A stretch of DNA of 64,000 nt from Epilithonimonas hungarica. GTDB lineage: Bacteria > Bacteroidota > Bacteroidia > Flavobacteriales > Weeksellaceae. The stretch is taken from the NCBI RefSeq assembly GCF_900102265.1, contig NZ_FNBH01000003.1:62001-126000 (forward strand), read 5' to 3'. The translations under genes and the position numbers were made by a program. The notes beneath the pieces were generated by a model. That model was not told where the DNA came from and made no database searches. It saw only the letters and a program-made list of their open reading frames with translations. Shown here piece after piece: positions 1 through 64,000 of the stretch (position 1 is the stretch's first letter; each line of letters starts with the position of its first letter).

Positions 1-368
1 AGCCAAAGTATAATACATACTATATAAGACTTGTTGGGAATAACAAATTCTATTCTGGTAAAAATGATGGTAATGAGTTTCTGTTTACCCTTTCCAGTAC
101 CAATCCTAGTGAAACTATAGAATCTGTAGATAACTGCCCTCTGTATGATAAATATTTGAAGTTGAGCCAAGAGGATCCCGTTGAAGTTCAAGCATGGACC
201 TTTTGCGGTGCTGCTGCAATTGCTAAGTGCACGTACAATGCCGAGGCAAGTCAGGCATATAATAAAACCATTATTGCAGGACTAAAAGCTATTTTGGAGG
301 ATCAAAACAGATGCCCTTGTGAAGACGTAATTCCAAAGTCCGAATGGGATGCAGTCCCTAATTATTAA
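1..368 (+). CDS. hypothetical protein, 5' end outside window
   Basis: The reading frame beginning at base 3 is open from the window edge to a TAA at 366-368, so this is the last 121 codons of a gene that starts upstream. A TTG at 156 is only an internal codon. The visible part has no membrane segment and carries five cysteines (in the DNCPLYD, FCGAAA, AKCTY and RCPCED segments), including an FCGAAAIAKC stretch. I do not recognise the family. It ends 10 bases before the next start, so the two are probably one operon. Confidence 0.7.
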   Translation, partial: PKYNTYYIRLVGNNKFYSGKNDGNEFLFTLSSTNPSETIESVDNCPLYDKYLKLSQEDPVEVQAWTFCGAAAIAKCTYNAEASQAYNKTIIAGLKAILEDQNRCPCEDVIPKSEWDAVPNY

Positions 369-378
369 ACAAGAAATT

Positions 379-1661
379 ATGAGAATAAAAATTACTTTTC
401 TTTGGTTTTTCTGCAATGTCATATTTTTTACTGCACAACAAAACAACAATTTTGAAAAACTGGTTAACGAGGAGTTCGGAACATTGTTGGAAAGTCTGCT
501 TGTTGATGGGAAACTGGATAATGATAATGCCAAAGCATATTTGGCAACTGTTTACCGATACAATTCCGACGTCAATGATTATCTTCAGAATGCTGATTTT
601 TCTACGAACCTTAATTCCATAAACTCAACCGATCTAAATACATTACAATATGTAGAACTTGTCAATTCTTCTTTGCTGGGTGCAGTTCCCAATCAAAAAT
701 TCCAGCAGTTATCACAAAATATCAGTGACGGGCTGATGTTTTATAACGGTATCTACGATATCACACAAGGGAATATTACCAATAATGCCATTGGTGTAGG
801 ATTCAAAATTTTTGACTTTTTTTCCGATCTCAATAGAATGATTAAAGAAGAGGAAAAATTAAAAGAAAAAATAAAAATTATCACTCCAACTCTTGGAAAA
901 TTAAGTAAGAACAATATTAATTCCCCTAAATTAAAAATTGTTGAAGATTTCTCATCTGCAGACAATTGGAACCTCAATAAAGAACCTGTTTTTACTAAGT
1001 ATTCTACACTTATATACTGACAACTAATTATACCGAAATAAAAGATAATCATCTTAATATCACGACTCAGAATTATAATTCCGGAGATTGGCTGAATTTG
1101 GGAATAAGCAAAGAAGTTGTATATGAAAAAGCCAGATTATTCAGAAACATCAATAAGTTTGATTTTTCTAAAGATTTTAGAATAACAATGGATCTGAAAA
1201 TTGATCTGAACACAGAGAATGATGTATTCTATATTTATATCGGAAAAGGGTATTATATAAGCATTCAAAAATATAAAAAATGGGTCTTGTTCGGTACTCC
1301 TGCAGCGTATGATGTGACCTATGATTATGGCAGATTGGAAAACCTGTATCCACGGAAAAAAGAAATAAAAGATTTTGATAAGGCTAAAGGGATTTATAGA
1401 TATTCTGGTTCAGGAGGAGAATCTGTAACATATGAACAAAAAAAAATTCCTGAAATAGACTTTAATGGTGTTTTGACCTTGGAAATTATAAAACAGGGAG
1501 GGAAGTTCTCAGGTAAATTATTAAATGATCTATCTGGATCCGAATTTACAGTTGACAATATAAGTTACTTTCCTGATAAATATTATCTAGGTTTCAAATT
1601 AAAAGCTTGGAACAAAAATGCAAAAGTAGAAATCCATCATCTAGAATTAGAACACCTATAA
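379..1661 (+). pseudogene. secreted hypothetical protein broken by one frameshift
   Basis: The first frame starts at ATG 379 with a signal peptide (MRIKITFLWFFCNVIFFTAQ) and stops at 1020. The frame one base back is open from the stop at 996-998 to 1661 with no ATG near its beginning; its first usable start is a TTG at 1098. Around the junction the first frame reads NWNLNKEPVFTK and the second continues TTNYTEIKDNHLNITTQ, which reads as one beta-rich domain (a concanavalin/laminin-G-like look, inference). I infer one gene of about 427 codons in which a single base was lost between roughly 995 and 1020. This is a real disruption or a sequencing error. The first part is rich in asparagine and helix-forming residues. 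The family is not recognised. Confidence 0.65.
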
Positions 1662-1679
1662 TACTACAGAAATAACAAA

Positions 1680-1706
1680 ACACAGATTTATGATCTGTGT
1701 TTTTTG
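1680..1706 (+). terminator. rho-independent terminator
   Basis: Stem ACACAGAT / ATCTGTGT with a 5-base loop followed by six T. It lies 18 bases after the stop of the frameshifted gene. Confidence 0.85.
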
Positions 1707-1755
1707 ATTCTAATCCAAAGTAACAATCCTTAATTCTTTGTGACTAATAAAATGT

Positions 1756-1770
1756 TGCGTAAATTACGCA
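1756..1770. promoter_or_regulatory. 7-1-7 palindrome upstream of M16 protease
   Basis: Perfect inverted repeat TGCGTAA-A-TTACGCA, 34 bases before the M16 protease start. The size and position suit a dimeric regulator's operator. No regulator gene is nearby, so the role is inferred. Confidence 0.35.
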
Positions 1771-1803
1771 CCAAAATAAAAATTAAAAAAATAAAAGTAT
1801 AAT

Positions 1804-4716
1804 ATGAAGAAAATTTTTATTTCAATTTCACTCTTATTTATGATAAATGCAATGGCACAGAAATTTGAAACGCAAACCTCAACAGATAAACAAGGTTATA
1901 CTTACGAGACTGTAAAAAATGACCAGTCAGGCGTAAGAGTTTATACCCTGAAAAACGGACTAAAGGTCTACCTCGCTAAAAACGACGATGCACCAAGGAT
2001 CCAAACCTATATCCCTGTAAGAACAGGCTCTAACAATGACCCAAGCGATAACACAGGTCTTGCGCACTATTTGGAACATATGGTTTTCAAGGGAACTTCA
2101 CATCTGGGAACTCAGGATTGGGAAAAAGAAAAGGCTTTATTGGCACAGATCTCTGATCTTTATGAACAGCATAAATTGGAAAAAGATCCGGAAAAGAAGA
2201 AGGCACTTTATAAGAAAATTGACGAAGTTTCCCAGGAAGCATCCAAATATGCGATCGCCAACGAATATGATAAAGCGATCTCTTCCCTTGGAGCAACAGG
2301 AACCAATGCCCATACTTGGCTGGACGAGACAGTATATAAGAATAATATTCCATCCAATGAGCTGGAAAAATGGCTGAAAGTAGAGAAGGAGCGTTTCTCA
2401 GAATTGGTCTTGAGATTGTTCCATACAGAGCTGGAAGCAGTTTATGAGGAATATAACCGTGCTCAGGATAACGACGGGCGTCTTGTGAATTATGCAATGA
2501 TGGAAGCGCTCTTTCCAAAACATCCGAACGGACAGCAAACGACAATTGGAACTTCAGAGCATTTGAAAAGTCCGTCTATGGTAGCGATCCATAAGTATTT
2601 TGATACTTACTATGTGCCTAATAATATGGCGATGGTTTTGGTTGGAGACCTGGATTTTGACAAGACCATAAAAATGGTGGACCAATACTTTGGAACTTTC
2701 AAATACAAGGAATTGCCAATGAAAAAAATGGTTTCTGAAGAACCGATGACAAGTATCGTTTCCAGAACTGTGAAAAGTCCATCTACACCTAGAATGTCTT
2801 TGGCCTGGAGAACAGATTCCAACGGTACCCAAGAAGCAAGACTGGCAGATGTGGTAGCGGAAATATTGAGTAACAGCGGTGATGCGGGTCTTATTGACCT
2901 CAATATAAATCAAAAACAAAAAACATTGGGAGCTGGTGCCTATGAATCACCATTCAAAACTTACGGTGCCTTTGTCCTCACAGTTGTTCCTAAAGAAGGG
3001 CAAAGCTTTGATGAGGCTAAAAAATTGTTATTGGATCAGATCGATCTTGTTAAAAAAGGACAATTCCCAGACTGGATGCTGAACGCTATCGTGAACGATC
3101 TGAAAGTTCAGAGAATGAAACGTTGGGAAACAGCTGACGGATTGGCAACAACATTATATTCAACTTATATTGGCAACAGAACCTGGGAGCAGGAACTGGA
3201 CGAAATAAACCGATATGAAGCGATTACCAAAGCAGATGTTGTAAAATTTGCGAATGATTTCTTTAAGGATAATTATGTTGTCGTTTACAAAGAAAAAGGT
3301 GTGAATGACAAATTGGTACGTGTAGAAAATCCGGGAATTACACCAATCAAACTGAACAGAGAAGCTCAATCCCAATTCCTGAAAGATATTATCAATACAA
3401 AATCGTCTGACATAAAACCGGAGTTCGTTGACTTCAAAACTGCAATTGCGACTTCTACGATCAAAGACAAGAAAGTAAGCTTCATCAAGAACAAATATAA
3501 TGAAGTGGCCCAGGTAAATTATGTATTCCCATTCGGGACAGATAACGATAAGGAATTGGCACTTGGCGTAACAGTTCTTCAATATCTTGGGACAGACAAA
3601 TACACACCGGAACAATTGAAAGAAGAGTTTTATAAACTTGGGATCACTAATCAATTCAAAACATCGAATGACCAGATGATCATTGCATTGAGTGGATTGG
3701 AAAGCAATATGAAGAAGGGCGTTGAGCTTATGAATCACTGGATCAATAATGTGAAAGCAGATCAGGCGATCTATGATCAAACAGTGAATACGATCTTGGA
3801 ATCCAGAGAAGTTGCGAAGAAAGATAAGAACAGGATCATGGCTGCGCTCACTAATTATGCGAAATTTGGAAAAGAATCCCGGCTAACTGATGTTATCTCC
3901 AAGGACCGTCTGAAAAGTATCAATGTTTCTGAGTTGACCTCCAAGATCAAAACACTTAACCAATATCCTTACGAAGTATTCCTTTACGGAGAAGACCAAA
4001 AAGGATTGGAAAAAGCAGTAAAACCATATATTGTAGATACAAAACTACAGCCTGCAGCAGCTAAAATGTATGCTGAGCCGGCAACAGCAGGGAAAGTATA
4101 TTTCACACCTTATGATATGGTACAGATGGAAATGTCCAAGGTAGCCAAAGCTGGTGATGTAAATGTTGTCAATTTCGGGAAAGCAAGTGTTTTCAATGAG
4201 TATTTTGGACGAGGATTGTCTTCCATCGTTTTCCAGGAGATCAGAGAAAGTAAGTCTTTAGCTTATTCTGCTTATGTTTCTTATGCTAATGCGACAGAGA
4301 AAAATCATCCGAATTATGTAACGACCTATATCGGGACGCAGGCAAATAAACTACCTTTGGCTGTATCGGCAATGACGGATCTAATGACGGATTTCCCACA
4401 GATTCCGGCTCAGTTCGAGAATGCAAAAGGTTCGGCCCTTAAACAGATCGCATCTAACAGGATCAACAGGACAGTAACTTATTATAACCAATTGTCACTT
4501 AAAAAACTGGGAATCGATTATGATGTGAGAAAAGATATCTATGCTGAGATCCAGAAATTGACATTGCCGGAATTGACTAGTTTTTACAATTCTGAGATCA
4601 AGCCATTGCAATTTAATACAGCCATCATTGGGAAAAAGGAAAACCTGAATATAGAATCTGTCAACAAAATGGGAGAGTTCCAAGAAGTAAGCCTAGAAGA
4701 TATTTTTGGATATTGA
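1804..4716 (+). CDS. M16 family zinc metallopeptidase (insulinase-like)
   Basis: A 970-residue protein beginning with a signal peptide (about residues 1-19, ending NAMAQ), so it is exported to the periplasm or outer membrane. The inverted zinc motif HxxEH is seen as H88-Y-L-E91-H92 in GLAHYLEHMVFKGTS, and the third ligand is expected in the LEAVYEEYNR segment near residue 215. The length fits a full two-lobe M16 enzyme, with an active N-terminal half and a C-terminal half lacking the motif. These enzymes form a closed chamber and degrade peptides. An extra helical insert (residues about 105-160, rich in K/E) lies between the zinc motif and the third ligand. It is a single-gene unit between two terminators, with a palindrome upstream. 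Confidence 0.93.
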   Translation: MKKIFISISLLFMINAMAQKFETQTSTDKQGYTYETVKNDQSGVRVYTLKNGLKVYLAKNDDAPRIQTYIPVRTGSNNDPSDNTGLAHYLEHMVFKGTSHLGTQDWEKEKALLAQISDLYEQHKLEKDPEKKKALYKKIDEVSQEASKYAIANEYDKAISSLGATGTNAHTWLDETVYKNNIPSNELEKWLKVEKERFSELVLRLFHTELEAVYEEYNRAQDNDGRLVNYAMMEALFPKHPNGQQTTIGTSEHLKSPSMVAIHKYFDTYYVPNNMAMVLVGDLDFDKTIKMVDQYFGTFKYKELPMKKMVSEEPMTSIVSRTVKSPSTPRMSLAWRTDSNGTQEARLADVVAEILSNSGDAGLIDLNINQKQKTLGAGAYESPFKTYGAFVLTVVPKEGQSFDEAKKLLLDQIDLVKKGQFPDWMLNAIVNDLKVQRMKRWETADGLATTLYSTYIGNRTWEQELDEINRYEAITKADVVKFANDFFKDNYVVVYKEKGVNDKLVRVENPGITPIKLNREAQSQFLKDIINTKSSDIKPEFVDFKTAIATSTIKDKKVSFIKNKYNEVAQVNYVFPFGTDNDKELALGVTVLQYLGTDKYTPEQLKEEFYKLGITNQFKTSNDQMIIALSGLESNMKKGVELMNHWINNVKADQAIYDQTVNTILESREVAKKDKNRIMAALTNYAKFGKESRLTDVISKDRLKSINVSELTSKIKTLNQYPYEVFLYGEDQKGLEKAVKPYIVDTKLQPAAAKMYAEPATAGKVYFTPYDMVQMEMSKVAKAGDVNVVNFGKASVFNEYFGRGLSSIVFQEIRESKSLAYSAYVSYANATEKNHPNYVTTYIGTQANKLPLAVSAMTDLMTDFPQIPAQFENAKGSALKQIASNRINRTVTYYNQLSLKKLGIDYDVRKDIYAEIQKLTLPELTSFYNSEIKPLQFNTAIIGKKENLNIESVNKMGEFQEVSLEDIFGY

Positions 4717-4738
4717 TTCTGAAGATGTTTTATAAATG

Positions 4739-4769
4739 AAAAAGTGGAGCAGAAGTGCTTCACTTTTTT
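4739..4769 (+). terminator. rho-independent terminator after M16 protease
   Basis: Stem AAAAAGTGGAGC / GCTTCACTTTTT with one G-T pair and loop AGAAGT, running into T7. It starts 22 bases after the stop codon. Confidence 0.85.
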
Positions 4770-4796
4770 TATTTAAATATTCATCTAATTATAAAA

Positions 4797-4997
4797 TTAT
4801 TGTCGATTTTCTCTTATTGCTCGAATCAACTCTTTATTGCGTTTCTCAGCTCTTGCATTATTAAGCGACAAGGCAGCCCATATAGCGGCAGGAAGCCAGC
4901 CCAAGACGGTAATCTGTAAGATTAAGCAGATCACTGCAGTTATGATTTTACCTCGAATAAAAAATGAGACAAAAGGTAATAGGATCGCTAGTAACAT
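4797..4997 (-). CDS. YqaE/Pmp3 family membrane peptide
   Basis: A 66-residue protein with two hydrophobic segments: LLAILLPFVSFFI near the start, and a second one containing the family hallmark LGWLPAAIWA. The charged tail (NNARAEKRNKELIRAIRENRQ region) is also usual. Family members are small two-helix inner-membrane proteolipids linked to membrane potential and stress in other organisms; the function here is unproven. I chose ATG at 4997 over a TTG at 5045 because the family starts MLLAILLPF and a -7 promoter box at 5043-5050 overlaps the TTG. Confidence 0.88.
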   Translation of the reverse strand: MLLAILLPFVSFFIRGKIITAVICLILQITVLGWLPAAIWAALSLNNARAEKRNKELIRAIRENRQ

Positions 4998-5042
4998 AGT
5001 TTTGATTTTTTGTATATGATCAGGAAAAATTCTGATAGTTTT

Positions 5043-5050
5043 CAAATATA
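5043..5050 (-). promoter_or_regulatory. Bacteroidota -7 promoter box for YqaE-like gene
   Basis: On the minus strand this reads TATATTTG, matching TAnnTTTG. It would give a leader of about 40 bases before ATG 4997, and it supports that start choice. Confidence 0.55.
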
Positions 5051-5099
5051 AAATTTCCGATCTGAAGAAAAAATTATATCAGATCGTTTGTTATAAGAA

Positions 5100-5780
5100 T
5101 TAATTTAAATTTGATGAGCTGATCGCATCATTCAAAAACTGGTTAAATGGATAAATCTCTTTAAAGAGTTTCACCACGTTTTTGGCAAAATTTTCATCAA
5201 GAACATCTTCATCTGATAAAGGATGAAAAACTGTGAATTGTTTGAATTTCAAATAATCACCCATTGGATTTTCCTTATCAAAACCCTGAGGAACTTTTAC
5301 CAATCTATCACCTTGTAATTCAAGATTGTCTCTGAATGATTTTTTATTGAGTATCTTCAAGAAATCTTCACCTTCAGAACTTATCTTTTCACGGATGGCT
5401 TTTAGATTCTTAGGTTCGGTCATATAAACACCGCCGGCAAGGAACGATTTACCAGGTTCCAAATGAACATAATAGCCTGCATTATTAAGTGTTTTTGGGC
5501 CTTTTTCTACGAGAGAGGCTCCTATATTGGTTTTATAAGGCGTTTTGTCTTTGGAAAATCTTGTGTCTTTATAGATCCTGAAAATACAGTTCCTTGCTTC
5601 CAATCGTTCTACGCTCTTATCAAATTCTGAAACTCCGGAAATGATTTCGTTGACTACATTTTCAACATTTTCTTTTGCTTGCAGATACAGGTTTTTATTT
5701 TCGTTGAACCAATCTCTGTTATTATTGATCTCAAGTGTTGAAAGGAAGTTCAACGTTTCTGGATTTATGACGTTTTTCAT
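5100..5780 (-). CDS. DUF2461 (TIGR02453) family protein
   Basis: A 226-residue cytoplasmic protein. The family core is visible: an N-terminal LNFLSTLEINNNRDWFNENK segment, then FRIYKDTRFSKDKTPYKTNIGA, then GYYVHLEPGKSFLAGGVYMTEP. The biochemical function of this widely conserved family is unknown. ATG 5780 is used because the 20 residues before it (to 5840) are encoded across the terminator hairpin of the upstream gene and do not match the family start. Confidence 0.9.
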   Translation of the reverse strand: MKNVINPETLNFLSTLEINNNRDWFNENKNLYLQAKENVENVVNEIISGVSEFDKSVERLEARNCIFRIYKDTRFSKDKTPYKTNIGASLVEKGPKTLNNAGYYVHLEPGKSFLAGGVYMTEPKNLKAIREKISSEGEDFLKILNKKSFRDNLELQGDRLVKVPQGFDKENPMGDYLKFKQFTVFHPLSDEDVLDENFAKNVVKLFKEIYPFNQFLNDAISSSNLN

Positions 5781-5813
5781 CAGAATAATATTTTGATTAA
5801 AATTAAATAAAAA

Positions 5814-5834
5814 ATCCTGCTTTATCGGCAGGAT
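5814..5834 (-). terminator. rho-independent terminator of Nei-like gene
   Basis: Stem ATCCTGC / GCAGGAT with a 7-base loop, followed on the minus strand by TTTTTTAT. It lies about 50 bases past the glycosylase stop and just upstream of the DUF2461 start. Confidence 0.75.
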
Positions 5835-5882
5835 CTTCAATTTTATTTGTTTTTAAAGACTGAAATTTTTGATATGATATCC

Positions 5883-6617
5883 TTAATACAATTTTTGATC
5901 AGTTTCACAAAAGAAACTTCTACGCTTAGATTTTCCGGTTATTTTCTTGATCAATGGTCTTCCGCATTTTGGACAATTCTTTTTCTGATGTGCCTTCCAA
6001 TGTTTTTTAAGTACAAATTCCCGTTTCCACTTCAAAAATTCAAAACTATAATTTCTGGCTTCTGTAATCAGATCATTCAGTTTTTTTGGCGGAAGGTTTC
6101 CAACAAGACTTTCAGGCTGAACAGCGATCCTGAAAAGAACCTCATTCTTGATGATATTGCCGACTCCCGAGAAAATATCCTGATTCATCAATGCATCGCA
6201 GACCATCATTTCGGGATTGGATCTCAGTTTGTTTTTGGTCTTTTCAGGATTCCAAATGTTGCTCATTACATCTGCTTCCCAGTCAATGGTTTTCAGAAAA
6301 TCATTTGGTAAAAGTTTGACAGAGCAGGTGTAAAAGAATGCTTTGCCATTTTGAAAACTTAATCCTAAACGCAGATTATTGTCAGGTTTTGTTTGCTGGT
6401 CAATTTCATAGGAACCAAACATGAGCAAATGGATCCTGACATTGATCTCATCAAAAATAAGGTAGGTTTGTTTCCCATAAAGCCTGATTTCTTTTAAAGT
6501 TTTACCAATAAGCAGATCTCTGTCGATCTTTGCATTTCCAACTGCTGTGATAACTTTTTTACCTACGAATTTCTGGAGGTCTTCTTTCATTAACAATATG
6601 GATGGTCCTTCTGGCAT
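5883..6617 (-). CDS. Fpg/Nei family DNA glycosylase (endonuclease VIII-like)
   Basis: A 244-residue base-excision-repair enzyme that removes oxidised bases and nicks the abasic site. The start MPEGPS supplies the catalytic Pro2 and Glu3. The helix-two-turn-helix core is seen at SGVGNIIKNEVLFR. The C-terminal zinc finger starts with CPKCGRP and ends FFCETDQKLY. The second half of that finger normally has C-x2-C; here the last position is Asp (CETD), so only three Cys remain. The gene runs divergently from dgt, 68 bases apart. Fpg-type and Nei-type substrate preference cannot be decided by eye. Confidence 0.9.
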   Translation of the reverse strand: MPEGPSILLMKEDLQKFVGKKVITAVGNAKIDRDLLIGKTLKEIRLYGKQTYLIFDEINVRIHLLMFGSYEIDQQTKPDNNLRLGLSFQNGKAFFYTCSVKLLPNDFLKTIDWEADVMSNIWNPEKTKNKLRSNPEMMVCDALMNQDIFSGVGNIIKNEVLFRIAVQPESLVGNLPPKKLNDLITEARNYSFEFLKWKREFVLKKHWKAHQKKNCPKCGRPLIKKITGKSKRRSFFCETDQKLY

Positions 6618-6673
6618 AATTGATTTTTAGGATAAAATCTCAAATATTATTCCGATAAAAATAAAATTTGAAC

Positions 6674-6681
6674 TAATTTTG
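6674..6681 (+). promoter_or_regulatory. candidate -7 box for dgt
   Basis: TAATTTTG matches TAnnTTTG and ends 4 bases before the ATG, so the transcript would be nearly leaderless. No clear TTG is seen at the -33 position, so this is tentative. Confidence 0.35.
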
Positions 6682-6685
6682 AAAA

Positions 6686-8044
6686 ATGATGAACTTAAAC
6701 CAGATTTTCACCAACCAGAGAACAGGAAACAATCCCCATACAAAGGCTTCGAGAACAGATTTTCAGAGAGACTTTGACCGAATTATTTTTTCATCGGCTT
6801 TCCGAAGACTTCAGAATAAGACGCAGGTCTTTCCGCTTCCGGGAAGTGTATTTGTTCATAACCGTTTGACACATTCTTTGGAGGTTTCTTCCGTTGGGAG
6901 AAGCCTGGGAAGCGTGATCGGCGAGTTCATCCACGACAGTTTTAAGAATGATCTGACGGAAGATTCCAAGAATTTTTATCTCCATAATCTGGGGAACGTT
7001 ATCGCGGCGGCGTGTCTTTGCCACGATGTTGGGAATCCTGCTTTCGGGCATTCTGGGGAGGATGCGATCGCCAGTTATTTTGAAAGAAACGAAAACGACC
7101 TGAAGCCAAAATTCAATGAAAAAGAATGGGCAGACCTTGTAAATTTTGAAGGTAATGCCAATGCGATCAGAGTTTTGGCTCAGCAGCAACAAGGAAAAGA
7201 TGCAGGCGGGATCCAGTTGACATTTGCGACTCTTGCTAGTATTGCAAAGTATCCTTGTGAAGCAATTGCTAAAAAGAAAGGTATCATTCATCGAAAGAAG
7301 TTCGGTTTTTTTCAAAATGAAAAAGATATTTTCCTTGAGATAGCCAAAGAAACAAATATGATCTCCGAAAACGATGATCCCTATATTTTCAAAAGACATC
7401 CGTTTGTTTGGCTGGTAGAAGCTGCGGATGACATCTGTTATAACATCATCGATATGGAGGACGCTCACAGGTTGGGCATTGTTTCAACTGTTGATTGTAA
7501 AAATCTGTTTTTTGAATTGATCAAATCTGAGACAGATGATATTGATAGAGTAGAACGTAAACTCAATTCTATTGGCAATGAGAATGAACAGGTCTCCTAT
7601 CTGAGGGCCAAGGTCATCAATGCTTTGATCAACAAGTCGGTGGAACTTTATAAAAGTAATTTTGATAAGATCCTTGATGGAAATTTGGAAAAAGGACTTC
7701 TCGATATTTATAAGTCTGAAAATAGAACCTTACAGGATATAGAAAGCTTCTCTATTGAAAAAATATACAATCACAAGGCGGTTGTGGAAATTGAGAATGC
7801 TGGCTATAATGTCATGTACGAGTTGCTGGATCATTTCATCCCATCAATTTTAAAATCGGCTAGTGAAAGAAAATCCTATGATAATAAAGCTTTGAAACTG
7901 CTTCCCAAGCAATTCTTCTATGAAGAAGGAACGGATTATCAGAAGGTTCTTGGCGTAATCGATTTTGTTTCCGGAATGACGGATAATTTTGCAACCGACC
8001 TTTACAGAAAGATCAAAGGGATCGATATCGGAATGACGATGTAA
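6686..8044 (+). CDS. dgt: dGTP triphosphohydrolase (dGTPase)
   Basis: A 452-residue HD-superfamily enzyme that cleaves dGTP (or other dNTPs) to the nucleoside and triphosphate. The HD metal ligands are visible: H63 in NRLTHSLEVSSVGRS, and H113-D114 in CLCHDVGNPAFGHSGEDA. A further segment, WLVEAADDICYNIIDMEDAH, carries the later conserved Asp. The ATG at 6686 is followed at once by a second ATG, so the start may be one codon later. It converges with lipB, with 9 bases between the stops. The length fits the long Bacteroidota dGTPase type. Confidence 0.93.
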   Translation: MMNLNQIFTNQRTGNNPHTKASRTDFQRDFDRIIFSSAFRRLQNKTQVFPLPGSVFVHNRLTHSLEVSSVGRSLGSVIGEFIHDSFKNDLTEDSKNFYLHNLGNVIAAACLCHDVGNPAFGHSGEDAIASYFERNENDLKPKFNEKEWADLVNFEGNANAIRVLAQQQQGKDAGGIQLTFATLASIAKYPCEAIAKKKGIIHRKKFGFFQNEKDIFLEIAKETNMISENDDPYIFKRHPFVWLVEAADDICYNIIDMEDAHRLGIVSTVDCKNLFFELIKSETDDIDRVERKLNSIGNENEQVSYLRAKVINALINKSVELYKSNFDKILDGNLEKGLLDIYKSENRTLQDIESFSIEKIYNHKAVVEIENAGYNVMYELLDHFIPSILKSASERKSYDNKALKLLPKQFFYEEGTDYQKVLGVIDFVSGMTDNFATDLYRKIKGIDIGMTM

Positions 8045-8053
8045 AATGAGATT

Positions 8054-8764
8054 TTAAATCAGTTCACATCCAAAAACATCTGCAAAATGTTTTTTGATCT
8101 TTTGCTTTACTTCATCGATATCAACTTCATGTTCCAATTCTCTTTTTAGGGAAGTAACTTGTTTGTCCGTGATCCCGCAAGGAATGATATATTCGAAATA
8201 TTTCATGTCGGTATTGACGTTCAAGGCAAATCCGTGGATCGTGACCCAACGAGATGCCTTTACGCCCATTGCACATATCTTTCTGGCATAAGGTTTCCCG
8301 ACGTCCAGCCAAACCCCGGTTTCACCATTGGAGCGTTCACCTTTGAGTCCATATTCTGCAATAGTTCTGATGATGACCTCCTCCAGATCACGCATATAAC
8401 GATGGATATCTGTGTAAAAATTTTCTAGGTCCAAAACAGGATAACCAACGATCTGACCAAAACCATGATAAGTGATATCACCGCCACGATTTACTTTGAT
8501 ATAAGTAGCGTTGATCTCCTTTAGCTTGTTTTCGTTGGCAAGAAGATTAGATTCGTGACCGCTTTTCCCTAAAGTATAAACATGCGGATGTTCTACAAAA
8601 AGCAGATGATTTTCAGTTGTTTTCTGATCTTCAGGATTCTCCCTGTTATGGATTTTTATCTCAAGGTTATTTTTGAGCAATTCTTCCTGATAATCCCAGC
8701 TTGGCTGATAATCTTTGGTTTCAAGGTCTTGGAATTTTACTTTTTTGTTGATGAGGGAATTCAC
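8054..8764 (-). CDS. lipB: octanoyl-[acyl carrier protein]:protein N-octanoyltransferase LipB
   Basis: A 236-residue enzyme that moves the octanoyl group from ACP to lipoyl domains, the first step of lipoate attachment. Motifs are RGGDITYHG (residues 93-101), a catalytic Lys at about 162 in RKICAMGVKAS, and the acyl-carrying Cys196 in IIPCGITDK. The start is GTG; no ATG lies near the N-terminus. The promoter box 8784-8791 gives a short leader that fits this start. No lipA neighbour is present. Confidence 0.94.
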   Translation of the reverse strand: MNSLINKKVKFQDLETKDYQPSWDYQEELLKNNLEIKIHNRENPEDQKTTENHLLFVEHPHVYTLGKSGHESNLLANENKLKEINATYIKVNRGGDITYHGFGQIVGYPVLDLENFYTDIHRYMRDLEEVIIRTIAEYGLKGERSNGETGVWLDVGKPYARKICAMGVKASRWVTIHGFALNVNTDMKYFEYIIPCGITDKQVTSLKRELEHEVDIDEVKQKIKKHFADVFGCELI

Positions 8765-8783
8765 TTTGATTGAATTATTTCTA

Positions 8784-8814
8784 CAAATTTACTCATTATT
8801 TTACCAAATCACAA
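8784..8814 (-). promoter_or_regulatory. Bacteroidota promoter for lipB (-33/-7)
   Basis: On the minus strand TAAATTTG (8784-8791) is preceded by TTG (8812-8814) with a 20-base spacer, close to the TTG/TAnnTTTG consensus. Confidence 0.6.
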
Positions 8815-8824
8815 TTAATGGAAA

Positions 8825-8842
8825 AACCACCCGAAGGTGGTT
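8825..8842 (-). terminator. rho-independent terminator of HmuY-like T9SS gene
   Basis: Perfect 7-base stem AACCACC / GGTGGTT with a tetraloop and a T-run on the minus strand, about 30 bases past the stop at 8873. Confidence 0.85.
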
Positions 8843-8872
8843 CCTATAAAGAATAAAATCTGAAAATATGGC

Positions 8873-10147
8873 TTATTTTACGATAAGCTTTTTAGTTTCT
8901 GTCTGTCCTCCGTAAGTGATCTTCACCAAGTAAGTTCCTGTAGAAAGCTTATTAAGGTCAACCTCTTGTGTAGAGAAACCAGACTTGTTTATGATAGCCG
9001 TTTCATATACTTTTTTTCCTGAGAAGTCAAATACTTCGATATTCCCGTTTTTAGAAGCTGCTTCTTTTACATCAAATAGGATATTGATTTTTTTGTCTTC
9101 TTTGGTAGGGTTTGGATAGATCCCGAAAGTTCCTTTTTTACCGAAATCTGCCACAGCCAATTCGTTTGTCACATTTTTATATTTGAAGTACATGTTGCCG
9201 GTTGTGGCACCTCCATTAGAAGTGAAATACATTCTATAATAGTTGCTTCCTTCCTTGATGTAATAAACGACATCGGTATATACTCCGGTTGTCGGTTTCC
9301 AAGAGTGTCCAATAGTGGTGATGTTTTTTGAGAAAGATGCTTCAGCAGGCGCATTATTTATAGCTGTTGCCTGAGTTTCCGGTTTTACATATGCCACACT
9401 GATGTTAGGAGATTGGATGACTCCTGATAATCTGTACATCGAGATATTGTTGTAGAAAGTAAAATATCTTGTGAACATGAGGTCCCAGTTGGCTCTTGCA
9501 GGTTCCATATTTTCTACTTTGGCTCCAGTTGTAAAAGAGAAATAGTTAAAGAAAGCATCATCTGTTCCGTTAGCTATAGTTCTGGTTTCGGTCGCATCCC
9601 AAGAAGTTCCGTTCCATTTGGAATATTTGAATGTATACCCTCCGAAATAGTCCGTGATCATGAACTTGACATAAGAAGGTGTTGTTCCAAGATATTTCAA
9701 TACAAAGATAACCTTACCTTCTATATGGTGATTTCCTACATTATATTCTCCCCATCCGTATGTTGCAGAACCTTGTTCAAATGCACCTTCTTCTATAGAA
9801 GTTGTCTGATCGGGATTGTATAGAGCTGCGCCCCATGAGCCGATATTTGCAATATCGATATTGTCCCAATCGGCTGGATTGTTGGACGCCTGATAAGTTT
9901 CAATATTTTGTGCATCATTTATTCTGGAACCGAATCCAAAAGAGCTGTTTCTATAAAATGCAACATCCCAACTGTTGGCCGGTTGAGAAACGATGTTATT
10001 GGCTGACAGGTCAAAGAATACTCTGTTTGAGTAATTAGGCCCTGTTGTGAGCTCTACTTGAGTATAACCAAATTCATCGGTTTGGGATAAAACAGTCTGA
10101 CTTACCGAAAGAGAAAGTGCAGCTGCAAATAATAGTTTTGTTTTCAT
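8873..10147 (-). CDS. HmuY-like haem-binding protein with T9SS type A sorting domain
   Basis: A 424-residue exported protein. It has a signal peptide (residues 1-22, ending TVLSQ) and a central beta-rich region with two HmuY-type repeats, NSWDVAFYR and ANWDLMFTRYF. The T9SS C-terminal sorting domain starts near FGIYPNPTKED and ends with a Lys-rich LIVK tail. HmuY proteins are haemophores that hand haem to the HmuR receptor; the lipoprotein at 13381-14484 has the same WDLAFY/WDLCFT pattern. This copy would be carried to the surface or medium by T9SS instead of a lipid anchor. Two Fur-like boxes precede it, one overlapping a -7 box (10182-10189). Haem ligands cannot be assigned by eye. Confidence 0.8.
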   Translation of the reverse strand: MKTKLLFAAALSLSVSQTVLSQTDEFGYTQVELTTGPNYSNRVFFDLSANNIVSQPANSWDVAFYRNSSFGFGSRINDAQNIETYQASNNPADWDNIDIANIGSWGAALYNPDQTTSIEEGAFEQGSATYGWGEYNVGNHHIEGKVIFVLKYLGTTPSYVKFMITDYFGGYTFKYSKWNGTSWDATETRTIANGTDDAFFNYFSFTTGAKVENMEPARANWDLMFTRYFTFYNNISMYRLSGVIQSPNISVAYVKPETQATAINNAPAEASFSKNITTIGHSWKPTTGVYTDVVYYIKEGSNYYRMYFTSNGGATTGNMYFKYKNVTNELAVADFGKKGTFGIYPNPTKEDKKINILFDVKEAASKNGNIEVFDFSGKKVYETAIINKSGFSTQEVDLNKLSTGTYLVKITYGGQTETKKLIVK

Positions 10148-10163
10148 GTTTATGAAGAATTAA

Positions 10164-10186
10164 TTATTTAGAATGATTCTACAAAA
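10164..10186. promoter_or_regulatory. Fur-like operator, box A
   Basis: Left arm TTATTTAGAAT, central G, right arm ATTCTACAAAA; 9 of 11 arm positions pair. The core TTTAGAATNATTCTA has the 7-1-7 symmetry of Fur boxes. On the minus strand a -7 box TAGTTTTG (10182-10189) overlaps its end, so binding would block transcription of the gene starting at 10147. Confidence 0.6.
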
Positions 10187-10200
10187 CTAATAATTAATTC

Positions 10201-10223
10201 TTATTTAGAATGATTAAAAATTA
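10201..10223. promoter_or_regulatory. Fur-like operator, box B
   Basis: Left arm TTATTTAGAAT is identical to box A. The right arm ATTAAAAATTA pairs at 8 of 11 positions. It lies 37 bases upstream of box A, near the -33 region of the same leftward promoter. Confidence 0.5.
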
Positions 10224-10287
10224 AAATAATTATTGAAATGATAAAAATCATATTTGTTTTTCTTCTTTGCCACAAAGTATAAAAAAA

Positions 10288-10309
10288 CCTTTTAAGAAAA
10301 CTTAAAAGG
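10288..10309 (-). terminator. rho-independent terminator
   Basis: Perfect stem CCTTTTAAG / CTTAAAAGG with a 4-base loop, and T7 on the minus strand. It ends the gene 10336-11127 before the box A/B promoter. Confidence 0.85.
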
Positions 10310-10335
10310 CTAACGTAATAGAAAAATATCCAATT

Positions 10336-11127
10336 TTATTTCTTGATGAATTTAGATTTTACAGTTTGTCCGTCTTTGTTCTCGATAACAATGAAGTAAA
10401 CGCCCGTTCTCAATCCATTGATGTCAAAACTGTTGTCATTGATTTTGCCCTCTTTGGCCAATTGTCCAGATGCAGAATAGATCTTTGCATTTGAAAGGGA
10501 GATGGGAGATACAAATCTTAATGTTGAGTTATCTGTAGATACGGCAAATTTCACATTGCTTGAGTTGAAAGCACTTTCGTTAACTGCCAAATTCGTATCA
10601 TACTTTACATTATCAATTTGTAATGCCGTATGCGCAGCAGTTGGCGTATGTCTTATAACAAGATAAGTTCCGGTAGAAAGAGGAACATTCACCTTTACAT
10701 TTTGGATGGCAGTGCTTGTAATTTGTATTGGGTCACCTATGGCCACGAAAGTTGTCATATCGGTAGGGCTGGATGCAACACCTACCTGGATCGTTGTGGT
10801 GCCAGGTGAAGAAGCTACTAATCCCGTATCAAAAGAGATGGCTTTGTCTCCGGCTGGAGCAACAATCTGAGGTGTTACAAGATATAATGGTTGATTTGAG
10901 CTGCTTCCGGGATACGCCTGAATGACTTTATTGGTGGCATCGGCAGCAACAACAAGCATCATGGGCTGTGGTGGAAATGGTGCTGTAGGTAAAACGGCTG
11001 ACCAGCCGTTTTGAGGGAAAGTCGCATTTCCAGCTGTGAAATTATTGAAATCTTCATTAATTGTTGATAATTGGGCTTGCGCAACTACGGCAAATAATGA
11101 CGCGGCTAAAAGTAGTTTTGCTTTCAT
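10336..11127 (-). CDS. cleaved-adhesin / choice-of-anchor-like protein with T9SS sorting domain
   Basis: A 263-residue protein with a signal peptide (ending VVAQAQ). A jelly-roll-like domain (about residues 20-185) starts INEDFNNFTAGNATFPQNGW and ends TALQIDNVKYD, the pattern of choice-of-anchor J / cleaved adhesin domains. A short T9SS sorting domain ends FIVIENKDGQTVKSKFIKK. Related domains in Porphyromonas gingivalis haemagglutinins and gingipains bind haemoglobin or haem (family knowledge). Here the haem-locus position and Fur-like box C suggest a role in capturing haem-proteins (inference). It lies head to head with the TonB receptor. Confidence 0.75.
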   Translation of the reverse strand: MKAKLLLAASLFAVVAQAQLSTINEDFNNFTAGNATFPQNGWSAVLPTAPFPPQPMMLVVAADATNKVIQAYPGSSSNQPLYLVTPQIVAPAGDKAISFDTGLVASSPGTTTIQVGVASSPTDMTTFVAIGDPIQITSTAIQNVKVNVPLSTGTYLVIRHTPTAAHTALQIDNVKYDTNLAVNESAFNSSNVKFAVSTDNSTLRFVSPISLSNAKIYSASGQLAKEGKINDNSFDINGLRTGVYFIVIENKDGQTVKSKFIKK

Positions 11128-11149
11128 AGATCCTATTCAGATTTAATTG

Positions 11150-11172
11150 TTATTTAGAATTATTCCACAAAA
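11150..11172. promoter_or_regulatory. Fur-like operator, box C
   Basis: Left arm TTATTTAGAAT, centre T, right arm ATTCCACAAAA (8 of 11 paired). A minus-strand -7 box TACTTTTG lies at 11168-11175, 18 bases from the box start. This is exactly the offset seen at box A, so the same control architecture serves the gene 10336-11127. Confidence 0.6.
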
Positions 11173-11180
11173 GTACAAAA

Positions 11181-11203
11181 TTGTTTTTAATGATTCTAAA
11201 TAA
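11181..11203. promoter_or_regulatory. Fur-like operator, box D
   Basis: The reverse orientation of the same site: right arm ATTCTAAATAA is the exact complement of the TTATTTAGAAT arm, and the left arm TTGTTTTTAAT pairs at 8 of 11. It precedes a near-consensus -7 box TATCTTCG (11209-11216) for the TonB receptor that starts at 11232. Confidence 0.55.
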
Positions 11204-11231
11204 AATCTTATCTTCGCAAAAATTTTTTTCA

Positions 11232-13370
11232 ATGAAGAAGCGAACGATGAGCCTTCTGTCTGTAGCGATTTTGAATTTAGCATATGCGCAGAGGGACACT
11301 CTTAATCAAAAAAATATTGAAGAAGTCGTGATTACAGGGCAATATACTCCGCAATCTATTAATAAATCCATCTACAAAGTAGAAGTTATCTCTGCGGAAC
11401 AAATAAAAAATATGGCGGTTACCAATGTCGCTGAAGTTCTGAACCAAAATCTTAATATTCTTATAACACCAAATTCTAGTTCTGGAGATTCCAATGCTAA
11501 TATAATGGGCTTGAGTGGTGAATATACCAAAGTTTTAATCGATAATATACCAGTTGTGAATGATCAAGGAATGGGAAATATCTTTGATTTAACTAAGATC
11601 AATGTTAATAACATCGAGAGGATAGAGATCGTAAAAGGGTCAATGGGTGTAGAATATGGTAACAATGCGATGGCTGGTGTTATCAATATCATTACAAAAA
11701 AAGATTACCAAAAGAAAATTAATATCAATGCCTCTTTACAAGAAGAAACAGTTGGTAAGGATTATGATTGGTATAAAAAAGGGAATGGAAGACACATTCA
11801 AAGTCTTAATATAGGTTACAAGATCTCTGATAACTTGACCATAACTGCTGATGTTAATCATAATGATTTTCAAGGATATCAAGGTGTTCAAAAAGGATAT
11901 AAGTTTTTTGACGAAACAAACAGCGGGCAAAGAGGTTATGAATGGCAACCTAAGGATTTATTAATCTCTAATGCTGCGATTCGCTATGCAAAAAATAATA
12001 CGACTTTGTTTTATAAAGTCAATTTTCTGAACGAGGAAATTAATTACTACGACCCAACCACCAAAATATTACCACTTTCTGGCGGTGAAAAAACTTATAC
12101 TGCGGGCGATAAAGATTATTTTACAACACGCTGGATTCATCAACTTAATGTTACAACCAAATTAGGCTCTAGGATCAATTATAATGGCGATTTTTCTTAT
12201 CAAATCCAAGAAAGGCAATCTCAGGATATTCTCTATGATGTGCCTAATCGGTATGTGAGATCTAAAGAAGCTAAGAGAACTTTTTATAAATCAGAAGTTT
12301 TATATTCCCGAGGAATGTTCAGTAATTTTTTGGATAGTGAGAAGATCAATTTTCAGGTGGGGTATGAATTAGATAGGACCAAAGGTTTTGCAGATCAATC
12401 AACATTTGCGGACAATAATAGACCCGATGGGGAAGGAAATGTAAATAGGGTCATCTTTAACTATGCTAATTTTGTTTCGGCAGAATGGAATCCTCTGAAA
12501 TGGCTTTCTTTCCGTCCTGGAGTAAGACTAGCTTTAAGTGATAAATTTAATAGCCAATATAATTACTCTTTAACAGCAAGGTTTATAACTTCTGAAAAGT
12601 CTAATATAAGAACGATTTTTGGATCGGCTAACCGCTTCCCCAAATATGATGAACTTTATACATGGAGGGTTGATGCTAATCATGATATCCGAGGTAATGA
12701 AAATCTAAAGCCGGAAACAGGTTATTCCGCTGGTGCTTTTTGGGATTATGCCACCGCAACTTCAGGTGATTGGAAACTGAATGCAGGTTTGAGTGGAATG
12801 TACATGGATGTTAAAGACCGTATAGAAAGTGTCATCATCAGTAATATTCCTATGAAATATACTTATTTGAATATTGATAATTATAAATCTATTCTTTTTA
12901 GTGGGAGTTTTAGCGCAAGAAAAGGTAATTTTTCATTTAATGCAGGAGTTTCTACATTAGGGATTTCTCAAAGCTTAAATACAGGGAACACAACTTCTGA
13001 AGATGATTTTAATTATTATGTAGAAGTCAATGCAGCGGCTAATTATACTTTACCAATTACTAACACATTGTTTGCTTTATACTACAAATATACAGGTAGA
13101 AGCAAGTTATATACATTGGAATTTAAAGATGCATCCGACACGGGGCATTATGTTCTAGGTGACATTGGAGATTTCAGTATGCTAAATTTTACAGTTAGCC
13201 AACCGTTTTTCAATAATCATTTTGAATTGGCTTTGGGTGTGAAAAATATCTTTGATATTACAAGCATTCGAAATACAACACAAGCAGGAGACGGACACAA
13301 TGCGGGTACAGATCTGCAAAACTTATTCTATGGCAGAAGTTATTTTGCCAGAGTCAATTATAATTTTTAA
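11232..13370 (+). CDS. TonB-dependent receptor, probable haem receptor (HmuR-like)
   Basis: A 712-residue outer-membrane receptor. The start at ATG 11232 gives a clean signal peptide (MKKRTMSLLSVAILNLAYAQ); the upstream ORF codons to 11181 lie in operator DNA. A TonB-box-like EEVVITG follows, then a plug domain (about residues 40-160: IDNIPVVND, IERIEIVKGSMGVEYGNNAMAGVINIITKK), then a beta-barrel ending in the aromatic YFARVNYNF. It lacks a carboxypeptidase-like SusC domain. It is followed 10 bases later by the HmuY-like lipoprotein, as in hmuRY pairs. Control by box D is inferred. Haem as ligand is inferred from the neighbours. Confidence 0.87.
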   Translation: MKKRTMSLLSVAILNLAYAQRDTLNQKNIEEVVITGQYTPQSINKSIYKVEVISAEQIKNMAVTNVAEVLNQNLNILITPNSSSGDSNANIMGLSGEYTKVLIDNIPVVNDQGMGNIFDLTKINVNNIERIEIVKGSMGVEYGNNAMAGVINIITKKDYQKKININASLQEETVGKDYDWYKKGNGRHIQSLNIGYKISDNLTITADVNHNDFQGYQGVQKGYKFFDETNSGQRGYEWQPKDLLISNAAIRYAKNNTTLFYKVNFLNEEINYYDPTTKILPLSGGEKTYTAGDKDYFTTRWIHQLNVTTKLGSRINYNGDFSYQIQERQSQDILYDVPNRYVRSKEAKRTFYKSEVLYSRGMFSNFLDSEKINFQVGYELDRTKGFADQSTFADNNRPDGEGNVNRVIFNYANFVSAEWNPLKWLSFRPGVRLALSDKFNSQYNYSLTARFITSEKSNIRTIFGSANRFPKYDELYTWRVDANHDIRGNENLKPETGYSAGAFWDYATATSGDWKLNAGLSGMYMDVKDRIESVIISNIPMKYTYLNIDNYKSILFSGSFSARKGNFSFNAGVSTLGISQSLNTGNTTSEDDFNYYVEVNAAANYTLPITNTLFALYYKYTGRSKLYTLEFKDASDTGHYVLGDIGDFSMLNFTVSQPFFNNHFELALGVKNIFDITSIRNTTQAGDGHNAGTDLQNLFYGRSYFARVNYNF

Positions 13371-13380
13371 AAACAGAGAA

Positions 13381-14484
13381 ATGAAAAAATTATTATTTAT
13401 AGTACTCTCGACTACTTTTATCCTTCAATCATGCCTTAGAGATAACGAGGATCCAGTGTCAGTTTCACCTATAGAGGGAAAAATAACCAATCCAAATGTT
13501 GCAGGTCCTACCCAGCCTAATCAAGTTTGGGTAGATTTAAGTGAAGTTGATGCTGAAGGCAATCCAAAACAAACACTTAACAGACGTACAGATTGGGATT
13601 TAGCTTTCTATTCTGGAGATCAATTTAAAGTGATCCTTAATTCTTCTATTGTAATGGCTGCTGGGAAAATTCCTAACATTACAGATATTAATCAAGTAAA
13701 AGAATCGGATGTTGCAGTCCTTAAGACAAAAGTTCAGGTTGCTAACTTCGACCCGAGTAATGTTGCTTATGTGGATGATGTTAAAGGAAACTTTCCTATA
13801 AGTCCAACAGCCATTTCAGAAATAGCAATTAATGATGTGGATAATGCTGTATATCTTCTAAATATGGGTAAAGATATCTATTCTGGGGGTGTTCCTGTGG
13901 GCTCAATCACTACGGTTGGAGATGATAGAGGTTGGATGAAGATCCAAATTACAAGAAGTGGAAGCACCGCATATAAAATTAAATATGCTAATGTTTCCGA
14001 TACAAGCTATAAAGAATACATTATTAATAAAAATACAGATTACAACTATAGTTTTTTTAGTTTGAAGAATGAGAGGGAGCTCCTTATTCAGCCTCAGAAA
14101 GAGAAATGGGATCTTTGTTTTACGGTATTCACCAATGTGATAGAAGGGGCAGGGACGTATATTTATGGAGACTTTGTATTAGATAACATAATGGGAGGCG
14201 CTGCTTCTTATCAAGTTACGATTCCTTCAAATGTCAATGCAACGGAATATTATAACAATTTCAAAGCTTCTGATATTGATATGTCAAAATTCAATTATAC
14301 AGATCACAGAACTATAGGAGCAAACTGGAGAAATCCTGTTGGTACAAATGGATTAGAAACTTATGGAGACAGGTTTTATGTATTGAAAGATCCCGAAGGC
14401 TTTTACTTTAAGATTAAGTTTCTGAGAATGACAAACGATCAGGGAGTAAGAGGCTTTCCACAATTCGAGTACAAACCACTTTAA
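13381..14484 (+). CDS. HmuY family haem-binding lipoprotein
   Basis: A 367-residue lipoprotein. The signal ends ILQSC with the lipidated Cys18, so I start at ATG 13381 and not at the longer ORF start inside the receptor gene. HmuY features are a N-terminal VWVDLSEVD segment, then TDWDLAFYSGDQFKV, a central YKIKYANVSDTSYKEY segment and EKWDLCFTVFTN. HmuY captures haem at the surface and passes it to HmuR. The domain pattern matches the T9SS-exported protein at 8873-10147. It is co-transcribed with the receptor (10-base gap) and hmuT (18-base gap). Confidence 0.85.
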   Translation: MKKLLFIVLSTTFILQSCLRDNEDPVSVSPIEGKITNPNVAGPTQPNQVWVDLSEVDAEGNPKQTLNRRTDWDLAFYSGDQFKVILNSSIVMAAGKIPNITDINQVKESDVAVLKTKVQVANFDPSNVAYVDDVKGNFPISPTAISEIAINDVDNAVYLLNMGKDIYSGGVPVGSITTVGDDRGWMKIQITRSGSTAYKIKYANVSDTSYKEYIINKNTDYNYSFFSLKNERELLIQPQKEKWDLCFTVFTNVIEGAGTYIYGDFVLDNIMGGAASYQVTIPSNVNATEYYNNFKASDIDMSKFNYTDHRTIGANWRNPVGTNGLETYGDRFYVLKDPEGFYFKIKFLRMTNDQGVRGFPQFEYKPL

Positions 14485-14502
14485 CCAAACCAAAATAAAC
14501 AT

Positions 14503-15384
14503 ATGAAAAATATCAAAATAGCTGTTTTGTCAGCACTTCTTTTAACAGGTTTTTCATGCAAAAAAGAAGACTCTAAAGTTGCAAAACCAGAAGAAATAAA
14601 AACAGAAGCTCCAGTTTCTGATCAAAAAATAGTAAGCATTAGCGGAGGTGTTACAGAGATTGTTGCTGCACTTGGCCATGAGAAAGAGATTGTTGGAATT
14701 GATGTTACAAGTACTTATCCTGAAAGTCTGAAATCGACAGCTGAAGAATTAGGACACGTTCGTTCTATGACAATCGAACCAATTATGAAGCTTGATCCAA
14801 CGTTGATCTTAGCTTCTGATAAAGATATCAATCCTGATCTGTTAGAAAAAATAAAAGCTTCCGGAATCAAGACCGAATTATTCCAACAGGAGTTTTCTAT
14901 CAATGGAACCAAAAAATTGATTGACCAGGTTGCAAAAGCTTTAGGGAACACAAATCAGCAAATATTACTGGATAAAATTGATGCTGATGTAAAACAAATC
15001 CAGCCAATTGCTAAAAAACCAAAAGTTCTCTTCATCTATGCAAGGGGAAATATGATGATGGTTGGAGGCAAAAACACACCAATGGCAAGTATTATAGAGA
15101 TTGCTGGCGGAGAAAATGCTGCTAACGATTTCGAAGATTTCAAACCTTTGACTCCGGAAGCAGTTGTGCAATCAAATCCTGATGTATTGTTGTTCTTCAC
15201 AAGCGGATTACAGGGTTCCGGAGGGATAGAAGGAGCTCTTAAAATGCCTGGTGTTCCTCAAACCAATGCTGGGAAAAACAAAAAGGTGATTGCGCTTGAT
15301 GGTGGATTATTATCATCTTTCGGGCCAAGAGTTGGAGAAGCAGCATTAAGCCTCAACAAACTTTTAATCGAGTATTCAAAATAA
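14503..15384 (+). CDS. hmuT: haem ABC transporter substrate-binding lipoprotein HmuT
   Basis: A 293-residue class III periplasmic binding protein. The lipobox TGFSC gives lipidated Cys19. The N-lobe begins KIVSISGGVTEIVAALGHEKEIVGIDVTS and has HVRSMTIEPIMKLDPTLILA; a long linking helix leads to the C-lobe KVLFIYARGNMMMVGGKNTPM. The layout is typical of haem/cobalamin/siderophore binding proteins such as HmuT. Specificity for haem is inferred from the HmuY and HemS neighbours. It is upstream of permease and ATPase genes but separated from the permease by 137 bases holding two double-hairpin repeats. Confidence 0.88.
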   Translation: MKNIKIAVLSALLLTGFSCKKEDSKVAKPEEIKTEAPVSDQKIVSISGGVTEIVAALGHEKEIVGIDVTSTYPESLKSTAEELGHVRSMTIEPIMKLDPTLILASDKDINPDLLEKIKASGIKTELFQQEFSINGTKKLIDQVAKALGNTNQQILLDKIDADVKQIQPIAKKPKVLFIYARGNMMMVGGKNTPMASIIEIAGGENAANDFEDFKPLTPEAVVQSNPDVLLFFTSGLQGSGGIEGALKMPGVPQTNAGKNKKVIALDGGLLSSFGPRVGEAALSLNKLLIEYSK

Positions 15385-15394
15385 TCAAAACAAC

Positions 15395-15439
15395 GAACCC
15401 GAAGGGTTCAATTTGAATAGCCATAGGTAAAACCTATGG
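15395..15439. repeat. double-hairpin repeat, copy 1
   Basis: First stem GAACCC-GAA-GGGTTC (15395-15409), second stem CCATAGGT-AAA-ACCTATGG (15421-15439). Both stems are perfect with 3-base loops. It lies in the hmuT-hmuU gap, 10 bases after the hmuT stop. Confidence 0.85.
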
Positions 15440-15460
15440 AAAACAATGTAAAATAAAACA

Positions 15461-15505
15461 GAACCCAAAGGGTTCAATATTAATAACCATAGGTCAAACC
15501 TATGG
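15461..15505. repeat. double-hairpin repeat, copy 2
   Basis: Same architecture and nearly the same sequence as copy 1, 66 bases downstream: GAACCC-AAA-GGGTTC (15461-15475) and CCATAGGT-CAA-ACCTATGG (15487-15505). It ends 16 bases before the hmuU start codon. Confidence 0.85.
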
Positions 15506-15521
15506 AAGAAAAATTGATATT

Positions 15522-16562
15522 TTGAAATCACAAAGTCTTACATTTTACGCCATTATCGGTATTATTTTATTAATACTGATGATGGTTTTAGCTTTAAATA
15601 TTGGAGTTTATGACTTCGGTGGTTCTTCTTCATATGAAGTGTTATGGAAGTTTTTAACTGGTGATTCTTCTTTATCATTAAGTGAAAAATATGTGATCTG
15701 GGAAGTCAGGACTTCACGCATCATTATGGCAGTTTTGATAGGGAGTATGTTGGCCGTTTCTGGAACAACCTTACAAGGGATGTTCAAAAATCCTTTAGCA
15801 ACAGGAGAATCGATTGGTTTAACATCGGGAGCCACATTGTTAGCAGCGATTGCAATTGTTCTCGGACATACTTTTGAACAATATCTTCCGGAACTCATAA
15901 GAAATTCCTTGGTCGGCGTTTCTGCATTTATAGGAGCATTTTTAGCGATGGTTATCGTTTATAGGATTTCAACAAGTGCAGGAAAAACAAACGTTGTAAT
16001 GATGCTCCTTTCCGGAGTTGCTATCACATCAATTGGCTTTTCGATTACAGGATTTTTGATTTACATTTCAAAAGACGAACAGCTTAGAGACTTGACATTC
16101 TGGAATCTCGGAAGTTTAGCGGGCGCAACCTGGACAAGGAACATTATTTTATCTATTGTTCTATTGTTTTCATACATCATTATTTTACCAAAAGGAAAAG
16201 CATTGAATGCAATGTTATTGGGCGAAAAAGATGCACAGCATTTGGGTATCAATGTTGAGACTTTGAAAAAACAAATCGTATTGATAACATCATTGATGAT
16301 AGGAACGTGCGTAGCATTTTCCGGTACAATCGGTTTTGTGGGACTTATTGTCCCTTACATTTTAAGATTGTTATTCCGTTCAGATTATCATTTCATTTTG
16401 CCATTGTCAGCGATTTGTGGAAGTATTTTGCTATTGCTTGCGGACACGATCAGCCGAACAATCGTTGCACCGTCAGAATTACCAATCGGAATTTTAACAT
16501 CATTGATCGGAGGTCCAATTTTCATTGCGATCTTGATCAAATATAAAAATACTTTGAGATGA
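15522..16562 (+). CDS. hmuU: haem ABC transporter permease HmuU (FecCD family)
   Basis: A 346-residue inner-membrane permease with about ten helices. FecCD-family segments seen are VWEVRTSRIIMAVLIGSMLAVSG near residue 62, then GTTLQGMFKNPLATGESIGLTSG, MLLSGVAITS, LGEKDAQHLGIN and GTIGFVGLIVPYILRLL. It forms the channel for haem with HmuV. The start is a TTG at 15522; the first ATG (residue 20) would remove most of the first helix, so TTG is preferred but uncertain. It overlaps hmuV by 4 bases. Confidence 0.9.
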   Translation: MKSQSLTFYAIIGIILLILMMVLALNIGVYDFGGSSSYEVLWKFLTGDSSLSLSEKYVIWEVRTSRIIMAVLIGSMLAVSGTTLQGMFKNPLATGESIGLTSGATLLAAIAIVLGHTFEQYLPELIRNSLVGVSAFIGAFLAMVIVYRISTSAGKTNVVMMLLSGVAITSIGFSITGFLIYISKDEQLRDLTFWNLGSLAGATWTRNIILSIVLLFSYIIILPKGKALNAMLLGEKDAQHLGINVETLKKQIVLITSLMIGTCVAFSGTIGFVGLIVPYILRLLFRSDYHFILPLSAICGSILLLLADTISRTIVAPSELPIGILTSLIGGPIFIAILIKYKNTLR

Positions 16563-17335
16563 TAAAAGGACACCAAATCAATTATCAAAGTCAAAATGTC
16601 AGCATCTTGAAAAGTATTGATATCAATGTCGGCTACGGTGAGTTTCTGGCGATTGTTGGTCCAAATGGAGCAGGGAAATCCAGTCTACTAAATGTCCTGG
16701 CCAACGAAATTAAAACCGATAAAAAACAAGAGATATTATTCAAAGACAAAATAATTTACAACTGGAAACTCGAAGAATTATCAAAACATAAAGCCAAATT
16801 TTCTCAGCACAACGCTCAGGATATTCCGCTTTTGGTAAAAGATGTTGTGATGATGGGGCGTTATCCATACTTCGGTTCTCAGCCGACCTTGGAAGATATA
16901 AAATCGGCGGAAATTGCTATGGTGGAAACAGAGATTATTCATTTTCGGGACAGAGATTATAACTCGCTTTCCGGAGGTGAAAAACAAAGGGTTCATTTGG
17001 CGAGAGTTCTGGCTCAGCTGGACAACGAGATTGCACACAGGCTTTTGTTTTTGGATGAACCGCTCAATAATCTGGACATCAAACACCAGTACAATACATT
17101 AGAATTAATTAAAAAATTTACTCAAAATAATAACACCGCAATCGTTGTGTTACACGATTTGAATTTGGCTGCAAGTTTCGCCGACAAAATTCTGCTAATG
17201 GAAAAAGGTGAAGTGTTAGCTTACGGCGCTCCGGAAGAGGTTTTTACAGAGGAAAAAATCAGCCGTGCTTACAACTTTCCGTGTACCATTTGCAAACATC
17301 CGGTCAAAGACAGCACAATGATCTTATTTGGTTAA
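16559..17335 (+). CDS. hmuV: haem ABC transporter ATP-binding protein HmuV
   Basis: A 258-residue ABC ATPase. Walker A is GPNGAGKS (residues 34-41), the signature is LSGGEKQR, Walker B is RLLFLDEPLNNLD, and the switch His is in VVLHDLN. It contains the HmuV-type segments ELSKHKAKFSQHN and VVMMGRYPYFG, and the tail ends with a CTICKHPV Cys pair. It powers HmuU. The ATGA overlap with hmuU indicates coupled translation. It is followed by a 125-base gap with a GC-rich structured repeat. Confidence 0.93.
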   Translation: MIKGHQINYQSQNVSILKSIDINVGYGEFLAIVGPNGAGKSSLLNVLANEIKTDKKQEILFKDKIIYNWKLEELSKHKAKFSQHNAQDIPLLVKDVVMMGRYPYFGSQPTLEDIKSAEIAMVETEIIHFRDRDYNSLSGGEKQRVHLARVLAQLDNEIAHRLLFLDEPLNNLDIKHQYNTLELIKKFTQNNNTAIVVLHDLNLAASFADKILLMEKGEVLAYGAPEEVFTEEKISRAYNFPCTICKHPVKDSTMILFG

Positions 17336-17360
17336 AAAACTTAAAGACAGATTAATTATG

Positions 17361-17428
17361 GCAGCTTGATCCGCCCTCCGTTCCCGCTATCCGCCTCTGG
17401 CGGATGAGCTCCACTCAGGTCGGGCTGC
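17361..17428 (+). repeat. GC-rich structured intergenic element
   Basis: A strongly GC-rich block in AT-rich surroundings. The outer ends GCAGCTTGATC and GGTCGGGCTGC can pair over 11 positions if G-U pairs are allowed. Inside is a perfect hairpin ATCCGCC-TCT-GGCGGAT (17389-17405). It lies between hmuV and the methyltransferase and looks like an interspersed repeat or structured RNA. It has no coding potential of note. Confidence 0.6.
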
Positions 17429-17460
17429 GTAAGATTCTCTGTTATAATAAAAACTAAAAA

Positions 17461-18105
17461 ATGACAGAACAAGAACTCAAAATATTAGCAAAAAACCTGG
17501 CAAATCCGGAAGGAAAAACAGGAAGAGAAGTCGCTAAAATGATGAACGAGACCAACATTTCGATGACCAAAGAAACCACCAAAGCTTTGCATTTAATGGA
17601 TAACGAAAAGGTTTTGGAACTTGGACATGGCAACGCAGGACATTTGTCTTATCTTTTGGATTTTGCAGAAAATATCCAATACACAGGCTTGGAAATTTCT
17701 GAAACAATGAAATCCGAAGCCGAAAATATCAATTCAAAATATGTTTCTCAAGCCAAATTTCAATTATATGACGGAAATAGAATTCCTTTTGAAAATGAAA
17801 GCTTCGATAAGGTAATGACTGTCAATACAATTTATTTCTGGGAAAATCCGGTGGAGTTCTTTAATGAAATTTACAGAATTCTAAAGAAAGACGGAAGTTT
17901 TGTTCTAACATTTGCGAAGAAAGACTTTATGAAAAATCTGCCTTTTACAGCGGATTTCAAGCTTTATAACTACGAAGACGTAGAAGAATTGGTAGCACAA
18001 ACAAATTTCAAAAGAATGATCCACTCCGATAAAGAAGAATGGATAACCAGCAAAACCGGAACATTAGTAAAAAGAGAATACAAAGTTCTAACAATCAAAA
18101 AATAA
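17461..18105 (+). CDS. class I SAM-dependent methyltransferase
   Basis: A 214-residue cytoplasmic protein with the Rossmann SAM-binding motif I VLELGHGNAGHLSYLL, the post-I acidic end in YTGLEISETM, motif II/III-like FDKVMTVNTIYFWENPVEFF and LKKDGSFVLTFAKKDF. It matches the Methyltransf_11 type. The substrate is unknown. It sits inside the haem transport operon between hmuV and hemS, both on the same strand, with structured repeats on either side. A role in haem or porphyrin metabolism is only a guess from position. Confidence 0.85.
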   Translation: MTEQELKILAKNLANPEGKTGREVAKMMNETNISMTKETTKALHLMDNEKVLELGHGNAGHLSYLLDFAENIQYTGLEISETMKSEAENINSKYVSQAKFQLYDGNRIPFENESFDKVMTVNTIYFWENPVEFFNEIYRILKKDGSFVLTFAKKDFMKNLPFTADFKLYNYEDVEELVAQTNFKRMIHSDKEEWITSKTGTLVKREYKVLTIKK

Positions 18106-18151
18106 AACCACGAAGTGGTTAAATAAAAGTAGCCCCGGGTGAAACCCGTGG
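18106..18151. repeat. double-hairpin repeat, copy 3 (variant stems)
   Basis: Same layout as the copies at 15395 and 15461 but with different, still paired stems: AACCAC-GAA-GTGGTT (18106-18120) and CCCCGGGT-GAA-ACCCGTGG (18133-18151, one mismatch). It begins directly after the methyltransferase stop codon. Confidence 0.8.
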
Positions 18152-18187
18152 AATAATAAATTGCAAACAATCAAAAAACAAATCAAT

Positions 18188-19210
18188 ATGAGTACATTAA
18201 TAAACGATTTAAAAACAAAATGGGAAGCTCTGAAAGCAGAAAATCCACATCTTAGAATAAGAAACGCCGCAGAACAATTAGGCGTTAGCGAAGCAGAACT
18301 TTTGGCTACAAACATAGGAAATGGCGTGACGGTTCTTAAACCAGAATTCGCGTCGCTTTTGCAGGAGGTTGTAAAGCTTGACAAAGTAATGGCTTTGACA
18401 AGAAACGACGAATGCGTTCACGAGAGAAAAGGCGTTTATTTGAATCCAGATTTCAGCAATCCACACGGGCAGGTTTTCGTAGGAGAAGACATCGATTTGA
18501 GAATCTTTATCAACTCTTGGAAATTCGTTTTTTCTGTGATTGAAGGCGATAGAAAAAGTTTCCAGTTCTTTGGGAAAGATGGCTTGGCACTTCACAAGAT
18601 CTATTTGACAAACAAAAGCAACGAAGCAGAATTTGATGCTTTAACACAAAAATATAAAGCCGACAAGCAATCCACAGAAATCGCGACGGAACCAATTGCT
18701 CCAAAACCTGAAGAAAAAGCAGATTCTGAGATTGATGTAGCTGGTTTCCAACAAGCTTGGAAAGATTTACAAGACACACACGATTTCTTTATGATGACCA
18801 AGAAATTCGGAGTTAGCAGAACTCAGGCTTTGAGATTAGCTCCGGAAGGATTTGCTCAAAAAATAGATAATTCTAAAGTCGTGAATGTTTTGGAAGATGC
18901 TTCTGAAAAACATATTCCGATAATGGTTTTTGTCGGAAACAGAGGAATTATTCAGATTCACACAGGAGAAGTTAAAAAGACGCTTTGGCATCAGCAATGG
19001 TTTAATGTAATGGACCCTGATTTTAACTTGCACCTTGATACAACCAAAATTGGTGAAACCTGGATCACGAAAAAACCAACAGAAGACGGCGAAGTAACTT
19101 CGGTAGAAGTGTTCAACAAAGAAGGTGAATTTATTGTTCAGTTCTTTGGAAAAAGAAAGCCGGGTAATCCGGAACTTCAGGAGTGGAAAGACTTGGTTGC
19201 CGGTTTATAA
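18188..19210 (+). CDS. hemS: haemin-degrading factor HemS/HmuS/ChuS family
   Basis: A 340-residue cytoplasmic haem-handling protein made of two tandem HemS/ChuX domains. The N-half carries MALTRNDECVHERKGVY and a FINSWKFVFSVIEG segment; the C-half carries NRGIIQIHTGEVKK and NVMDPDFNLHLDT with KPTEDGEVTSVEVF. Family members bind haem delivered by HmuTUV and degrade or traffic it. The likely axial His is in the QIHTG segment by family comparison. ATG 18188 is used; the ORF codons before it overlap the repeat and lack family similarity. It is the last gene before a terminator. Confidence 0.92.
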   Translation: MSTLINDLKTKWEALKAENPHLRIRNAAEQLGVSEAELLATNIGNGVTVLKPEFASLLQEVVKLDKVMALTRNDECVHERKGVYLNPDFSNPHGQVFVGEDIDLRIFINSWKFVFSVIEGDRKSFQFFGKDGLALHKIYLTNKSNEAEFDALTQKYKADKQSTEIATEPIAPKPEEKADSEIDVAGFQQAWKDLQDTHDFFMMTKKFGVSRTQALRLAPEGFAQKIDNSKVVNVLEDASEKHIPIMVFVGNRGIIQIHTGEVKKTLWHQQWFNVMDPDFNLHLDTTKIGETWITKKPTEDGEVTSVEVFNKEGEFIVQFFGKRKPGNPELQEWKDLVAGL

Positions 19211-19236
19211 ATAAGAAATAATTATTATTGATCTGA

Positions 19237-19277
19237 GGTCGTTTTATAGTTTTAATTTACTTTAGAACGACTTTTTT
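19237..19277 (+). terminator. terminator after hemS
   Basis: Arms GTCGTTTTA (19238-19246) and TAGAACGAC (19263-19271) with an AT-rich loop, followed by T6. It ends 13 bases before the ChaN-like start. Confidence 0.7.
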
Positions 19278-19289
19278 ATTTTATTGCTA

Positions 19290-20162
19290 ATGAAAAAGTT
19301 ATTATTGTTTATTGCTATAATTAGTTTAAGTAATCTAAATGCTCAAAATTTTGATGTATTTAACTTCTATAATAAAAAATCAAAAGAAGTTTCTTCCAAA
19401 AAATTAATCAAAGAACTGGCAGAATACGATGTCGTTTTCATTGGAGAACATCATGATAATTCTATCAATCATTGGCTGGAAAAAAGAATTACGGAAGCAC
19501 TTTTTGAAAAGAAAAATGGACAGATTATTTTAGGTGCGGAAATGTTCGAACGAGATAATCAACAAGCTTTGAATTCTTATCTCGCAGGAAAAATCGATGC
19601 TAAAAATCTGAAAGATTCGGTAAGACTTTGGAAAAATTACGAAACTGATTACAGACCTTTGGTTGATTTTGCGAAAGACAAAAAACTAAATTTCATTGCA
19701 ACCAATGTTCCTAGAAAATACGCTTCTCAAACTTCCAAAAACGGCATCAAAAGCTTGAATGAGTTACCTGAGACCGAGAAGAAATATATAGCGAAATTAC
19801 CAATAGAAGTGACTTTGGAAACGCCGGGTTACAAAGAAATGAGATCTCTAATGGGCGACCATGTTGACGAAATGAAATTAATGAATTTTGTTTCAGCTCA
19901 AGCCGTAAAAGATGCAACTATGGCAGAATCGATTTTTCAAAATTTGCAGTCTGGAAAAACCTTTATCCATTACAACGGCGATTATCACAGCAAACAATAC
20001 GGCGGAATCTATTGGTATCTGAAAAAGAAAAATCCAAATCTTAAAATCGCAGTAATCTCTGTTTTTGAGTCCGAAAAACAGGATTTGTCTTTACCTGAAA
20101 AAGATTTTGTTCCAACAGAATTCAATCTTGTAATTCCGAGTGATATGACAAAGACTTATTGA
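19290..20162 (+). CDS. ChaN family haem-binding protein (iron-regulated)
   Basis: A 290-residue exported protein with signal MKKLLLFIAIISLSNLNAQ; I start at ATG 19290 instead of the TTG six bases earlier. The ChaN (Cofac_haem_bdg) signatures are DVVFIGEHHDN, ILGAEMFERDNQ, LWKNYETDYRPLVDFAK and HYNGDYHSKQYGG. ChaN proteins bind two stacked haems in a dimer and are iron-regulated. It lacks a lipobox Cys at the cleavage site, so it is probably soluble in the periplasm. It follows hemS after a terminator, closing the haem locus. Confidence 0.88.
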   Translation: MKKLLLFIAIISLSNLNAQNFDVFNFYNKKSKEVSSKKLIKELAEYDVVFIGEHHDNSINHWLEKRITEALFEKKNGQIILGAEMFERDNQQALNSYLAGKIDAKNLKDSVRLWKNYETDYRPLVDFAKDKKLNFIATNVPRKYASQTSKNGIKSLNELPETEKKYIAKLPIEVTLETPGYKEMRSLMGDHVDEMKLMNFVSAQAVKDATMAESIFQNLQSGKTFIHYNGDYHSKQYGGIYWYLKKKNPNLKIAVISVFESEKQDLSLPEKDFVPTEFNLVIPSDMTKTY

Positions 20163-20183
20163 TGAAAAAGGAATTTGACAAAT

Positions 20184-20219
20184 AAAAAACGCTAAGAAAA
20201 ATCTCTCAGCGTTTTTTTT
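20184..20219. terminator. bidirectional terminator
   Basis: Stem AAAAAACGCTAAGA / TCTCAGCGTTTTTT (one mismatch) with A-run and T-run on both sides. It separates the convergent ChaN-like and S8 protease genes. Confidence 0.85.
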
Positions 20220-20222
20220 ATT

Positions 20223-21821
20223 TTATTCTTTAATGAGTTTTTCTATAGACTCTCCTGAATCTGTCTTTATTTTCAAAAGATAATTCCCTTTTAAAAGTTG
20301 GGAAATATTGACTTTGTTTGAGAATTCTGTTTTGATCAATCGGCCTAAATAATCATAAACTTCAACTGAATTGATCTTTTTATCAGAAGTAATATTGATA
20401 AGGTCTTTTGCAGGATTTGGATAGATTTTAATTTGTATTTTATTCACCTCATTCACTCCAAGATAGGATTGATAAGTTTTATAAAAATTCAGAATTCCGT
20501 AACCCATTTGTGAAGTTGGATTTGGATAGAGGGATGCATTTTGTCTCAGTTTTGCCTTTACTTCTTCTAATGGTGTACCTGCGGGTAAAGCTTGTAAAAG
20601 GCAGGCCACACCGCCAGCTGCCACCGGATTGGAAAGAGAAGTGCCACTGGCTTGTGTAACCTGACTTCCGTAAACAGTATAAGTATCTGTTCCTCTAGCG
20701 CTTCCGTCCGGTTTTATCACACCTGCAGAATTTGGTCCGAAAGATGAAAAACTGGAAACGTTCCCTTGGCTTGTAACGGCACCGATAGTGAAGACCTTTT
20801 CGTTATCTCCGGGTGTCCCTAAGTAGTGCCAGGCACTATTCCCACTGTTACCTGCGGAAACAGTTAAGAAAATTCCCTTTTCGGCAGCTATTTGTGCCCC
20901 TCTTGCGATGAAAGATGTTGTTCCGTTCATATCGGCATAAGTATAGTCATATCTGCTATCATCAAAGTCTGTATAGCCCAAAGAAGTAGAAATGATGTCT
21001 ACACCCTTTCTGTCGGCCTCCTCCGCGGCTTCTATCCAATAGAGTTCTTCCTCGGGAATTTCATTGGCTCCGTCTTCCGAAGCATACAGATAAAAATCTG
21101 CATCAGGTGCTGTTCCTACGAACTGATTGTCCAGATAGCCACCAATTGCTCCCATACAAATAGAACCGTGGGTGTTGAGCGAAGTATTATAAATGTCTGT
21201 ATTTTTACTGATGAAGTTATAACCGCCCTTGATCTGTCCGTTATCACGAAGTCTTTTGTAAGCATTTCCCGTATCTACTGTTGGAAAACCAGTGTCGATA
21301 ACTGCGATGGTCATTCCAGCTCCTGTAAAACCGGCAACATGGAGTGCACGAACATTGATCTGGTTGATCTGGTTCAGTCCGCCTCCGTAATTGAAAGTTG
21401 TCAATGCATCACGGTTACTGAACTCTTTAAATTTTTCAATCTTTTCCTTTCTGATTCCGCCGTTTGGATTTTTCACAAAACTCTCTACGTGGTCAACATA
21501 ACTTTGCTGGGACAAGGTCTGTATCTGGGAAGATGTAGCATTTACTGCGACACCGTTCAGCCATTTGGAATAATCTGTTACTGTGAAGCCAAGATTTTTT
21601 ATATTTTGAACATAAGTTGGCTCTATCGGCGCATCCTGATCTGTCAATGCAATCCCAAGTTTTGCCCTTCTGTCGAGAGATTTCTGTGTCAGTTCAGTTA
21701 AAGGGCTGGAATAAAAAGCCGCTTTATTGGGTTTATCCTTGAAGAAAACAAAAACTAATTCGGTTTGAGCCGTTGCAATTAAAGAAAAGCTAACTGATAA
21801 AATTGTAAAGATTTTTCTCAC
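20223..21821 (-). CDS. S8 subtilisin-like serine protease with T9SS sorting domain
   Basis: A 532-residue secreted protease. Signal residues 1-19 (ending IATAQ); an inhibitor-like N-terminal region to about 120 (FVFFKDKPNKAAFYSS, LTDQDAP); the subtilase domain with triad Asp176 (TIAVIDTGF), His218 (NTHGS), Ser395 (GTSLSNPVAAGG) and oxyanion Asn325 (SAGNSG); and a T9SS sorting domain from IYPNPAKD to the end (IEKLIKE). It would be exported by T9SS and cleaved on the surface. It is a single-gene unit beside the haem locus; a link to haem-protein digestion is possible but not shown. Confidence 0.94.
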   Translation of the reverse strand: MRKIFTILSVSFSLIATAQTELVFVFFKDKPNKAAFYSSPLTELTQKSLDRRAKLGIALTDQDAPIEPTYVQNIKNLGFTVTDYSKWLNGVAVNATSSQIQTLSQQSYVDHVESFVKNPNGGIRKEKIEKFKEFSNRDALTTFNYGGGLNQINQINVRALHVAGFTGAGMTIAVIDTGFPTVDTGNAYKRLRDNGQIKGGYNFISKNTDIYNTSLNTHGSICMGAIGGYLDNQFVGTAPDADFYLYASEDGANEIPEEELYWIEAAEEADRKGVDIISTSLGYTDFDDSRYDYTYADMNGTTSFIARGAQIAAEKGIFLTVSAGNSGNSAWHYLGTPGDNEKVFTIGAVTSQGNVSSFSSFGPNSAGVIKPDGSARGTDTYTVYGSQVTQASGTSLSNPVAAGGVACLLQALPAGTPLEEVKAKLRQNASLYPNPTSQMGYGILNFYKTYQSYLGVNEVNKIQIKIYPNPAKDLINITSDKKINSVEVYDYLGRLIKTEFSNKVNISQLLKGNYLLKIKTDSGESIEKLIKE

Positions 21822-21963
21822 GTTTCAGGGATTTTGATTTTTTAAACTGATAAATAAATGTAAATTTACAAAATAATGTTTTTGCATTTGAAATGGCTTT
21901 CAAAAAATATTTGGAGCAATGTTCATAACGATTTCAAATGCCTTTAATAATAAATATTTGAGT

Positions 21964-23103
21964 ATGAAAAAGATCCAAATGGTTGATTTACAAAGCCAGT
22001 ATTATAAAATTAAAAGTGAAGTTGATAATGCCGTTCTCAATGTAATGGATTCTGCCGCTTTTATAAATGGTCCGGAAGTGAAATCCTTTCAAGCCGACCT
22101 TGAAAATTATTTGGATGTAAAACATGTGATCCCTTGCGCCAACGGAACAGATGCACTTCAAATTGCATTAATGGCTTTGGATTTACAAGAGGGAGATGAA
22201 GTAATTACTGCAGATTTTACTTTTGCTGCTACGGTTGAAGTGATTCATTTATTGAAATTGAAAGCCGTTTTAGTAGATGTCGATTATGATACTTTTACTA
22301 TTGACACAGAAGCAATCAAAAAGGCAATTACACCAAAAACCAAAGCTATTATCCCTGTTCACCTTTTCGGGCAATGCGGAAATATGGAAGAAATCCTGAA
22401 AATTGCCAAAGAACATGATTTTTATGTCGTTGAAGATAATGCGCAAGCCATTGGTGCTGATTTTATTTTCTCAAACGGAACATCAAAGAAATCAGGAACA
22501 ATGGGAACCATTGGAACTACTTCTTTCTTTCCATCAAAAAATCTTGGTTGCTATGGTGATGGTGGTGCGATTTTTACAAATGACGACGAATTGGCACACA
22601 GATTAAGAGGAATCGTAAACCATGGGATGTACGAGCGTTATTACCACGACGAAGTTGGTGTCAACTCCAGATTGGATAGCATTCAGGCAGCGATTTTGAG
22701 GAAGAAATTGCCAAATCTTGATTCTTATAATGATGCTAGAAGAAAAGCGGCAGATTATTATGATGAAGCTTTTGCCGAAAATGAGAACATCTTGACGCCT
22801 AAAAGGGCAGAAAACTCAACACACGTTTTTCATCAGTATACTTTGAGGATTACCAACGGAAAACGCAATGAATTACAGCAATTTTTAACAGAAAAAGAAA
22901 TCCCTGCAATGATCTATTATCCAGTGGCGCTTAGAAAACAGAAAGCTTATTACCAGGAAAGTAATCCAGCAGATTTTGTAAATACGGATAAATTACTTGA
23001 TCAAGTGATTTCTTTACCAATGCACACAGAATTGGATGAAGAACAATTGAAATATATTACAGATTCTGTTTTGGAATTCTTTGAGAAAACTAATAATTCA
23101 TAA
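21964..23103 (+). CDS. DegT/DnrJ/EryC1/StrS family sugar aminotransferase
   Basis: A 379-residue PLP enzyme that aminates keto-sugar nucleotides for surface polysaccharide or glycoprotein. The internal-aldimine Lys192 is in FFPSKNLGCYGDGGAIFT; the PLP-ring Asp158 is in VVEDNAQAIGA; the N-terminal part reads MVDLQSQYYKI and CANGTDALQIAL. I start at ATG 21964, where the family start lies; the ORF 15 codons upstream is not supported. It is followed 15 bases later by galE, so the two are a sugar-nucleotide pair. Confidence 0.93.
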   Translation: MKKIQMVDLQSQYYKIKSEVDNAVLNVMDSAAFINGPEVKSFQADLENYLDVKHVIPCANGTDALQIALMALDLQEGDEVITADFTFAATVEVIHLLKLKAVLVDVDYDTFTIDTEAIKKAITPKTKAIIPVHLFGQCGNMEEILKIAKEHDFYVVEDNAQAIGADFIFSNGTSKKSGTMGTIGTTSFFPSKNLGCYGDGGAIFTNDDELAHRLRGIVNHGMYERYYHDEVGVNSRLDSIQAAILRKKLPNLDSYNDARRKAADYYDEAFAENENILTPKRAENSTHVFHQYTLRITNGKRNELQQFLTEKEIPAMIYYPVALRKQKAYYQESNPADFVNTDKLLDQVISLPMHTELDEEQLKYITDSVLEFFEKTNNS

Positions 23104-23118
23104 CCCATAATTAATTAA

Positions 23119-24138
23119 ATGTCCATACTCGTAACAGGCGGTCTCGGTTATATCGGTTCACACACAGTTGTAGAATTGATCAATCATAATTTTGATGTCA
23201 TCATTGTAGATGATTTATCAAATTCGGAAAAATTTATCCTTGATAATATTGAGGAGATCACAGGCAAACGTCCTATTTTTTACCCTTTTGATTTAAGAAG
23301 AAAAGAATTATTAACGCAAGTTTTCGATGCACATGATATCGAAGGCTGTATCAATTTTGCCGCCTCTAAAGCAGTAGGAGAGAGTATGACAGAGCCTTTG
23401 AAATATTATGAGAACAACTTGTTTTCATTGATCAATGTTCTTCAGGAATTCAAAGAAAGGAATATTTCCAATTTCATTTTCAGTTCATCTTGTACGGTTT
23501 ATGGACAGGCAGACCAAATGCCAATTGATGAAAATACACCTCTGAAAGAAGCCGAATCTTCCTACGGAAAAACCAAACAAATGGGCGAGGATATTCTGAA
23601 AGATTTCTCGAGAGCTTATCAAAAAAGAGTATCTTTATTAAGATACTTCAACCCAATAGGTGCGCATCCAACAGCTTTACTAGGAGAATTGCCGGCAGGG
23701 ATTCCTAATAATCTGGTTCCTTACGTTACACAAACAGCAGCGGGTATCAGAGAAAAATTGAGTATTTGGGGGGATGATTATCCAACGGCGGACGGGACAG
23801 CGATCCGTGATTATATCTACGTTGTGGACTTGGCGAAAGCACATGTTGCGGCTCTGCAAAAATTGATTCACTCAGAGGAAGAAACAGTTCTTGATATTTA
23901 CAATTTGGGAACAGGAAAAGGTTCTTCGGTTCTGGAGGTTGTAAAAGCTTTTGAGTTGGCCAATGATGTGCCGGTTCCTTACCAGATCTGCCCTAGAAGA
24001 GAAGGCGATATCACAATTGCTTATGCTAATGCAGACAAAGCCGAAAAAGAACTCAATTGGAAGTCTGAAACTTCCCTGGAAGAAGCGCTCAAAACCACTT
24101 GGGAATGGCAGAAATATTTGAAGGACAGAAATAATTAA
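23119..24138 (+). CDS. galE: UDP-glucose 4-epimerase GalE
   Basis: A 339-residue short-chain dehydrogenase/reductase interconverting UDP-glucose and UDP-galactose. NAD motif TGGLGYIGSH (residues 6-15), catalytic SSSCTVYG (Ser124/Thr126 region), Tyr149 and Lys153 in SSYGKTK, and the substrate segment RYFNPIGAHPT, which is typical of GalE. The C-terminal part has YNLGTGKGSSVLEVV. It forms an operon with the DegT aminotransferase. Confidence 0.95.
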   Translation: MSILVTGGLGYIGSHTVVELINHNFDVIIVDDLSNSEKFILDNIEEITGKRPIFYPFDLRRKELLTQVFDAHDIEGCINFAASKAVGESMTEPLKYYENNLFSLINVLQEFKERNISNFIFSSSCTVYGQADQMPIDENTPLKEAESSYGKTKQMGEDILKDFSRAYQKRVSLLRYFNPIGAHPTALLGELPAGIPNNLVPYVTQTAAGIREKLSIWGDDYPTADGTAIRDYIYVVDLAKAHVAALQKLIHSEEETVLDIYNLGTGKGSSVLEVVKAFELANDVPVPYQICPRREGDITIAYANADKAEKELNWKSETSLEEALKTTWEWQKYLKDRNN

Positions 24139-24169
24139 TTATCCCTGACTGAATCTGATGTTAAAGTTT

Positions 24170-24209
24170 AATTATCTTAGATTTTTCTTCTGAGATTTCT
24201 AAGATAATT
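24170..24209. terminator. bidirectional terminator
   Basis: Perfect 12-base stem AATTATCTTAGA / TCTAAGATAATT with a 16-base loop between the convergent galE and exonuclease genes. Confidence 0.75.
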
Positions 24210-24764
24210 TTATAAAATCTTAATTCTTTTGCTAAAAACATCTTTAATTTCTTCATTACGGGTTATCATCAATCTTTCGAAGCTTAATAATGAGATTTTT
24301 GCGCAGACTTCTGCATCAGCATCTGCACGATGATGATTGAATTTGATCTGATGTTGTTCTGCCAGATTTTTCAAGCCATAACTTTTAAGGTCTTTCCAAG
24401 CTTTTTTCGCTACACCAATACTGCACAGATAGTTTATATTTGGTTTGAAAAAACCGTAATGCTCAAGACAGCCTCTCAGAACATTGGCGTCAAAAGCAGC
24501 GTTGTGGGCAATCATTAGATTTCCGTACATCAGGTTTTCTATCTCATACCAAACATCAGCAAAAGTGGGGGAATGTTGCACATCTTCCGAGGTAATCCCG
24601 TGAACAGCGATGTTGTGATGATTGAAATAAGGAAAAGATGGTGGTTTTATCAGCCAAGATCTGGTTTCTTTGATTTGACCATTTTCTACAATACAAATTC
24701 CTAATTCACAGGCGGAATTCTTCTCGTGCGTCGCGGTTTCAAAATCTAAAGCAATAAAATCCAT
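24210..24764 (-). CDS. DnaQ-like 3'-5' exonuclease (DEDDh)
   Basis: A 184-residue exonuclease-domain protein. ExoI motif ALDFETATH (Asp and Glu), ExoII region IAHNAAFDANVLRG (Asp), ExoIII HHRADADAEVCA (His and Asp of the h-type). The single domain with no helicase or UvrC part suggests a stand-alone DNA/RNA exonuclease or Pol III epsilon-like factor. It overlaps the upstream glycosyltransferase stop by one base, so it is the third gene of a translationally coupled operon. Confidence 0.92.
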   Translation of the reverse strand: MDFIALDFETATHEKNSACELGICIVENGQIKETRSWLIKPPSFPYFNHHNIAVHGITSEDVQHSPTFADVWYEIENLMYGNLMIAHNAAFDANVLRGCLEHYGFFKPNINYLCSIGVAKKAWKDLKSYGLKNLAEQHQIKFNHHRADADAEVCAKISLLSFERLMITRNEEIKDVFSKRIKIL

Positions 24765-25744
24765 TACTGATCATTTTTTGAGCCCAAGAAATGTTTGAAA
24801 ATCAACCATCTCGTCTGGTAATAATTATCGATCTGATTTTTTTGTCTCAACTGGATTGATTTTGGTAGTTGCCAATAAAATCCCATATGTGAACGAAAAA
24901 TCGCCCAAAGATGTGAAAATCCATTTTTGAATCCGAAATAAATTCCGGCAACCCCGTCCAAAGAAAGTCTGGAAAACAGAATGAAAAATACCTTTGATGA
25001 AGGAAGATTCTTCAGCATCATCGTTAGATTATTTCTGAAATTTAAGTATGCTTTCTGCGGATTTTGCTTGTTAAGTGTTCCACCACCAACGTGATAGACT
25101 TTGGATCTTCCTGTGTAATAGATTTTCCTTCCTGTATTTTTCAGTCTCCAACAAAGGTCGATCTCTTCCTGATGTGCGAAGAATCTTTCGTCAAAACCAT
25201 CCATACTCCAAAAATCTTGTGAGCGGATAAATAATGAACAACCGGAAGCCCAAAAAATTTCAGTTTCGTCATCGTATTGACCGTTATCAAATTCAATATC
25301 GTCAAAGATACGGCCTCTGCAGTAAGGATAACCGAGATTATCAATTAATCCACCGCCGGCGCCAGCAAACTCGAATTTTTCTTTTTGATTGTAATCCAGA
25401 ATTTTTGGTTGAATTGCTGCGATGTTTTTGTCTTCAGAGAATAATTTTATGATTGGAGAAATCCAGTTTTCTGTTACTTCTACATCAGAATTTAATAAAC
25501 AATAGATATCTGCGTTAATCGACTTTAATCCTTCATTATAACCCGCGGCAAAACCGGAATTACTTTGATTTTGAATGATTTTGACCGAATGAAAATTATT
25601 ATTTAAAAATTGAACCGAATCATCTGTAGAAGCATTATCAATAACGAAAATTTCTGCATCAGGAGAATATCTAATTACAGATGGCAAGAATTTTTCCAAC
25701 CAGTTTTTTCCGTTCCAATTGAGGATTGTGATTGCGACAGTCAT
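24764..25744 (-). CDS. family 2 glycosyltransferase
   Basis: A 326-residue GT-A fold enzyme. N-terminal VAITILNWNGKNWLEKFLPSV, nucleotide-sugar Asp in FVIDNASTDDS, metal motif LLNSDVEV, and acceptor region FFAHQEEIDLCWRLKNTGR typical of rhamnosyltransferase-like GT2 enzymes. It has no strong membrane helix apart from a hydrophobic patch near KVFFILF. It overlaps both neighbours by one base (TAATG), so it is coupled to the acyltransferase upstream and the exonuclease downstream. The product is probably a lipid-linked or surface glycan. Confidence 0.9.
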   Translation of the reverse strand: MTVAITILNWNGKNWLEKFLPSVIRYSPDAEIFVIDNASTDDSVQFLNNNFHSVKIIQNQSNSGFAAGYNEGLKSINADIYCLLNSDVEVTENWISPIIKLFSEDKNIAAIQPKILDYNQKEKFEFAGAGGGLIDNLGYPYCRGRIFDDIEFDNGQYDDETEIFWASGCSLFIRSQDFWSMDGFDERFFAHQEEIDLCWRLKNTGRKIYYTGRSKVYHVGGGTLNKQNPQKAYLNFRNNLTMMLKNLPSSKVFFILFSRLSLDGVAGIYFGFKNGFSHLWAIFRSHMGFYWQLPKSIQLRQKNQIDNYYQTRWLIFKHFLGSKNDQ

Positions 25745-26622
25745 TATTCTTCGTAAGTTCTTATGGCATCCTTATATTTCCATCTTCTGTGTGACCAAAG
25801 CCAATTATCTGGATTTTTTCTGATTGTGTTCTCCAACAATTTATGGAATTTTTTCACGACCTCGTGTTCTACAAATTTTTCTCCGTCCGGATAAATTCTA
25901 TGGTAATTCACTTGATAAAATCCACGTTTCACTTTCTTCATTTCGCAATAGATAAAAACCATATCCATTCTAGTTGATAATTTGTCATATCCAATGAAAG
26001 CCGGGGTTTTTTGATTCAGGAACTTTAGTCCATAATTAACAGAATGTACATTCGGGGTTTGGTCAGCTACGAACATATAAGCCGAATTTCCGTTATTTTG
26101 GTTTCGGAAGATGTGTTTGATGACTTCAGTCGCTTCAAGGGATTTGTTATTAAATCTATTTCTGATTAATTTGATCTTTTCTTCCCAAAATGGGCTGCTC
26201 ATCTTACGGTAGACAGGATGACAATCTTTCTGGGGTATAAGTGTCGCCAATGCATTGAACCATTCCCAGTTGAAAACATGTCCAGACAGCATTATGATAT
26301 TTTTGCCCTCGTCCTTGGCCTGTTGGAAAAGATCCTGATTCAAGTGCTGCATTCTTACCCTGGATTCGGTTTCGGAAATTGTAAAACCTTTGAGCATCTC
26401 TGCAAGGTAATCGCAGAAGTTGGAGAAGAATTTTTTCGAAATATCCTTGATTTCTTTATCCGATTTTTCAGGGAAAGAATTTCTAAGATTTTCCAAAACT
26501 TCTTTCTTTCTGTAGCCTACTATATAATAATTGACAAAGAACATTATATCTGAAAAGAAATATAATATTCTGAGTGGTAATCTGGAAATTAGTAATAATA
26601 TGCCGAATAAAAATTGATTCAA
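25744..26622 (-). CDS. lysophospholipid / lipid A acyltransferase (LpxL-like)
   Basis: A 292-residue membrane-associated acyltransferase. A hydrophobic N-terminus (FGILLLISRLPLRILYFFSDIMFFVNYYI) anchors it; the HX4(D/E) catalytic motif is HVFNWE in IIMLSGHVFNWEWF; further conserved parts are VADQTP and a final NWLWSHRRWKYK. The family acylates lipid A precursors; in Bacteroidota the homologues may acylate other lipids such as ornithine or flexirubin precursors, so the substrate is open. First gene of the operon with GT2 and exonuclease. Confidence 0.9.
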   Translation of the reverse strand: MNQFLFGILLLISRLPLRILYFFSDIMFFVNYYIVGYRKKEVLENLRNSFPEKSDKEIKDISKKFFSNFCDYLAEMLKGFTISETESRVRMQHLNQDLFQQAKDEGKNIIMLSGHVFNWEWFNALATLIPQKDCHPVYRKMSSPFWEEKIKLIRNRFNNKSLEATEVIKHIFRNQNNGNSAYMFVADQTPNVHSVNYGLKFLNQKTPAFIGYDKLSTRMDMVFIYCEMKKVKRGFYQVNYHRIYPDGEKFVEHEVVKKFHKLLENTIRKNPDNWLWSHRRWKYKDAIRTYEE

Positions 26623-26671
26623 TGTATAATGAATATTGGCAAATATACTGAAAAATGGATGAATTTTTGAT

Positions 26672-26679
26672 TAACTTTG
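26672..26679 (+). promoter_or_regulatory. -7 promoter box for thioredoxin-like gene
   Basis: TAACTTTG matches TAnnTTTG, 30 bases before ATG 26709. No exact TTG is found at -33. Confidence 0.45.
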
Positions 26680-26708
26680 GTCTTTATTAAAATCAATCAT
26701 AAATAATA

Positions 26709-27251
26709 ATGAGAAAATCTGTTAAGAAATTGTTATTTGTCGGAGGTGTACTTTTATTTTCTCTTACAAATGCTCAAACCACTGAGCTTACCAAAGAACA
26801 AATCGAAGCTAAGAAAAAGGCTGCTGCCGAAGAAAAGGCTAAATTACCTAAACCATATCATCCAGAAGCCAACGCAGAATTGGATATCAAAAATGCTGTA
26901 AAACTTGCTAAAAAAGAGCATAAAAATGTGGTAATACAGGCTGGGGGGAACTGGTGTATCTGGTGTTTGAGATTCAATAATTATTTGCAGCAAACGCCTG
27001 AACTGAAACAAATTGTTGATAATAATTACATCTATTACCATTTGAATTGGTCACCAGAAAATAAAAATGAAAAAATCTTTACAAGTTATGGAAATCCTGG
27101 AGAAAAATTTGGTTACCCGGTATTTATAATTCTGGACGAAAATGGAAAACAAATCCATACGCAGGATAGCGCAGTTCTAGAAGAAGGAAGTGGTTATAGC
27201 CTTGAAAAAGTAAAAGATTTTTTTAATACCTGGAAACCAAAGAAATCTTAA
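26709..27251 (+). CDS. exported thioredoxin-family protein
   Basis: A 180-residue protein with a signal peptide (ending LTNAQ), a charged Lys/Glu/Ala-rich linker (residues 24-50), then a thioredoxin fold with redox motif Cys83-Ile-Trp-Cys86 in GGNWCIWCLRF. The cis-Pro region is GYPVFIILDENG. It resembles the Thioredoxin_7 / DUF255-like reductases of the periplasm, which reduce or isomerise disulfides or support cytochrome maturation. The exact partner is unknown. Single-gene unit. Confidence 0.88.
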   Translation: MRKSVKKLLFVGGVLLFSLTNAQTTELTKEQIEAKKKAAAEEKAKLPKPYHPEANAELDIKNAVKLAKKEHKNVVIQAGGNWCIWCLRFNNYLQQTPELKQIVDNNYIYYHLNWSPENKNEKIFTSYGNPGEKFGYPVFIILDENGKQIHTQDSAVLEEGSGYSLEKVKDFFNTWKPKKS

Positions 27252-27274
27252 AAGACAGTTATAATAAAACAAAA

Positions 27275-27296
27275 AACCACTTCATCTGAAGTGGTT
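27275..27296. terminator. bidirectional terminator
   Basis: Perfect stem AACCACTTCA / TGAAGTGGTT with A-run and T-run flanks. It ends both the thioredoxin gene (+) and rplI (-). Confidence 0.9.
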
Positions 27297-27318
27297 TTTT
27301 ATTTGAATCTTTATTCGA

Positions 27319-27837
27319 TTAAGCTTCTTCAGAAGAAGTCTCTTCTTCTACTTTTGCCTTAGGTGCAACTGGTTTTGGAGCTTCTACTGGAGCGTCTGAA
27401 ACGATATCAAACTCGTAGTTGTATTCAACATTTCTGTGAAGTCTTACAACTGCAGAGAATTTACCAGTTCTCTTGATCGTATTACCAGGGATTCTGATAT
27501 ACTTTTTATCAACGCTAACACCAGCTTTTTCCAAAGCAGCAGCAAGGTCAGCATTGTTAATAGAACCGAATAACTTGTCACCAGCACCTACTTTTGCAGG
27601 AATAGTAACTGTAGTTTTCTTCAATTGTTCTACAACTGCATTAGCAGCAGCTACCAATTTAGCTTCTTCTTCTTTTCTAGATTCCAAAGTTACTTCTAAA
27701 GCAGCTTTGTTTTTAGGGGTTGCTAATAATGCAAAACCTTGAGGAATCAAGAAGTTTCTTGCATAACCTGGTTTTACGTTTACTGTATCAAACTCAAGTC
27801 CTAAGTTTTCCACGTCTTTTTTTAGGATAATTTCCAT
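27319..27837 (-). CDS. rplI: 50S ribosomal protein L9
   Basis: A 172-residue ribosomal protein. The N-domain starts MEIILKKDVENLGLEFDTVNVKPGYARNFLIPQGFA, followed by the long linking helix and the 23S-binding C-domain ending near residue 150. A tail of about 22 residues rich in Pro, Lys and Glu (PVAPKAKVEEETSSEEA) makes it longer than the usual 148-150 residues. Last gene of rpsF-rpsR-rplI, but separated from rpsR by 154 bases with repeats and a hairpin. Confidence 0.97.
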   Translation of the reverse strand: MEIILKKDVENLGLEFDTVNVKPGYARNFLIPQGFALLATPKNKAALEVTLESRKEEEAKLVAAANAVVEQLKKTTVTIPAKVGAGDKLFGSINNADLAAALEKAGVSVDKKYIRIPGNTIKRTGKFSAVVRLHRNVEYNYEFDIVSDAPVEAPKPVAPKAKVEEETSSEEA

Positions 27838-27852
27838 TGTTGTTGTCCTTTT

Positions 27853-27922
27853 TTAGATATTAGATTTAGACATTAGATATTAGACTTTATTAGTCTGGTT
27901 TCTGAAATCTGAAATCTAAATC
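27853..27922. repeat. degenerate heptamer repeat in rpsR-rplI spacer
   Basis: On the minus strand the tract reads as near-heptamers TCTAATA, TCTAATG, TCTAAA, TCTAATA, TCTAAAA, preceded by two TTTCAGA units. TTAGATATTAGA occurs twice (27853 and 27873). No coding potential. Confidence 0.6.
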
Positions 27923-27952
27923 AAGTTAGAATTAATTAATTTATTCAGCAAC

Positions 27953-27980
27953 AAAAGAAGCAGGCGAGCCTACTTCTTTT
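27953..27980 (-). terminator. hairpin between rpsR and rplI (possible attenuator)
   Basis: Stem AAAAGAAGCAGG / CCTACTTCTTTT with one mismatch and a 4-base loop, 11 bases past the rpsR stop. The U-tract on the minus strand is weak, so it could be a partial terminator or an mRNA processing/stability element lowering or tuning rplI. Confidence 0.5.
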
Positions 27981-27991
27981 ATTATTTTTTC

Positions 27992-28294
27992 TTATTTCAA
28001 TAAGTCAGCTACGTAAGGCATCAAAGCAAGGTGTCTTGCTCTTTTGATAGCAGCAGATACTTTTCTTTGATATTTAAGAGAAGTTCCAGTGTATCTTCTT
28101 GGTAAGATCTTACCTTGTTCGTTTACAAATTGTAAAAGGAAGTCAGCATCTTTGTAATCTACGTGCTTAATTCCAAATTTTTTGAATCTACAATATTTCT
28201 TTTCAGATTTTGTATTGATATCAAGTGGAGTAAGAAACTTTACTTCTGATTCACCTCCAGCAGAGGCTTGTTTTGCCATATCATCTATTGCCAT
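27992..28294 (-). CDS. rpsR: 30S ribosomal protein S18
   Basis: A 100-residue ribosomal protein with the S18 core [41 protein letters not shown] and [13 protein letters not shown]. The N-terminal extension [16 protein letters not shown] is usual in Bacteroidota. It binds the platform of the 30S with S6, encoded 26 bases upstream. Confidence 0.97.
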
Positions 28295-28320
28295 TGTTTT
28301 AAAATTTTAAAGGTTAATAA

Positions 28321-28662
28321 TTAAGCTTTAGCAGATCTTAGTTTGCTTCTTCTTGTTACTGCATAATCTACAGCGTGCTTGTCAAGTTTAGTCGTTAAGT
28401 AACGGATAACTCTCTCATCACGTTTAAAAGCAGTTTCTAGGTCTGCAACTACAGTTCCTTCTCCTTTGAATTCGATAAGGGTATAAAAACCATTCTTTTT
28501 CAATTGGATAGGATAAGCCAATTTCTTAAGTCCCCAATTTTCTTTGGCAACGATTTCGCAATTGTTTGAAGTCAATAGGTCTTCAAATTTTTTCACTGCT
28601 TCCTCCACCTGGGCATCAGATAGAACGGGAGTTAAAATGAAAACAGTTTCGTAATTGTTCAT
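28321..28662 (-). CDS. rpsF: 30S ribosomal protein S6
   Basis: A 113-residue ribosomal protein with the ferredoxin-like S6 fold: [70 protein letters not shown]. First gene of the rpsF-rpsR-rplI operon. No primase or ssb gene lies in between. Confidence 0.97.
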
Positions 28663-28740
28663 AATGTTAATTAATTTTAATTAAAAATTCGAGTTGCAAA
28701 AGTACAACTTTTTTCTGAACTACAAATATTTCTATAAAAA

Positions 28741-28762
28741 AATCCCGCCAATTGGCGGGATT
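28741..28762 (-). terminator. rho-independent terminator of T9SS adhesin-like gene
   Basis: Perfect palindrome AATCCCGCCAA / TTGGCGGGATT with T-run on the minus strand, 22 bases past the stop at 28785 and before the rpsF promoter region. Confidence 0.85.
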
Positions 28763-28784
28763 TGAAATTATTAGGATCAGTTAT

Positions 28785-30419
28785 TTATTTCTTGATCACT
28801 TTGGTTGATGTTGTGCTTCCATCTACCATTGTAGTTGTTACAACATATACACCAGCGCTGAATTTACTTAAATCAATCTGAGATTTAACCTCGTTCAAAT
28901 CTTTAGTTAGCAATTGTTTTCCGGTAGCATCAAACACTTTCACAGATTGGATTTTTCCTGCAGCCTCAATAGTGAAGATGTCTTTCACTGGGTTTGGATA
29001 GGCTTTGATTCCATTTTTAGAAACTTCATTAACTGCTATTAATGTTCCAATGTTTAAAGTATAATCTTCAACTTGTCCAAAAGTAGCTGTGCCACACGGG
29101 GTAGTATTGGAAGAAGATGAACTTGTGTCATTTAATCTCACTCTCATGCGAGTTGCTCCTATGGTTGCTCCAGTAGGAATGGTGATTGATCCTGTCCAAG
29201 GTGATACTTTCGTAGGAGTTACCAAGACCTGTTCGCCCGCATCGTCAAAATCTTTATCATTATTTAGATCTATCCAAACCGTAACTTGATCAGCGTCATA
29301 GGATGTTCCAGTGAATGAGGCCGAGAAGGTGTAGGTCGATCCAACCAGTACATTCCCTACAACAGATGTGAAGTTCTCGTATCCTGCTGTAGCTGTCGAA
29401 TTGTTATTGATATCTGCAAAGGTAACATTGCTTATTTTTTCCCAATTTGTAGATGTTGCGCCAGCTGTACAATAAGTAGCTGCTGCAGTCGTAAATGAAT
29501 ATACGGAACATCCGGTTGCTGATCCTACTGTGTTCTTAGGAACTACTTTCCAGTAATAGGTAGATGATAGGTCTAAGGAAGCTGCAGTATAGCTTGTTCC
29601 TGTTACATTTTGGACAAGAGTTGTGGGATTAGGGTTTTTGTCTAAATATACGTCATAAGATTCTGCCCCAGCAGATTGCGCCCAAGATAATGTTGTGGAT
29701 GTGAATGCTACATCAATGGCTCCGTTTGTCGGAGATGTTAAAGTGGAGCAGTTTGGAGCGGTAGTTGGTGCAATTGAAGTTGTTACTTTGAAATCATCAA
29801 CTGCAAAGCCAAACTGATCAGTAGAAGAACATTGTATAGCGATATAGACTTGTTGTCCAGCATAAGCACTCAAGCTAGTTGTAAATTCGTGCCAAGTAAT
29901 ATCCGATGGTGTAGTCTGTACAGCTGATAACGGCGTGAAATCTGCAACAGCAGTACCGGTAGTAGAGATGTAAACCCTGTACTTTTCTGCACCATAATCT
30001 GAATCACAACTTTTTGCCCAAAAACTTAACGCACCTCCGTCGGCAGCCAACTGAATCTTTGGAGAAATAAGCCAGTCATTGTTAGAAGCTCCACTTGTGA
30101 GATAAAAAGAGGCCATTGTTTTTTGACCTGTTCTGGCTGTCCAATCAGAAGTTTCAGAAGGAGTTAAAACGGGAGTAGTAGTAGTTGAGTTAAACACCTG
30201 AAAGGCTTTGCTGGTACCATTTCCATTAGGGAAAGTGATTCCGTTAAATCCTCCGGAAGGACTGTTGTCTACATCAAGTAAAGTCCAGCTGCCAACATTT
30301 GAAATTGCAAAGTCGGTATAACTTTCAAAACTGTCTTGAAATACAACATACTGTGCATTTACAGTGTTTGTTGTTGATAAGCCTGCTAAGGCCAGCAAAG
30401 AAAATAGAATTTTTTTCAT
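28785..30419 (-). CDS. T9SS-exported protein with choice-of-anchor J, Fn3-like and GEVED domains
   Basis: A 544-residue secreted protein. Signal peptide ending TVNAQ; a choice-of-anchor J / MAM-like jelly roll (about 23-215: QDSFESYTDFAISNVGSWTLLDVD to FAVDDFKVTT); a fibronectin III-like domain (about 222-312: LSWAQSAGAESYDVYLDKN, YYWKVVPKN); a GEVED-type domain ending FGQVEDYTLNIG (about 325-457); and a T9SS sorting domain from IKAYPNPVKD to STKVIKK. The modular build suits a surface adhesin or glycan-binding protein. Single-gene unit with its own promoter and terminator. Confidence 0.88.
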   Translation of the reverse strand: MKKILFSLLALAGLSTTNTVNAQYVVFQDSFESYTDFAISNVGSWTLLDVDNSPSGGFNGITFPNGNGTSKAFQVFNSTTTTPVLTPSETSDWTARTGQKTMASFYLTSGASNNDWLISPKIQLAADGGALSFWAKSCDSDYGAEKYRVYISTTGTAVADFTPLSAVQTTPSDITWHEFTTSLSAYAGQQVYIAIQCSSTDQFGFAVDDFKVTTSIAPTTAPNCSTLTSPTNGAIDVAFTSTTLSWAQSAGAESYDVYLDKNPNPTTLVQNVTGTSYTAASLDLSSTYYWKVVPKNTVGSATGCSVYSFTTAAATYCTAGATSTNWEKISNVTFADINNNSTATAGYENFTSVVGNVLVGSTYTFSASFTGTSYDADQVTVWIDLNNDKDFDDAGEQVLVTPTKVSPWTGSITIPTGATIGATRMRVRLNDTSSSSSNTTPCGTATFGQVEDYTLNIGTLIAVNEVSKNGIKAYPNPVKDIFTIEAAGKIQSVKVFDATGKQLLTKDLNEVKSQIDLSKFSAGVYVVTTTMVDGSTTSTKVIKK

Positions 30420-30442
30420 AAAATTAATTTTTTAAATTCTCT

Positions 30443-30474
30443 CAAATTTAGTTAAATTATTTTGAAATAACCAA
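30443..30474 (-). promoter_or_regulatory. Bacteroidota promoter for the T9SS adhesin-like gene
   Basis: On the minus strand TAAATTTG (30443-30450) with TTG (30472-30474), spacer 21 bases; the ATG is 24 bases downstream. The rest of the gap to 30688 is very AT-rich with nothing else recognisable. Confidence 0.6.
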
Positions 30475-30688
30475 GTATTTTCTGATAAAATTATTGAATA
30501 TCCACTTGTTTTATATTTTTGTTAAATTATAATTTGTTTAAATAATTACTTATCAATGCTGAATTTTTATAAAAATTTCTTTATTGATCGAGTGTTTCAG
30601 GATTTTTGCGAAAATTTTACATAAAAAATTAAAATTATATTTTACTGCCAGATCATTTTAAAAATATGAAAATCAAGATAATAATAAT

Positions 30689-31513
30689 TTAAATAATCAA
30701 AGTTTCCGGATTATGAAGGCGGATAATGTTTGCTCCTTTTTCTAATAGCTTGCGATGTAGGTCTAATGTTTCTCTTTCAACTTCGTTCGGTTGTTTTCCA
30801 AGAGGCTTGTAGATGAATGATTTTTTTGAAATCCCAGCCAGAATTGGCAATTTGCCAAATCCAATATATTCAAGATCGTCAATCATTTGATATTGGTCTT
30901 CAATGGTTTTCCCGAATCCAAATCCTGGGTCGAGAATGATATCTTTGATTCCTTTTTGCCTTAAAAGATCAACTTTCTCTGAGAAAAATCGATTGACAGA
31001 AAGAATAATATCATCAAATTTGATTTTATCGTGCATCGATCCATAAGTCGGATTATTATGCATCAATATATAAGGTAAACCCGTTTTTGAAACCGTATCT
31101 AATAATTCAGAATCAAATTGACCTGCAGAAATATCATTCACAATATCAATTCCTTCATCAAAACCAAACTTCACAACATCCGAATAAAATGTATCGAGGG
31201 AAATCAAACTTTCAGGAAATTCTTTTTTGATTAATGAAATGATATTTCCGATTCTTTTGATTTCTTCATCTGCTTCAAGAAACTCAGCATTTGGACGAGT
31301 CGACTGCGCACCAATATCAATGATTGCTGCGCCGTTTTTCAATAATTTTCCAGCTTGTTGCAAGGCTGACCTTTCATTATTGAATTTACCTCCGTCAGAA
31401 AAGGAATCCGGGGTTAGATTTAAGATTCCCATTAGTTTTGGCTTTGATAGATCGATCAATCTGCCGTTGCGATTGATTAAGGAAAACTTAGAGTTGGTTT
31501 TAGAAAAGTCCAT
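30689..31513 (-). CDS. folP: dihydropteroate synthase
   Basis: A 274-residue TIM-barrel enzyme joining 6-hydroxymethyl-dihydropterin pyrophosphate and p-aminobenzoate in folate synthesis; the target of sulfonamides. Signatures are MGILNLTPDSFSDGGKF (pterin-loop 1), IIDIGAQSTRPNA (loop 2), ILDPGFGFGKT, LAGISKKSFI and the final IRLHNPET. Divergent from the DUF1599 gene. Confidence 0.95.
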   Translation of the reverse strand: MDFSKTNSKFSLINRNGRLIDLSKPKLMGILNLTPDSFSDGGKFNNERSALQQAGKLLKNGAAIIDIGAQSTRPNAEFLEADEEIKRIGNIISLIKKEFPESLISLDTFYSDVVKFGFDEGIDIVNDISAGQFDSELLDTVSKTGLPYILMHNNPTYGSMHDKIKFDDIILSVNRFFSEKVDLLRQKGIKDIILDPGFGFGKTIEDQYQMIDDLEYIGFGKLPILAGISKKSFIYKPLGKQPNEVERETLDLHRKLLEKGANIIRLHNPETLII

Positions 31514-31611
31514 ATCACAAAAATAAAATTTAGTTGTGAGTTATTATGTATTGGGCCTAAGTTATTTTTATAGATTCAAAAACTGATAACCGTCAACTTT
31601 TAACTTTCAAC

Positions 31612-31627
31612 TAAATTTGTATCTTTG
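31612..31627 (+). promoter_or_regulatory. two overlapping -7 boxes before DUF1599 operon
   Basis: TAAATTTG (31612-31619) and TATCTTTG (31620-31627) abut, both fitting TAnnTTTG, 17-25 bases before ATG 31645. Either or both could start the operon running to tpiA. Confidence 0.5.
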
Positions 31628-31644
31628 AACCAATAGACAGATTT

Positions 31645-32181
31645 ATGCACAATACATCCGCCCAGTTTGACGACGTTATTAAGGCTTGTAGAGACCTTTT
31701 TCAAAAGAAAATGAAAGATTATGGAACCGCTTGGCGCGTTCTTCGCCCAAGTTCTATCACAGATCAGATCTATATCAAAGTCAATAGAATCAGGACGTTA
31801 CAAATGACGGATGTAAAAATGGTGGACGAAAGCGAAGAAGACGAGTTCATTGCGATTATCAATTACTCGATTATTGGATTGATCCAGTTGGAAAAAGGTT
31901 TTTCTGATGAACTGAATGCCGATCCGGAAGAAATCATCGATCTTTACGATTCTTACGCTCAAAAAGCAAAAGAATTGATGGAACGCAAAAATCATGATTA
32001 CGGCGAAGCTTGGAGAGATATGAGAATTTCTTCTATTACGGATTTGATTTATCAAAAGGTTCTTAGAACCAAGCAAATAGAAGATAATCAGGGAGAAACT
32101 TTGGTATCCGAAGGTTTGGATGCGAACTATTTTGATATGCTGAATTATGCTGTTTTTTGTCTGATTAAATTCAAAAATTAA
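31645..32181 (+). CDS. DUF1599 domain protein
   Basis: A 178-residue cytoplasmic protein made of two DUF1599 repeats, each with the same pattern: KMKDYGTAWRVLRPSSITDQIYIK (about 20-45) and KNHDYGEAWRDMRISSITDLIYQK (about 115-140). The family is common in Bacteroidota and its function is unknown; the repeated conserved Asp-Tyr-Gly and Arg residues hint at nucleotide or metal binding (inference). It opens a five-gene rightward run to tpiA and DUF5723, with an 18-base gap to the next gene. Confidence 0.9.
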   Translation: MHNTSAQFDDVIKACRDLFQKKMKDYGTAWRVLRPSSITDQIYIKVNRIRTLQMTDVKMVDESEEDEFIAIINYSIIGLIQLEKGFSDELNADPEEIIDLYDSYAQKAKELMERKNHDYGEAWRDMRISSITDLIYQKVLRTKQIEDNQGETLVSEGLDANYFDMLNYAVFCLIKFKN

Positions 32182-32199
32182 TATAAACACAATAAAACT

Positions 32200-33276
32200 A
32201 TGCGCACAATTTTACGATATATTGTCTCAATAATATTTATTGCTTCCGGATTTGTAAAAGCTGTAGACTTGAAGGGATTTTCTTTCAAACTGGAAGAGTA
32301 CTTTTCACCAGTTGTTTTCAATTTATCATTTTTGGAAAAATATGCTTTGGCATTTTCAATTATCGTGGTTGTTTTGGAGTTGGTCTTAGGATTTATGTTA
32401 TTGATGAAAATCAAGCTTAAACAAACAATTTATGCATTGATCGCGCTTTGTGTTTTCTTTGGTTTTCTGACATTTTATTCTGCTTATTACAATGTAGTAA
32501 CAGATTGTGGATGCTTCGGAGATGCCTTGAAATTCACACCTTGGCAATCGTTCTGGAAAGATATTACACTTTTAGTTTTATTATTGATTCTGGCTGTTCT
32601 TTATAGAAAAAGGGAAGAAGATGAGAAAGTGAGATTTGGGAAATTACCATTGTTAGGCGTTTTTGTCTTAGTAATGATTTTCGTGATGTACAGAGGAATT
32701 GCTCATGAACCGATGATTGATTTCAGAGCTTATGCTATCGGAACAGATTTAGCCTCAGAAAAGCAGAAAATTGCACAAAATCCTTCAGAATATAAGACGT
32801 TTTACTCACTTAAAAATTCCAAAACTGGCGAAGTGAAAAAAGTAGACCAGGACGAATATATCAACAAAGAATATTGGAAAGACACCAATTGGCAAATCGA
32901 AGACGGAAAAACAACTTCCGAAATCTCCAAAAAAGGTTACGAATCTGAAATCTCCAAATTCAAGATTGAAGATGTTAATGGTAATCCTATCACGGATGAG
33001 ATCTTGAAAGAGCCAAGGGTTATTATCATTTTTACTTACAAACCAAAAGAAGCTGATGCAGAATTGGTTAAAAAAACGGAAACCAAAGCTTTATCAGAAA
33101 AAGCTAAAGTTTACGGTACCAGTACACAACCTGATTTTTACAGGCAAATCCCCAATTATATGATGGATGAAATTGCTATCAAAACCATTGCGAGAAGCAA
33201 TCCTTTTGTTTTAGTTTTGGAAAAAGGAAAAATCGTGGAGAAATTAGGAGCTAAAGATTACTTAGAAAAAGAATAA
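32200..33276 (+). CDS. DoxX/MauE-like membrane protein (BT_3928 type)
   Basis: A 358-residue protein. Four helices in the first 145 residues form the DoxX/MauE-like domain, with the pair in DCGCFGDALK after helix 3 and TPWQSFWKDITLLVLL, as in MauE-type redox membrane proteins. A fifth helix (about 150-167) leads to a soluble C-terminal domain (about 180-358), probably periplasmic and thioredoxin-like without CxxC (RVIIIFTYKPKEAD). A role in disulfide or quinone chemistry is inferred. Co-transcribed with DUF1599 and TerB-like genes. Confidence 0.8.
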   Translation: MRTILRYIVSIIFIASGFVKAVDLKGFSFKLEEYFSPVVFNLSFLEKYALAFSIIVVVLELVLGFMLLMKIKLKQTIYALIALCVFFGFLTFYSAYYNVVTDCGCFGDALKFTPWQSFWKDITLLVLLLILAVLYRKREEDEKVRFGKLPLLGVFVLVMIFVMYRGIAHEPMIDFRAYAIGTDLASEKQKIAQNPSEYKTFYSLKNSKTGEVKKVDQDEYINKEYWKDTNWQIEDGKTTSEISKKGYESEISKFKIEDVNGNPITDEILKEPRVIIIFTYKPKEADAELVKKTETKALSEKAKVYGTSTQPDFYRQIPNYMMDEIAIKTIARSNPFVLVLEKGKIVEKLGAKDYLEKE

Positions 33277-33284
33277 TTTATATA

Positions 33285-33635
33285 ATGAGAAAATCAAATA
33301 AACCAATTGCTGGATATCATTTACTAATGATTTTATCAGCTGTGGACGGAATTATAAAACCAGAAGAAGGACTTAAAGTTCGTGAATATATGGCTGAGGA
33401 ATTTCCATTTCGTTTGAACCTGGACGACGAATTAGAGATCATTGCACAACTTACAGCTGACCAATGGCAAGAACATTTTGAATTCCACGCAAAATGCTTC
33501 GAGGAAGATTCTACAGAAGCTGAAAGGAAAGACTTCATCCAATTCGCAAAATCATTGATCAAAGCTGATAATGAGGTAACAGATGAAGAACATCAATTTT
33601 ATATATTACTAAAAAATATTTGGAAATTAAATTAA
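33285..33635 (+). CDS. TerB-like small helical protein
   Basis: A 116-residue all-helical protein with acidic SAVDGIIKPEEGLKVREYM and LIKADNEVTDEEHQFYILLKNIW segments, the paired Asp/Glu loops of TerB/DjlA-type domains. These bind metal ions in characterised members; no function is assigned here. It is 8 bases after the DoxX-like gene and 6 bases before tpiA, so it is in the same transcript. Confidence 0.65.
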   Translation: MRKSNKPIAGYHLLMILSAVDGIIKPEEGLKVREYMAEEFPFRLNLDDELEIIAQLTADQWQEHFEFHAKCFEEDSTEAERKDFIQFAKSLIKADNEVTDEEHQFYILLKNIWKLN

Positions 33636-33641
33636 AATATA

Positions 33642-34403
33642 ATGAGAAAGAACATTGTTGCAGGAAACTGGAAAATGAACAAAACCTATGCTGAAGCTCA
33701 GGAATTGATGGCTCAGCTTTTAGAATACAAAAAAAATAATACAACCAACTGTGAGGTTTATATCGCCCCCCCGGCTTTGTATCTCACAACCGCTAAAGAA
33801 GTCTTCAAAAATGGTGAAGTAGGGGTTTTCTCTCAAGACGTTTCCGAATATGCAAGTGGTGCTTACACAGGAGAGATCTCTGTCGATATGTTAGCTTCTA
33901 TAGCTGCTGACGGAAGTTTGGTTTCTCACTCAGAAAGAAGAACTTTTCACGGAGAGACCGACAGCCACGCAAACAGAAAAGTAAAAGCGCTTTTGGACAA
34001 AGGTTTAACACCGATCTATTGCAACGGCGAGAAGTTGGAGGAAAGAAAAGCGGGAAGACATTTCGAGGTCGTTAAAAACCAAACAGAAACTGCTCTTTTC
34101 ACTTTATCTGCCGAAGAGATCAAAAAAGTCGTGATTGCTTATGAACCAGTTTGGGCAATCGGAACAGGCGAAACGGCGACTGCGGAACAAGCGCAGGAAG
34201 TTCACGCCTACATCAGAAGCCTGATCGCTGACAAATATGGTAAAGAGGTTGCTGACGAAGTTTCTATCCTTTACGGAGGAAGCGTGAAGCCGGATAATGC
34301 CAAAGAGATCTTCTCTCAACCCGATGTTGACGGAGGCTTGATTGGAGGTGCTGCGCTTAAAATCGAAGATTTCTCAAAGATTATCGAAGGATTCAATTCT
34401 TAA
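33642..34403 (+). CDS. tpiA: triose-phosphate isomerase
   Basis: A 253-residue glycolytic enzyme interconverting dihydroxyacetone phosphate and glyceraldehyde 3-phosphate. Motifs: AGNWKMNK (Asn9, Lys11), His96 in SHSERR, catalytic Glu168 in AYEPVWAIGTG, and phosphate loop YGGSVKP. Normal length. It sits at the end of the DUF1599 to tpiA run, before a terminator. Confidence 0.97.
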   Translation: MRKNIVAGNWKMNKTYAEAQELMAQLLEYKKNNTTNCEVYIAPPALYLTTAKEVFKNGEVGVFSQDVSEYASGAYTGEISVDMLASIAADGSLVSHSERRTFHGETDSHANRKVKALLDKGLTPIYCNGEKLEERKAGRHFEVVKNQTETALFTLSAEEIKKVVIAYEPVWAIGTGETATAEQAQEVHAYIRSLIADKYGKEVADEVSILYGGSVKPDNAKEIFSQPDVDGGLIGGAALKIEDFSKIIEGFNS

Positions 34404-34419
34404 AATAAATTTCACACAA

Positions 34420-34463
34420 AAACAAACCTTGTCATAGTTTAGATCTTTGGCAAGGTTTGTTTT
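34420..34463 (+). terminator. rho-independent terminator after tpiA
   Basis: Arms AAAACAAACCTTG and CAAGGTTTGTTTT, 19-base loop, then T-rich DNA. It starts 17 bases after the stop. Confidence 0.8.
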
Positions 34464-34564
34464 GTAGTTATCGTTTTATTGACAATAATAACTTTTGTTT
34501 AATTTTTTTAAGTTTTCAACAATATTTTCTGTGTAAATTAGTTTGCTATTTATTCGGACATATA

Positions 34565-36016
34565 ATGTTGAAACTATTTTATTTTTGTCTCTTTATTTTC
34601 TGCTTTGTGAAAATCGCGGCACAAAATAATTTTAGTTTTTCCAATGATAATTATAGTGGGATCAACTCTGTTGTTCTTTCTCCTACACAAGCTTTCTTTA
34701 ATACAAATCCCTGGGATGTCAATCTGATATCAGCTGATATCTTTCTACAAAATAATTACGCTTACATTTCAAAACAGAACGTTTTAGGCTTATTGAATGC
34801 TGAAATTCAAATTGCGAATCCAAAGAAGAACATAAAAGGTGAGAACCAATCTAATGTTTTCGATTTTTATAACAAAGAAAGGGCTGATCTTCTGATGAAT
34901 TATGATGCCATGGGACCATCCTTTTCTATAACCACAATTATAAAAGAAAAAAAATATGTATTTGGATTATTCAGCCGCATGAGAGCGCAAGGTGCGGTTC
35001 TGAAACTGGATAATTATTTCCGCTTTGGGAACGAGATGGTCCCGCAGCCTTCGGATTATAAAATGAATCCATTCTCATCTGCAACCATGAGCTGGAATGA
35101 GGTTGGATTGAATGCTGCGACTGAGATTTTTCCTTACTCTGATAAACATTGGATTTTGGGTATCAATCTAAAATATGAAATGGGTCTGGACGCCGCCAAT
35201 ATCATCAGTCATAAGGATATAGATCTATCAGCCAGTGAGCCGGCACCTACAGAAGATCCTGATTATAAGAATATCTATGCCTCTAATTACGATATTTCGT
35301 TGAATTATATTACCAATTATGACTTTGAGAACGATAGATATGAATACAAGCAGAACGGGTCAGGGCTGGGATTGGATATAGGAATCACGATGATGGATAA
35401 AGACAAACGGGAGGATGAATATAATTCTAAATTCTCCTTGAATATTTTGGACATCGGTTCTGTGAATTTCAGACAGGGGATCAATCATTCTTTCAAAAAT
35501 GGAAAAACCGTATGGTTACAAAATAATCCGGTTTTCAAAGATGAGGATTTTACGACCCCAGAAGACTATCTTAGAAAAATAAGTCAAGAAGCCTATGGCG
35601 ATGAAAATGCTTCTTTTGTGGGAAATGGATTCCGGATCGGTTTACCTACGAGTATCAATGCTAATTACAGCCAAAGGGTCAAAGAGAATCATTTCATCAA
35701 TTTCAATTGGATCCAGAGGATTCCTTTTTTCAAGAATTCTGTCAGGCGCAACAATATGGTCAACGCCAATTATTCGGTTCAGAAAGAAGCGTTTGGTTAT
35801 GGAGTTTCCACATCATTGTCAGAATATAAACATCTTTATTTCGGTGGTTATTTGCGTTTGGGACCTTTGATATTGGGAAGTGAAAATCTTTTTCCGGTGT
35901 TTTTCAAACATAAACATCTTCATGCCGCAGCATTTTATCTGGCAATTAAATTCTATCCGTTTTGGGATAATGAGCTTAAACGACACAGAAGGGAAAAGTG
36001 TGATTGTGAAAAATAG
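34565..36016 (+). CDS. DUF5723 family outer-membrane-type protein
   Basis: A 483-residue exported protein. ATG 34565 is chosen because it starts a proper signal peptide (MLKLFYFCLFIFCFVKIAAQ); the 36 codons upstream overlap the terminator. The family start GINSVVLSPTQAFFNTNPWDVNLISADIFLQNNYAYI is clear, followed by many amphipathic strands (for example WILGINLKYEMGLD and GYLRLGPLILGSEN), consistent with a beta-barrel. DUF5723 has no known function and resembles PorP/FadL-like barrels of Bacteroidota. It converges with the MepB-like gene, only 4 bases apart. Confidence 0.82.
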   Translation: MLKLFYFCLFIFCFVKIAAQNNFSFSNDNYSGINSVVLSPTQAFFNTNPWDVNLISADIFLQNNYAYISKQNVLGLLNAEIQIANPKKNIKGENQSNVFDFYNKERADLLMNYDAMGPSFSITTIIKEKKYVFGLFSRMRAQGAVLKLDNYFRFGNEMVPQPSDYKMNPFSSATMSWNEVGLNAATEIFPYSDKHWILGINLKYEMGLDAANIISHKDIDLSASEPAPTEDPDYKNIYASNYDISLNYITNYDFENDRYEYKQNGSGLGLDIGITMMDKDKREDEYNSKFSLNILDIGSVNFRQGINHSFKNGKTVWLQNNPVFKDEDFTTPEDYLRKISQEAYGDENASFVGNGFRIGLPTSINANYSQRVKENHFINFNWIQRIPFFKNSVRRNNMVNANYSVQKEAFGYGVSTSLSEYKHLYFGGYLRLGPLILGSENLFPVFFKHKHLHAAAFYLAIKFYPFWDNELKRHRREKCDCEK

Positions 36017-36020
36017 AGTA

Positions 36021-36518
36021 TTAGAGCTTTGTAATTTTTCTAAATTGATTAGAAATTAATTCATCTGAATCAGAATAATTGATGAAATACTCGGTTTGCC
36101 AGAGTTTTGTTTTTTCAGCCTGCTTGTTATTTGGGAAATGCCAATCTGCATAAATTCTAAAACCCCTTTTACCAGTTTTTTGTTCGCTGGAAATTAAATT
36201 TTCTTTTTCTAGAATAACTTTCGGAAACAAGAAAAACCCAGAGTTTTCGCTTTCTTCAATAGAAATTATGTAAAAAGCGAAATCATCATTAACATCAAAG
36301 GGAACCGTTTTTCCGTATAAATCTCTTTTCCAAAAGGTCACAAATTGACCAACCTTCTTCGGTGTCAGTTTTGACTTTCTGAATTTATAATTGGTTTGAT
36401 TAATTTTAAAATTAAAACCAGAATATTCCTCACATTCCAAATCTGGAGTGATTTCTGAAAGTTGAAGATTTAATTCTTTTAAAATTAAATCATTTAAATG
36501 TTGTAGTTCAATGTTCAT
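36021..36518 (-). CDS. MepB family protein
   Basis: A 165-residue cytoplasmic protein with the MepB signature FRKSKLTPKKVGQFVTFWKR, then DDFAFYIISIEESENSGFFLFPK and KRGFRIYADWHFPNNKQAEKTKLWQTEYF. MepB is encoded beside the MepA multidrug pump in Staphylococcus, but its function is unknown and no MepA gene is here. Probably one transcript with the GNAT gene upstream (8-base gap). Confidence 0.88.
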   Translation of the reverse strand: MNIELQHLNDLILKELNLQLSEITPDLECEEYSGFNFKINQTNYKFRKSKLTPKKVGQFVTFWKRDLYGKTVPFDVNDDFAFYIISIEESENSGFFLFPKVILEKENLISSEQKTGKRGFRIYADWHFPNNKQAEKTKLWQTEYFINYSDSDELISNQFRKITKL

Positions 36519-36526
36519 TGATCTAT

Positions 36527-37591
36527 TTAAGTAAATGAAAAATCGCCGTCTCCATCTGTAAAACTGAAATCGAAGTCTTGTCCTAATTTTTCTTTGAAAC
36601 CTTTATGGATAAGATATTCTCTTTCCAATGGTCTTTTGTAGATAGCTTTGGGAAGATCATTAATTGAATGATTAAGATGATCATCATAAAGCGTCATCAT
36701 TTTCACTTTATACTTCCTGATGATCTTTGGTAAGATCTCTGAAATAATTTTAGAATTTCCAAAATAATAAAGCATCTTCAAATGACCGTTTCTCACGGAA
36801 CAAAACATTGCGGAAACAACATGTTGATTTTCATAAACTGTAACCCAAAACATTTCGTAATCTTTGGAATAAGATGAAAAAAGATAATTAGGCTCTTCTT
36901 TTTCCTGTGAAAGCCAAGGGAAATTCAACATCCATTGGAAATCTTCCGAGCTTCTCGCAATTGGATTTTTAGTTTGATCAGAAATGAATTTGCTTAGATG
37001 ATCATCAATAGATCTTGAGATCTTATATATGTGATTTTTTCCTTTTCCTAGATAAGGAATAAAAATATTGATAAAATTATCAAAACGTTTCAGCCAGGTT
37101 TTGTTCTTTAGAAAAATATTATTTTTAGAAGGTAAAAGCTCTGCCAAATTGGATTTGTAATAATACCGAACAGCTTTTTTAGGACTTAGGTCTTCAAACA
37201 TTCCGATCTTTCTGTATAATCTTTCTGCACTTGGTGTAAACTCGGTGATCATAAGATTTTTGTTATAAGATTCCTCCGCTGCATAAAGTAATTTTTGAGC
37301 AATTTGTTTACCCCGGAATTTTTCACTGACGAATAATGTAGACAACCATCCAAAATGAACTTTACGACCATTTCTATCAGTTACATCATCGGGCAACATT
37401 CCCAAATATCCGGCAAGACAATCGTTTTCATAGGCCAAAAAAAGTAAATTATCTTCAGATTTTGCTCGTGGATTATGGATATGAGAAATCTCTCTTAGTT
37501 CTGAAATTGGGGCAAATTCAAAGTTTCGAAATGCTTCGGTTTTTGTAAAACCCTTTAACTGGTTTTTATTTAATCCAACGATTTTTATCAC
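36527..37591 (-). CDS. GNAT family N-acetyltransferase
   Basis: A 354-residue protein. The N-terminal GNAT domain (about 1-165) has YENDCLAGYLGMLPDDV and the acetyl-CoA loop VSEKFRGKQIAQKLLYAAEES. The remaining ~190 residues form a second acetyltransferase-like or unknown domain (EMFWVTVYENQHVVSAMF). The start is GTG; ATG codons nearby are out of frame. It lies between a polysaccharide deacetylase and MepB on the same strand, suggesting a role in glycan decoration (inference). Confidence 0.83.
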   Translation of the reverse strand: MIKIVGLNKNQLKGFTKTEAFRNFEFAPISELREISHIHNPRAKSEDNLLFLAYENDCLAGYLGMLPDDVTDRNGRKVHFGWLSTLFVSEKFRGKQIAQKLLYAAEESYNKNLMITEFTPSAERLYRKIGMFEDLSPKKAVRYYYKSNLAELLPSKNNIFLKNKTWLKRFDNFINIFIPYLGKGKNHIYKISRSIDDHLSKFISDQTKNPIARSSEDFQWMLNFPWLSQEKEEPNYLFSSYSKDYEMFWVTVYENQHVVSAMFCSVRNGHLKMLYYFGNSKIISEILPKIIRKYKVKMMTLYDDHLNHSINDLPKAIYKRPLEREYLIHKGFKEKLGQDFDFSFTDGDGDFSFT

Positions 37592-37642
37592 CTATCATTA
37601 ATTTTTAACAAATATAAGAAACACTTTATTCAAAGCATAATT

Positions 37643-38644
37643 TCAGCTTCGCTTAATCATATTCTTCTTAATGTTTTTAAGAAATTGATAATAGATAATT
37701 TCGTTTTTAAGAACCTCTTCAACCGAATAATTTCTAATTTCTATAGGAATTCTCTGGATGTTCTTTTCATTGGAATCCAGTTTCAGACCTGCAGCACCGA
37801 ATGTAACTCTCAGGTCTGGATTTTGACTAAAAACCGAATCGAAAAATTGATTTTTGACCAAATGGTCTGTGAAAGGAAAAGCGAAAGAATCAATCATAAA
37901 ATGATTTTCATTCATATGATCAAGAGATTTTTGCGTGTTCTCCAATTGTTCTATTAAGGAAAGCTGATTGTAAAGTGGATGGTCCCAACCATGGGAAGCA
38001 ATTCCAAAGCCATCATTTTTTAGTTTTTGTAGTTGTTCTGCCGTAAGATATACAGGATTTGTTTTAAGATAGTTTTTAATATCAATTTCTAAATGATCTG
38101 CGATCTCATCCAATTGGTGTTTATCTTTAAAGTTGATACTTAGGACCGAAGAAATAATATCTTTTGATTTATTTCCTGTCCATTCGAACATTTTATCTTG
38201 GAAATTTTTATTCTCAATTATTCCCGAAACAATCAGGCTGGCTTTATTTCGCCACATCATTTCATTATTATCAATGAATTTTGGATTGATGTAATTGATC
38301 GCAAAAATTCCTTTTCTAAGAAGAATAGGAGAGATGATATCGTAAAACTCACGATAACCATCATCAAAAGTCAATAGGACGCTAGGTTTTGAAGTTTTCT
38401 TTTTATTAATAAAATCATCCCAGTCAATAAATTCAAAATGTTTTGAAAGAAAATCCAGGTCTTTTTCAAATTGTTTGGGAGAACGGTAAGGAAAAAGATG
38501 TTTAACGTGCTTTACATCATTGTCCGAGACCAGATGATAAACCAAAATAATACTCTCAAAAGGTAATAGCTTTGAAAATTGATCAAAGGAAAAATTCTTT
38601 GACAATGGATTAATAATTCGGAAAAACCTGGTCTTGAAGCTCAT
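37643..38644 (-). CDS. polysaccharide deacetylase family protein (NodB domain)
   Basis: A 333-residue carbohydrate esterase 4 type protein. The catalytic base/metal pair Asp94-Asp95 is in VLLTFDDGYRE, the His motif is SHGWDHPLY, and an N-terminal ILVYHLVSDN precedes. No signal peptide is visible, so it may act on a lipid-linked or cytoplasmic intermediate. It leads a leftward run to the GNAT gene (51-base gap). Substrate unknown. Confidence 0.88.
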   Translation of the reverse strand: MSFKTRFFRIINPLSKNFSFDQFSKLLPFESIILVYHLVSDNDVKHVKHLFPYRSPKQFEKDLDFLSKHFEFIDWDDFINKKKTSKPSVLLTFDDGYREFYDIISPILLRKGIFAINYINPKFIDNNEMMWRNKASLIVSGIIENKNFQDKMFEWTGNKSKDIISSVLSINFKDKHQLDEIADHLEIDIKNYLKTNPVYLTAEQLQKLKNDGFGIASHGWDHPLYNQLSLIEQLENTQKSLDHMNENHFMIDSFAFPFTDHLVKNQFFDSVFSQNPDLRVTFGAAGLKLDSNEKNIQRIPIEIRNYSVEEVLKNEIIYYQFLKNIKKNMIKRS

Positions 38645-38653
38645 CAGAAAAAA

Positions 38654-38683
38654 CTTTGCCAGAGATGATCATCTTTGGCAAAG
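38654..38683 (-). terminator. rho-independent terminator of S46 peptidase gene
   Basis: A 30-base near-perfect palindrome (one mismatch) with outer arms CTTTGCCA / TGGCAAAG, followed on the minus strand by T6. It lies 10 bases before the deacetylase start. Confidence 0.9.
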
Positions 38684-38704
38684 CAGTATTGATTTAAAAT
38701 TTAA

Positions 38705-40840
38705 TTACTTTACGATCTTCATCTCGTTCAATAGCCATTTTGCATCGGCATATTTATCGATCACAAAAAGAATGTATTTTGTATCGACCATGATGTTTCT
38801 ACATAATTTCGGGTCATAATTGATATCACTCATTGTTCCTTCCCATTGTCTGTCAAAGTTAAGACCAATAAGATTTCCATAAGCATCCAATGCAGGGCTT
38901 CCAGAGTTTCCTCCGGTTGTATGGTTGGTTGCTGTAAAATTTACAGGAACGTCACCTGTTTTATCTTTATAGATTCCGTAATCTTTTGTGTTATATAAAT
39001 TGATTAATTTTTTAGGCAGGTCAAATTCATAATCTCCGGGAATATATTTTTCCAAAACGCCGGCAAGATGGGTTTGATAACCATAAGAAACGGCATCTCT
39101 TGGATCAGAGCCTTTCACTTTTCCATAAGTTACACGAAGCGTGGAATTGGCATCAGGAAAGAATTTTCTGTCTTTGTCCGTTTCCATTTGCTGAGCCATA
39201 AAGGTTTTTTGCAAAGCGTCTATATCAGCCTGTAAAGTCGTAACCTGCTTATCCGTTGTTTCAAGATAAGAAGTTTTGAATGCTCCAAACATTTGAATAA
39301 GTGGATCTTTTTTTAGATTTTCAACTAATGTTTTTTGATCTGCAAAAGCCTTATCTATATTTTTTGCAATATTTTTATCATCATTGGATCTTCCTGTTAT
39401 CATAGAAATCTTAGAAAGATTTTCCATCATTCCAATATTTCTGTTCTCAGTTTTTAGTTGATCAAAGTCTTTTGGAATAAATCGAGTTGAAGTTTTATTA
39501 GCATATAAAGCAAGGATTTTTGCAGTCACTTTTGCATCCAACTCTGCGTCATGATCTTTATAAATTTCATTTAATCTTGCTTTTAAAGATTCCAAAGATT
39601 TTGCATCCATTTTATCATCTTCGTATGCTTTAATATAATTTGAATAAATACCTGCCAGTGTAAATGTCTCAGAATTCCTTACAATTTCAGAATAATAAGC
39701 TTTGTGAAGGTTATATGGTGCTTGTTCATTATACTTTGCATTTAACCCATCGATAGTTGTTTTTATAGCTGGATTTTTTGAAATCAAAGTTTGTTCATAT
39801 AGTCTCTTTTTCTCAACAGCATTGGATTTTTTAAGACCTTCAACTTCACCAATCCACTTTTTCCAATAGTTTGCAACGCGTGCATATTTTGCAGCATATT
39901 TGATTTTAGTTGCAGGATCAACTCTCATTTTTTCATCAAGAGTTTTGAGAGCAACATCACGTACAGCAATCATCGCAGGATCTGTTTCATTCATGATCTT
40001 TTCAACTGCAATAGCTGGCAGATATTCTGTTGTTCTACCAGGGAATCCAAAAACAAAAGTGAAATCATCTTCCTTTTTATCTTTTATAGATATCGGAAGA
40101 AAGTGTTTGGGAGTATAAGGAATGTTGTCTTTTGAATATTCTGCAGGTTTATTGTTTTTATCTGCATATATTCTGAACATAGAGAAATCTCCTGTATGTC
40201 TTGGCCAAACCCAATTGTCTGTATCAGAACCATATTTTCCGATAGCAGAAGGCGGAGCACCAACCAAACGAATATCTTTGTAGGTTTCTATAACATACGC
40301 ATAGTATTTGTTGCCATAATACATAGATCTTACAGAAATAGATTGATAAGATTCTGTTTTCTGTGATTTTTTATAGGCATCAATATTGTCATTGATTTTT
40401 TTAGACAGATCACTTCCTGCAAGGCCTTCTGTTCCTGCAAGAATCTGACTTGTAACTTCTTTGATGTCAGTTATGAAATCAACAGTTACGCCGGGGTTTG
40501 GCAATTCTCCATTGATGTCTTTCGCCCAAAAACCATTAGTTAAAAGATCGTTTTCTACAGTAGAATGGGATTGAATATTGTCATAGCCACAGTGGTGGTT
40601 GGTTAATAAAAGTCCATTTGGAGAAATGATCTCTGCAGTGCAGCCACCATCAAATTGTACAACAGCGTCTTTGATACTCGCTTTTTCAGGATTGAAGATA
40701 TCTTTTGCAGAGATTTTCATTCCCAGTTCCTTCATTTCTTTTTCATTGACTTCTGTCGGAATCCACATTCCGCCGTATTGCTGACCAAACGCCATTACAG
40801 CCGGAAAGAACAAGGCTGATAAAAGGATTTTTCTTTTCAT
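38705..40840 (-). CDS. S46 dipeptidyl-peptidase, DPP11-type
   Basis: A 711-residue exported serine peptidase. I start at ATG 40840, which gives signal MKRKILLSALFFPAVMAFGQ; the GTG seven codons earlier is not needed. The chymotrypsin-like halves carry His83 (TNHHCGYD), an Asp between, and catalytic Ser646 in GGNSGSP, separated by a long helical domain (about 270-560). Arg664, 18 residues after the serine (NFDRQWEG), is the position that gives DPP11 its Asp/Glu P1 preference; DPP7 has Gly there (family knowledge). It releases acidic dipeptides in the periplasm for peptide feeding. Single-gene unit. Confidence 0.92.
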   Translation of the reverse strand: MKRKILLSALFFPAVMAFGQQYGGMWIPTEVNEKEMKELGMKISAKDIFNPEKASIKDAVVQFDGGCTAEIISPNGLLLTNHHCGYDNIQSHSTVENDLLTNGFWAKDINGELPNPGVTVDFITDIKEVTSQILAGTEGLAGSDLSKKINDNIDAYKKSQKTESYQSISVRSMYYGNKYYAYVIETYKDIRLVGAPPSAIGKYGSDTDNWVWPRHTGDFSMFRIYADKNNKPAEYSKDNIPYTPKHFLPISIKDKKEDDFTFVFGFPGRTTEYLPAIAVEKIMNETDPAMIAVRDVALKTLDEKMRVDPATKIKYAAKYARVANYWKKWIGEVEGLKKSNAVEKKRLYEQTLISKNPAIKTTIDGLNAKYNEQAPYNLHKAYYSEIVRNSETFTLAGIYSNYIKAYEDDKMDAKSLESLKARLNEIYKDHDAELDAKVTAKILALYANKTSTRFIPKDFDQLKTENRNIGMMENLSKISMITGRSNDDKNIAKNIDKAFADQKTLVENLKKDPLIQMFGAFKTSYLETTDKQVTTLQADIDALQKTFMAQQMETDKDRKFFPDANSTLRVTYGKVKGSDPRDAVSYGYQTHLAGVLEKYIPGDYEFDLPKKLINLYNTKDYGIYKDKTGDVPVNFTATNHTTGGNSGSPALDAYGNLIGLNFDRQWEGTMSDINYDPKLCRNIMVDTKYILFVIDKYADAKWLLNEMKIVK

Positions 40841-41005
40841 TAACTTTAATTTAAACTTCACGAATTTAAAGAAAATTTTTTGAACGGAATTATCCGTGGT
40901 ATATCATAAAAAAATAGAATTTAAATTTAGATTCTATTTACTTTCAAGGATTTCAAAATATCCCTATGTTTCTGAAATTTTCTTGATATCAAAATCAATA
41001 ATTGC

Positions 41006-41422
41006 TTACTTATTTTCAGAAGACGTATTTTTTACATATAATCTATCCTCAACATATTCGATCTTTGTTTTGCCATGGGGTTTTGGCATTCCGTCTTCAT
41101 CCAATCCTACAAAAACAAGTTTATCAATTGTGATGATGATCTGATGTGTCATTTTGTTCCTGACTTCACAGCGTAACGTCAATGATGATTTTCCGAATTC
41201 AACTGCTTCTATTCCAATTTCGATGATGTCACCTTGTTTTGCAGAACTTACAAAATTGATTTCGGAGATATACTTGGTTACCGTTCTTGTATTTTCTAAC
41301 TGAATAATGGCATAAAGTGCCGCTTCTTCATCGATCCACTCCAGAAGTCTTCCTCCAAAAAGCGAATGATTAGGATTAAGGTCTTCCGGTTTTATCCATT
41401 TTCGCGTATGATAATTCATCAT
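41006..41422 (-). CDS. acyl-CoA thioesterase, hotdog fold (YciA/BACH type)
   Basis: A 138-residue single hotdog domain. The hallmarks are NPNHSLFGGRLLEWIDEEAALYA (Asn/Asp active-site region with the central helix) and INFVSSAKQGDIIEIGIEAVEFGKSSLTLRCEV. It hydrolyses acyl-CoA esters; chain length is unknown. Two adjacent ATG codons (41422 and 41419) could start it. Divergent from aguB. Confidence 0.88.
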   Translation of the reverse strand: MMNYHTRKWIKPEDLNPNHSLFGGRLLEWIDEEAALYAIIQLENTRTVTKYISEINFVSSAKQGDIIEIGIEAVEFGKSSLTLRCEVRNKMTHQIIITIDKLVFVGLDEDGMPKPHGKTKIEYVEDRLYVKNTSSENK

Positions 41423-41553
41423 AATTCTATCGCATTTTAATTTGGTGCAAAGGTAAAGTTTTCAGAGATATTTAGCAGTTTTAGAATATAGAAAATACAG
41501 ATGACCTAATTAATTTTTTAAAATATTGATCTAAAAATCTTTTGGTTGAATTT

Positions 41554-41581
41554 TTGATTCCCTAGAATCTTAGTATTTTTG
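41554..41581 (+). promoter_or_regulatory. Bacteroidota promoter for aguB
   Basis: TTG (41554-41556) and TATTTTTG (41574-41581) with a 17-base spacer, ending 17 bases before ATG 41599. Confidence 0.6.
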
Positions 41582-41598
41582 TAAAAAATTTAGATTAA

Positions 41599-42474
41599 AT
41601 GTCAAAAGTTAAAATCGGAACCGTTCAGATGTCTTGTGTTGCCGACAAACAAGCAAATTTGAACAAAGCCATTGAAAAAATAAAAGAAGCCGCCGCAAAA
41701 GGTGCTCAAATCATTTGTTTACAGGAGCTCTTTACATCATTATATTTTTGTGATGTAGAAGATTATGACAATTTCGAGTTGGCTGAACCTATTCCGGGTC
41801 CTTCAACAGATGCACTTTCTCCAGTTGCGAAGGAATTGGGAGTTGTAATCATTGCTTCGTTGTTCGAGAAAAGAGCACAGGGACTTTATCATAATACAAC
41901 GGCTGTTATCGATGCAGATGGGACCTATCTTGGGAAATACCGAAAAATGCATATTCCGGATGACCCGGCATTTTATGAGAAATTTTATTTCACGCCAGGA
42001 GATCTGGGCTATAAAGTTTTCCCCACCAAATTTGGGAAAGTTGGAGTGTTGATTTGTTGGGACCAATGGTATCCGGAAGCTTCAAGAATTACAGCATTGA
42101 TGGGAGCAGACGTCATGTTCTATCCAACAGCAATTGGCTGGGCAACAGACCAAGATGAAGAAACCAATCAAGATCAATATAATGCTTGGCAGACGATTCA
42201 GCGTTCGCACGCAGTTGCGAATGGTGTTCCTGTAGTTTCTGTAAACAGAGTGGGTTTTGAACAGGACGGTGCTATGAAATTCTGGGGAGGAAGTTTTGTA
42301 ACGAATGCTCAAGGAAAATTGTTATATCTGGCTTCTCACGATAAAGAGGAAGTTGTTGTAACAGAAGTTGATCTTGCTCAAACAGATTATATGAGAAAGC
42401 ACTGGCCATTCTTGAGAGATAGAAGAATCGACACTTATTCGCCGATCACAAAACGTTTTATTGACGAAAACTAA
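41599..42474 (+). CDS. aguB: N-carbamoylputrescine amidase
   Basis: A 291-residue nitrilase-superfamily amidase converting N-carbamoylputrescine to putrescine, CO2 and ammonia. The Glu-Lys-Cys triad is visible: Glu43 in LQELFTSLYF, Lys116 in KYRKMHIPD, Cys153 in VLICWDQWYPE. The segment FYEKFYFTPGD is typical of the AguB/plant-type enzyme. The assignment is strengthened by agmatine deiminase downstream. The two genes are normally adjacent; here a four-helix-bundle cassette separates them. Confidence 0.95.
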   Translation: MSKVKIGTVQMSCVADKQANLNKAIEKIKEAAAKGAQIICLQELFTSLYFCDVEDYDNFELAEPIPGPSTDALSPVAKELGVVIIASLFEKRAQGLYHNTTAVIDADGTYLGKYRKMHIPDDPAFYEKFYFTPGDLGYKVFPTKFGKVGVLICWDQWYPEASRITALMGADVMFYPTAIGWATDQDEETNQDQYNAWQTIQRSHAVANGVPVVSVNRVGFEQDGAMKFWGGSFVTNAQGKLLYLASHDKEEVVVTEVDLAQTDYMRKHWPFLRDRRIDTYSPITKRFIDEN

Positions 42475-42487
42475 TTGTCAGAGGATA

Positions 42488-42519
42488 GATGTCCGATGTC
42501 GGAAGATTTTAAATTCGGA
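42488..42519 (+). repeat. left inverted repeat of four-helix cassette
   Basis: A 32-base arm beginning GATGTCCGATGTCGGAAGAT and ending TTCGGA. It pairs with 42938-42968 at 29 of 32 positions (two substitutions, one single-base indel). It begins 14 bases after the aguB stop. Confidence 0.85.
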
Positions 42520-42567
42520 AACAATATAATTTAATAATAAAAATAGATATTCTGACTTCAAAATATT

Positions 42568-42930
42568 ATGGCTTTTAAATTTGAAAAATTACGGGTTTGG
42601 CAAAAAGCTTTGGAATTATCAACATTAGTTCATAATATCACAAGAGAATTTCCAAAGGAAGAACTGTTTATTCTTACTTCTCAAATTAAAAGAGCAGCAG
42701 ATTCTATTAATTTGAATATTGCAGAAGGTTCTACAGGGCAATCAAATAAAGAATTCATCAAGTTTTTAAGATATTCTTTACGTTCTAACATAGAGGTAGT
42801 AAGTTGTATTTTCATAGCAAGAGAAAGAAAAATTATTTCAAAAGAAAATTTTAATAAAATATATGAGATGAGCGAAGAGATTTTGGCTATGATTACTGCT
42901 CTCATCAAAAAATTAGATAATGAACAATAA
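42568..42930 (+). CDS. four-helix-bundle protein (23S rRNA IVS-protein / Avd-like family)
   Basis: A 120-residue all-helical protein. The TIGR02436 signature is clear: MAFKFEKLRVWQKALELS at the start, TSQIKRAADSINLNIAEGS, KEFIKFLRYSLRSNIEV. Relatives are encoded in intervening sequences of 23S rRNA genes, as Avd accessory proteins of diversity-generating retroelements, and as stand-alone genes. It forms pentameric bundles and binds nucleic acid in characterised cases. Here it is alone, with no reverse transcriptase nearby. It lies between inverted repeats inside the aguB-aguA unit, and its last 11 bases overlap the aguA start. Confidence 0.92.
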   Translation: MAFKFEKLRVWQKALELSTLVHNITREFPKEELFILTSQIKRAADSINLNIAEGSTGQSNKEFIKFLRYSLRSNIEVVSCIFIARERKIISKENFNKIYEMSEEILAMITALIKKLDNEQ

Positions 42931-44008
42931 TAATAACTCCGAATTACAATCTTCTGACATCGGACATCAGACCTTGGACTTGGAAAACTATGTTTTCCCA
43001 GCAGAATGGGAAGAACACGAAGCAACCTGGCTGTCTTGGCCTCACAAGGAGGAATCCTGGCCGGAAAGAATCGATTTGATCTATCCTGCTTATGCCAAAT
43101 TTATTGCTGAATTGACAAAAGGTGAATTTGTTTGTATCAATGTGAAAGACCAGGAAATGCAGGCTTTTGCAATGGAACACATTTCCAAAGCTGGCGCAGA
43201 TATATCAAAAGTTGAGTTTTATTTCAATGAAACTAATGACGCTTGGTGCAGAGACCACGGTCCGGCATTTTTAGTGAATAAAAATGGAGAAGAACCAAAG
43301 AAAATCATTGTTGATTGGGGATTCAATGCGTGGGGAGGAAAATACCCGCCATTCGAATTGGATGATGTGATCCCGACTAAGATTGCTGAAGAAAAAAATC
43401 TTCCGGTTCTTTATCCTGGAATTATTATGGAAGGCGGTTCCGTTGAATTCAACGGTGCTGGAACAGTTTTAACTTCCAGATCTTGTCTTCTTAATAAAAA
43501 CAGAAATCCGCATCTTTCTCAGGAAGAAGTGGAAGAATTCCTGAAAAAATATTACGGACAAAAACAGGTTCTTTGGGTAGATGACGGAATTGTAGGCGAT
43601 GATACAGACGGTCATGTGGATGATACAATCCGTTTCGTGAATGAAAATACAGTTCTGACAGTTATCGAAGATGATCCTGAAGATGACAATTATGAGATCC
43701 TTCAAACCAACCTTCGTCAGTTAAAAGAAATGACTTTGTTAAATGGCGAAAAACTCAATATCATCAAGCTTCCGATGCCAGAAGCAGTTTATTGCGACGG
43801 ACAAAGATTACCGGCTTCTTATGCTAATTTTTACATCGCAAACAAGTCGGTGATTGTTCCGACTTACAGATGTGACAAAGATGCGCTGGCTTTGGAAATT
43901 ATCCAGGAATGTTTTCCGGATAGGGAAGTTGTTGGAATAGATTCTACCGACATTATCTGGGGATTGGGAAGTTTTCATTGTTTAAGTCAGCAAGAGCCTT
44001 TGGTATAG
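42920..44008 (+). CDS. aguA: agmatine deiminase
   Basis: A 362-residue enzyme turning agmatine into N-carbamoylputrescine. The deiminase fold shows FPAEWEEHEATWLSWPH, then WCRDHGPAF, EGGSVEFNGAGTVLT, GHVDDTIRF and catalytic Cys354 in WGLGSFHCLSQQEP. The ATG at 42920 lies inside the end of the four-helix gene, and codons 7-17 are read through the right inverted repeat. Family homology begins only at about residue 25 (FPAEWEE), and no in-frame ATG is closer; TTG codons at 42974 and 42980 are alternatives. So the present start region is probably derived from the inserted cassette. Confidence 0.95.
   Translation: MNNNNNSELQSSDIGHQTLDLENYVFPAEWEEHEATWLSWPHKEESWPERIDLIYPAYAKFIAELTKGEFVCINVKDQEMQAFAMEHISKAGADISKVEFYFNETNDAWCRDHGPAFLVNKNGEEPKKIIVDWGFNAWGGKYPPFELDDVIPTKIAEEKNLPVLYPGIIMEGGSVEFNGAGTVLTSRSCLLNKNRNPHLSQEEVEEFLKKYYGQKQVLWVDDGIVGDDTDGHVDDTIRFVNENTVLTVIEDDPEDDNYEILQTNLRQLKEMTLLNGEKLNIIKLPMPEAVYCDGQRLPASYANFYIANKSVIVPTYRCDKDALALEIIQECFPDREVVGIDSTDIIWGLGSFHCLSQQEPLV
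42938..42968 (+). repeat. right inverted repeat of four-helix cassette
   Basis: The 31-base complement of 42488-42519, located inside the 5' end of aguA. It reads as degenerate heptamers continuing past the arm: TCTGACA, TCGGACA, TCAGACC, TTGGACT. Confidence 0.85.
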
Positions 44009-44014
44009 ATTTAG

Positions 44015-44036
44015 CCTGCAGAACTGCAGGTTTTTT
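44015..44036 (+). terminator. rho-independent terminator after aguA
   Basis: Perfect stem CCTGCAG / CTGCAGG with a 2-base AA gap, then T6. It begins 7 bases after the stop and 13 bases before the MFS start. Confidence 0.85.
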
Positions 44037-44048
44037 ATTTTGATTATT

Positions 44049-45446
44049 ATGAGTGACAATATAACTACTGAATCAGTCAAAAAATTCCTTCCTTTGATCT
44101 TGGGAACGGCGATTTTTATGCAGATGCTGGATTCTACGATTTTGAATACCTCTTTGCCATCCATAGCCAGAGATTTACAGGAATCGCCTTTGGATATGCA
44201 GAATGCCATCATCAGTTATGTATTGACTTTGGCTTTGTTTATGCCTGTTAGCGGATTTTTGGCAGACAAATTCGGAACCAAAAAAATATTCATTCTTTCG
44301 CTGGTCTTGTTTTCGTTAGGTTCATTGTTCTGCTCATTATCTCAAAACCTGACCGAATTGGTGATTTCCAGAGTTATTCAGGGTGTTGGCGGAAGTTTGA
44401 TGACGCCGGTTGGGAAGCTGGCATTGATCCGGGCCTTCAATAAAAATGAACTTCTGAAAGCTATGAATTTCGCTATCGTTCCTGCACTGATTGGTCCGGT
44501 AATGGGTCCTGTAGTTGGTGGATATATGGTCGATTATCTGAGCTGGCATTGGATTTTTTTGATTAATATCCCAATAGGAATTCTAGGAATTGGTCTCAGT
44601 TTAAAATATATGCCGAATTACAGGTCGCCTGTCATCGACTTTGATTTGAAGGGATTTTTGATTTTCGCATTGGCATCATTATTACTGTCGAGCGCATTGG
44701 AAATATTAGGAAATGCACAAAATCTCACACCTGTTCTGATGATATTTTCTTTAGGATTTCTGATGCTTTACTTCTACTACAAACATGCTAAAACAGATAA
44801 TAATCCAATTTTTCCACTGAATCTTTTTAAAGTTCGGACTTTCCGAGTTGGGATTTTAGGAAATCTGGCAACAAGACTTGGAATCAGTTCCATTCCGCTT
44901 TTGGTTCCGCTAATGATCCAGATCGCTTATGGACAATCGGCGCTGACTTCGGGCTGGATTATTGCACCAATGGCGCTTACGGCGATGTTTGGAAAATCTT
45001 TTGTGATTGGGATTTTGGATAGGTTTGGTTATCGCAAAACTTTGATGGTCAATACATTTATCATCGGGATTTTAATTTGTTGCTTAGCAATCCCAAGTGT
45101 TCAAAGTTCGATTTACTGGTTTGTGCCAATTTTGTTGATTCTTGGATTTTTTAATTCGATTCAATTTACATCGATGAATACGATTTCCATCGCCGATTTG
45201 CGACCTTATCAAAATAGCAGTGGGAATTCTTTGGTATCAGTAAATCAGCAGTTTGCAATTGGATTCGGGATTGCGTTTGGTCTGATTGTTTTGAAATTGT
45301 TTGAAGGCGATACGACTTTTGTTAAAAATCAAGTGCACACAGCTTTCCGATACACTTTTTTGGTTGTAGGTTTTCTAACGATACTTTCCGGTTTGGTTTT
45401 CCGAAGGCTGAATTTTCGTGACGGTGAGAATATGAAATCGGTTTAA
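44049..45446 (+). CDS. MFS drug exporter, DHA2 (EmrB/QacA) family
   Basis: A 465-residue inner-membrane proton antiporter with about 14 helices. Motifs include FMQMLDSTILNTSLPSIA in helix 1, the motif A loop GFLADKFGTKKIF, RVIQGVGGSLMTPVGK in helix 4 and motif C-like GPVMGPVVGGYM in helix 5. ATG 44049 is used in place of the TTG three codons earlier. It stands alone, without the EmrA-type adaptor or TolC partner, so it probably exports to the periplasm. Substrates unknown. Confidence 0.9.
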   Translation: MSDNITTESVKKFLPLILGTAIFMQMLDSTILNTSLPSIARDLQESPLDMQNAIISYVLTLALFMPVSGFLADKFGTKKIFILSLVLFSLGSLFCSLSQNLTELVISRVIQGVGGSLMTPVGKLALIRAFNKNELLKAMNFAIVPALIGPVMGPVVGGYMVDYLSWHWIFLINIPIGILGIGLSLKYMPNYRSPVIDFDLKGFLIFALASLLLSSALEILGNAQNLTPVLMIFSLGFLMLYFYYKHAKTDNNPIFPLNLFKVRTFRVGILGNLATRLGISSIPLLVPLMIQIAYGQSALTSGWIIAPMALTAMFGKSFVIGILDRFGYRKTLMVNTFIIGILICCLAIPSVQSSIYWFVPILLILGFFNSIQFTSMNTISIADLRPYQNSSGNSLVSVNQQFAIGFGIAFGLIVLKLFEGDTTFVKNQVHTAFRYTFLVVGFLTILSGLVFRRLNFRDGENMKSV

Positions 45447-45532
45447 ACACAGATTATTTTCGAATCATTTATCTTTGTGACTTTTAGAATTTATATTTTA
45501 AATTCGAAAGAAAGGATATTGATAATTTACTA

Positions 45533-46690
45533 ATGGATTTTTCAAAATTAATTTCTTCTGATATTCAACATTATATCAATCAAAATCTCAATTGTGATTT
45601 AACTAAAATATTATTGAGAAAATCGCCATTTCCGGATGTTTCGATTCAGGAAATTGTTCAGCAGATCAAAGGCAAAAAAACAGCAGAAAAGAAATTTCCA
45701 TTTTTAATAAAAGAAGGAATTATCTTCCCTCCAAATCTCAATCTTGAACAAGCTTCATCACAATCAACCGCAGAATATAAAGCTCAAGATCTAAAAGGCA
45801 AATCCTTTATTGATCTGACCTGTGGATTCGGTATTGATGCTTATTTTTTATCTAAGAATTTTGATGAAGTTACGCTGATCGAACAAAATCCCGAATTGAT
45901 TTCTATTGTTGAACACAACTGGAAAACCTTAAACAGAAAAGCTAATTTCATCAATGAAAATCTTGAAGTATTTTTAGAAAGTCTGACTGACAATGCTACT
46001 TTTGATGTCATTTATCTTGACCCGGCAAGAAGAGACCAGCAAAACAAAAAGAAATTTCTACTCGAAGACCTTTCTCCTGATCTATTAGAAATTGAAGAGA
46101 AATTAAGGTCAATTTCAGATAAAATCATCGTAAAATTATCGCCGTTGATTGATATTTCATATTTGATTTCAGAATTGAAAAATATTACTGAAATCCAAAT
46201 TATTGCTGTTAGGAATGAAGTGAAAGAATTAGTTTTAATTATTGAGAATCAAAAGAAGCGGGATGTTGAGATTCGTTGTATTAATTTAGAATCTGATGAA
46301 CCCGAATTTTTATTCAATTTCAAGGATGAAAAATCTGCAAAGTCAGAATTCTCAGAAAGTTTGAAATTTCTTTATATTCCGAATAATTCGATTTTGAAGG
46401 CGGGAGCATTTAATATGATTTCAGAAAAATTCGGATTGAAAAAACTACATCCAAATACACATTTTTATACTTCAGAACATAAAATCGAAAATTTTCCAGG
46501 AAGAATTTTAGAAATAGAAAAAATCGACGCCAAAGATTTGAAAAAAGGAGAGAAGTATAATTTGATTTCCAAAAATTATCCTTTGAAACCGGAAGAGATC
46601 AAGAAAAAACACAAACTGAATGACGGCGGGAATCATTACCTGATTTTCACACAATCTGTTGCTGGAAAAGAAATCCTGAGAAGTCTGTAA
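45533..46690 (+). CDS. class I methyltransferase with THUMP-like domain
   Basis: A 385-residue cytoplasmic protein. The SAM motif I is FIDLTCGFGIDAYFLSK (about residues 91-107), the acidic end of strand 2 is TLIEQNPEL, and the catalytic-type motif IV is VIYLDPARRD. The N-terminal ~90 residues are helical and the C-terminal ~90 form a THUMP-like domain (HFYTSEHKIENFPGRILEIEKI). It resembles RNA methyltransferases of the PF18096-associated group; the target is unknown. Confidence 0.85.
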   Translation: MDFSKLISSDIQHYINQNLNCDLTKILLRKSPFPDVSIQEIVQQIKGKKTAEKKFPFLIKEGIIFPPNLNLEQASSQSTAEYKAQDLKGKSFIDLTCGFGIDAYFLSKNFDEVTLIEQNPELISIVEHNWKTLNRKANFINENLEVFLESLTDNATFDVIYLDPARRDQQNKKKFLLEDLSPDLLEIEEKLRSISDKIIVKLSPLIDISYLISELKNITEIQIIAVRNEVKELVLIIENQKKRDVEIRCINLESDEPEFLFNFKDEKSAKSEFSESLKFLYIPNNSILKAGAFNMISEKFGLKKLHPNTHFYTSEHKIENFPGRILEIEKIDAKDLKKGEKYNLISKNYPLKPEEIKKKHKLNDGGNHYLIFTQSVAGKEILRSL

Positions 46691-46789
46691 TTTAATTTAT
46701 TGATTAACAAAGCTTTAATTAGATGTTAATTATTTAGCCATATTTTTAAAAATAATTGAATTGCAGTTCATCATCCCGTAAAAATTCAC

Positions 46790-46797
46790 TACATTTG
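46790..46797 (+). promoter_or_regulatory. -7 promoter box for typA
   Basis: TACATTTG matches TAnnTTTG, 12 bases before the typA ATG. A TTG at 46761-46763 is 26 bases upstream, longer than usual. Confidence 0.45.
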
Positions 46798-46809
46798 CAC
46801 GCGTAAAAA

Positions 46810-48624
46810 ATGGATATGCAAAACATTAGAAATATAGCGATTATCGCACACGTTGACCACGGAAAAACGACTTTGGTTGATAAGATCATTCACGCAACGA
46901 ACATCTTCAGAGAGAATCAGGAGAGTGGTGAGTTGATCATGGATAACAACGATCTGGAAAGAGAAAGAGGAATTACGATTCTTTCTAAAAACATCTCTGT
47001 AAATTACAAAGACGTTAAGATCAATGTAATAGATACGCCTGGTCACGCCGATTTTGGTGGAGAGGTAGAAAGAGTTCTGAAAATGGCAGATGGTGTGATC
47101 CTGTTGGTAGATGCGTTCGAAGGACCAATGCCGCAAACGAGATTCGTACTTCAAAAAGCTTTGGAACTTGGATTGAGACCTCTTGTAGTTATCAATAAAG
47201 TGGACAAGCCAAACTGTCGTCCGGACGAAGTTCACGACCAAGTTTTTGACTTGTTCTTCAACTTGGATGCGACTGAAGAGCAATTGGATTTCCCAACATT
47301 CTACGGTTCATCTAAACAAGGTTGGTTCAACACCTCATTAGAACAAACTGACAATATTTTCCCATTATTAGACGGGATCTTACAATACGTTCCTGAACCT
47401 AAAGTTGAGGAAGGAACTTTACAGATGCAGATCGTTTCTCTTGATTTCTCTTCTTTCTTGGGAAGAATTGCAATCGGGAAAGTAATCAGAGGTGAGATCA
47501 AAGAATCACAATGGATCGGTCTTGCTCAGGCTGACGGAAAAGTATTGAAGGGAAAAGTCAAAGAGCTTTATGTTTTTGAAGGTCTTGGAAAGAAAAAAGT
47601 AACTGAAGTAAAGGCTGGAGATATCTGTGCTGTTGTAGGTTTCGATGCTTTCCAGATCGGAGATTCTTTCGTAGATTTGGAAAATCCAGAACCATTGCCA
47701 AGAACTGCAATTGATGAGCCAACGTTGAATATGACGTTCTCTATCAACAATTCACCTTTCTTCGGTAAAGATGGTAAATATGTGACTTCAAATCACCTTA
47801 AAGAAAGATTAACCAAAGAATTAGAGAAAAACTTGGCATTGAGAGTTCAACAGACTGACGATGCAAACACTTTCCTTGTTTTTGGTAGAGGTATTCTTCA
47901 CTTGTCAGTTTTGATTGAAACGATGAGAAGAGAAGGTTACGAAATGACAATTGGTCAGCCACAAGTTATCTTGAGAGAAGACGAAAATGGTCAAAAATTG
48001 GAGCCGTATGAATCTTTGGTAGTTGATGTTCCGGAAGAGTTTGCTTCTAGGGTTATCGATTTGGCAACTCAGAGAAAAGGTGACCTTCATATTATGGAGA
48101 CCAAAGGGGAAATGCAGCATATGGAATTCGAGATTCCTTCCAGAGGTCTAATTGGATTGCGTTCTCAGATGTTGACTGCAACTGCTGGTGAGGCTATTAT
48201 GGCACACCGTTTCACAGAATATAAGCCTTTCAAAGGTGCAATTCCTGGAAGAAACAATGGTGTATTGATCAGTAAAACTCAAGGACCTGCAACGGAATAT
48301 TCTATCGCTAAATTACAAGACAGAGGTAAATTCTTTGTTGATCCGGGTGAGGAGATATATGCCGGTATGATCATCGGTGAGCAAAACAAGCCAGGAGATC
48401 TGGTTGTAAACATCGTGGAAGCTAAACAATTGAACAATATGAGAGCTTCCGGAAAAGATAAAGATACTGGTGTTGCACCAAAGATCTTGTTCTCTCTGGA
48501 AGAATGTATGGAATATATCCAAGGTGATGAAGCGATCGAGGTAACTCCAAACTTCATCAGAATGAGAAAAAAGCTTCTTTCCGAAGAAGATAGAAAAAGA
48601 GTTGAAAGACAAGCAAAATCTTAA
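46810..48624 (+). CDS. typA: translational GTPase TypA/BipA
   Basis: A 604-residue ribosome-associated GTPase involved in 50S assembly and stress adaptation. G1 is AHVDHGKTT (residues 13-21), G2 RERGITI, G3 DTPGHADFGG, G4 NKVDKPN. Domain II and the EF-G-like III/V domains follow, with the TypA-specific C-terminal part containing LQDRGKFFVDPGEEIYAGMIIGE and IRMRKKLLSEEDRKR. Normal length. Followed by a terminator. Confidence 0.97.
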   Translation: MDMQNIRNIAIIAHVDHGKTTLVDKIIHATNIFRENQESGELIMDNNDLERERGITILSKNISVNYKDVKINVIDTPGHADFGGEVERVLKMADGVILLVDAFEGPMPQTRFVLQKALELGLRPLVVINKVDKPNCRPDEVHDQVFDLFFNLDATEEQLDFPTFYGSSKQGWFNTSLEQTDNIFPLLDGILQYVPEPKVEEGTLQMQIVSLDFSSFLGRIAIGKVIRGEIKESQWIGLAQADGKVLKGKVKELYVFEGLGKKKVTEVKAGDICAVVGFDAFQIGDSFVDLENPEPLPRTAIDEPTLNMTFSINNSPFFGKDGKYVTSNHLKERLTKELEKNLALRVQQTDDANTFLVFGRGILHLSVLIETMRREGYEMTIGQPQVILREDENGQKLEPYESLVVDVPEEFASRVIDLATQRKGDLHIMETKGEMQHMEFEIPSRGLIGLRSQMLTATAGEAIMAHRFTEYKPFKGAIPGRNNGVLISKTQGPATEYSIAKLQDRGKFFVDPGEEIYAGMIIGEQNKPGDLVVNIVEAKQLNNMRASGKDKDTGVAPKILFSLEECMEYIQGDEAIEVTPNFIRMRKKLLSEEDRKRVERQAKS

Positions 48625-48636
48625 ACTTATAAATTT

Positions 48637-48665
48637 AAAAGCCTTCATATTCTGAAGGCTTTTTT
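48637..48665 (+). terminator. rho-independent terminator after typA
   Basis: Stem AAAAGCCTTCA / TGAAGGCTTTT with a 5-base loop and T-run. Confidence 0.9.
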
Positions 48666-48686
48666 GAATTTAAAACAAAAACCAAG

Positions 48687-49520
48687 ATGAAACAATTTAC
48701 CATAAAAATCACCTGCAAAGACGAAAAAGGTCTGGTTTACAGAATCTCTGAAATCCTTTTGGAAAATGGACTCAATATTATCAAGAATGATGAGTTCGTG
48801 GATAATGAGAAATCCCTGTTCTTTATGAGAACCGAAGTTGCCGGAATCGCTGAACCTGAAAAAGTAATTGAACAGCTCAAGAAACAAATAGGCGATTGTT
48901 CCATTGAATTGAGTCAAAATGAATCTAAAAATGTGGTGGTTTTGGTAACCAAGGAACATCATTGTTTAGCGGATTTGTTGATAAGAAATCAATTCAAAGA
49001 CCTTAATTTCAACATTCTTGCGGTTATTGGGAATTATGAAAACTTGAGAGAATTGACGGAAAAATTCAATATTCCTTTTGTTTATATTCCTGCAGAAAAT
49101 CTCACGAGAGAAGAACACGAAGAAAAAATCAAAACTATTCTTAAAGATTACGACTACGATTATCTTGTTTTGGCAAAGTTTATGAGAATCCTTTCTCCTG
49201 ATTTTGTGAAGGATTTCGAAGGTAAAATTATCAATATTCATCATTCATTTTTACCTGCTTTTATTGGTGCAAATCCTTATAAACAGGCTTTTGAAAGAGG
49301 TGTTAAAATCATCGGAGCAACGGCCCATTTTGTAACGAATGATTTGGATGAAGGCCCGATCATCTATCAGGATATTATCAAAGTGAGTCATTCCAAAACA
49401 GCGAAAGACTTGGCTAAAATGGGAAAAGATGTAGAACGGATTGTTCTGGCAAATGCACTCAAACTAGTTTTTGAGGACAAGGTTTTCATTGACGGAAATA
49501 AGACCATTATTTTTGAATAG
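48687..49520 (+). CDS. purU: formyltetrahydrofolate deformylase
   Basis: A 277-residue enzyme hydrolysing 10-formyl-THF to formate and THF, balancing one-carbon pools for purine and glycine synthesis. The N-terminal ACT domain (about 1-80, starting FTIKITCKDEKGLVYRISEIL) is regulatory. The C-terminal formyltransferase-like domain has KFMRILSPDFVKDF, the catalytic NIHHSFLPAFIGANPY (Asn/His) and THF segment VTNDLDEGPIIYQD (Asp). Confidence 0.95.
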   Translation: MKQFTIKITCKDEKGLVYRISEILLENGLNIIKNDEFVDNEKSLFFMRTEVAGIAEPEKVIEQLKKQIGDCSIELSQNESKNVVVLVTKEHHCLADLLIRNQFKDLNFNILAVIGNYENLRELTEKFNIPFVYIPAENLTREEHEEKIKTILKDYDYDYLVLAKFMRILSPDFVKDFEGKIINIHHSFLPAFIGANPYKQAFERGVKIIGATAHFVTNDLDEGPIIYQDIIKVSHSKTAKDLAKMGKDVERIVLANALKLVFEDKVFIDGNKTIIFE

Positions 49521-49537
49521 AAAAGTTAACAAATTAT

Positions 49538-49567
49538 AAAAGCGTCCAATTATTCGGATGCTTTTTT
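49538..49567 (+). terminator. rho-independent terminator after purU
   Basis: Stem AAAAGCGTCC / GGATGCTTTT with a G-T pair and 8-base loop, then T6. Its T-run doubles as the -33 region of the next promoter. Confidence 0.85.
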
Positions 49568-49595
49568 GTATTTCTGATATTATCGTTTAGTTTTG
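49566..49595 (+). promoter_or_regulatory. Bacteroidota promoter for GHL10 lipoprotein
   Basis: TTG (49566-49568) and TAGTTTTG (49588-49595) with a 19-base spacer. It ends only 6 bases before ATG 49602, so the mRNA would be leaderless or nearly so. Confidence 0.6.
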
Positions 49596-49601
49596 CAAAC
49601 T

Positions 49602-51167
49602 ATGCGTTTCAGATCATCATTTTTCCAAATATTATTGCTGGCTGTTTTTGTAGTTTCTTGTGCTACAAAAACTAAAAAAATAACTTCCAAATCTGGAATT
49701 AAAAAACCTGTTGTAAAGACAGAAGTCAAGCTTCCGCCAAAACCAGTTGTCAAATTAGATAATTTCGATTTACCTGAAATCAAAAGGGAATTCAGAGCGG
49801 TTTGGATTGCTTCGGTTGCCAACATCAATTGGCCTTCGAGAAATAATCTTTCTGTTGACCAGCAAAAACAGGAAGCAATACAATTACTGAATCTTCTAGT
49901 TGACCTTAACTTTAATGCCGTTATATTACAAATCCGTCCTTCTGCAGATGCTTTGTATAAAAGTCCGCATGAGCCTTGGTCTTATTTTTTAACCGGACAA
50001 ATTGGTCAAGCTCCTTATCCGGAATATGATCCGTTGGAATTTTGGATTGAAGAATCCCACAAACGCGGTCTGGAATTTCATGCCTGGCTCAATCCGTTTC
50101 GTGCACATCATTCCAACGGAGGACAGATCACATCAGAATCAATGGTTAAAAAATCGCCAGACAACATCGTTAAGCTGAAAAACGGAATGTATTGGTTTGA
50201 CCCAGCTGACGACAGAACGCAGGAACAAGCTTTAAAAGTCGTAAAAGATATTGTTTCCAGATATAATGTGGACGGAATTCATTTTGACGATTATTTCTAT
50301 CCTTATGCAGAATATAATGGCGGAAAGGATTTTCCGGATTACAAATCTTGGACGCTTTATCAGCAATCTGGCGGAACGCTTTCCAGAGCGGATTGGAGAC
50401 GTGGAAATGTTAACAAATTCTTGAAGCGGATCTATGACGAGATCAAAGCTCAGAAAAATGATGTCAAATTTGGAATTAGTCCTTTTGGGATTTGGAAACC
50501 TGGTTTTCCTACGGGAATCAAAGGCTCTTCTCAATATGATGAATTGTATGCGGATGCAAAACTTTGGCTGAACCAAGGTTGGATTGATTATTTCACGCCT
50601 CAGTTGTATTGGCCTGTAGATTCGCAGGGGCAAAGTTTTCCGCTTCTTTTGCAGTGGTGGAGTGATGAGAACACAAAAGGCCGCCATCTTTGGCCCGGAT
50701 TAAATACTGTTGCTGTAAAATCTTCAAATCCCGTTTCTGAAATCGCCCGGGAAATAGATGTCACAAGACAAATCCTGAAAAAAAATACGGGAGAAGTGCA
50801 TTGGAGTATTGCCGGAATCACAAAAAATTACGCAATGCAACAGGAATTAAAAACCAATTCCTACAAAGAAAAAGTTTTGATTCCCGAAACAACTTGGCTA
50901 ACTTCTAAAGAATTACCAGAGTTGAATGTAACTTGGAAAAAACAATCTAATAATGTTTCAATCAATTGGAACAAACAAACCGAAGCCTTGTCTTATGTTA
51001 TTTACCTAAAATATGGTAACAATTGGCAAACAGAAATCCTTTCTCCGGAAATAATTAATAAAAATGTAGTTTCAGAATTTAAAGGGAAAAAACTTTCGAC
51101 AGTTGTTGTAAGGTCTGTTAACAAACTAGGGAAGTTGAATGCTTATAAAGTTACTATGATTAATTAG
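49602..51167 (+). CDS. GHL10 family glycoside-hydrolase-like lipoprotein
   Basis: A 521-residue lipoprotein with lipobox VVSC (Cys20); ATG 49602 is used since the TTG at 49593 lies inside the -7 box. The catalytic-like TIM barrel (about 60-390) has KREFRAVWIASVANINWPS, LVDLNFNAVILQIRPSADALY, GLEFHAWLNPFRAH, VDGIHFDDYFYPY and WIDYFTPQLYWP. A C-terminal Fn3-like domain (about 430-521) follows. The family includes YngK-like and DUF187 proteins thought to act on glycans of the cell wall or surface; the substrate is unproven. Confidence 0.9.
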   Translation: MRFRSSFFQILLLAVFVVSCATKTKKITSKSGIKKPVVKTEVKLPPKPVVKLDNFDLPEIKREFRAVWIASVANINWPSRNNLSVDQQKQEAIQLLNLLVDLNFNAVILQIRPSADALYKSPHEPWSYFLTGQIGQAPYPEYDPLEFWIEESHKRGLEFHAWLNPFRAHHSNGGQITSESMVKKSPDNIVKLKNGMYWFDPADDRTQEQALKVVKDIVSRYNVDGIHFDDYFYPYAEYNGGKDFPDYKSWTLYQQSGGTLSRADWRRGNVNKFLKRIYDEIKAQKNDVKFGISPFGIWKPGFPTGIKGSSQYDELYADAKLWLNQGWIDYFTPQLYWPVDSQGQSFPLLLQWWSDENTKGRHLWPGLNTVAVKSSNPVSEIAREIDVTRQILKKNTGEVHWSIAGITKNYAMQQELKTNSYKEKVLIPETTWLTSKELPELNVTWKKQSNNVSINWNKQTEALSYVIYLKYGNNWQTEILSPEIINKNVVSEFKGKKLSTVVVRSVNKLGKLNAYKVTMIN

Positions 51168-51201
51168 ATTATATTTAAAAACCTTTGGTCTTGAGGGTCT
51201 T

Positions 51202-51909
51202 CTATCTAATCCCCAAAATCTGAAACAATTCTTCTTTCTTGTTCAAGGCAATTGAGATACTTTTTCCGTTCGTCAATTCAACCATATTTCCGTTCAGGCT
51301 TCGGATAGCTTCCAGACTGATGATAAATGAACGTTGAACTCGGAAAAACTTCGGCAAATTCAGAACTTCATCCATCGATTTCAAAGTGGCTAGAGTGGTG
51401 TAAGTTTCATTATTAATTACTATTTTCAAATAATCGCCTTGTGCCTCTACATAAAGGATTTCGTCTAAAAGAATCTTCGTCAATTTTCCGTCGGACTTGA
51501 TGAAAATTCGGTCAGAATTGACTTGATGAACTGTTGATCCTTGTTTCAGTTCGATATAATCTTTGGCTTTGTTGACAGCTTTCAGGAAACGATCAAAACG
51601 AACAGGTTTTACGAGATAATCTGTTGCGCCGGTTTCAAATCCATCCAAGGCAAAATCTCGGTGAGCCGTAATGAAAATAATGACTGGCGGATTTTCCAAA
51701 GCTCGAACCAATTCCAAGCCATTGATTTTCGGCATCTGAATATCACTGAAAATCAAATCAATCTTGTTGGCTTGCAGAAAAGTCATCGCTTCCAAAGGGT
51801 CGCCAAAAGAAGAGACCAATTCTAGAAAAGGAATTTCGCTGACAAAATTTTCAATGATTTCTCTTCCGATTGGTTCGTCGTCCAAAACCAGACATTTTAG
51901 TTTTTCCAT
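51202..51909 (-). CDS. LytTR family response regulator
   Basis: A 235-residue regulator. The receiver domain (1-120) has the acidic pair at LDDEPIG, phospho-acceptor Asp56 in LIFSDIQMP, a Thr in IFITAH and the Lys in LVKPVRFDR. The C-terminal LytTR DNA-binding domain (about 135-235) has ILYVEAQGDYLKI and FFRVQRSFIISLEAI. It is the partner of the LytS-like kinase upstream; an inverted-repeat element lies between them. Confidence 0.93.
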   Translation of the reverse strand: MEKLKCLVLDDEPIGREIIENFVSEIPFLELVSSFGDPLEAMTFLQANKIDLIFSDIQMPKINGLELVRALENPPVIIFITAHRDFALDGFETGATDYLVKPVRFDRFLKAVNKAKDYIELKQGSTVHQVNSDRIFIKSDGKLTKILLDEILYVEAQGDYLKIVINNETYTTLATLKSMDEVLNLPKFFRVQRSFIISLEAIRSLNGNMVELTNGKSISIALNKKEELFQILGIR

Positions 51910-51932
51910 TGTTACAAAAGTGAATATTTTTT

Positions 51933-52037
51933 AACCACATAGGCACATAGTTTTTCTTTGAATTTAAGATAAAATAGTCAATGTTCTATTTCAACTTTTT
52001 TATGAAGTATTCTATTTTTCTATGCGCCTATGTGGTT
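51933..52037. repeat. 105-bp inverted-repeat element (MITE-like)
   Basis: Terminal arms AACCACATAGGCACATAG (51933-51950) and CTATGCGCCTATGTGGTT (52020-52037) pair at 17 of 18 positions. The interior is AT-rich and non-coding. It fills most of the kinase-regulator gap. Confidence 0.75.
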
Positions 52038-52086
52038 TTATTTAAATCTTAAATTAGTTTAATTTCCTAAATCAGCGAGAAAATAA

Positions 52087-53289
52087 TTACAAATTAATTT
52101 TTAGTTCGATTCTAAAACTGTTTTCAAGGTTTTTGATTTCCAATTGATGTTGATCAGGATATAACAATTGTAATCTCTTTTTAATATTTTCGATTCCGAT
52201 TCCTCCGAATTTATTTTTCTCACTCAGCTTTTCTTTGTCATTTTCAACAATGAACAAGAATTGATTTTCATTAATAATAACTTCTTGTTTGATGAAAGGA
52301 TTTTGGCTTTTTAAACCGTATTTAAAAGCATTTTCAATAAACGTAAATGTCAAAAGTGGAGCAATATAAAGACCCGAAATTTGTTCGTATCCGGAGATTT
52401 CCAGTTGAATATCTTTGTCTTTCGGATAACGCATCTTTTCCAACTCAAAATAATTTTTGATAAAGTCGATTTCCTTTTCCAAAGGCACTTTCTCGGAATT
52501 GGATTCGTAGAGCGTGTAACTCATTATATCAGAAAGATTCAGGATAACTTCTGGCGCAGAATCATCTTTTTTGACACTTAAACCATAAAGATTATTCAAA
52601 GTATTGAAGAGAAAATGTGGGTTGAGCTGAGACTTCAGAAAGTCTTTTTCGATGTTGATATTCTGGATTTCGACTTCCAGTTTTTGTTGTTGCAATTCTG
52701 TAGTTCTGTTGTGTATTTTGATGATTTCAAACAAGATCTTAACGAAGAAAAAAGGAAGCATTGTAAAAATAACAAGAACCGCATTTCCAATAACGGCCTT
52801 GAAAGGAATTGCTTCCATCAAGCTTATGGAGCCATTTTTTTTAATAATGTCTTTATAAACAGGAACGTTGATTTCGTAACCCAAATGGTAATAGATCACA
52901 TACATGAAATGGTTGATGATCATCCAGACATAGATCAAAACCGGAATACTCAGGATCAATAATATAATGGATGTTTTTCTCTTTAATAGGAATATTTTCG
53001 GAACTAATAAATAAAAGAAAATATAGAAAACGACCATGTTATTGACTGCATTTCTTACTGTCAGAATTACGCTGTCAAATACAGTGAGCCTGAGTTCGAA
53101 ATAATAATTAAGAAATAACAAGACTGAAAACACAAACCACATCAAAAAATGGAAAATTATTTTCGGGCTTTTGTTATAGAATTTTTCGAATTCCAACAGG
53201 ATGTTTTGATTGGATTGAGGTTCGGTTATTGTTGTTTCTGTCTGCATTCTGCTTGTGTAAAAAGGCATTTCAAAAATAAGCTTTTGCAT
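52087..53289 (-). CDS. LytS-type sensor histidine kinase
   Basis: A 400-residue membrane kinase. Four hydrophobic segments lie in residues 45-190 (for example FHFLMWFVFSVLLFLNYYF and VLVIFTMLPFFFVKILFEII), then a coiled region and the His_kinase domain with phospho-acceptor His225 in LNPHFLFNTLNNLYG. The ATPase domain has ENAFKYGL and GGIGIENIKKRL. No extracellular sensor domain is evident, so it may sense the membrane. It is 10 bases after the CPBP protease gene and precedes its response regulator. Confidence 0.93.
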   Translation of the reverse strand: MQKLIFEMPFYTSRMQTETTITEPQSNQNILLEFEKFYNKSPKIIFHFLMWFVFSVLLFLNYYFELRLTVFDSVILTVRNAVNNMVVFYIFFYLLVPKIFLLKRKTSIILLILSIPVLIYVWMIINHFMYVIYYHLGYEINVPVYKDIIKKNGSISLMEAIPFKAVIGNAVLVIFTMLPFFFVKILFEIIKIHNRTTELQQQKLEVEIQNINIEKDFLKSQLNPHFLFNTLNNLYGLSVKKDDSAPEVILNLSDIMSYTLYESNSEKVPLEKEIDFIKNYFELEKMRYPKDKDIQLEISGYEQISGLYIAPLLTFTFIENAFKYGLKSQNPFIKQEVIINENQFLFIVENDKEKLSEKNKFGGIGIENIKKRLQLLYPDQHQLEIKNLENSFRIELKINL

Positions 53290-53299
53290 TAGAATTAAA

Positions 53300-54031
53300 C
53301 TAAAGTATTCTAATAATAGCGTTCATTACATTGATCACATTGTGACCAACAATCGAGTAGATAAGATTACCAGAGAATTTTCTGAGAATTCCCAAACTGA
53401 AAGACGAAATCAAAGTCAGATAAATGATTGTAATAATGTCAAATCTGAATTGATGATCCGATGTCAAAACAACGCCATGAGCAACTCCGAAAAGCAGTGT
53501 CACAATCACAAAAGACCAACCAAATGTGATTCCTTTATAATTCCAATTCGGTAAAAAGACCTTGTCAAAAATCCAAAGATAGATTCCTCGGAAAAGGATT
53601 TCTTCCGTCAAACCTGGCATTGTTGCCTGAAAAGCAAATGTTTCCCAATCAAATTCTCCACCTTTTGGAAACAGAATGAATTTGAAAATAAAATCAAATG
53701 TCAAAAATCCAAGAAAAACCAAAATGCCGAATTTGATCTGTTTTTTTGAGTTTGCAGAAGTGGTGAAACCAATCTCTTTTCTGTCTTTTTTATTAGCAAA
53801 ATAGATAACTGATAATGAAATTGCCAAACTTAAGAATTTTCCCAACCAAGAAAATCGGAGCCCAAAATCCGGCAAATATTGTTTGGTCAAAATCTGAATG
53901 TAATTGTCAGTTAAATAGATAACTAAGAACAACAGAAGGAATTTCAAATTTCCTTTTTTGGATTTGAAGAAAGAGATAATGAAAATCGGTAACATTATCA
54001 GAAGCCAGATAAGAGGAGTAAGTAAGGACAT
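53300..54031 (-). CDS. CPBP family intramembrane glutamic endopeptidase
   Basis: A 243-residue membrane protein with about seven helices. CPBP/Abi motifs: Glu143-Glu144 and Arg148 in GLTEEILFRGIY, the His motif LLFGVAHGVVL, and the last conserved His/Asn in VGHNVINVMNA. CPBP proteins process CAAX-like tails or cleave membrane peptides; several confer bacteriocin immunity. First gene of a three-gene operon with LytS- and LytR-type regulators, so it may take part in signalling. Confidence 0.9.
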   Translation of the reverse strand: MSLLTPLIWLLIMLPIFIISFFKSKKGNLKFLLLFLVIYLTDNYIQILTKQYLPDFGLRFSWLGKFLSLAISLSVIYFANKKDRKEIGFTTSANSKKQIKFGILVFLGFLTFDFIFKFILFPKGGEFDWETFAFQATMPGLTEEILFRGIYLWIFDKVFLPNWNYKGITFGWSFVIVTLLFGVAHGVVLTSDHQFRFDIITIIYLTLISSFSLGILRKFSGNLIYSIVGHNVINVMNAIIRIL

Positions 54032-54198
54032 TTTTTATTTGTTTTAATTTCTGATCCAAATGTATTTCTGAATGAAGACTAAATCAATTATACCCGATGA
54101 AAATGTCGGTTTGCCGGATGGAAATCGTAAAAAATCGGGTAAAAGAACTTGAAGAATAAAGAATAAACTTTAATTTTATTCAAAATTTGAAATAAACG

Positions 54199-55302
54199 AT
54201 GTCAATCAACAGAAGAGACTGGCTGAAGACCGCTTTTTTGGGAAGCGCAGCTCTCACAATTTCTCCATTGGAGTTTTTCGCAAAAGAAACCCCGAATTTC
54301 AACTTATTAAAAAAAGACAGCGAAACAATCCGATTATGTTTCAATGAAAATCCGTTTGGCACTTCACCGAAAGCTTTGGAAGCAATGCAAGAAAGTCTTT
54401 CTTCAGCATCGATGTATGATTTCAAATTTGCTGATGTTCTTTGTGAGAAATTGGCTGAAAGCAATCAGGTCAAAAAAGAAAATCTACTGGTTTCTGCAGG
54501 TTCTTCTTTTCTGTTGGAATTGGTTACCAAATATGTTTCTATTAACAAGGGACATTTCATTATTCCTGACCCATCTTTCACGATTTTTGAACCGATTGCC
54601 GAATTTCTCGGAATGTCAAAATCTGTGATTTCTCTGAACAACAAAAAGAAGATCGACCTCGAGAAGATGAAAAGTGCTGTCAAAAAAGACACGAAACTCA
54701 TCTACATCTGCAATCCTAATAATCCAACCGGAGATTTGCTTTCAAGACAGGAAGTTGAAAATTTTATCAGATCGATTCCAGATGATATCATCATTTTGGT
54801 TGATGAGGCTTACATCGAGTTTACGACGCAGAAATCTCTCAGCGATTTGGTTGACGTTTACAAAAATCTGATTATAACAAGAACATTTTCAAAACTTTAT
54901 GGATTTGCCGGTGCAAGATTGGGTTATGTCATTGGAAATGAAAGATTAATTGCTGAACTGAAAAAGCTCCAAAGCTGGAGCGGTGCAGAGATCAGTGTTG
55001 TGACAATGGCTGGTGCAATTGCAGCAATGGAAGACAAGGAATTCATTACTAAAGTTCTGGTTAATAATCAAAAAGTGAAAGATTTTGTGATGTCAGGATT
55101 TAATAAACGAGGAATAAAAACGATTCCATCATCAGCTAATTTTGTTTATTTCTCCTTGGAAAATTACAATGGCGATTATTTCAAAAAATTGAAAGACGCC
55201 AAAATACTAGGTGGGAAAACCTATGAACAAAAAGGAAAATGGACAAGGATCAGCTTGGGAACTGTGGACCAGATGAACAAGTATTTTGAAGTGGTCTTAT
55301 GA
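54199..55302 (+). CDS. Tat-signal PLP-dependent aminotransferase (HisC-like)
   Basis: A 367-residue fold-type I aminotransferase. The first 29 residues look like a twin-arginine export signal: NRRDWLK with Arg5-Arg6, a hydrophobic stretch TAFLGSAALTISPL and an AKE end. The catalytic part has NENPFGTSPKALEAM, CNPNNPTG (Asn176), VDEAYIEF (Asp202), PLP Lys232 in RTFSKLYGFAGARLGY, and the C-terminal Arg in WTRISLGT. It resembles histidinol-phosphate aminotransferase, but export would place it in the periplasm, so histidine synthesis is unlikely. Single-gene unit. Confidence 0.88.
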   Translation: MSINRRDWLKTAFLGSAALTISPLEFFAKETPNFNLLKKDSETIRLCFNENPFGTSPKALEAMQESLSSASMYDFKFADVLCEKLAESNQVKKENLLVSAGSSFLLELVTKYVSINKGHFIIPDPSFTIFEPIAEFLGMSKSVISLNNKKKIDLEKMKSAVKKDTKLIYICNPNNPTGDLLSRQEVENFIRSIPDDIIILVDEAYIEFTTQKSLSDLVDVYKNLIITRTFSKLYGFAGARLGYVIGNERLIAELKKLQSWSGAEISVVTMAGAIAAMEDKEFITKVLVNNQKVKDFVMSGFNKRGIKTIPSSANFVYFSLENYNGDYFKKLKDAKILGGKTYEQKGKWTRISLGTVDQMNKYFEVVL

Positions 55303-55332
55303 TGAATAATTTTAAAAGCTAAACTATAGAAG

Positions 55333-55350
55333 ATTCAAACAAGTTTGAAT
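55333..55350 (+). terminator. weak terminator-like hairpin
   Basis: Stem ATTCAAAC / GTTTGAAT with AA loop, 30 bases past the aminotransferase stop; no strong T-run follows. The rest of the gap to 55485 is AT-rich with nothing recognised. Confidence 0.4.
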
Positions 55351-55485
55351 AATAAATTATTTTAAAATTTCTTAAACACTATTTGATTATTATTAAAAGT
55401 TTCTAAAAAAATATAAAATTTCAAAATTTATTGCCTTTATGGAATCGTAGTTGCGATAATCATCATAACTTAAAATAAAAAGGTT

Positions 55486-56028
55486 ATGAAAACGGAATCG
55501 AAAATTAAAAGTTTATTGTTTGGATTATCATTACTAACAGTTGGTTATGTAAATGCCCAAACAACCAATGAAACACAAACGGCAACTACAACTCAAAGTT
55601 CAACTGCCAACCCTCAAATAGATGCACTGAAACAAAAAATTGCTGCCAATCCACAAGACACACAATCTTTGGTAGCATTGGCAACGGCTTATCAGGACGC
55701 TCAGGATTATACATCTGCCATTGCAACTTGGAATCAGATCACAACGATCATTCCAGATTGGGCACCGGCATATTATAGCATTGGTTATGCCAATCAGGCG
55801 GCAAAAAACAACGAAGGAGCAAAAGCTGCTTATGATAAATACATTGCAAAAGTAAAACCGGAAGAGGTAGAAGCTAATAAGCAGAACCTGGCTTACGCTT
55901 ATTTTTTCATTGCTTTTCAGGAGAAGGATACTGATAAAGAAAAAGCTAAGCAGTATATAGCAAAATCTTTGCAATATGACAGTACCAATCAAGATGCGCT
56001 TAATCTAAGTAAAAGCTTGATGAACTAA
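55486..56028 (+). CDS. exported TPR-repeat protein
   Basis: A 180-residue protein with signal peptide (ending YVNAQ), a Thr/Gln-rich linker (residues 26-45) and about three tetratricopeptide-like repeats (about 50-175), e.g. LVALATAYQDAQDYTSAIATW, PAYYSIGYANQAAKNNEGAK, YAYFFIAFQEKDTDKEKAK. It is probably a periplasmic scaffold for protein partners; none is evident nearby. Single gene with a good terminator. Confidence 0.85.
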   Translation: MKTESKIKSLLFGLSLLTVGYVNAQTTNETQTATTTQSSTANPQIDALKQKIAANPQDTQSLVALATAYQDAQDYTSAIATWNQITTIIPDWAPAYYSIGYANQAAKNNEGAKAAYDKYIAKVKPEEVEANKQNLAYAYFFIAFQEKDTDKEKAKQYIAKSLQYDSTNQDALNLSKSLMN

Positions 56029-56045
56029 AATCAAATCTCAATCAT

Positions 56046-56075
56046 AAAAAAGACGCTTAATTTAAGCGTCTTTTT
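56046..56075. terminator. bidirectional terminator
   Basis: Symmetrical stem AAAAAGACGCTTAA / TTTAAGCGTCTTTTT between the convergent TPR and DUF4349 genes. Confidence 0.9.
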
Positions 56076-56097
56076 CTTTTAATCTTTATAATCAAAA

Positions 56098-57042
56098 CTA
56101 CAATTTGTCATTAAGGTCATCATCCTTCGGAATATTTTGATTCTTGTCCTGATTTTTCTTTTTATAAAAATAATAACCAATTCCAGCAATCAGGAATACC
56201 GGCCAAAAGGGTAGAAGGAACAACAGAATACTTCCAATCACATGCCATCCGGATGAAATTGCATCTGCGGATTTTTCACCAAAAGTCTTATCTTTTTCAT
56301 TTTCCTGAGGTTTCAGGTGGTTGTCATAAAGCGTGATTTCCAGATTGCCCAATTTATTAGGACTATAGGTATCACCTTTCTCTTCCAGATTTTTATTTCG
56401 GATGATTCCCAAATTTTGAAGGTCTTCTACAAGATAATCAAACTTTTCAACTGGAACTTTCGCTGTAACATAGAGTGTCTGAAATTCATCATTACTCACC
56501 AGATTTTCGGTTTTGACAGTTCCGTCATATTTTCGGATGATTTCTCTGAGAGATTGTTTGGATTCGGAAATGTTGTCGACATTGATTTCCACAGAACCAT
56601 TTTTTACCATTGGAGAAGCTTCTGGAACCACATTTTCCTTTTTTGCAGGTTTGTCTTTGTAGATGACTTTGGTAAGAACTTTAGTCGTTTTCGGGATTTC
56701 TTTTTTGATTTGATTTTTTATCGAATCAATATTAGAAGTGAGCTTTTTATCTTCGACATTTTTTTTGAATTTCTCGATATTTTCAGAAATAGAATCGATT
56801 TTATTTTTGCTGTTTTCAAAAGCTTTCTCGATATCTTCTTTATTTTTGATAAGATTTTTAGCTCTTAGATTCACCGAATCTAAAACAGCGTTGGCATTAG
56901 AATCCAGATTTTTGACAGTTTCAGAAGTTTTATCCATCAAAGAATCTGCACTGGCGATTGTATGATTAGCTTCCTGTAGATCTGCTTTTTTACACATCGT
57001 GAGTGTGCTTAAAATAACGGTGGTCAATATTAATTTTTTCAT
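56098..57042 (-). CDS. DUF4349 domain lipoprotein
   Basis: A 314-residue lipoprotein: signal and lipobox ending LTMC (Cys17). Residues 20-125 are a long charged coiled-coil (VKNLDSNANAVLDSVNLRAK, SENIEKFKKNVEDKK). The DUF4349 domain (about 150-245) has SVEINVDNISESKQSLREII and YVTAKVPVEKFDYLVEDL; a transmembrane helix (about 265-293, GWHVIGSILLFLLPFWPVFLIAGIGYYF) comes before a charged C-terminus. Family function is unknown; the arrangement resembles envelope stress or adhesion sensors. Confidence 0.85.
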   Translation of the reverse strand: MKKLILTTVILSTLTMCKKADLQEANHTIASADSLMDKTSETVKNLDSNANAVLDSVNLRAKNLIKNKEDIEKAFENSKNKIDSISENIEKFKKNVEDKKLTSNIDSIKNQIKKEIPKTTKVLTKVIYKDKPAKKENVVPEASPMVKNGSVEINVDNISESKQSLREIIRKYDGTVKTENLVSNDEFQTLYVTAKVPVEKFDYLVEDLQNLGIIRNKNLEEKGDTYSPNKLGNLEITLYDNHLKPQENEKDKTFGEKSADAISSGWHVIGSILLFLLPFWPVFLIAGIGYYFYKKKNQDKNQNIPKDDDLNDKL

Positions 57043-57186
57043 TGGGATAATTTTATGATGTAAAGCTATCCCGAAACGAAAAGAATGATTTGTAAAAGAA
57101 TTCGATAATTCTTGTAATATTTTAAATTGATGAAAATCAAGTATTTAAATTTATTTTACAAATGATTTACAAAATTTTTTTTAAAA

Positions 57187-57210
57187 AAAGCATCCAAAAC
57201 TGGATGCTTT
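57187..57210 (-). terminator. rho-independent terminator of PIN gene
   Basis: Stem AAAGCATCCA / TGGATGCTTT, 4-base loop, and T7 on the minus strand, 58 bases past the PIN stop. It shows the PIN transcription unit is intact at its 3' end. Confidence 0.8.
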
Positions 57211-57267
57211 AATTTAAGTAAAACTTATTTTATAATTTATAAGAGGTTATAATTAATAAAGGTTCAA

Positions 57268-58320
57268 TTATACTTCCTCTAAATCTCTAAACTCGAAATC
57301 TGTTATCTCTATAAAACTTCCATCAATTTTATTGTCTTCTAACTTATAATCGGAATAGATTAAAGTATTTACACAATATCTTTTTATTTCAATTTTTCTT
57401 TCTTCCCCAAACCATACCCCATCTTCTTTATCATAAAATGCAGCTGATAAATCAGTGTAATAACATTCTACTTCAAAATAAATGTTAGTTTCAATTTCGT
57501 ACGAAAATAATTTGTCATTTATCTCATTGATTACCCCAATTACAATTTCAATTTCATCGACCCTTAAGAAATCCACTTCTACATCTTCATACCAAGCGTC
57601 ATTTTCCATTTCTGAAAATGCTAAACTAGACAAGTCTTCTGCAAGTTCTTTTTCAATTGAGTATTTTACATTGTCTAGTGACTTTTGATATATGGCTGTA
57701 ATGAATTCAAATTGAATATCACTATTTTCCTTAAATAATAATTCTAAAAGAGTGGAGAGATTTTGTGTACAGTCGATAGAGCTACTAACATATTCTTCAA
57801 AGTCTTTATCATTTGACAAATGAATAACATCCTTTGAATTTATTTCACTCCATACTTTTATTGCATTTAAACTTAATGCATCTGGGAATTCATTCTTTTT
57901 TAAACCTTCTTTAAATGGAGGATTTGTTGCAAAATAATCATCTAAAACATTTTTAATATCTATAATGCTAGAATCTATGATTTCAATATTGAATTCCTTT
58001 AAAATATTTAAGAATTTATTATTAATATCATCTCTCGTATTTTGTTTTAATTTCTTAAAATCAATTTTTTTAAAATTATCATTAAATAAGTCAATATTTC
58101 TAAGAATTCTAGCTTCTTTGTCAAAATTAAGTTTTTGAGTTTTAAATAGATTAATTGCCTTTATAGCATAATTATCAATTCTATTTGAAACCTCTCGAAA
58201 TACAATATCGGTTATTTTTAGCTCTATTAAACTTTGTTTAGCTAAACCAAACAGAATATTAATATTTCTTCCTTCGAAATAATTTTCTGCTTCTAATATG
58301 CTTGTATCTAAAAAAATTAT
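57268..58320 (-). CDS. PIN-domain (PIN_8/DUF4935-like) nuclease with non-canonical start
   Basis: The minus-strand frame is open from a TAA at 58342-58344 to the stop at 57268, about 350 codons. No ATG or GTG exists before the domain; a TTG at 57819 would keep only the last 183 residues. The N-terminal half is a PIN nuclease: IIFLDTSILEAENYFEG (metal Asp), IVFREVSNRI (Glu), EFPDALSLNAIKVW (Asp) and IHLSNDKDFEEY (Asp). I place the start at ATA 58320, whose next codons read IFLDTS; ATC or ATT at 58332/58335 are alternatives. Counting from ATA, the key residues are Asp5, Glu43, Asp147 and Asp171. The C-terminal half is acidic and unrecognised. PIN proteins are Mg-dependent RNases. Confidence 0.8.
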   Translation of the reverse strand: MIFLDTSILEAENYFEGRNINILFGLAKQSLIELKITDIVFREVSNRIDNYAIKAINLFKTQKLNFDKEARILRNIDLFNDNFKKIDFKKLKQNTRDDINNKFLNILKEFNIEIIDSSIIDIKNVLDDYFATNPPFKEGLKKNEFPDALSLNAIKVWSEINSKDVIHLSNDKDFEEYVSSSIDCTQNLSTLLELLFKENSDIQFEFITAIYQKSLDNVKYSIEKELAEDLSSLAFSEMENDAWYEDVEVDFLRVDEIEIVIGVINEINDKLFSYEIETNIYFEVECYYTDLSAAFYDKEDGVWFGEERKIEIKRYCVNTLIYSDYKLEDNKIDGSFIEITDFEFRDLEEV

Positions 58321-58363
58321 ATGATTTGCGATAATCTTGGCTTATTTTATAGTTATAAATATT

Positions 58364-58371
58364 CAAATATA
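58364..58371 (-). promoter_or_regulatory. -7 promoter box for PIN gene
   Basis: TATATTTG on the minus strand, fitting TAnnTTTG. It would start mRNA near 58357, 20-40 bases before the ATT/ATC/ATA candidates. No ATG or GTG occurs in any frame between it and the PIN core. Confidence 0.45.
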
Positions 58372-58411
58372 ATCAATTATTCAAAGGATTTATAATTTTG
58401 AAAAACAAAAA

Positions 58412-58435
58412 AATCCGCAGAAAACGCTGCGGATT
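58412..58435 (-). terminator. rho-independent terminator of prfC
   Basis: Stem AATCCGCAG / CTGCGGATT, 6-base loop and T-run on the minus strand, 8 bases past the prfC stop. Confidence 0.9.
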
Positions 58436-58442
58436 ATATATT

Positions 58443-60035
58443 TTAATGATTCTGAAATTCACTGATAAAATGAAGTTTCACATTCGGGAATTTTTCCTGA
58501 GTCATCGTAATCGTAAAAGACGAATCGGCTAAGAAAACCAATTGGTCATATTTATCTCTCGCTAAGAAACGCTGTTTCAATCTCGCAAACTCTTTGAATT
58601 CCTCAGACTTTTCATCCGCTTCCACCCAGCACGCTTTATGGATGCTGATGGGCTCATAAGAACATTTCGCACCATATTCGTGTTCCAGACGATATTGGAT
58701 AACCTCGTACTGGAGCGCACCAACCGTTCCGATGATTTTTCGTCCATTCATTTCCAGCGTAAAAAGCTGGGCTACACCTTCGTCCATTAGCTGGTCTACA
58801 CCTTTCGCCAATTGTTTTGCTTTCAATGGGTCGTTGTTATTGATGTAGCGGAAATGTTCCGGAGAGAAACTCGGGATTCCTTTGAAATTCAGCTTTTCGC
58901 CAGCCGTCAACGTATCACCAATTCGGAAACTTCCTGTATCATGAAGTCCGACAATATCGCCAGGGAAACTCTCGTCCACCACTTCTTTTTTGTCAGCGAA
59001 GAAAGCATTAGGAGAGGAGAACTTCATTTTTTTACCTTCTCTAACAAGGAGATAATTTTCATTTCTTTTGAAAGTTCCGGACACGATTTTCACAAACGCC
59101 AGACGGTCTCTGTGTTTCGGGTCCATATTCGCATGGATTTTAAACACAAATCCGGTGAAATTCTGTTCTTCAGGTTTTACCAATCTGGTTTCACTTTCTT
59201 TCGGCTGCGGCATTGGTGCAATATCGATGAAGGCATTCAGTAGCTCACGAACGCCAAAATTATTAAGAGCAGAACCGAAGAAAACCGGCTGCAGATCACC
59301 ATTCATATAGTCCTCACGGTTAAATTCCGGATAAACAGACTGGATCAGATCCAATTCTTCTCGTAGAGTTGTCGCCGCTTTTGAACCAACCAATTCATCA
59401 ATTTGAGGATCGTTGATATCATCAATTTTCAGAGACTCTCCAACTTTCTGTTTCTTCTCTTCCAAGAACAATTGGATGTTATTTTCCCAAATATTGTAAA
59501 TCCCCTGAAAGTCGCTTCCCATACCAATCGGCAGAGAAAGCGGGCAAACCGTCAAACCTAATTTCTGTTCCACTTCATCCAGCAAATCGAAGGCATCTTT
59601 ACCTTCACGGTCCAGTTTATTAATGAAAACAATCATCGGAATGTTTCGCATTCTGCAAACCTGAACCAGCTTTTCCGTCTGTTCCTCAACCCCTTTCGCC
59701 ACGTCGATCACAACAATTACAGAGTCAACCGCAGTCAGCGTTCGGTACGTGTCTTCCGCAAAATCCTTGTGACCGGGCGTATCCAGAATATTGATCTTGT
59801 GGTCACGGTATTCAAAAGCCAAAACGGAAGTCGCCACAGAGATCCCTCTCTGACGCTCGATTTCCATAAAGTCGGAGGTCGCTCCTTTTTTGATCTTGTT
59901 GGATTTTACAGCACCGGCTTCCTGGATCGCACCTCCGAAAAGCAGTAGTTTTTCCGTCAACGTGGTTTTTCCCGCATCGGGGTGGGAGATGATTCCGAAA
60001 GTTTTTCTTTTGCTGATTTCTTGTTCTAAAGACAT
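58443..60035 (-). CDS. prfC: peptide chain release factor 3
   Basis: A 530-residue translational GTPase that removes RF1/RF2 after peptide release. G1 SHPDAGKTT (residues 17-25), G2 RQRGISV, G3 DTPGHKDFAED, G4 INKLDREG. The RF3-specific C-terminal part has VGALQYEVIQYRLEHEYGAKC. Length and order match the family. Single-gene unit with its own terminator; a repeat-rich 658-base gap lies upstream. Confidence 0.97.
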   Translation of the reverse strand: MSLEQEISKRKTFGIISHPDAGKTTLTEKLLLFGGAIQEAGAVKSNKIKKGATSDFMEIERQRGISVATSVLAFEYRDHKINILDTPGHKDFAEDTYRTLTAVDSVIVVIDVAKGVEEQTEKLVQVCRMRNIPMIVFINKLDREGKDAFDLLDEVEQKLGLTVCPLSLPIGMGSDFQGIYNIWENNIQLFLEEKKQKVGESLKIDDINDPQIDELVGSKAATTLREELDLIQSVYPEFNREDYMNGDLQPVFFGSALNNFGVRELLNAFIDIAPMPQPKESETRLVKPEEQNFTGFVFKIHANMDPKHRDRLAFVKIVSGTFKRNENYLLVREGKKMKFSSPNAFFADKKEVVDESFPGDIVGLHDTGSFRIGDTLTAGEKLNFKGIPSFSPEHFRYINNNDPLKAKQLAKGVDQLMDEGVAQLFTLEMNGRKIIGTVGALQYEVIQYRLEHEYGAKCSYEPISIHKACWVEADEKSEEFKEFARLKQRFLARDKYDQLVFLADSSFTITMTQEKFPNVKLHFISEFQNH

Positions 60036-60154
60036 AATAAAATTTGAGATTGCAAAAATCGTGATTTTAGTTGGATTCTGAAAATCGAGTTTTTATAAAT
60101 GAATTAGGAGCTTGATCCCGCTTGTAGTTTATACTGAGCCTGTCGAAGTGTTAT

Positions 60155-60216
60155 ATCTTTTTTGTCTCAGAAGTTCTGCCATCAAAACAAAATTTTAAGC
60201 TACGACAAAAAAAGAT
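60155..60216. repeat. inverted repeat in prfC-sulP gap
   Basis: Arms ATCTTTTTTGTC (60155-60166) and GACAAAAAAAGAT (60204-60216) pair over 12 bases with a 37-base loop. This is followed by GCCGCTGCAA. It looks like a decayed copy of an interspersed element. Confidence 0.5.
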
Positions 60217-60330
60217 GCCGCTGCAAAACGAAGTTTCGACGATTCAAATTATAAATAAAAAACTCAGAGTCAATCGTGGCTAGGAGGGTAGTCTTACGAT
60301 CAACATTGATGAATAAAATAGCATTTAGTC

Positions 60331-60641
60331 TAAACAAATTGCGGGAACTAAAGCTTAAGTGTGTTTTGCTCTAAACAGATCGTTGTAACTAAAACTCAAG
60401 TGTGTTTTATTCTAAACAGATCGTTGTAACTAAAACTCAAGTGTGTTTTGTTCTAAACAGATTGCGGAAACTAAAACTCAAGTGTGTTTTGCTTTAAACA
60501 GATCGTTGTAACTAAAACTCAAGTGTGTTTTGTTCTAAACAGATTGCAGGAACCAAAACTCAAATGTGTTTTGCTTTAAACAGATCGTTGTAACTAAAAC
60601 TCAAGTGTGTTTTATTCTAAACGAATTGCGGGAAGTAAAAT
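60331..60641. repeat. 41-bp tandem repeat array, 7 full units plus a partial eighth
   Basis: Units start with TAAAC at 60331, 60372, 60413, 60454, 60495, 60536, 60577 and 60618, always exactly 41 bases apart. Each full unit has a conserved near-palindrome close to AAAACTCAAGTGTGTTTT and a variable block of two kinds: ATCGTTGTAACT (units 2, 3, 5, 7) or ATTGCGGGAACT-like (units 1, 4, 6, 8). Stops occur in all frames. Confidence 0.95.
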
Positions 60642-60693
60642 ATTGTCAGTCTGAGGCTCTCGAAGATCTATAAAAAAAAATTCCTTATAAATC

Positions 60694-62220
60694 TCAATTC
60701 TTTAAAACGCCATCTTCCGGGTCTTCGACAATGTTGATTTCAACCACATTTTCCGCATTTTTTATCAATCGTTTGCAATTACGACTCAGATTTTTCAATC
60801 GGAGGATTTTCCCTTGACTTTGATAACGTTCGGTCAGTTTATTCAGAATATCAATTGCGGACATATCTACTACACGACTTTCTTTAAAATCAATAATAAC
60901 TACTTTGGGGTCATTCAGCACATCGAATTTCTCTGCAAAAATAGTCGTAGAGCCAAAGAATAATGGTCCGAAAATCTCGTAATATTTCACTCCATTTTCA
61001 TCAATAAACTTCCTTGCACGGATTCTTTTTGCACTTTCCCAGGCAAAAACCAAAGCCGAAATGATCACTCCGATCAAAACGGCCAAAGCCAGATTATGAA
61101 GGAAAACAGTGATCAATGTAACAATTACCATTACGAAAATATCAGATCTCGGAAATCGTTTTATCGCTTTGAAACTTGCCCATTCAAATGTTCCGATAGA
61201 AACCATTATCATGACGCCGACCAGTGCAGCAACAGGCATTTTTCCGATTACTGGCGCACCAAATAGAATGATTAAAAGAATTACCAAAGCAGCGATAATT
61301 CCGGATAATCTGGCCCTTGCTCCGGCTGATAAATTAACCAAAGTCTGTGCGATCATCGGACAACCGCCCATTCCAAGAAAAAAACCGTTCAGGATGTTGG
61401 CGGTTCCTTGCGCAATACATTCGCGGTTGCTGTTTCCTTTGGTATTCGTGATTTCATCGACTAGATTTAAGGTCAATAGACCTTCCGTCAATCCAACGGT
61501 TGACATTATCAAAGCAAATGGAAAAATGACTTTTAAAACTTCAAAAGATAATTCAATTTTCGGGATATGAAAAGGTGGGAAACCTCCGGCAATATTAGCG
61601 ATATCATTTACGGTCTTGGTTTGGATTCCGAATATCATTACCAAAGCAAAAGTGACAGCAATCGCCACCAAAGAGGCCGGAATTTTCTTTGTGAATTTTG
61701 GAAATATTAATACGACAAAAATCGTCAGTGCAACCAAACCAATCATTGTATAGAGTGGATTTCCTGACAGCCATTTTTCCGTTCCCTGGATCTTAAACTG
61801 ATTGATCTGTGACATAAAAATGACGATTGCCAATCCATTCACAAAGCCATACATCACAGGCTGTGGTACCAATCTAATGAATTTACCGAGTTTGAAAATT
61901 CCAATAATGATCTGGATGATCCCGGCTAAAACAACGGTTGCGAAAACATATTCGATGCCGTGGGAGATCATTAATGGGATCAAAACGATTACAGTTGCAC
62001 CTGCGCCTCCTGAAATCAATCCAGGTCTTCCGCCGAGAATTGCTGTCACCAATCCCATTATGAAAGCGGCGTACAACCCCGTCAATGGAGAAAATCCTGC
62101 AAGAATCGCAAACGACAAAGATTCCGGGATCATCGTCATTGCAACGGTCAATCCAGCGAATATTTCGTTTCTGTAATTTACTTTTTGGGAGAAATCAAAA
62201 AGATTGAGAACTTTCTGCAT
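60694..62220 (-). CDS. SulP family anion transporter with STAS domain
   Basis: A 508-residue inner-membrane transporter with about 11-12 helices, then a cytoplasmic STAS domain (about 400-500). Family segments: AGLTVAMTMIPESLSFAILAGFSPLTGLYAAF near the start, GGRPGLISGGAGATVIVL, and IAQGTANILNGFFLGMGGCPMIAQT. In the STAS part, VVIIDFKESRVVDMSAIDILNKL is the typical strand-helix. Substrates of the family are sulfate, bicarbonate or dicarboxylates; the ion here is not decidable. It faces the MFS gene on the same strand (44-base gap). Confidence 0.92.
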   Translation of the reverse strand: MQKVLNLFDFSQKVNYRNEIFAGLTVAMTMIPESLSFAILAGFSPLTGLYAAFIMGLVTAILGGRPGLISGGAGATVIVLIPLMISHGIEYVFATVVLAGIIQIIIGIFKLGKFIRLVPQPVMYGFVNGLAIVIFMSQINQFKIQGTEKWLSGNPLYTMIGLVALTIFVVLIFPKFTKKIPASLVAIAVTFALVMIFGIQTKTVNDIANIAGGFPPFHIPKIELSFEVLKVIFPFALIMSTVGLTEGLLTLNLVDEITNTKGNSNRECIAQGTANILNGFFLGMGGCPMIAQTLVNLSAGARARLSGIIAALVILLIILFGAPVIGKMPVAALVGVMIMVSIGTFEWASFKAIKRFPRSDIFVMVIVTLITVFLHNLALAVLIGVIISALVFAWESAKRIRARKFIDENGVKYYEIFGPLFFGSTTIFAEKFDVLNDPKVVIIDFKESRVVDMSAIDILNKLTERYQSQGKILRLKNLSRNCKRLIKNAENVVEINIVEDPEDGVLKN

Positions 62221-62264
62221 ATCAATTTAAAATGCGAAAATAGGAAGAATTTGGATGAGAAATC

Positions 62265-63455
62265 TTATTTCGATTGATTCATTTTCAGATAATAAGCCAA
62301 GGCTAAACCTAGCATCACAATCCCAATACTGAAAGGGAAAATATAAGGCAAGCCAAATGCATCTGCAACACCGCCAATCAAAGGGCCTGTCACACCAAGA
62401 GAAATATCGATAAATAATCCATAACCAGCCAATGCCGAGCCTTGATTGGAAGAAGGAACCGTTTTCATTGCCATAACTCCCAAAGCCGGGAAAATCAATG
62501 AAAATCCTAATCCTGTGATTCCGGCACCAATTAATGCGAAATAAGGATGATAAGACAAACTGATAATTGTTAATCCAAGTGCTTCAACTGCTAAACTTAC
62601 TATTGCAACGTTGATTCCGCCAAAGCGATTGATCGCATTACTGAAAACTAATCTTGCTGCAACAAATAGAACTCCAAAAACAGATAAGCACATTGCACCG
62701 TTTTGCCAATGGTAATAATCATAATAAAGTGTTATGAAAGTAGAGATCGTTGCAAATCCTAAACCTCCCAAAGCCAGACAAAGTCCAAAAGGTGCGACTT
62801 TTCCAAGAACATTCCAGAAGGATTTTTGTTCTTCTTCAATCGCGGACCTTTTGTTTGACATATTTTCCTTTGTTCTAGCGAACAGGTAACCAAGAATTCC
62901 TAAAATGAAGATCAAGATCCCCAATCCATAAAAACTGAAGTTCTTTATAATCGTAACACCTAAAGAAGCACCTAATGCTAAAGCGCCATAACAAGCAACG
63001 CCATTATAAGAAATGATCTTTGCCGTATGTTTTTCCCCCAGCGCCATAATCGCCCAATTAATGGGACTTGCACCTATCATTCCTTCCGCAGAACCGGTGA
63101 ATAATCTTGTTAGTACCAGAAATCCTAAGCTGACGATCGGTGAAAATTTAAAGTAATATGCCACAATCAGAATAATGCCTGTCAAAGAAAAACTTAGCAT
63201 ACTCGTAAGAACAGCAGATTTAGGCCCTTGATTATCAATGATTTTCCCAGAATAAGCCCGCATCACAAAAGTCATCACATATTGTAAGCTAATTACAATT
63301 CCGGCAACCAACATACTGAATCCAAGACCTTTATTAATGAAAATCGGTAAAATTGAAAGAGACAATCCGATGATGAAGTAACCTATAAAAGTAAAAAATA
63401 CATAGGAAATAATGGAATATGAGAAGTTTTTGCTTTGTCCAATCGCTGCATCCAT
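62265..63455 (-). CDS. MFS transporter (YhhS/arabinose-efflux-like)
   Basis: A 396-residue transporter with 12 helices. Helix 1 is FSYSIISYVFFTFIGYFIIGLSLSILP; the motif A-like loop after helix 2 is RAYSGKIIDNQGPKSAV; helix 4 has RLFTGSAEGMIGASPINWAIMALGEKHTAK. The pattern fits the YhhS/YfcJ group of putative effluxers. Substrate unknown. It probably shares a transcript with the SulP gene downstream. Confidence 0.88.
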   Translation of the reverse strand: MDAAIGQSKNFSYSIISYVFFTFIGYFIIGLSLSILPIFINKGLGFSMLVAGIVISLQYVMTFVMRAYSGKIIDNQGPKSAVLTSMLSFSLTGIILIVAYYFKFSPIVSLGFLVLTRLFTGSAEGMIGASPINWAIMALGEKHTAKIISYNGVACYGALALGASLGVTIIKNFSFYGLGILIFILGILGYLFARTKENMSNKRSAIEEEQKSFWNVLGKVAPFGLCLALGGLGFATISTFITLYYDYYHWQNGAMCLSVFGVLFVAARLVFSNAINRFGGINVAIVSLAVEALGLTIISLSYHPYFALIGAGITGLGFSLIFPALGVMAMKTVPSSNQGSALAGYGLFIDISLGVTGPLIGGVADAFGLPYIFPFSIGIVMLGLALAYYLKMNQSK

Positions 63456-63474
63456 GACATTAAAATCAAAGGTG

Positions 63475-63501
63475 CAAAATTACCTCTTATAAACTTCTCA
63501 A
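63475..63501 (-). promoter_or_regulatory. Bacteroidota promoter for MFS gene
   Basis: TAATTTTG on the minus strand (63475-63482), TTG at 63499-63501 with a 16-base spacer; the ATG is 20 bases downstream. Confidence 0.5.
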
Positions 63502-63559
63502 TAAGAAAGATTACGGTTAATTAATCAATAAATTTTTATAGATGAAATCGATAATTTTA

Positions 63560-64000
63560 TTAATTACTCAAATAATTTGTCATAAATTCTTTGATAACAT
63601 CTAATTCTCCATAAGCCCTTTTAACAATATTACCTTCAGAATCTACCAAAATCTGCAAAGGATAACCAGAAGCATTTAGTTTTTTCGGAAAATCTTTATT
63701 TTTATCAAAATAACTTTCCCAAGTTATATTATTTTTCTTCAGAATTTCGGCTGCTTTGACCATTCTTTCTGGCGTTTGTTCATCAGCAATAGAAATAAAA
63801 TTTACACCTAGATTTTTATATTGATTGTAAAGTTCAACTAACCTAGGCATATCTTCTATACAAGGCTTGCAAAACGTTGCCCAATAATCGATTAAAGTTA
63901 ATTTATAGTTTTTAAATGTTTCTTTTGATAAATGTTTACTGTTATCAAGGTTAACATCAGGAAAAATCTTTTCTGCTTCCAATTTCAAAAGTTTACCGAA
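63560..64000 (-). CDS. TlpA/ResA-type thioredoxin, 5' end outside window
   Basis: The minus-strand frame is open to the window edge at 64000, so the N-terminus is missing; a TTG at 63988 is just an internal codon. The visible 146 codons hold a thioredoxin fold: KIFPDVNLDNSKHLS, active-site CKPC in DYWATFCKPCIEDMP, and GYPLQILVDSEGNIVK with the cis-Pro. It is a periplasmic-type thiol-disulfide oxidoreductase, likely following a signal peptide and perhaps a DUF4369 domain upstream (not visible). Confidence 0.87.
   Translation of the reverse strand, partial: FGKLLKLEAEKIFPDVNLDNSKHLSKETFKNYKLTLIDYWATFCKPCIEDMPRLVELYNQYKNLGVNFISIADEQTPERMVKAAEILKKNNITWESYFDKNKDFPKKLNASGYPLQILVDSEGNIVKRAYGELDVIKEFMTNYLSN

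Follow-up and report, generated by a model that had tools for sequence, protein, structure and literature searches.

A probable intervening-sequence-type stem-loop element between aguB and aguA of Epilithonimonas hungarica

Positions 42477-42979 of the window, the 64,000-nucleotide stretch of Epilithonimonas hungarica DNA analysed here, probably form a stem-loop element of the intervening sequence (IVS) type, whose host is a protein operon and not 23S rRNA. The element carries a gene of the 23S rRNA IVP family and separates aguB from aguA. The same layout recurs in dozens of other operon junctions and in several bacterial phyla, so that protein-coding operons, and not rRNA alone, seem to be the home of this insert family. 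The features are as follows.

41599-42474, plus strand: aguB, N-carbamoylputrescine amidase type, the upstream operon gene (ORF call; CN_hydrolase, PF00795, 2e-61)
42477-42519, plus strand: left arm, an inverted array of units of about 7 nt (inverted-repeat search; predicted RNA fold)
42568-42930, plus strand: IVP gene, four-helix-bundle family, 120 aa (ORF call; PF05635, E 5e-35)
42920-44008, plus strand: aguA, agmatine deiminase type (ORF call; PAD_porph match from residue 26)
42920-42930, plus strand: overlap of the IVP end and the aguA start, 11 nt, ATGAACAATAA (ORF coordinates)
42938-42979, plus strand: right arm, 7-nt units GACATCG GACATCA GACCTTG GACTTGG (inverted repeat; lag-7 periodicity)
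27855-27925 (approximate ends), minus strand: ORF-less hairpin with 7-nt units at the rpsR-rplI junction, a second place of the same architecture

The original prediction placed a four-helix-bundle gene between aguB and aguA and framed it by inverted arms. ORF calls, Pfam and the inverted-repeat match agree with this. The protein scores 120.3 bits against PF05635 (curated cut-off, 33.8), and its residues 6-110 align with positions 1-105 of the 106-position profile. Two solved structures, 2gsc and 2rld, are related to it by sequence; the closest named record is the IVP of an Epilithonimonas hominis locus (L131), at 95%. Between the arms the IVP gene is the sole long sense ORF, and an antisense ORF is listed at 42681-43025. 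The ORF list and Pfam give aguB, IVP and aguA as the only ORFs of the locus, so neither a transposase nor a reverse transcriptase is visible, just as predicted. A search of 41500-44100 gave no Rfam match above a gathering score.

Both arms are conspicuous. The left one sets in 2 nt past the aguB stop. Pairing at 29 of 32 positions had been claimed, and an alignment of 42488-42519 with 42938-42968 indeed has 29 matches in 32 columns, the others being 2 mismatches and a single-nucleotide gap. The longest ungapped inverted repeat of the surrounding 3.5 kb is 42477-42512 with 42944-42979 (29/36); with one gap allowed, it extends to 42477-42531 and 42926-42979 (42/55). None of 2000 dinucleotide shuffles reaches the local arm score of 29 (mean 11.7, maximum 21), and the 99th percentile of 411 ordinary genes of the same genome is 28. 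RNA folding predicts a stem that closes the insert, with 29 of 36 left-arm bases paired to the right arm and a duplex energy of -43.5 kcal/mol. By this model the stem is a plausible RNase III substrate. The right arm also has the top lag-7 score of the 64-kb window (4.86; 50-nt pieces in steps of 5).

This anatomy invites comparison with a known element. The available text of a Coxiella study (PMC4990558) describes a 23S IVS of 428-444 nt with a 28-bp stem, an S23p ORF in the loop and cutting by RNase III in vitro; the role of the IVP/S23 protein is described there as unknown. With the ORF-bearing 23S rRNA IVSs of Coxiella and Leptospira (S23p/IVP) the window element shares several features: the protein family; a length of 430-500 nt; an ORF in the loop of a stem formed by complementary ends; and sporadic presence at conserved sites (2 of 23 congeners, with 37 of 78 scan loci at the same junction). 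Unlike these, it lies between aguB and aguA and not in a 16S or 23S rRNA gene, its arms are locus-specific arrays of 7/8-nt units, and its right arm is translated. No rRNA match was found at 20 IVP loci of other taxa, and the neighbours of the examined loci are protein ORFs. Because no examined IVP locus is in rRNA, the case for kinship with the rRNA IVSs is built on the shared protein family and anatomy.

The Avd protein of diversity-generating retroelements is a related four-helix bundle, and the kinship of IVP and Avd is discussed in the available text of PMC10053308. The window IVP reaches E 1e-4 against bAvd, below the cut-off (22.9 bits versus 40). In contrast to Avd, it has no reverse transcriptase ORF beside it; its direct neighbours are the CN_hydrolase and PAD_porph genes.

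The aguA ATG lies inside the IVP end, as predicted, and the right arm is translated within aguA ahead of the PAD_porph match: by coordinates 42938-42979 is codons 7-20, the ungapped arm being printed as codons 9-20. The 11-nt overlap makes translational coupling of the two genes possible. A further part of the original prediction, that the insert supplied the aguA start, fails. By eye, aguA begins with a sequence of this type (ATGAACAAYAATA..) also in relatives that carry a nuclease or membrane-protein gene in place of the IVP. Since genomes with other cargo share the window-like start, the IVP was not its donor. By sequence comparison, the start is native, and the arm lengthened the N-terminus downstream of it. 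Among 37 aguB-aguA loci elsewhere, an in-frame ATG precedes the arm sequence in 16 and the aguA ATG follows the arrays in 12; for the other 9, no in-frame ATG was found. As the aguA ATG precedes the right arm, cleavage within that arm would cost aguA its start codon. If the element were excised as in rRNA, aguA would be damaged at this locus, unless the stem is protected by translation.

In several Bacteroidota families AguA N-termini read as translated 7/8-nt units (FPTSGLSDF, for example), which form a variable segment ahead of the conserved domain. Such 5' ends occur at loci L132-L138, L140, L146, L147, L149, L160, L161, L164 and L182. Arm-encoded N-termini on AguA, and perhaps on other proteins, call for caution in annotation.

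The aguB-aguA junction was read across 23 congeneric genomes. The IVP gene is present in 2 (the window genome and G006), and aguB and aguA adjoin in 11. The remainder carry a DUF1016/YhcG-type nuclease gene (4), a membrane-protein-like gene (3), a metallo-beta-lactamase-like gene (1) or a small ORF (1), and 1 was not readable. The gene thus stands as an insert relative to relatives. Of the empty site expected in relatives, the adjoining genes were found in 11 of 23; none is base-exact, because AguA has a different N-terminus in these 11 genomes. The nuclease genes (L010, L013, L020 and L027; DUF1016/YhcG by Pfam in L013) show no arms by eye. Locus L011 (G002) holds a 244-aa ORF with the motif HSHEDRAGD, which we take to be metallo-beta-lactamase-like.

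Farther afield, the junction is occupied repeatedly. At E <= 1e-35, such an IVP is found in 3 of 296 genomes of the family; the third of these (G193) has it at the aguB-aguA junction as well, where arms can be recognised by eye. The IVP of this third locus (L233) contains one in-frame TAA stop; its arms and aguA overlap are retained. A scan of 84,980 species genomes, biased to the window IVP lineage because it was seeded with the window IVP, provided the 78 loci used here. In 37 of these, from Pedobacter, Chitinophagaceae, Cyclobacteriaceae and other taxa, the gene again separates aguB from aguA, and a one-off insertion is not supported. Repeats accompany the gene in most of these relatives too, contrary to the refuting case named in the original prediction: 7/8-nt periodicity exceeds z 2 at 30 of the 37 loci, and the inverted score lies above the control median at 33. 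In a tree, the 37 IVPs and those of the two congeners occupy one side of a branch, with L155 and L186 as sole additions (support 0.93). As far as the tree goes, one IVP lineage holds the aguB-aguA junction in other Bacteroidota families.

Are such arms a general trait of IVP genes? Three samples were compared: 94 IVP genes of the genus, from 33 operon junctions; the 78 loci elsewhere; and 411 ordinary genes from 464 kb of the window genome. Periodicity of 7 or 8 nt exceeds z 2 at 84 of 94, 65 of 78 and 23 of 411, respectively, and z 3 at 50, 53 and 4. IVP loci are related to each other, and only the per-junction counts reduce this effect of kinship; with one mean per junction, 31 of the 33 genus junctions exceed z 2 and 19 exceed z 3. 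The best autocorrelation lag is 7 in 65 of the genus genes and 8 in 22. None of 188 pieces taken 250-500 nt away reaches z 2.

Unit length is matched between the two arms. In the genus, 40 loci have 7-nt units in both arms and 15 have 8-nt units in both, none is mixed and 39 are unclear; elsewhere the counts are 33, 19, 3 and 23. Where both arms have a clear unit, the lengths agree in 107 of 110 loci (Fisher: genus 8e-14; elsewhere 1e-11; one vote per junction, 1e-5). Complementarity is less uniform. The median inverted score of the 94 genus genes is 20 for their own arms, against 13 for mismatched pairs, for the same-strand control and for the 411 ordinary genes. The 95th percentile of mismatched pairs is passed by 42 of 94 genus genes and 31 of 78 loci elsewhere, no more, and duplex energy passes the 5% tail at 60 of 172 loci. 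That both arms share a unit length while their sequence varies by locus suggests that the stem, not the sequence, is kept.

The window genome has six IVP loci (7 matches, one gene being split). By eye, all six show inverted arms, and these differ in sequence. At C9:250762 the arms are weak (score 15, rank 23 of 94). Five loci lie between co-directional genes; that at C9:50061 is antisense to both neighbours. Across the genus, both neighbours are co-directional for 90 of 94 IVP genes versus 247 of 411 ordinary genes (p 9e-16, related rows uncorrected), and the same holds at 33 of 39 non-agu loci elsewhere. The 33 genus junctions include groES-groEL, trpE-trpG and fadB-thiolase-acd (names by eye).

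How the gene evolves bears on how it travels. IVPs at the same site have a median dN/dS of 0.07 (82 pairs), and the window IVP differs from that of G006 by dN 0.021 and dS 0.327, with dS of 0.78 for aguB and 1.07 for aguA. On these ratios, the protein is under purifying selection. Synonymous divergence was compared in 127 pairs, and the gene that stands out as low is the IVP in 32 (7 junctions), the upstream gene in 1 and the downstream gene in 3; counted per junction, the IVP has the lowest value in 10 of 17 (p 0.03). Third-position GC is 0.23 in the IVP versus 0.38 and 0.39, and such low GC3 also lowers divergence, hence is a partial alternative cause. One pair of loci (L091 and L093) displays what may be the underlying event: identity is 96.6% over the 177 nt at the 3' end of the upstream gene, 98.6% in the IVP and 100% to 11 nt inside the downstream gene, and falls to 87% and 85.5% beyond this block. 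Such a block is as expected for recombination in the flanks. The best reading of these sequences is that species exchange the element at fixed junctions, with recombination in the flanking genes accounting for at least part of the exchange.

Movement between junctions also occurs. Two or more IVPs occur at 18 junction labels; in 12 of these they belong to a single clade, 2 further labels are a single junction that was split, and the remaining 4 contain several lineages. IVPs 73-81% identical are found at different junctions (labels 17_18 and 7_8), and that of L155 is 73-74% identical to aguB-aguA IVPs; therefore the gene relocates. Across truly different genus junctions, mean arm-word similarity is 0.16 at 60-70% IVP identity and 0.07 above 70%, against a base of -0.04, with 4 junction pairs in each class. 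The signal is weak, and the idea that a relocating gene takes its arms along to a new junction was dropped.

Arrays of this type also exist without a gene. The 464-kb scan found 9 separate 7/8-nt arrays at z > 4, one being the window right arm. Four of seven further arrays inspected fold as ORF-less junction hairpins: at rpsR-rplI (in the window), at atpD-atpC, upstream of a lolD-like gene and at C9:161519. Congeners have hairpin-like junctions at atpD-atpC (22 read) and rpsR-rplI (23 read), with units that vary between species groups (by eye). Counting distinct sequences, fold z is below -2 in 11 of 19 and 19 of 23, respectively, and it is so in 5 of 17 IVP-less groES-groEL junctions. Solo junctions match congeneric IVP arms (z at least 5 over 20 shuffles) in 8 of 19 distinct sequences at atpD-atpC, 6 of 23 at rpsR-rplI and 7 of 17 at groES-groEL. 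Half-against-half pairing is dialect-specific in 12 of 19 at atpD-atpC; the result is negative at rpsR-rplI (2/23) and groES-groEL (1/17).

Other junctions vary in their occupants too. The fadB-thiolase junction is bare in 4 cases and holds an IVP in 11 (three arm kinds), RAYT-like palindromes in 7 (5 long, 2 ORFs translated; 2 short) and another gene in 1. Here the Y1_Tnp RAYT-like element is framed by AGCTCCGTAGGAGCG palindromes (L312, L314, L316, L319 and L324; short at L305 and L306). The thiolase-acd junction holds 19 IVPs (three arm kinds) and 4 nuclease-like genes (one translated). These nuclease-type genes (L303, L305, L308 and L309) show no arms by eye. At groES-groEL there are 3 IVPs, 2 short bare junctions and 17 longer ones, part of these with 7-nt units. 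No bare junction among those found could be aligned to an occupied one at single-base level, and no target-site duplication was seen.

Several explanations compete for this pattern. The original prediction, on the whole partly supported, envisaged a cassette, a DNA element bounded by terminal inverted repeats of its own, which an unseen enzyme inserted and which gave aguA a new start. Its patchy presence (2 of 23 congeners, 3 of 296 family genomes at E <= 1e-35), the arms at both ends and the relocation of related IVPs to different junctions would fit. Yet a transposon of this design should carry the same terminal repeats on every copy, and the arms differ between IVP loci of one genome (by eye), so a common terminal repeat for all IVP loci is ruled out. 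Add to this that no transposase lies within the element, no target duplication was seen, the aguA start is native and related IVPs at different junctions hardly share arm words, and the cassette becomes quite unlikely. Somewhat better placed, though still unlikely, is a host regulatory module, in which the stem and the IVP would adjust expression of the downstream gene and selection on the host would maintain both. Purifying selection on the IVP and the 11-nt overlap with aguA speak for it, as do the in-frame ATG upstream of the arm in 16 of 37 aguB-aguA loci elsewhere and the atpD-atpC and rpsR-rplI junctions, which stay hairpin-like across congeners while their sequence changes. A module serving the host is harder to reconcile with occupants that vary freely at aguB-aguA and fadB-thiolase (IVP, nuclease-like gene, RAYT-like element or nothing), or with the presence of the element in junctions of unrelated operons.

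A system like REP/RAYT, in which the IVP disperses in trans hairpins of its own unit dialect, is the least probable of these explanations by our estimate, and a very unlikely one. The IVP is not known to have enzymatic activity. REP/REPIN sequences and their RAYT genes (background in the available text of PMC3733652) do offer parallels: a gene framed by inverted repeats, and kindred repeats at other genomic places, for the most part between co-directional genes. The window dialect, GACNTCNGACNTCNGAC with at most 1 mismatch, has 36 matches at about 18 genome places, against 3 for the reversed control; 13 of these places were inspected, 9 lying between co-directional genes, 1 between divergent genes and 3 inside ORFs; judged by eye, about 4 are clear hairpins with two arms. 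Where the matching IVP is present, genomes have 36 and 51 matches versus a median of 14 (p 0.017, kinship ignored), and for a second dialect the medians are 11 versus 5 (p 0.018, kinship ignored). At fadB-thiolase, moreover, the RAYT-like element occurs with and without its own ORF. However, the dialect counts take in the arms of the IVP locus itself, one dialect is present in all 23 genomes and the other in 22 of 23, and 31-46 matches are reached in genomes that lack the IVP. That solo arrays need an IVP in the same genome is accordingly unsupported. Unlike REP/RAYT, the window element has no RAYT (Y1_Tnp) gene with its repeats, and its units are 7/8-nt periodic. The RAYT-like element (PF01797) is a separate occupant of IVP-type junctions, and Y1_Tnp was found only there, at another junction.

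The IVS-type reading accommodates these observations in the following way. The arms would pair in the polycistronic mRNA, and the IVP would bind its own stem or the DNA of that stem. The 11-nt overlap would couple translation of the IVP to that of aguA and so keep aguA expressed. Recombination in conserved flanking genes would bring the element to the same junction of other strains; moves to new junctions would be rare. A larger proposal is tentative, and we hold it to be doubtful: 7/8-nt-unit hairpins would make up a widespread, undescribed operon-junction class, in which a dedicated four-helix-bundle protein would recognise the hairpins of each dialect and aid their spread or upkeep, and the rRNA IVSs would be the rRNA branch of a larger, mRNA-dwelling family. 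If the family does live largely in protein operons behind matched 7-nt arms, its function becomes testable in ordinary mRNAs.

The available text of PMC4679880 describes TAACTGA-type heptanucleotide arrays in Beggiatoaceae, cyanobacteria and Bacteroidetes. These share with the present arms the 7-nt period, the intergenic position, often near start codons, and a patchy distribution across distant phyla; unlike them, they are described as direct repeats of one unit. The terms S23, four helix and intervening have no occurrence in that paper. In Flavobacterium columnare, a phage-element table in the available text of PMC5524665 places a four-helix-bundle gene between guanylate kinase and nucleotidyltransferase genes. 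Within the accessible portions of the open PMC literature, nothing was found that links IVP/S23 genes to inverted arms of 7-nt units or to operon junctions.

In other taxa, too, the IVP gene recurs at similar junctions (names by eye): a methionine-synthase-like pair at L163, L165 and L170-L172; a phosphatidylserine-synthase-like gene at L162, L169 and L177-L180; and a leuC/leuD-like pair at L206, L207 and L210.
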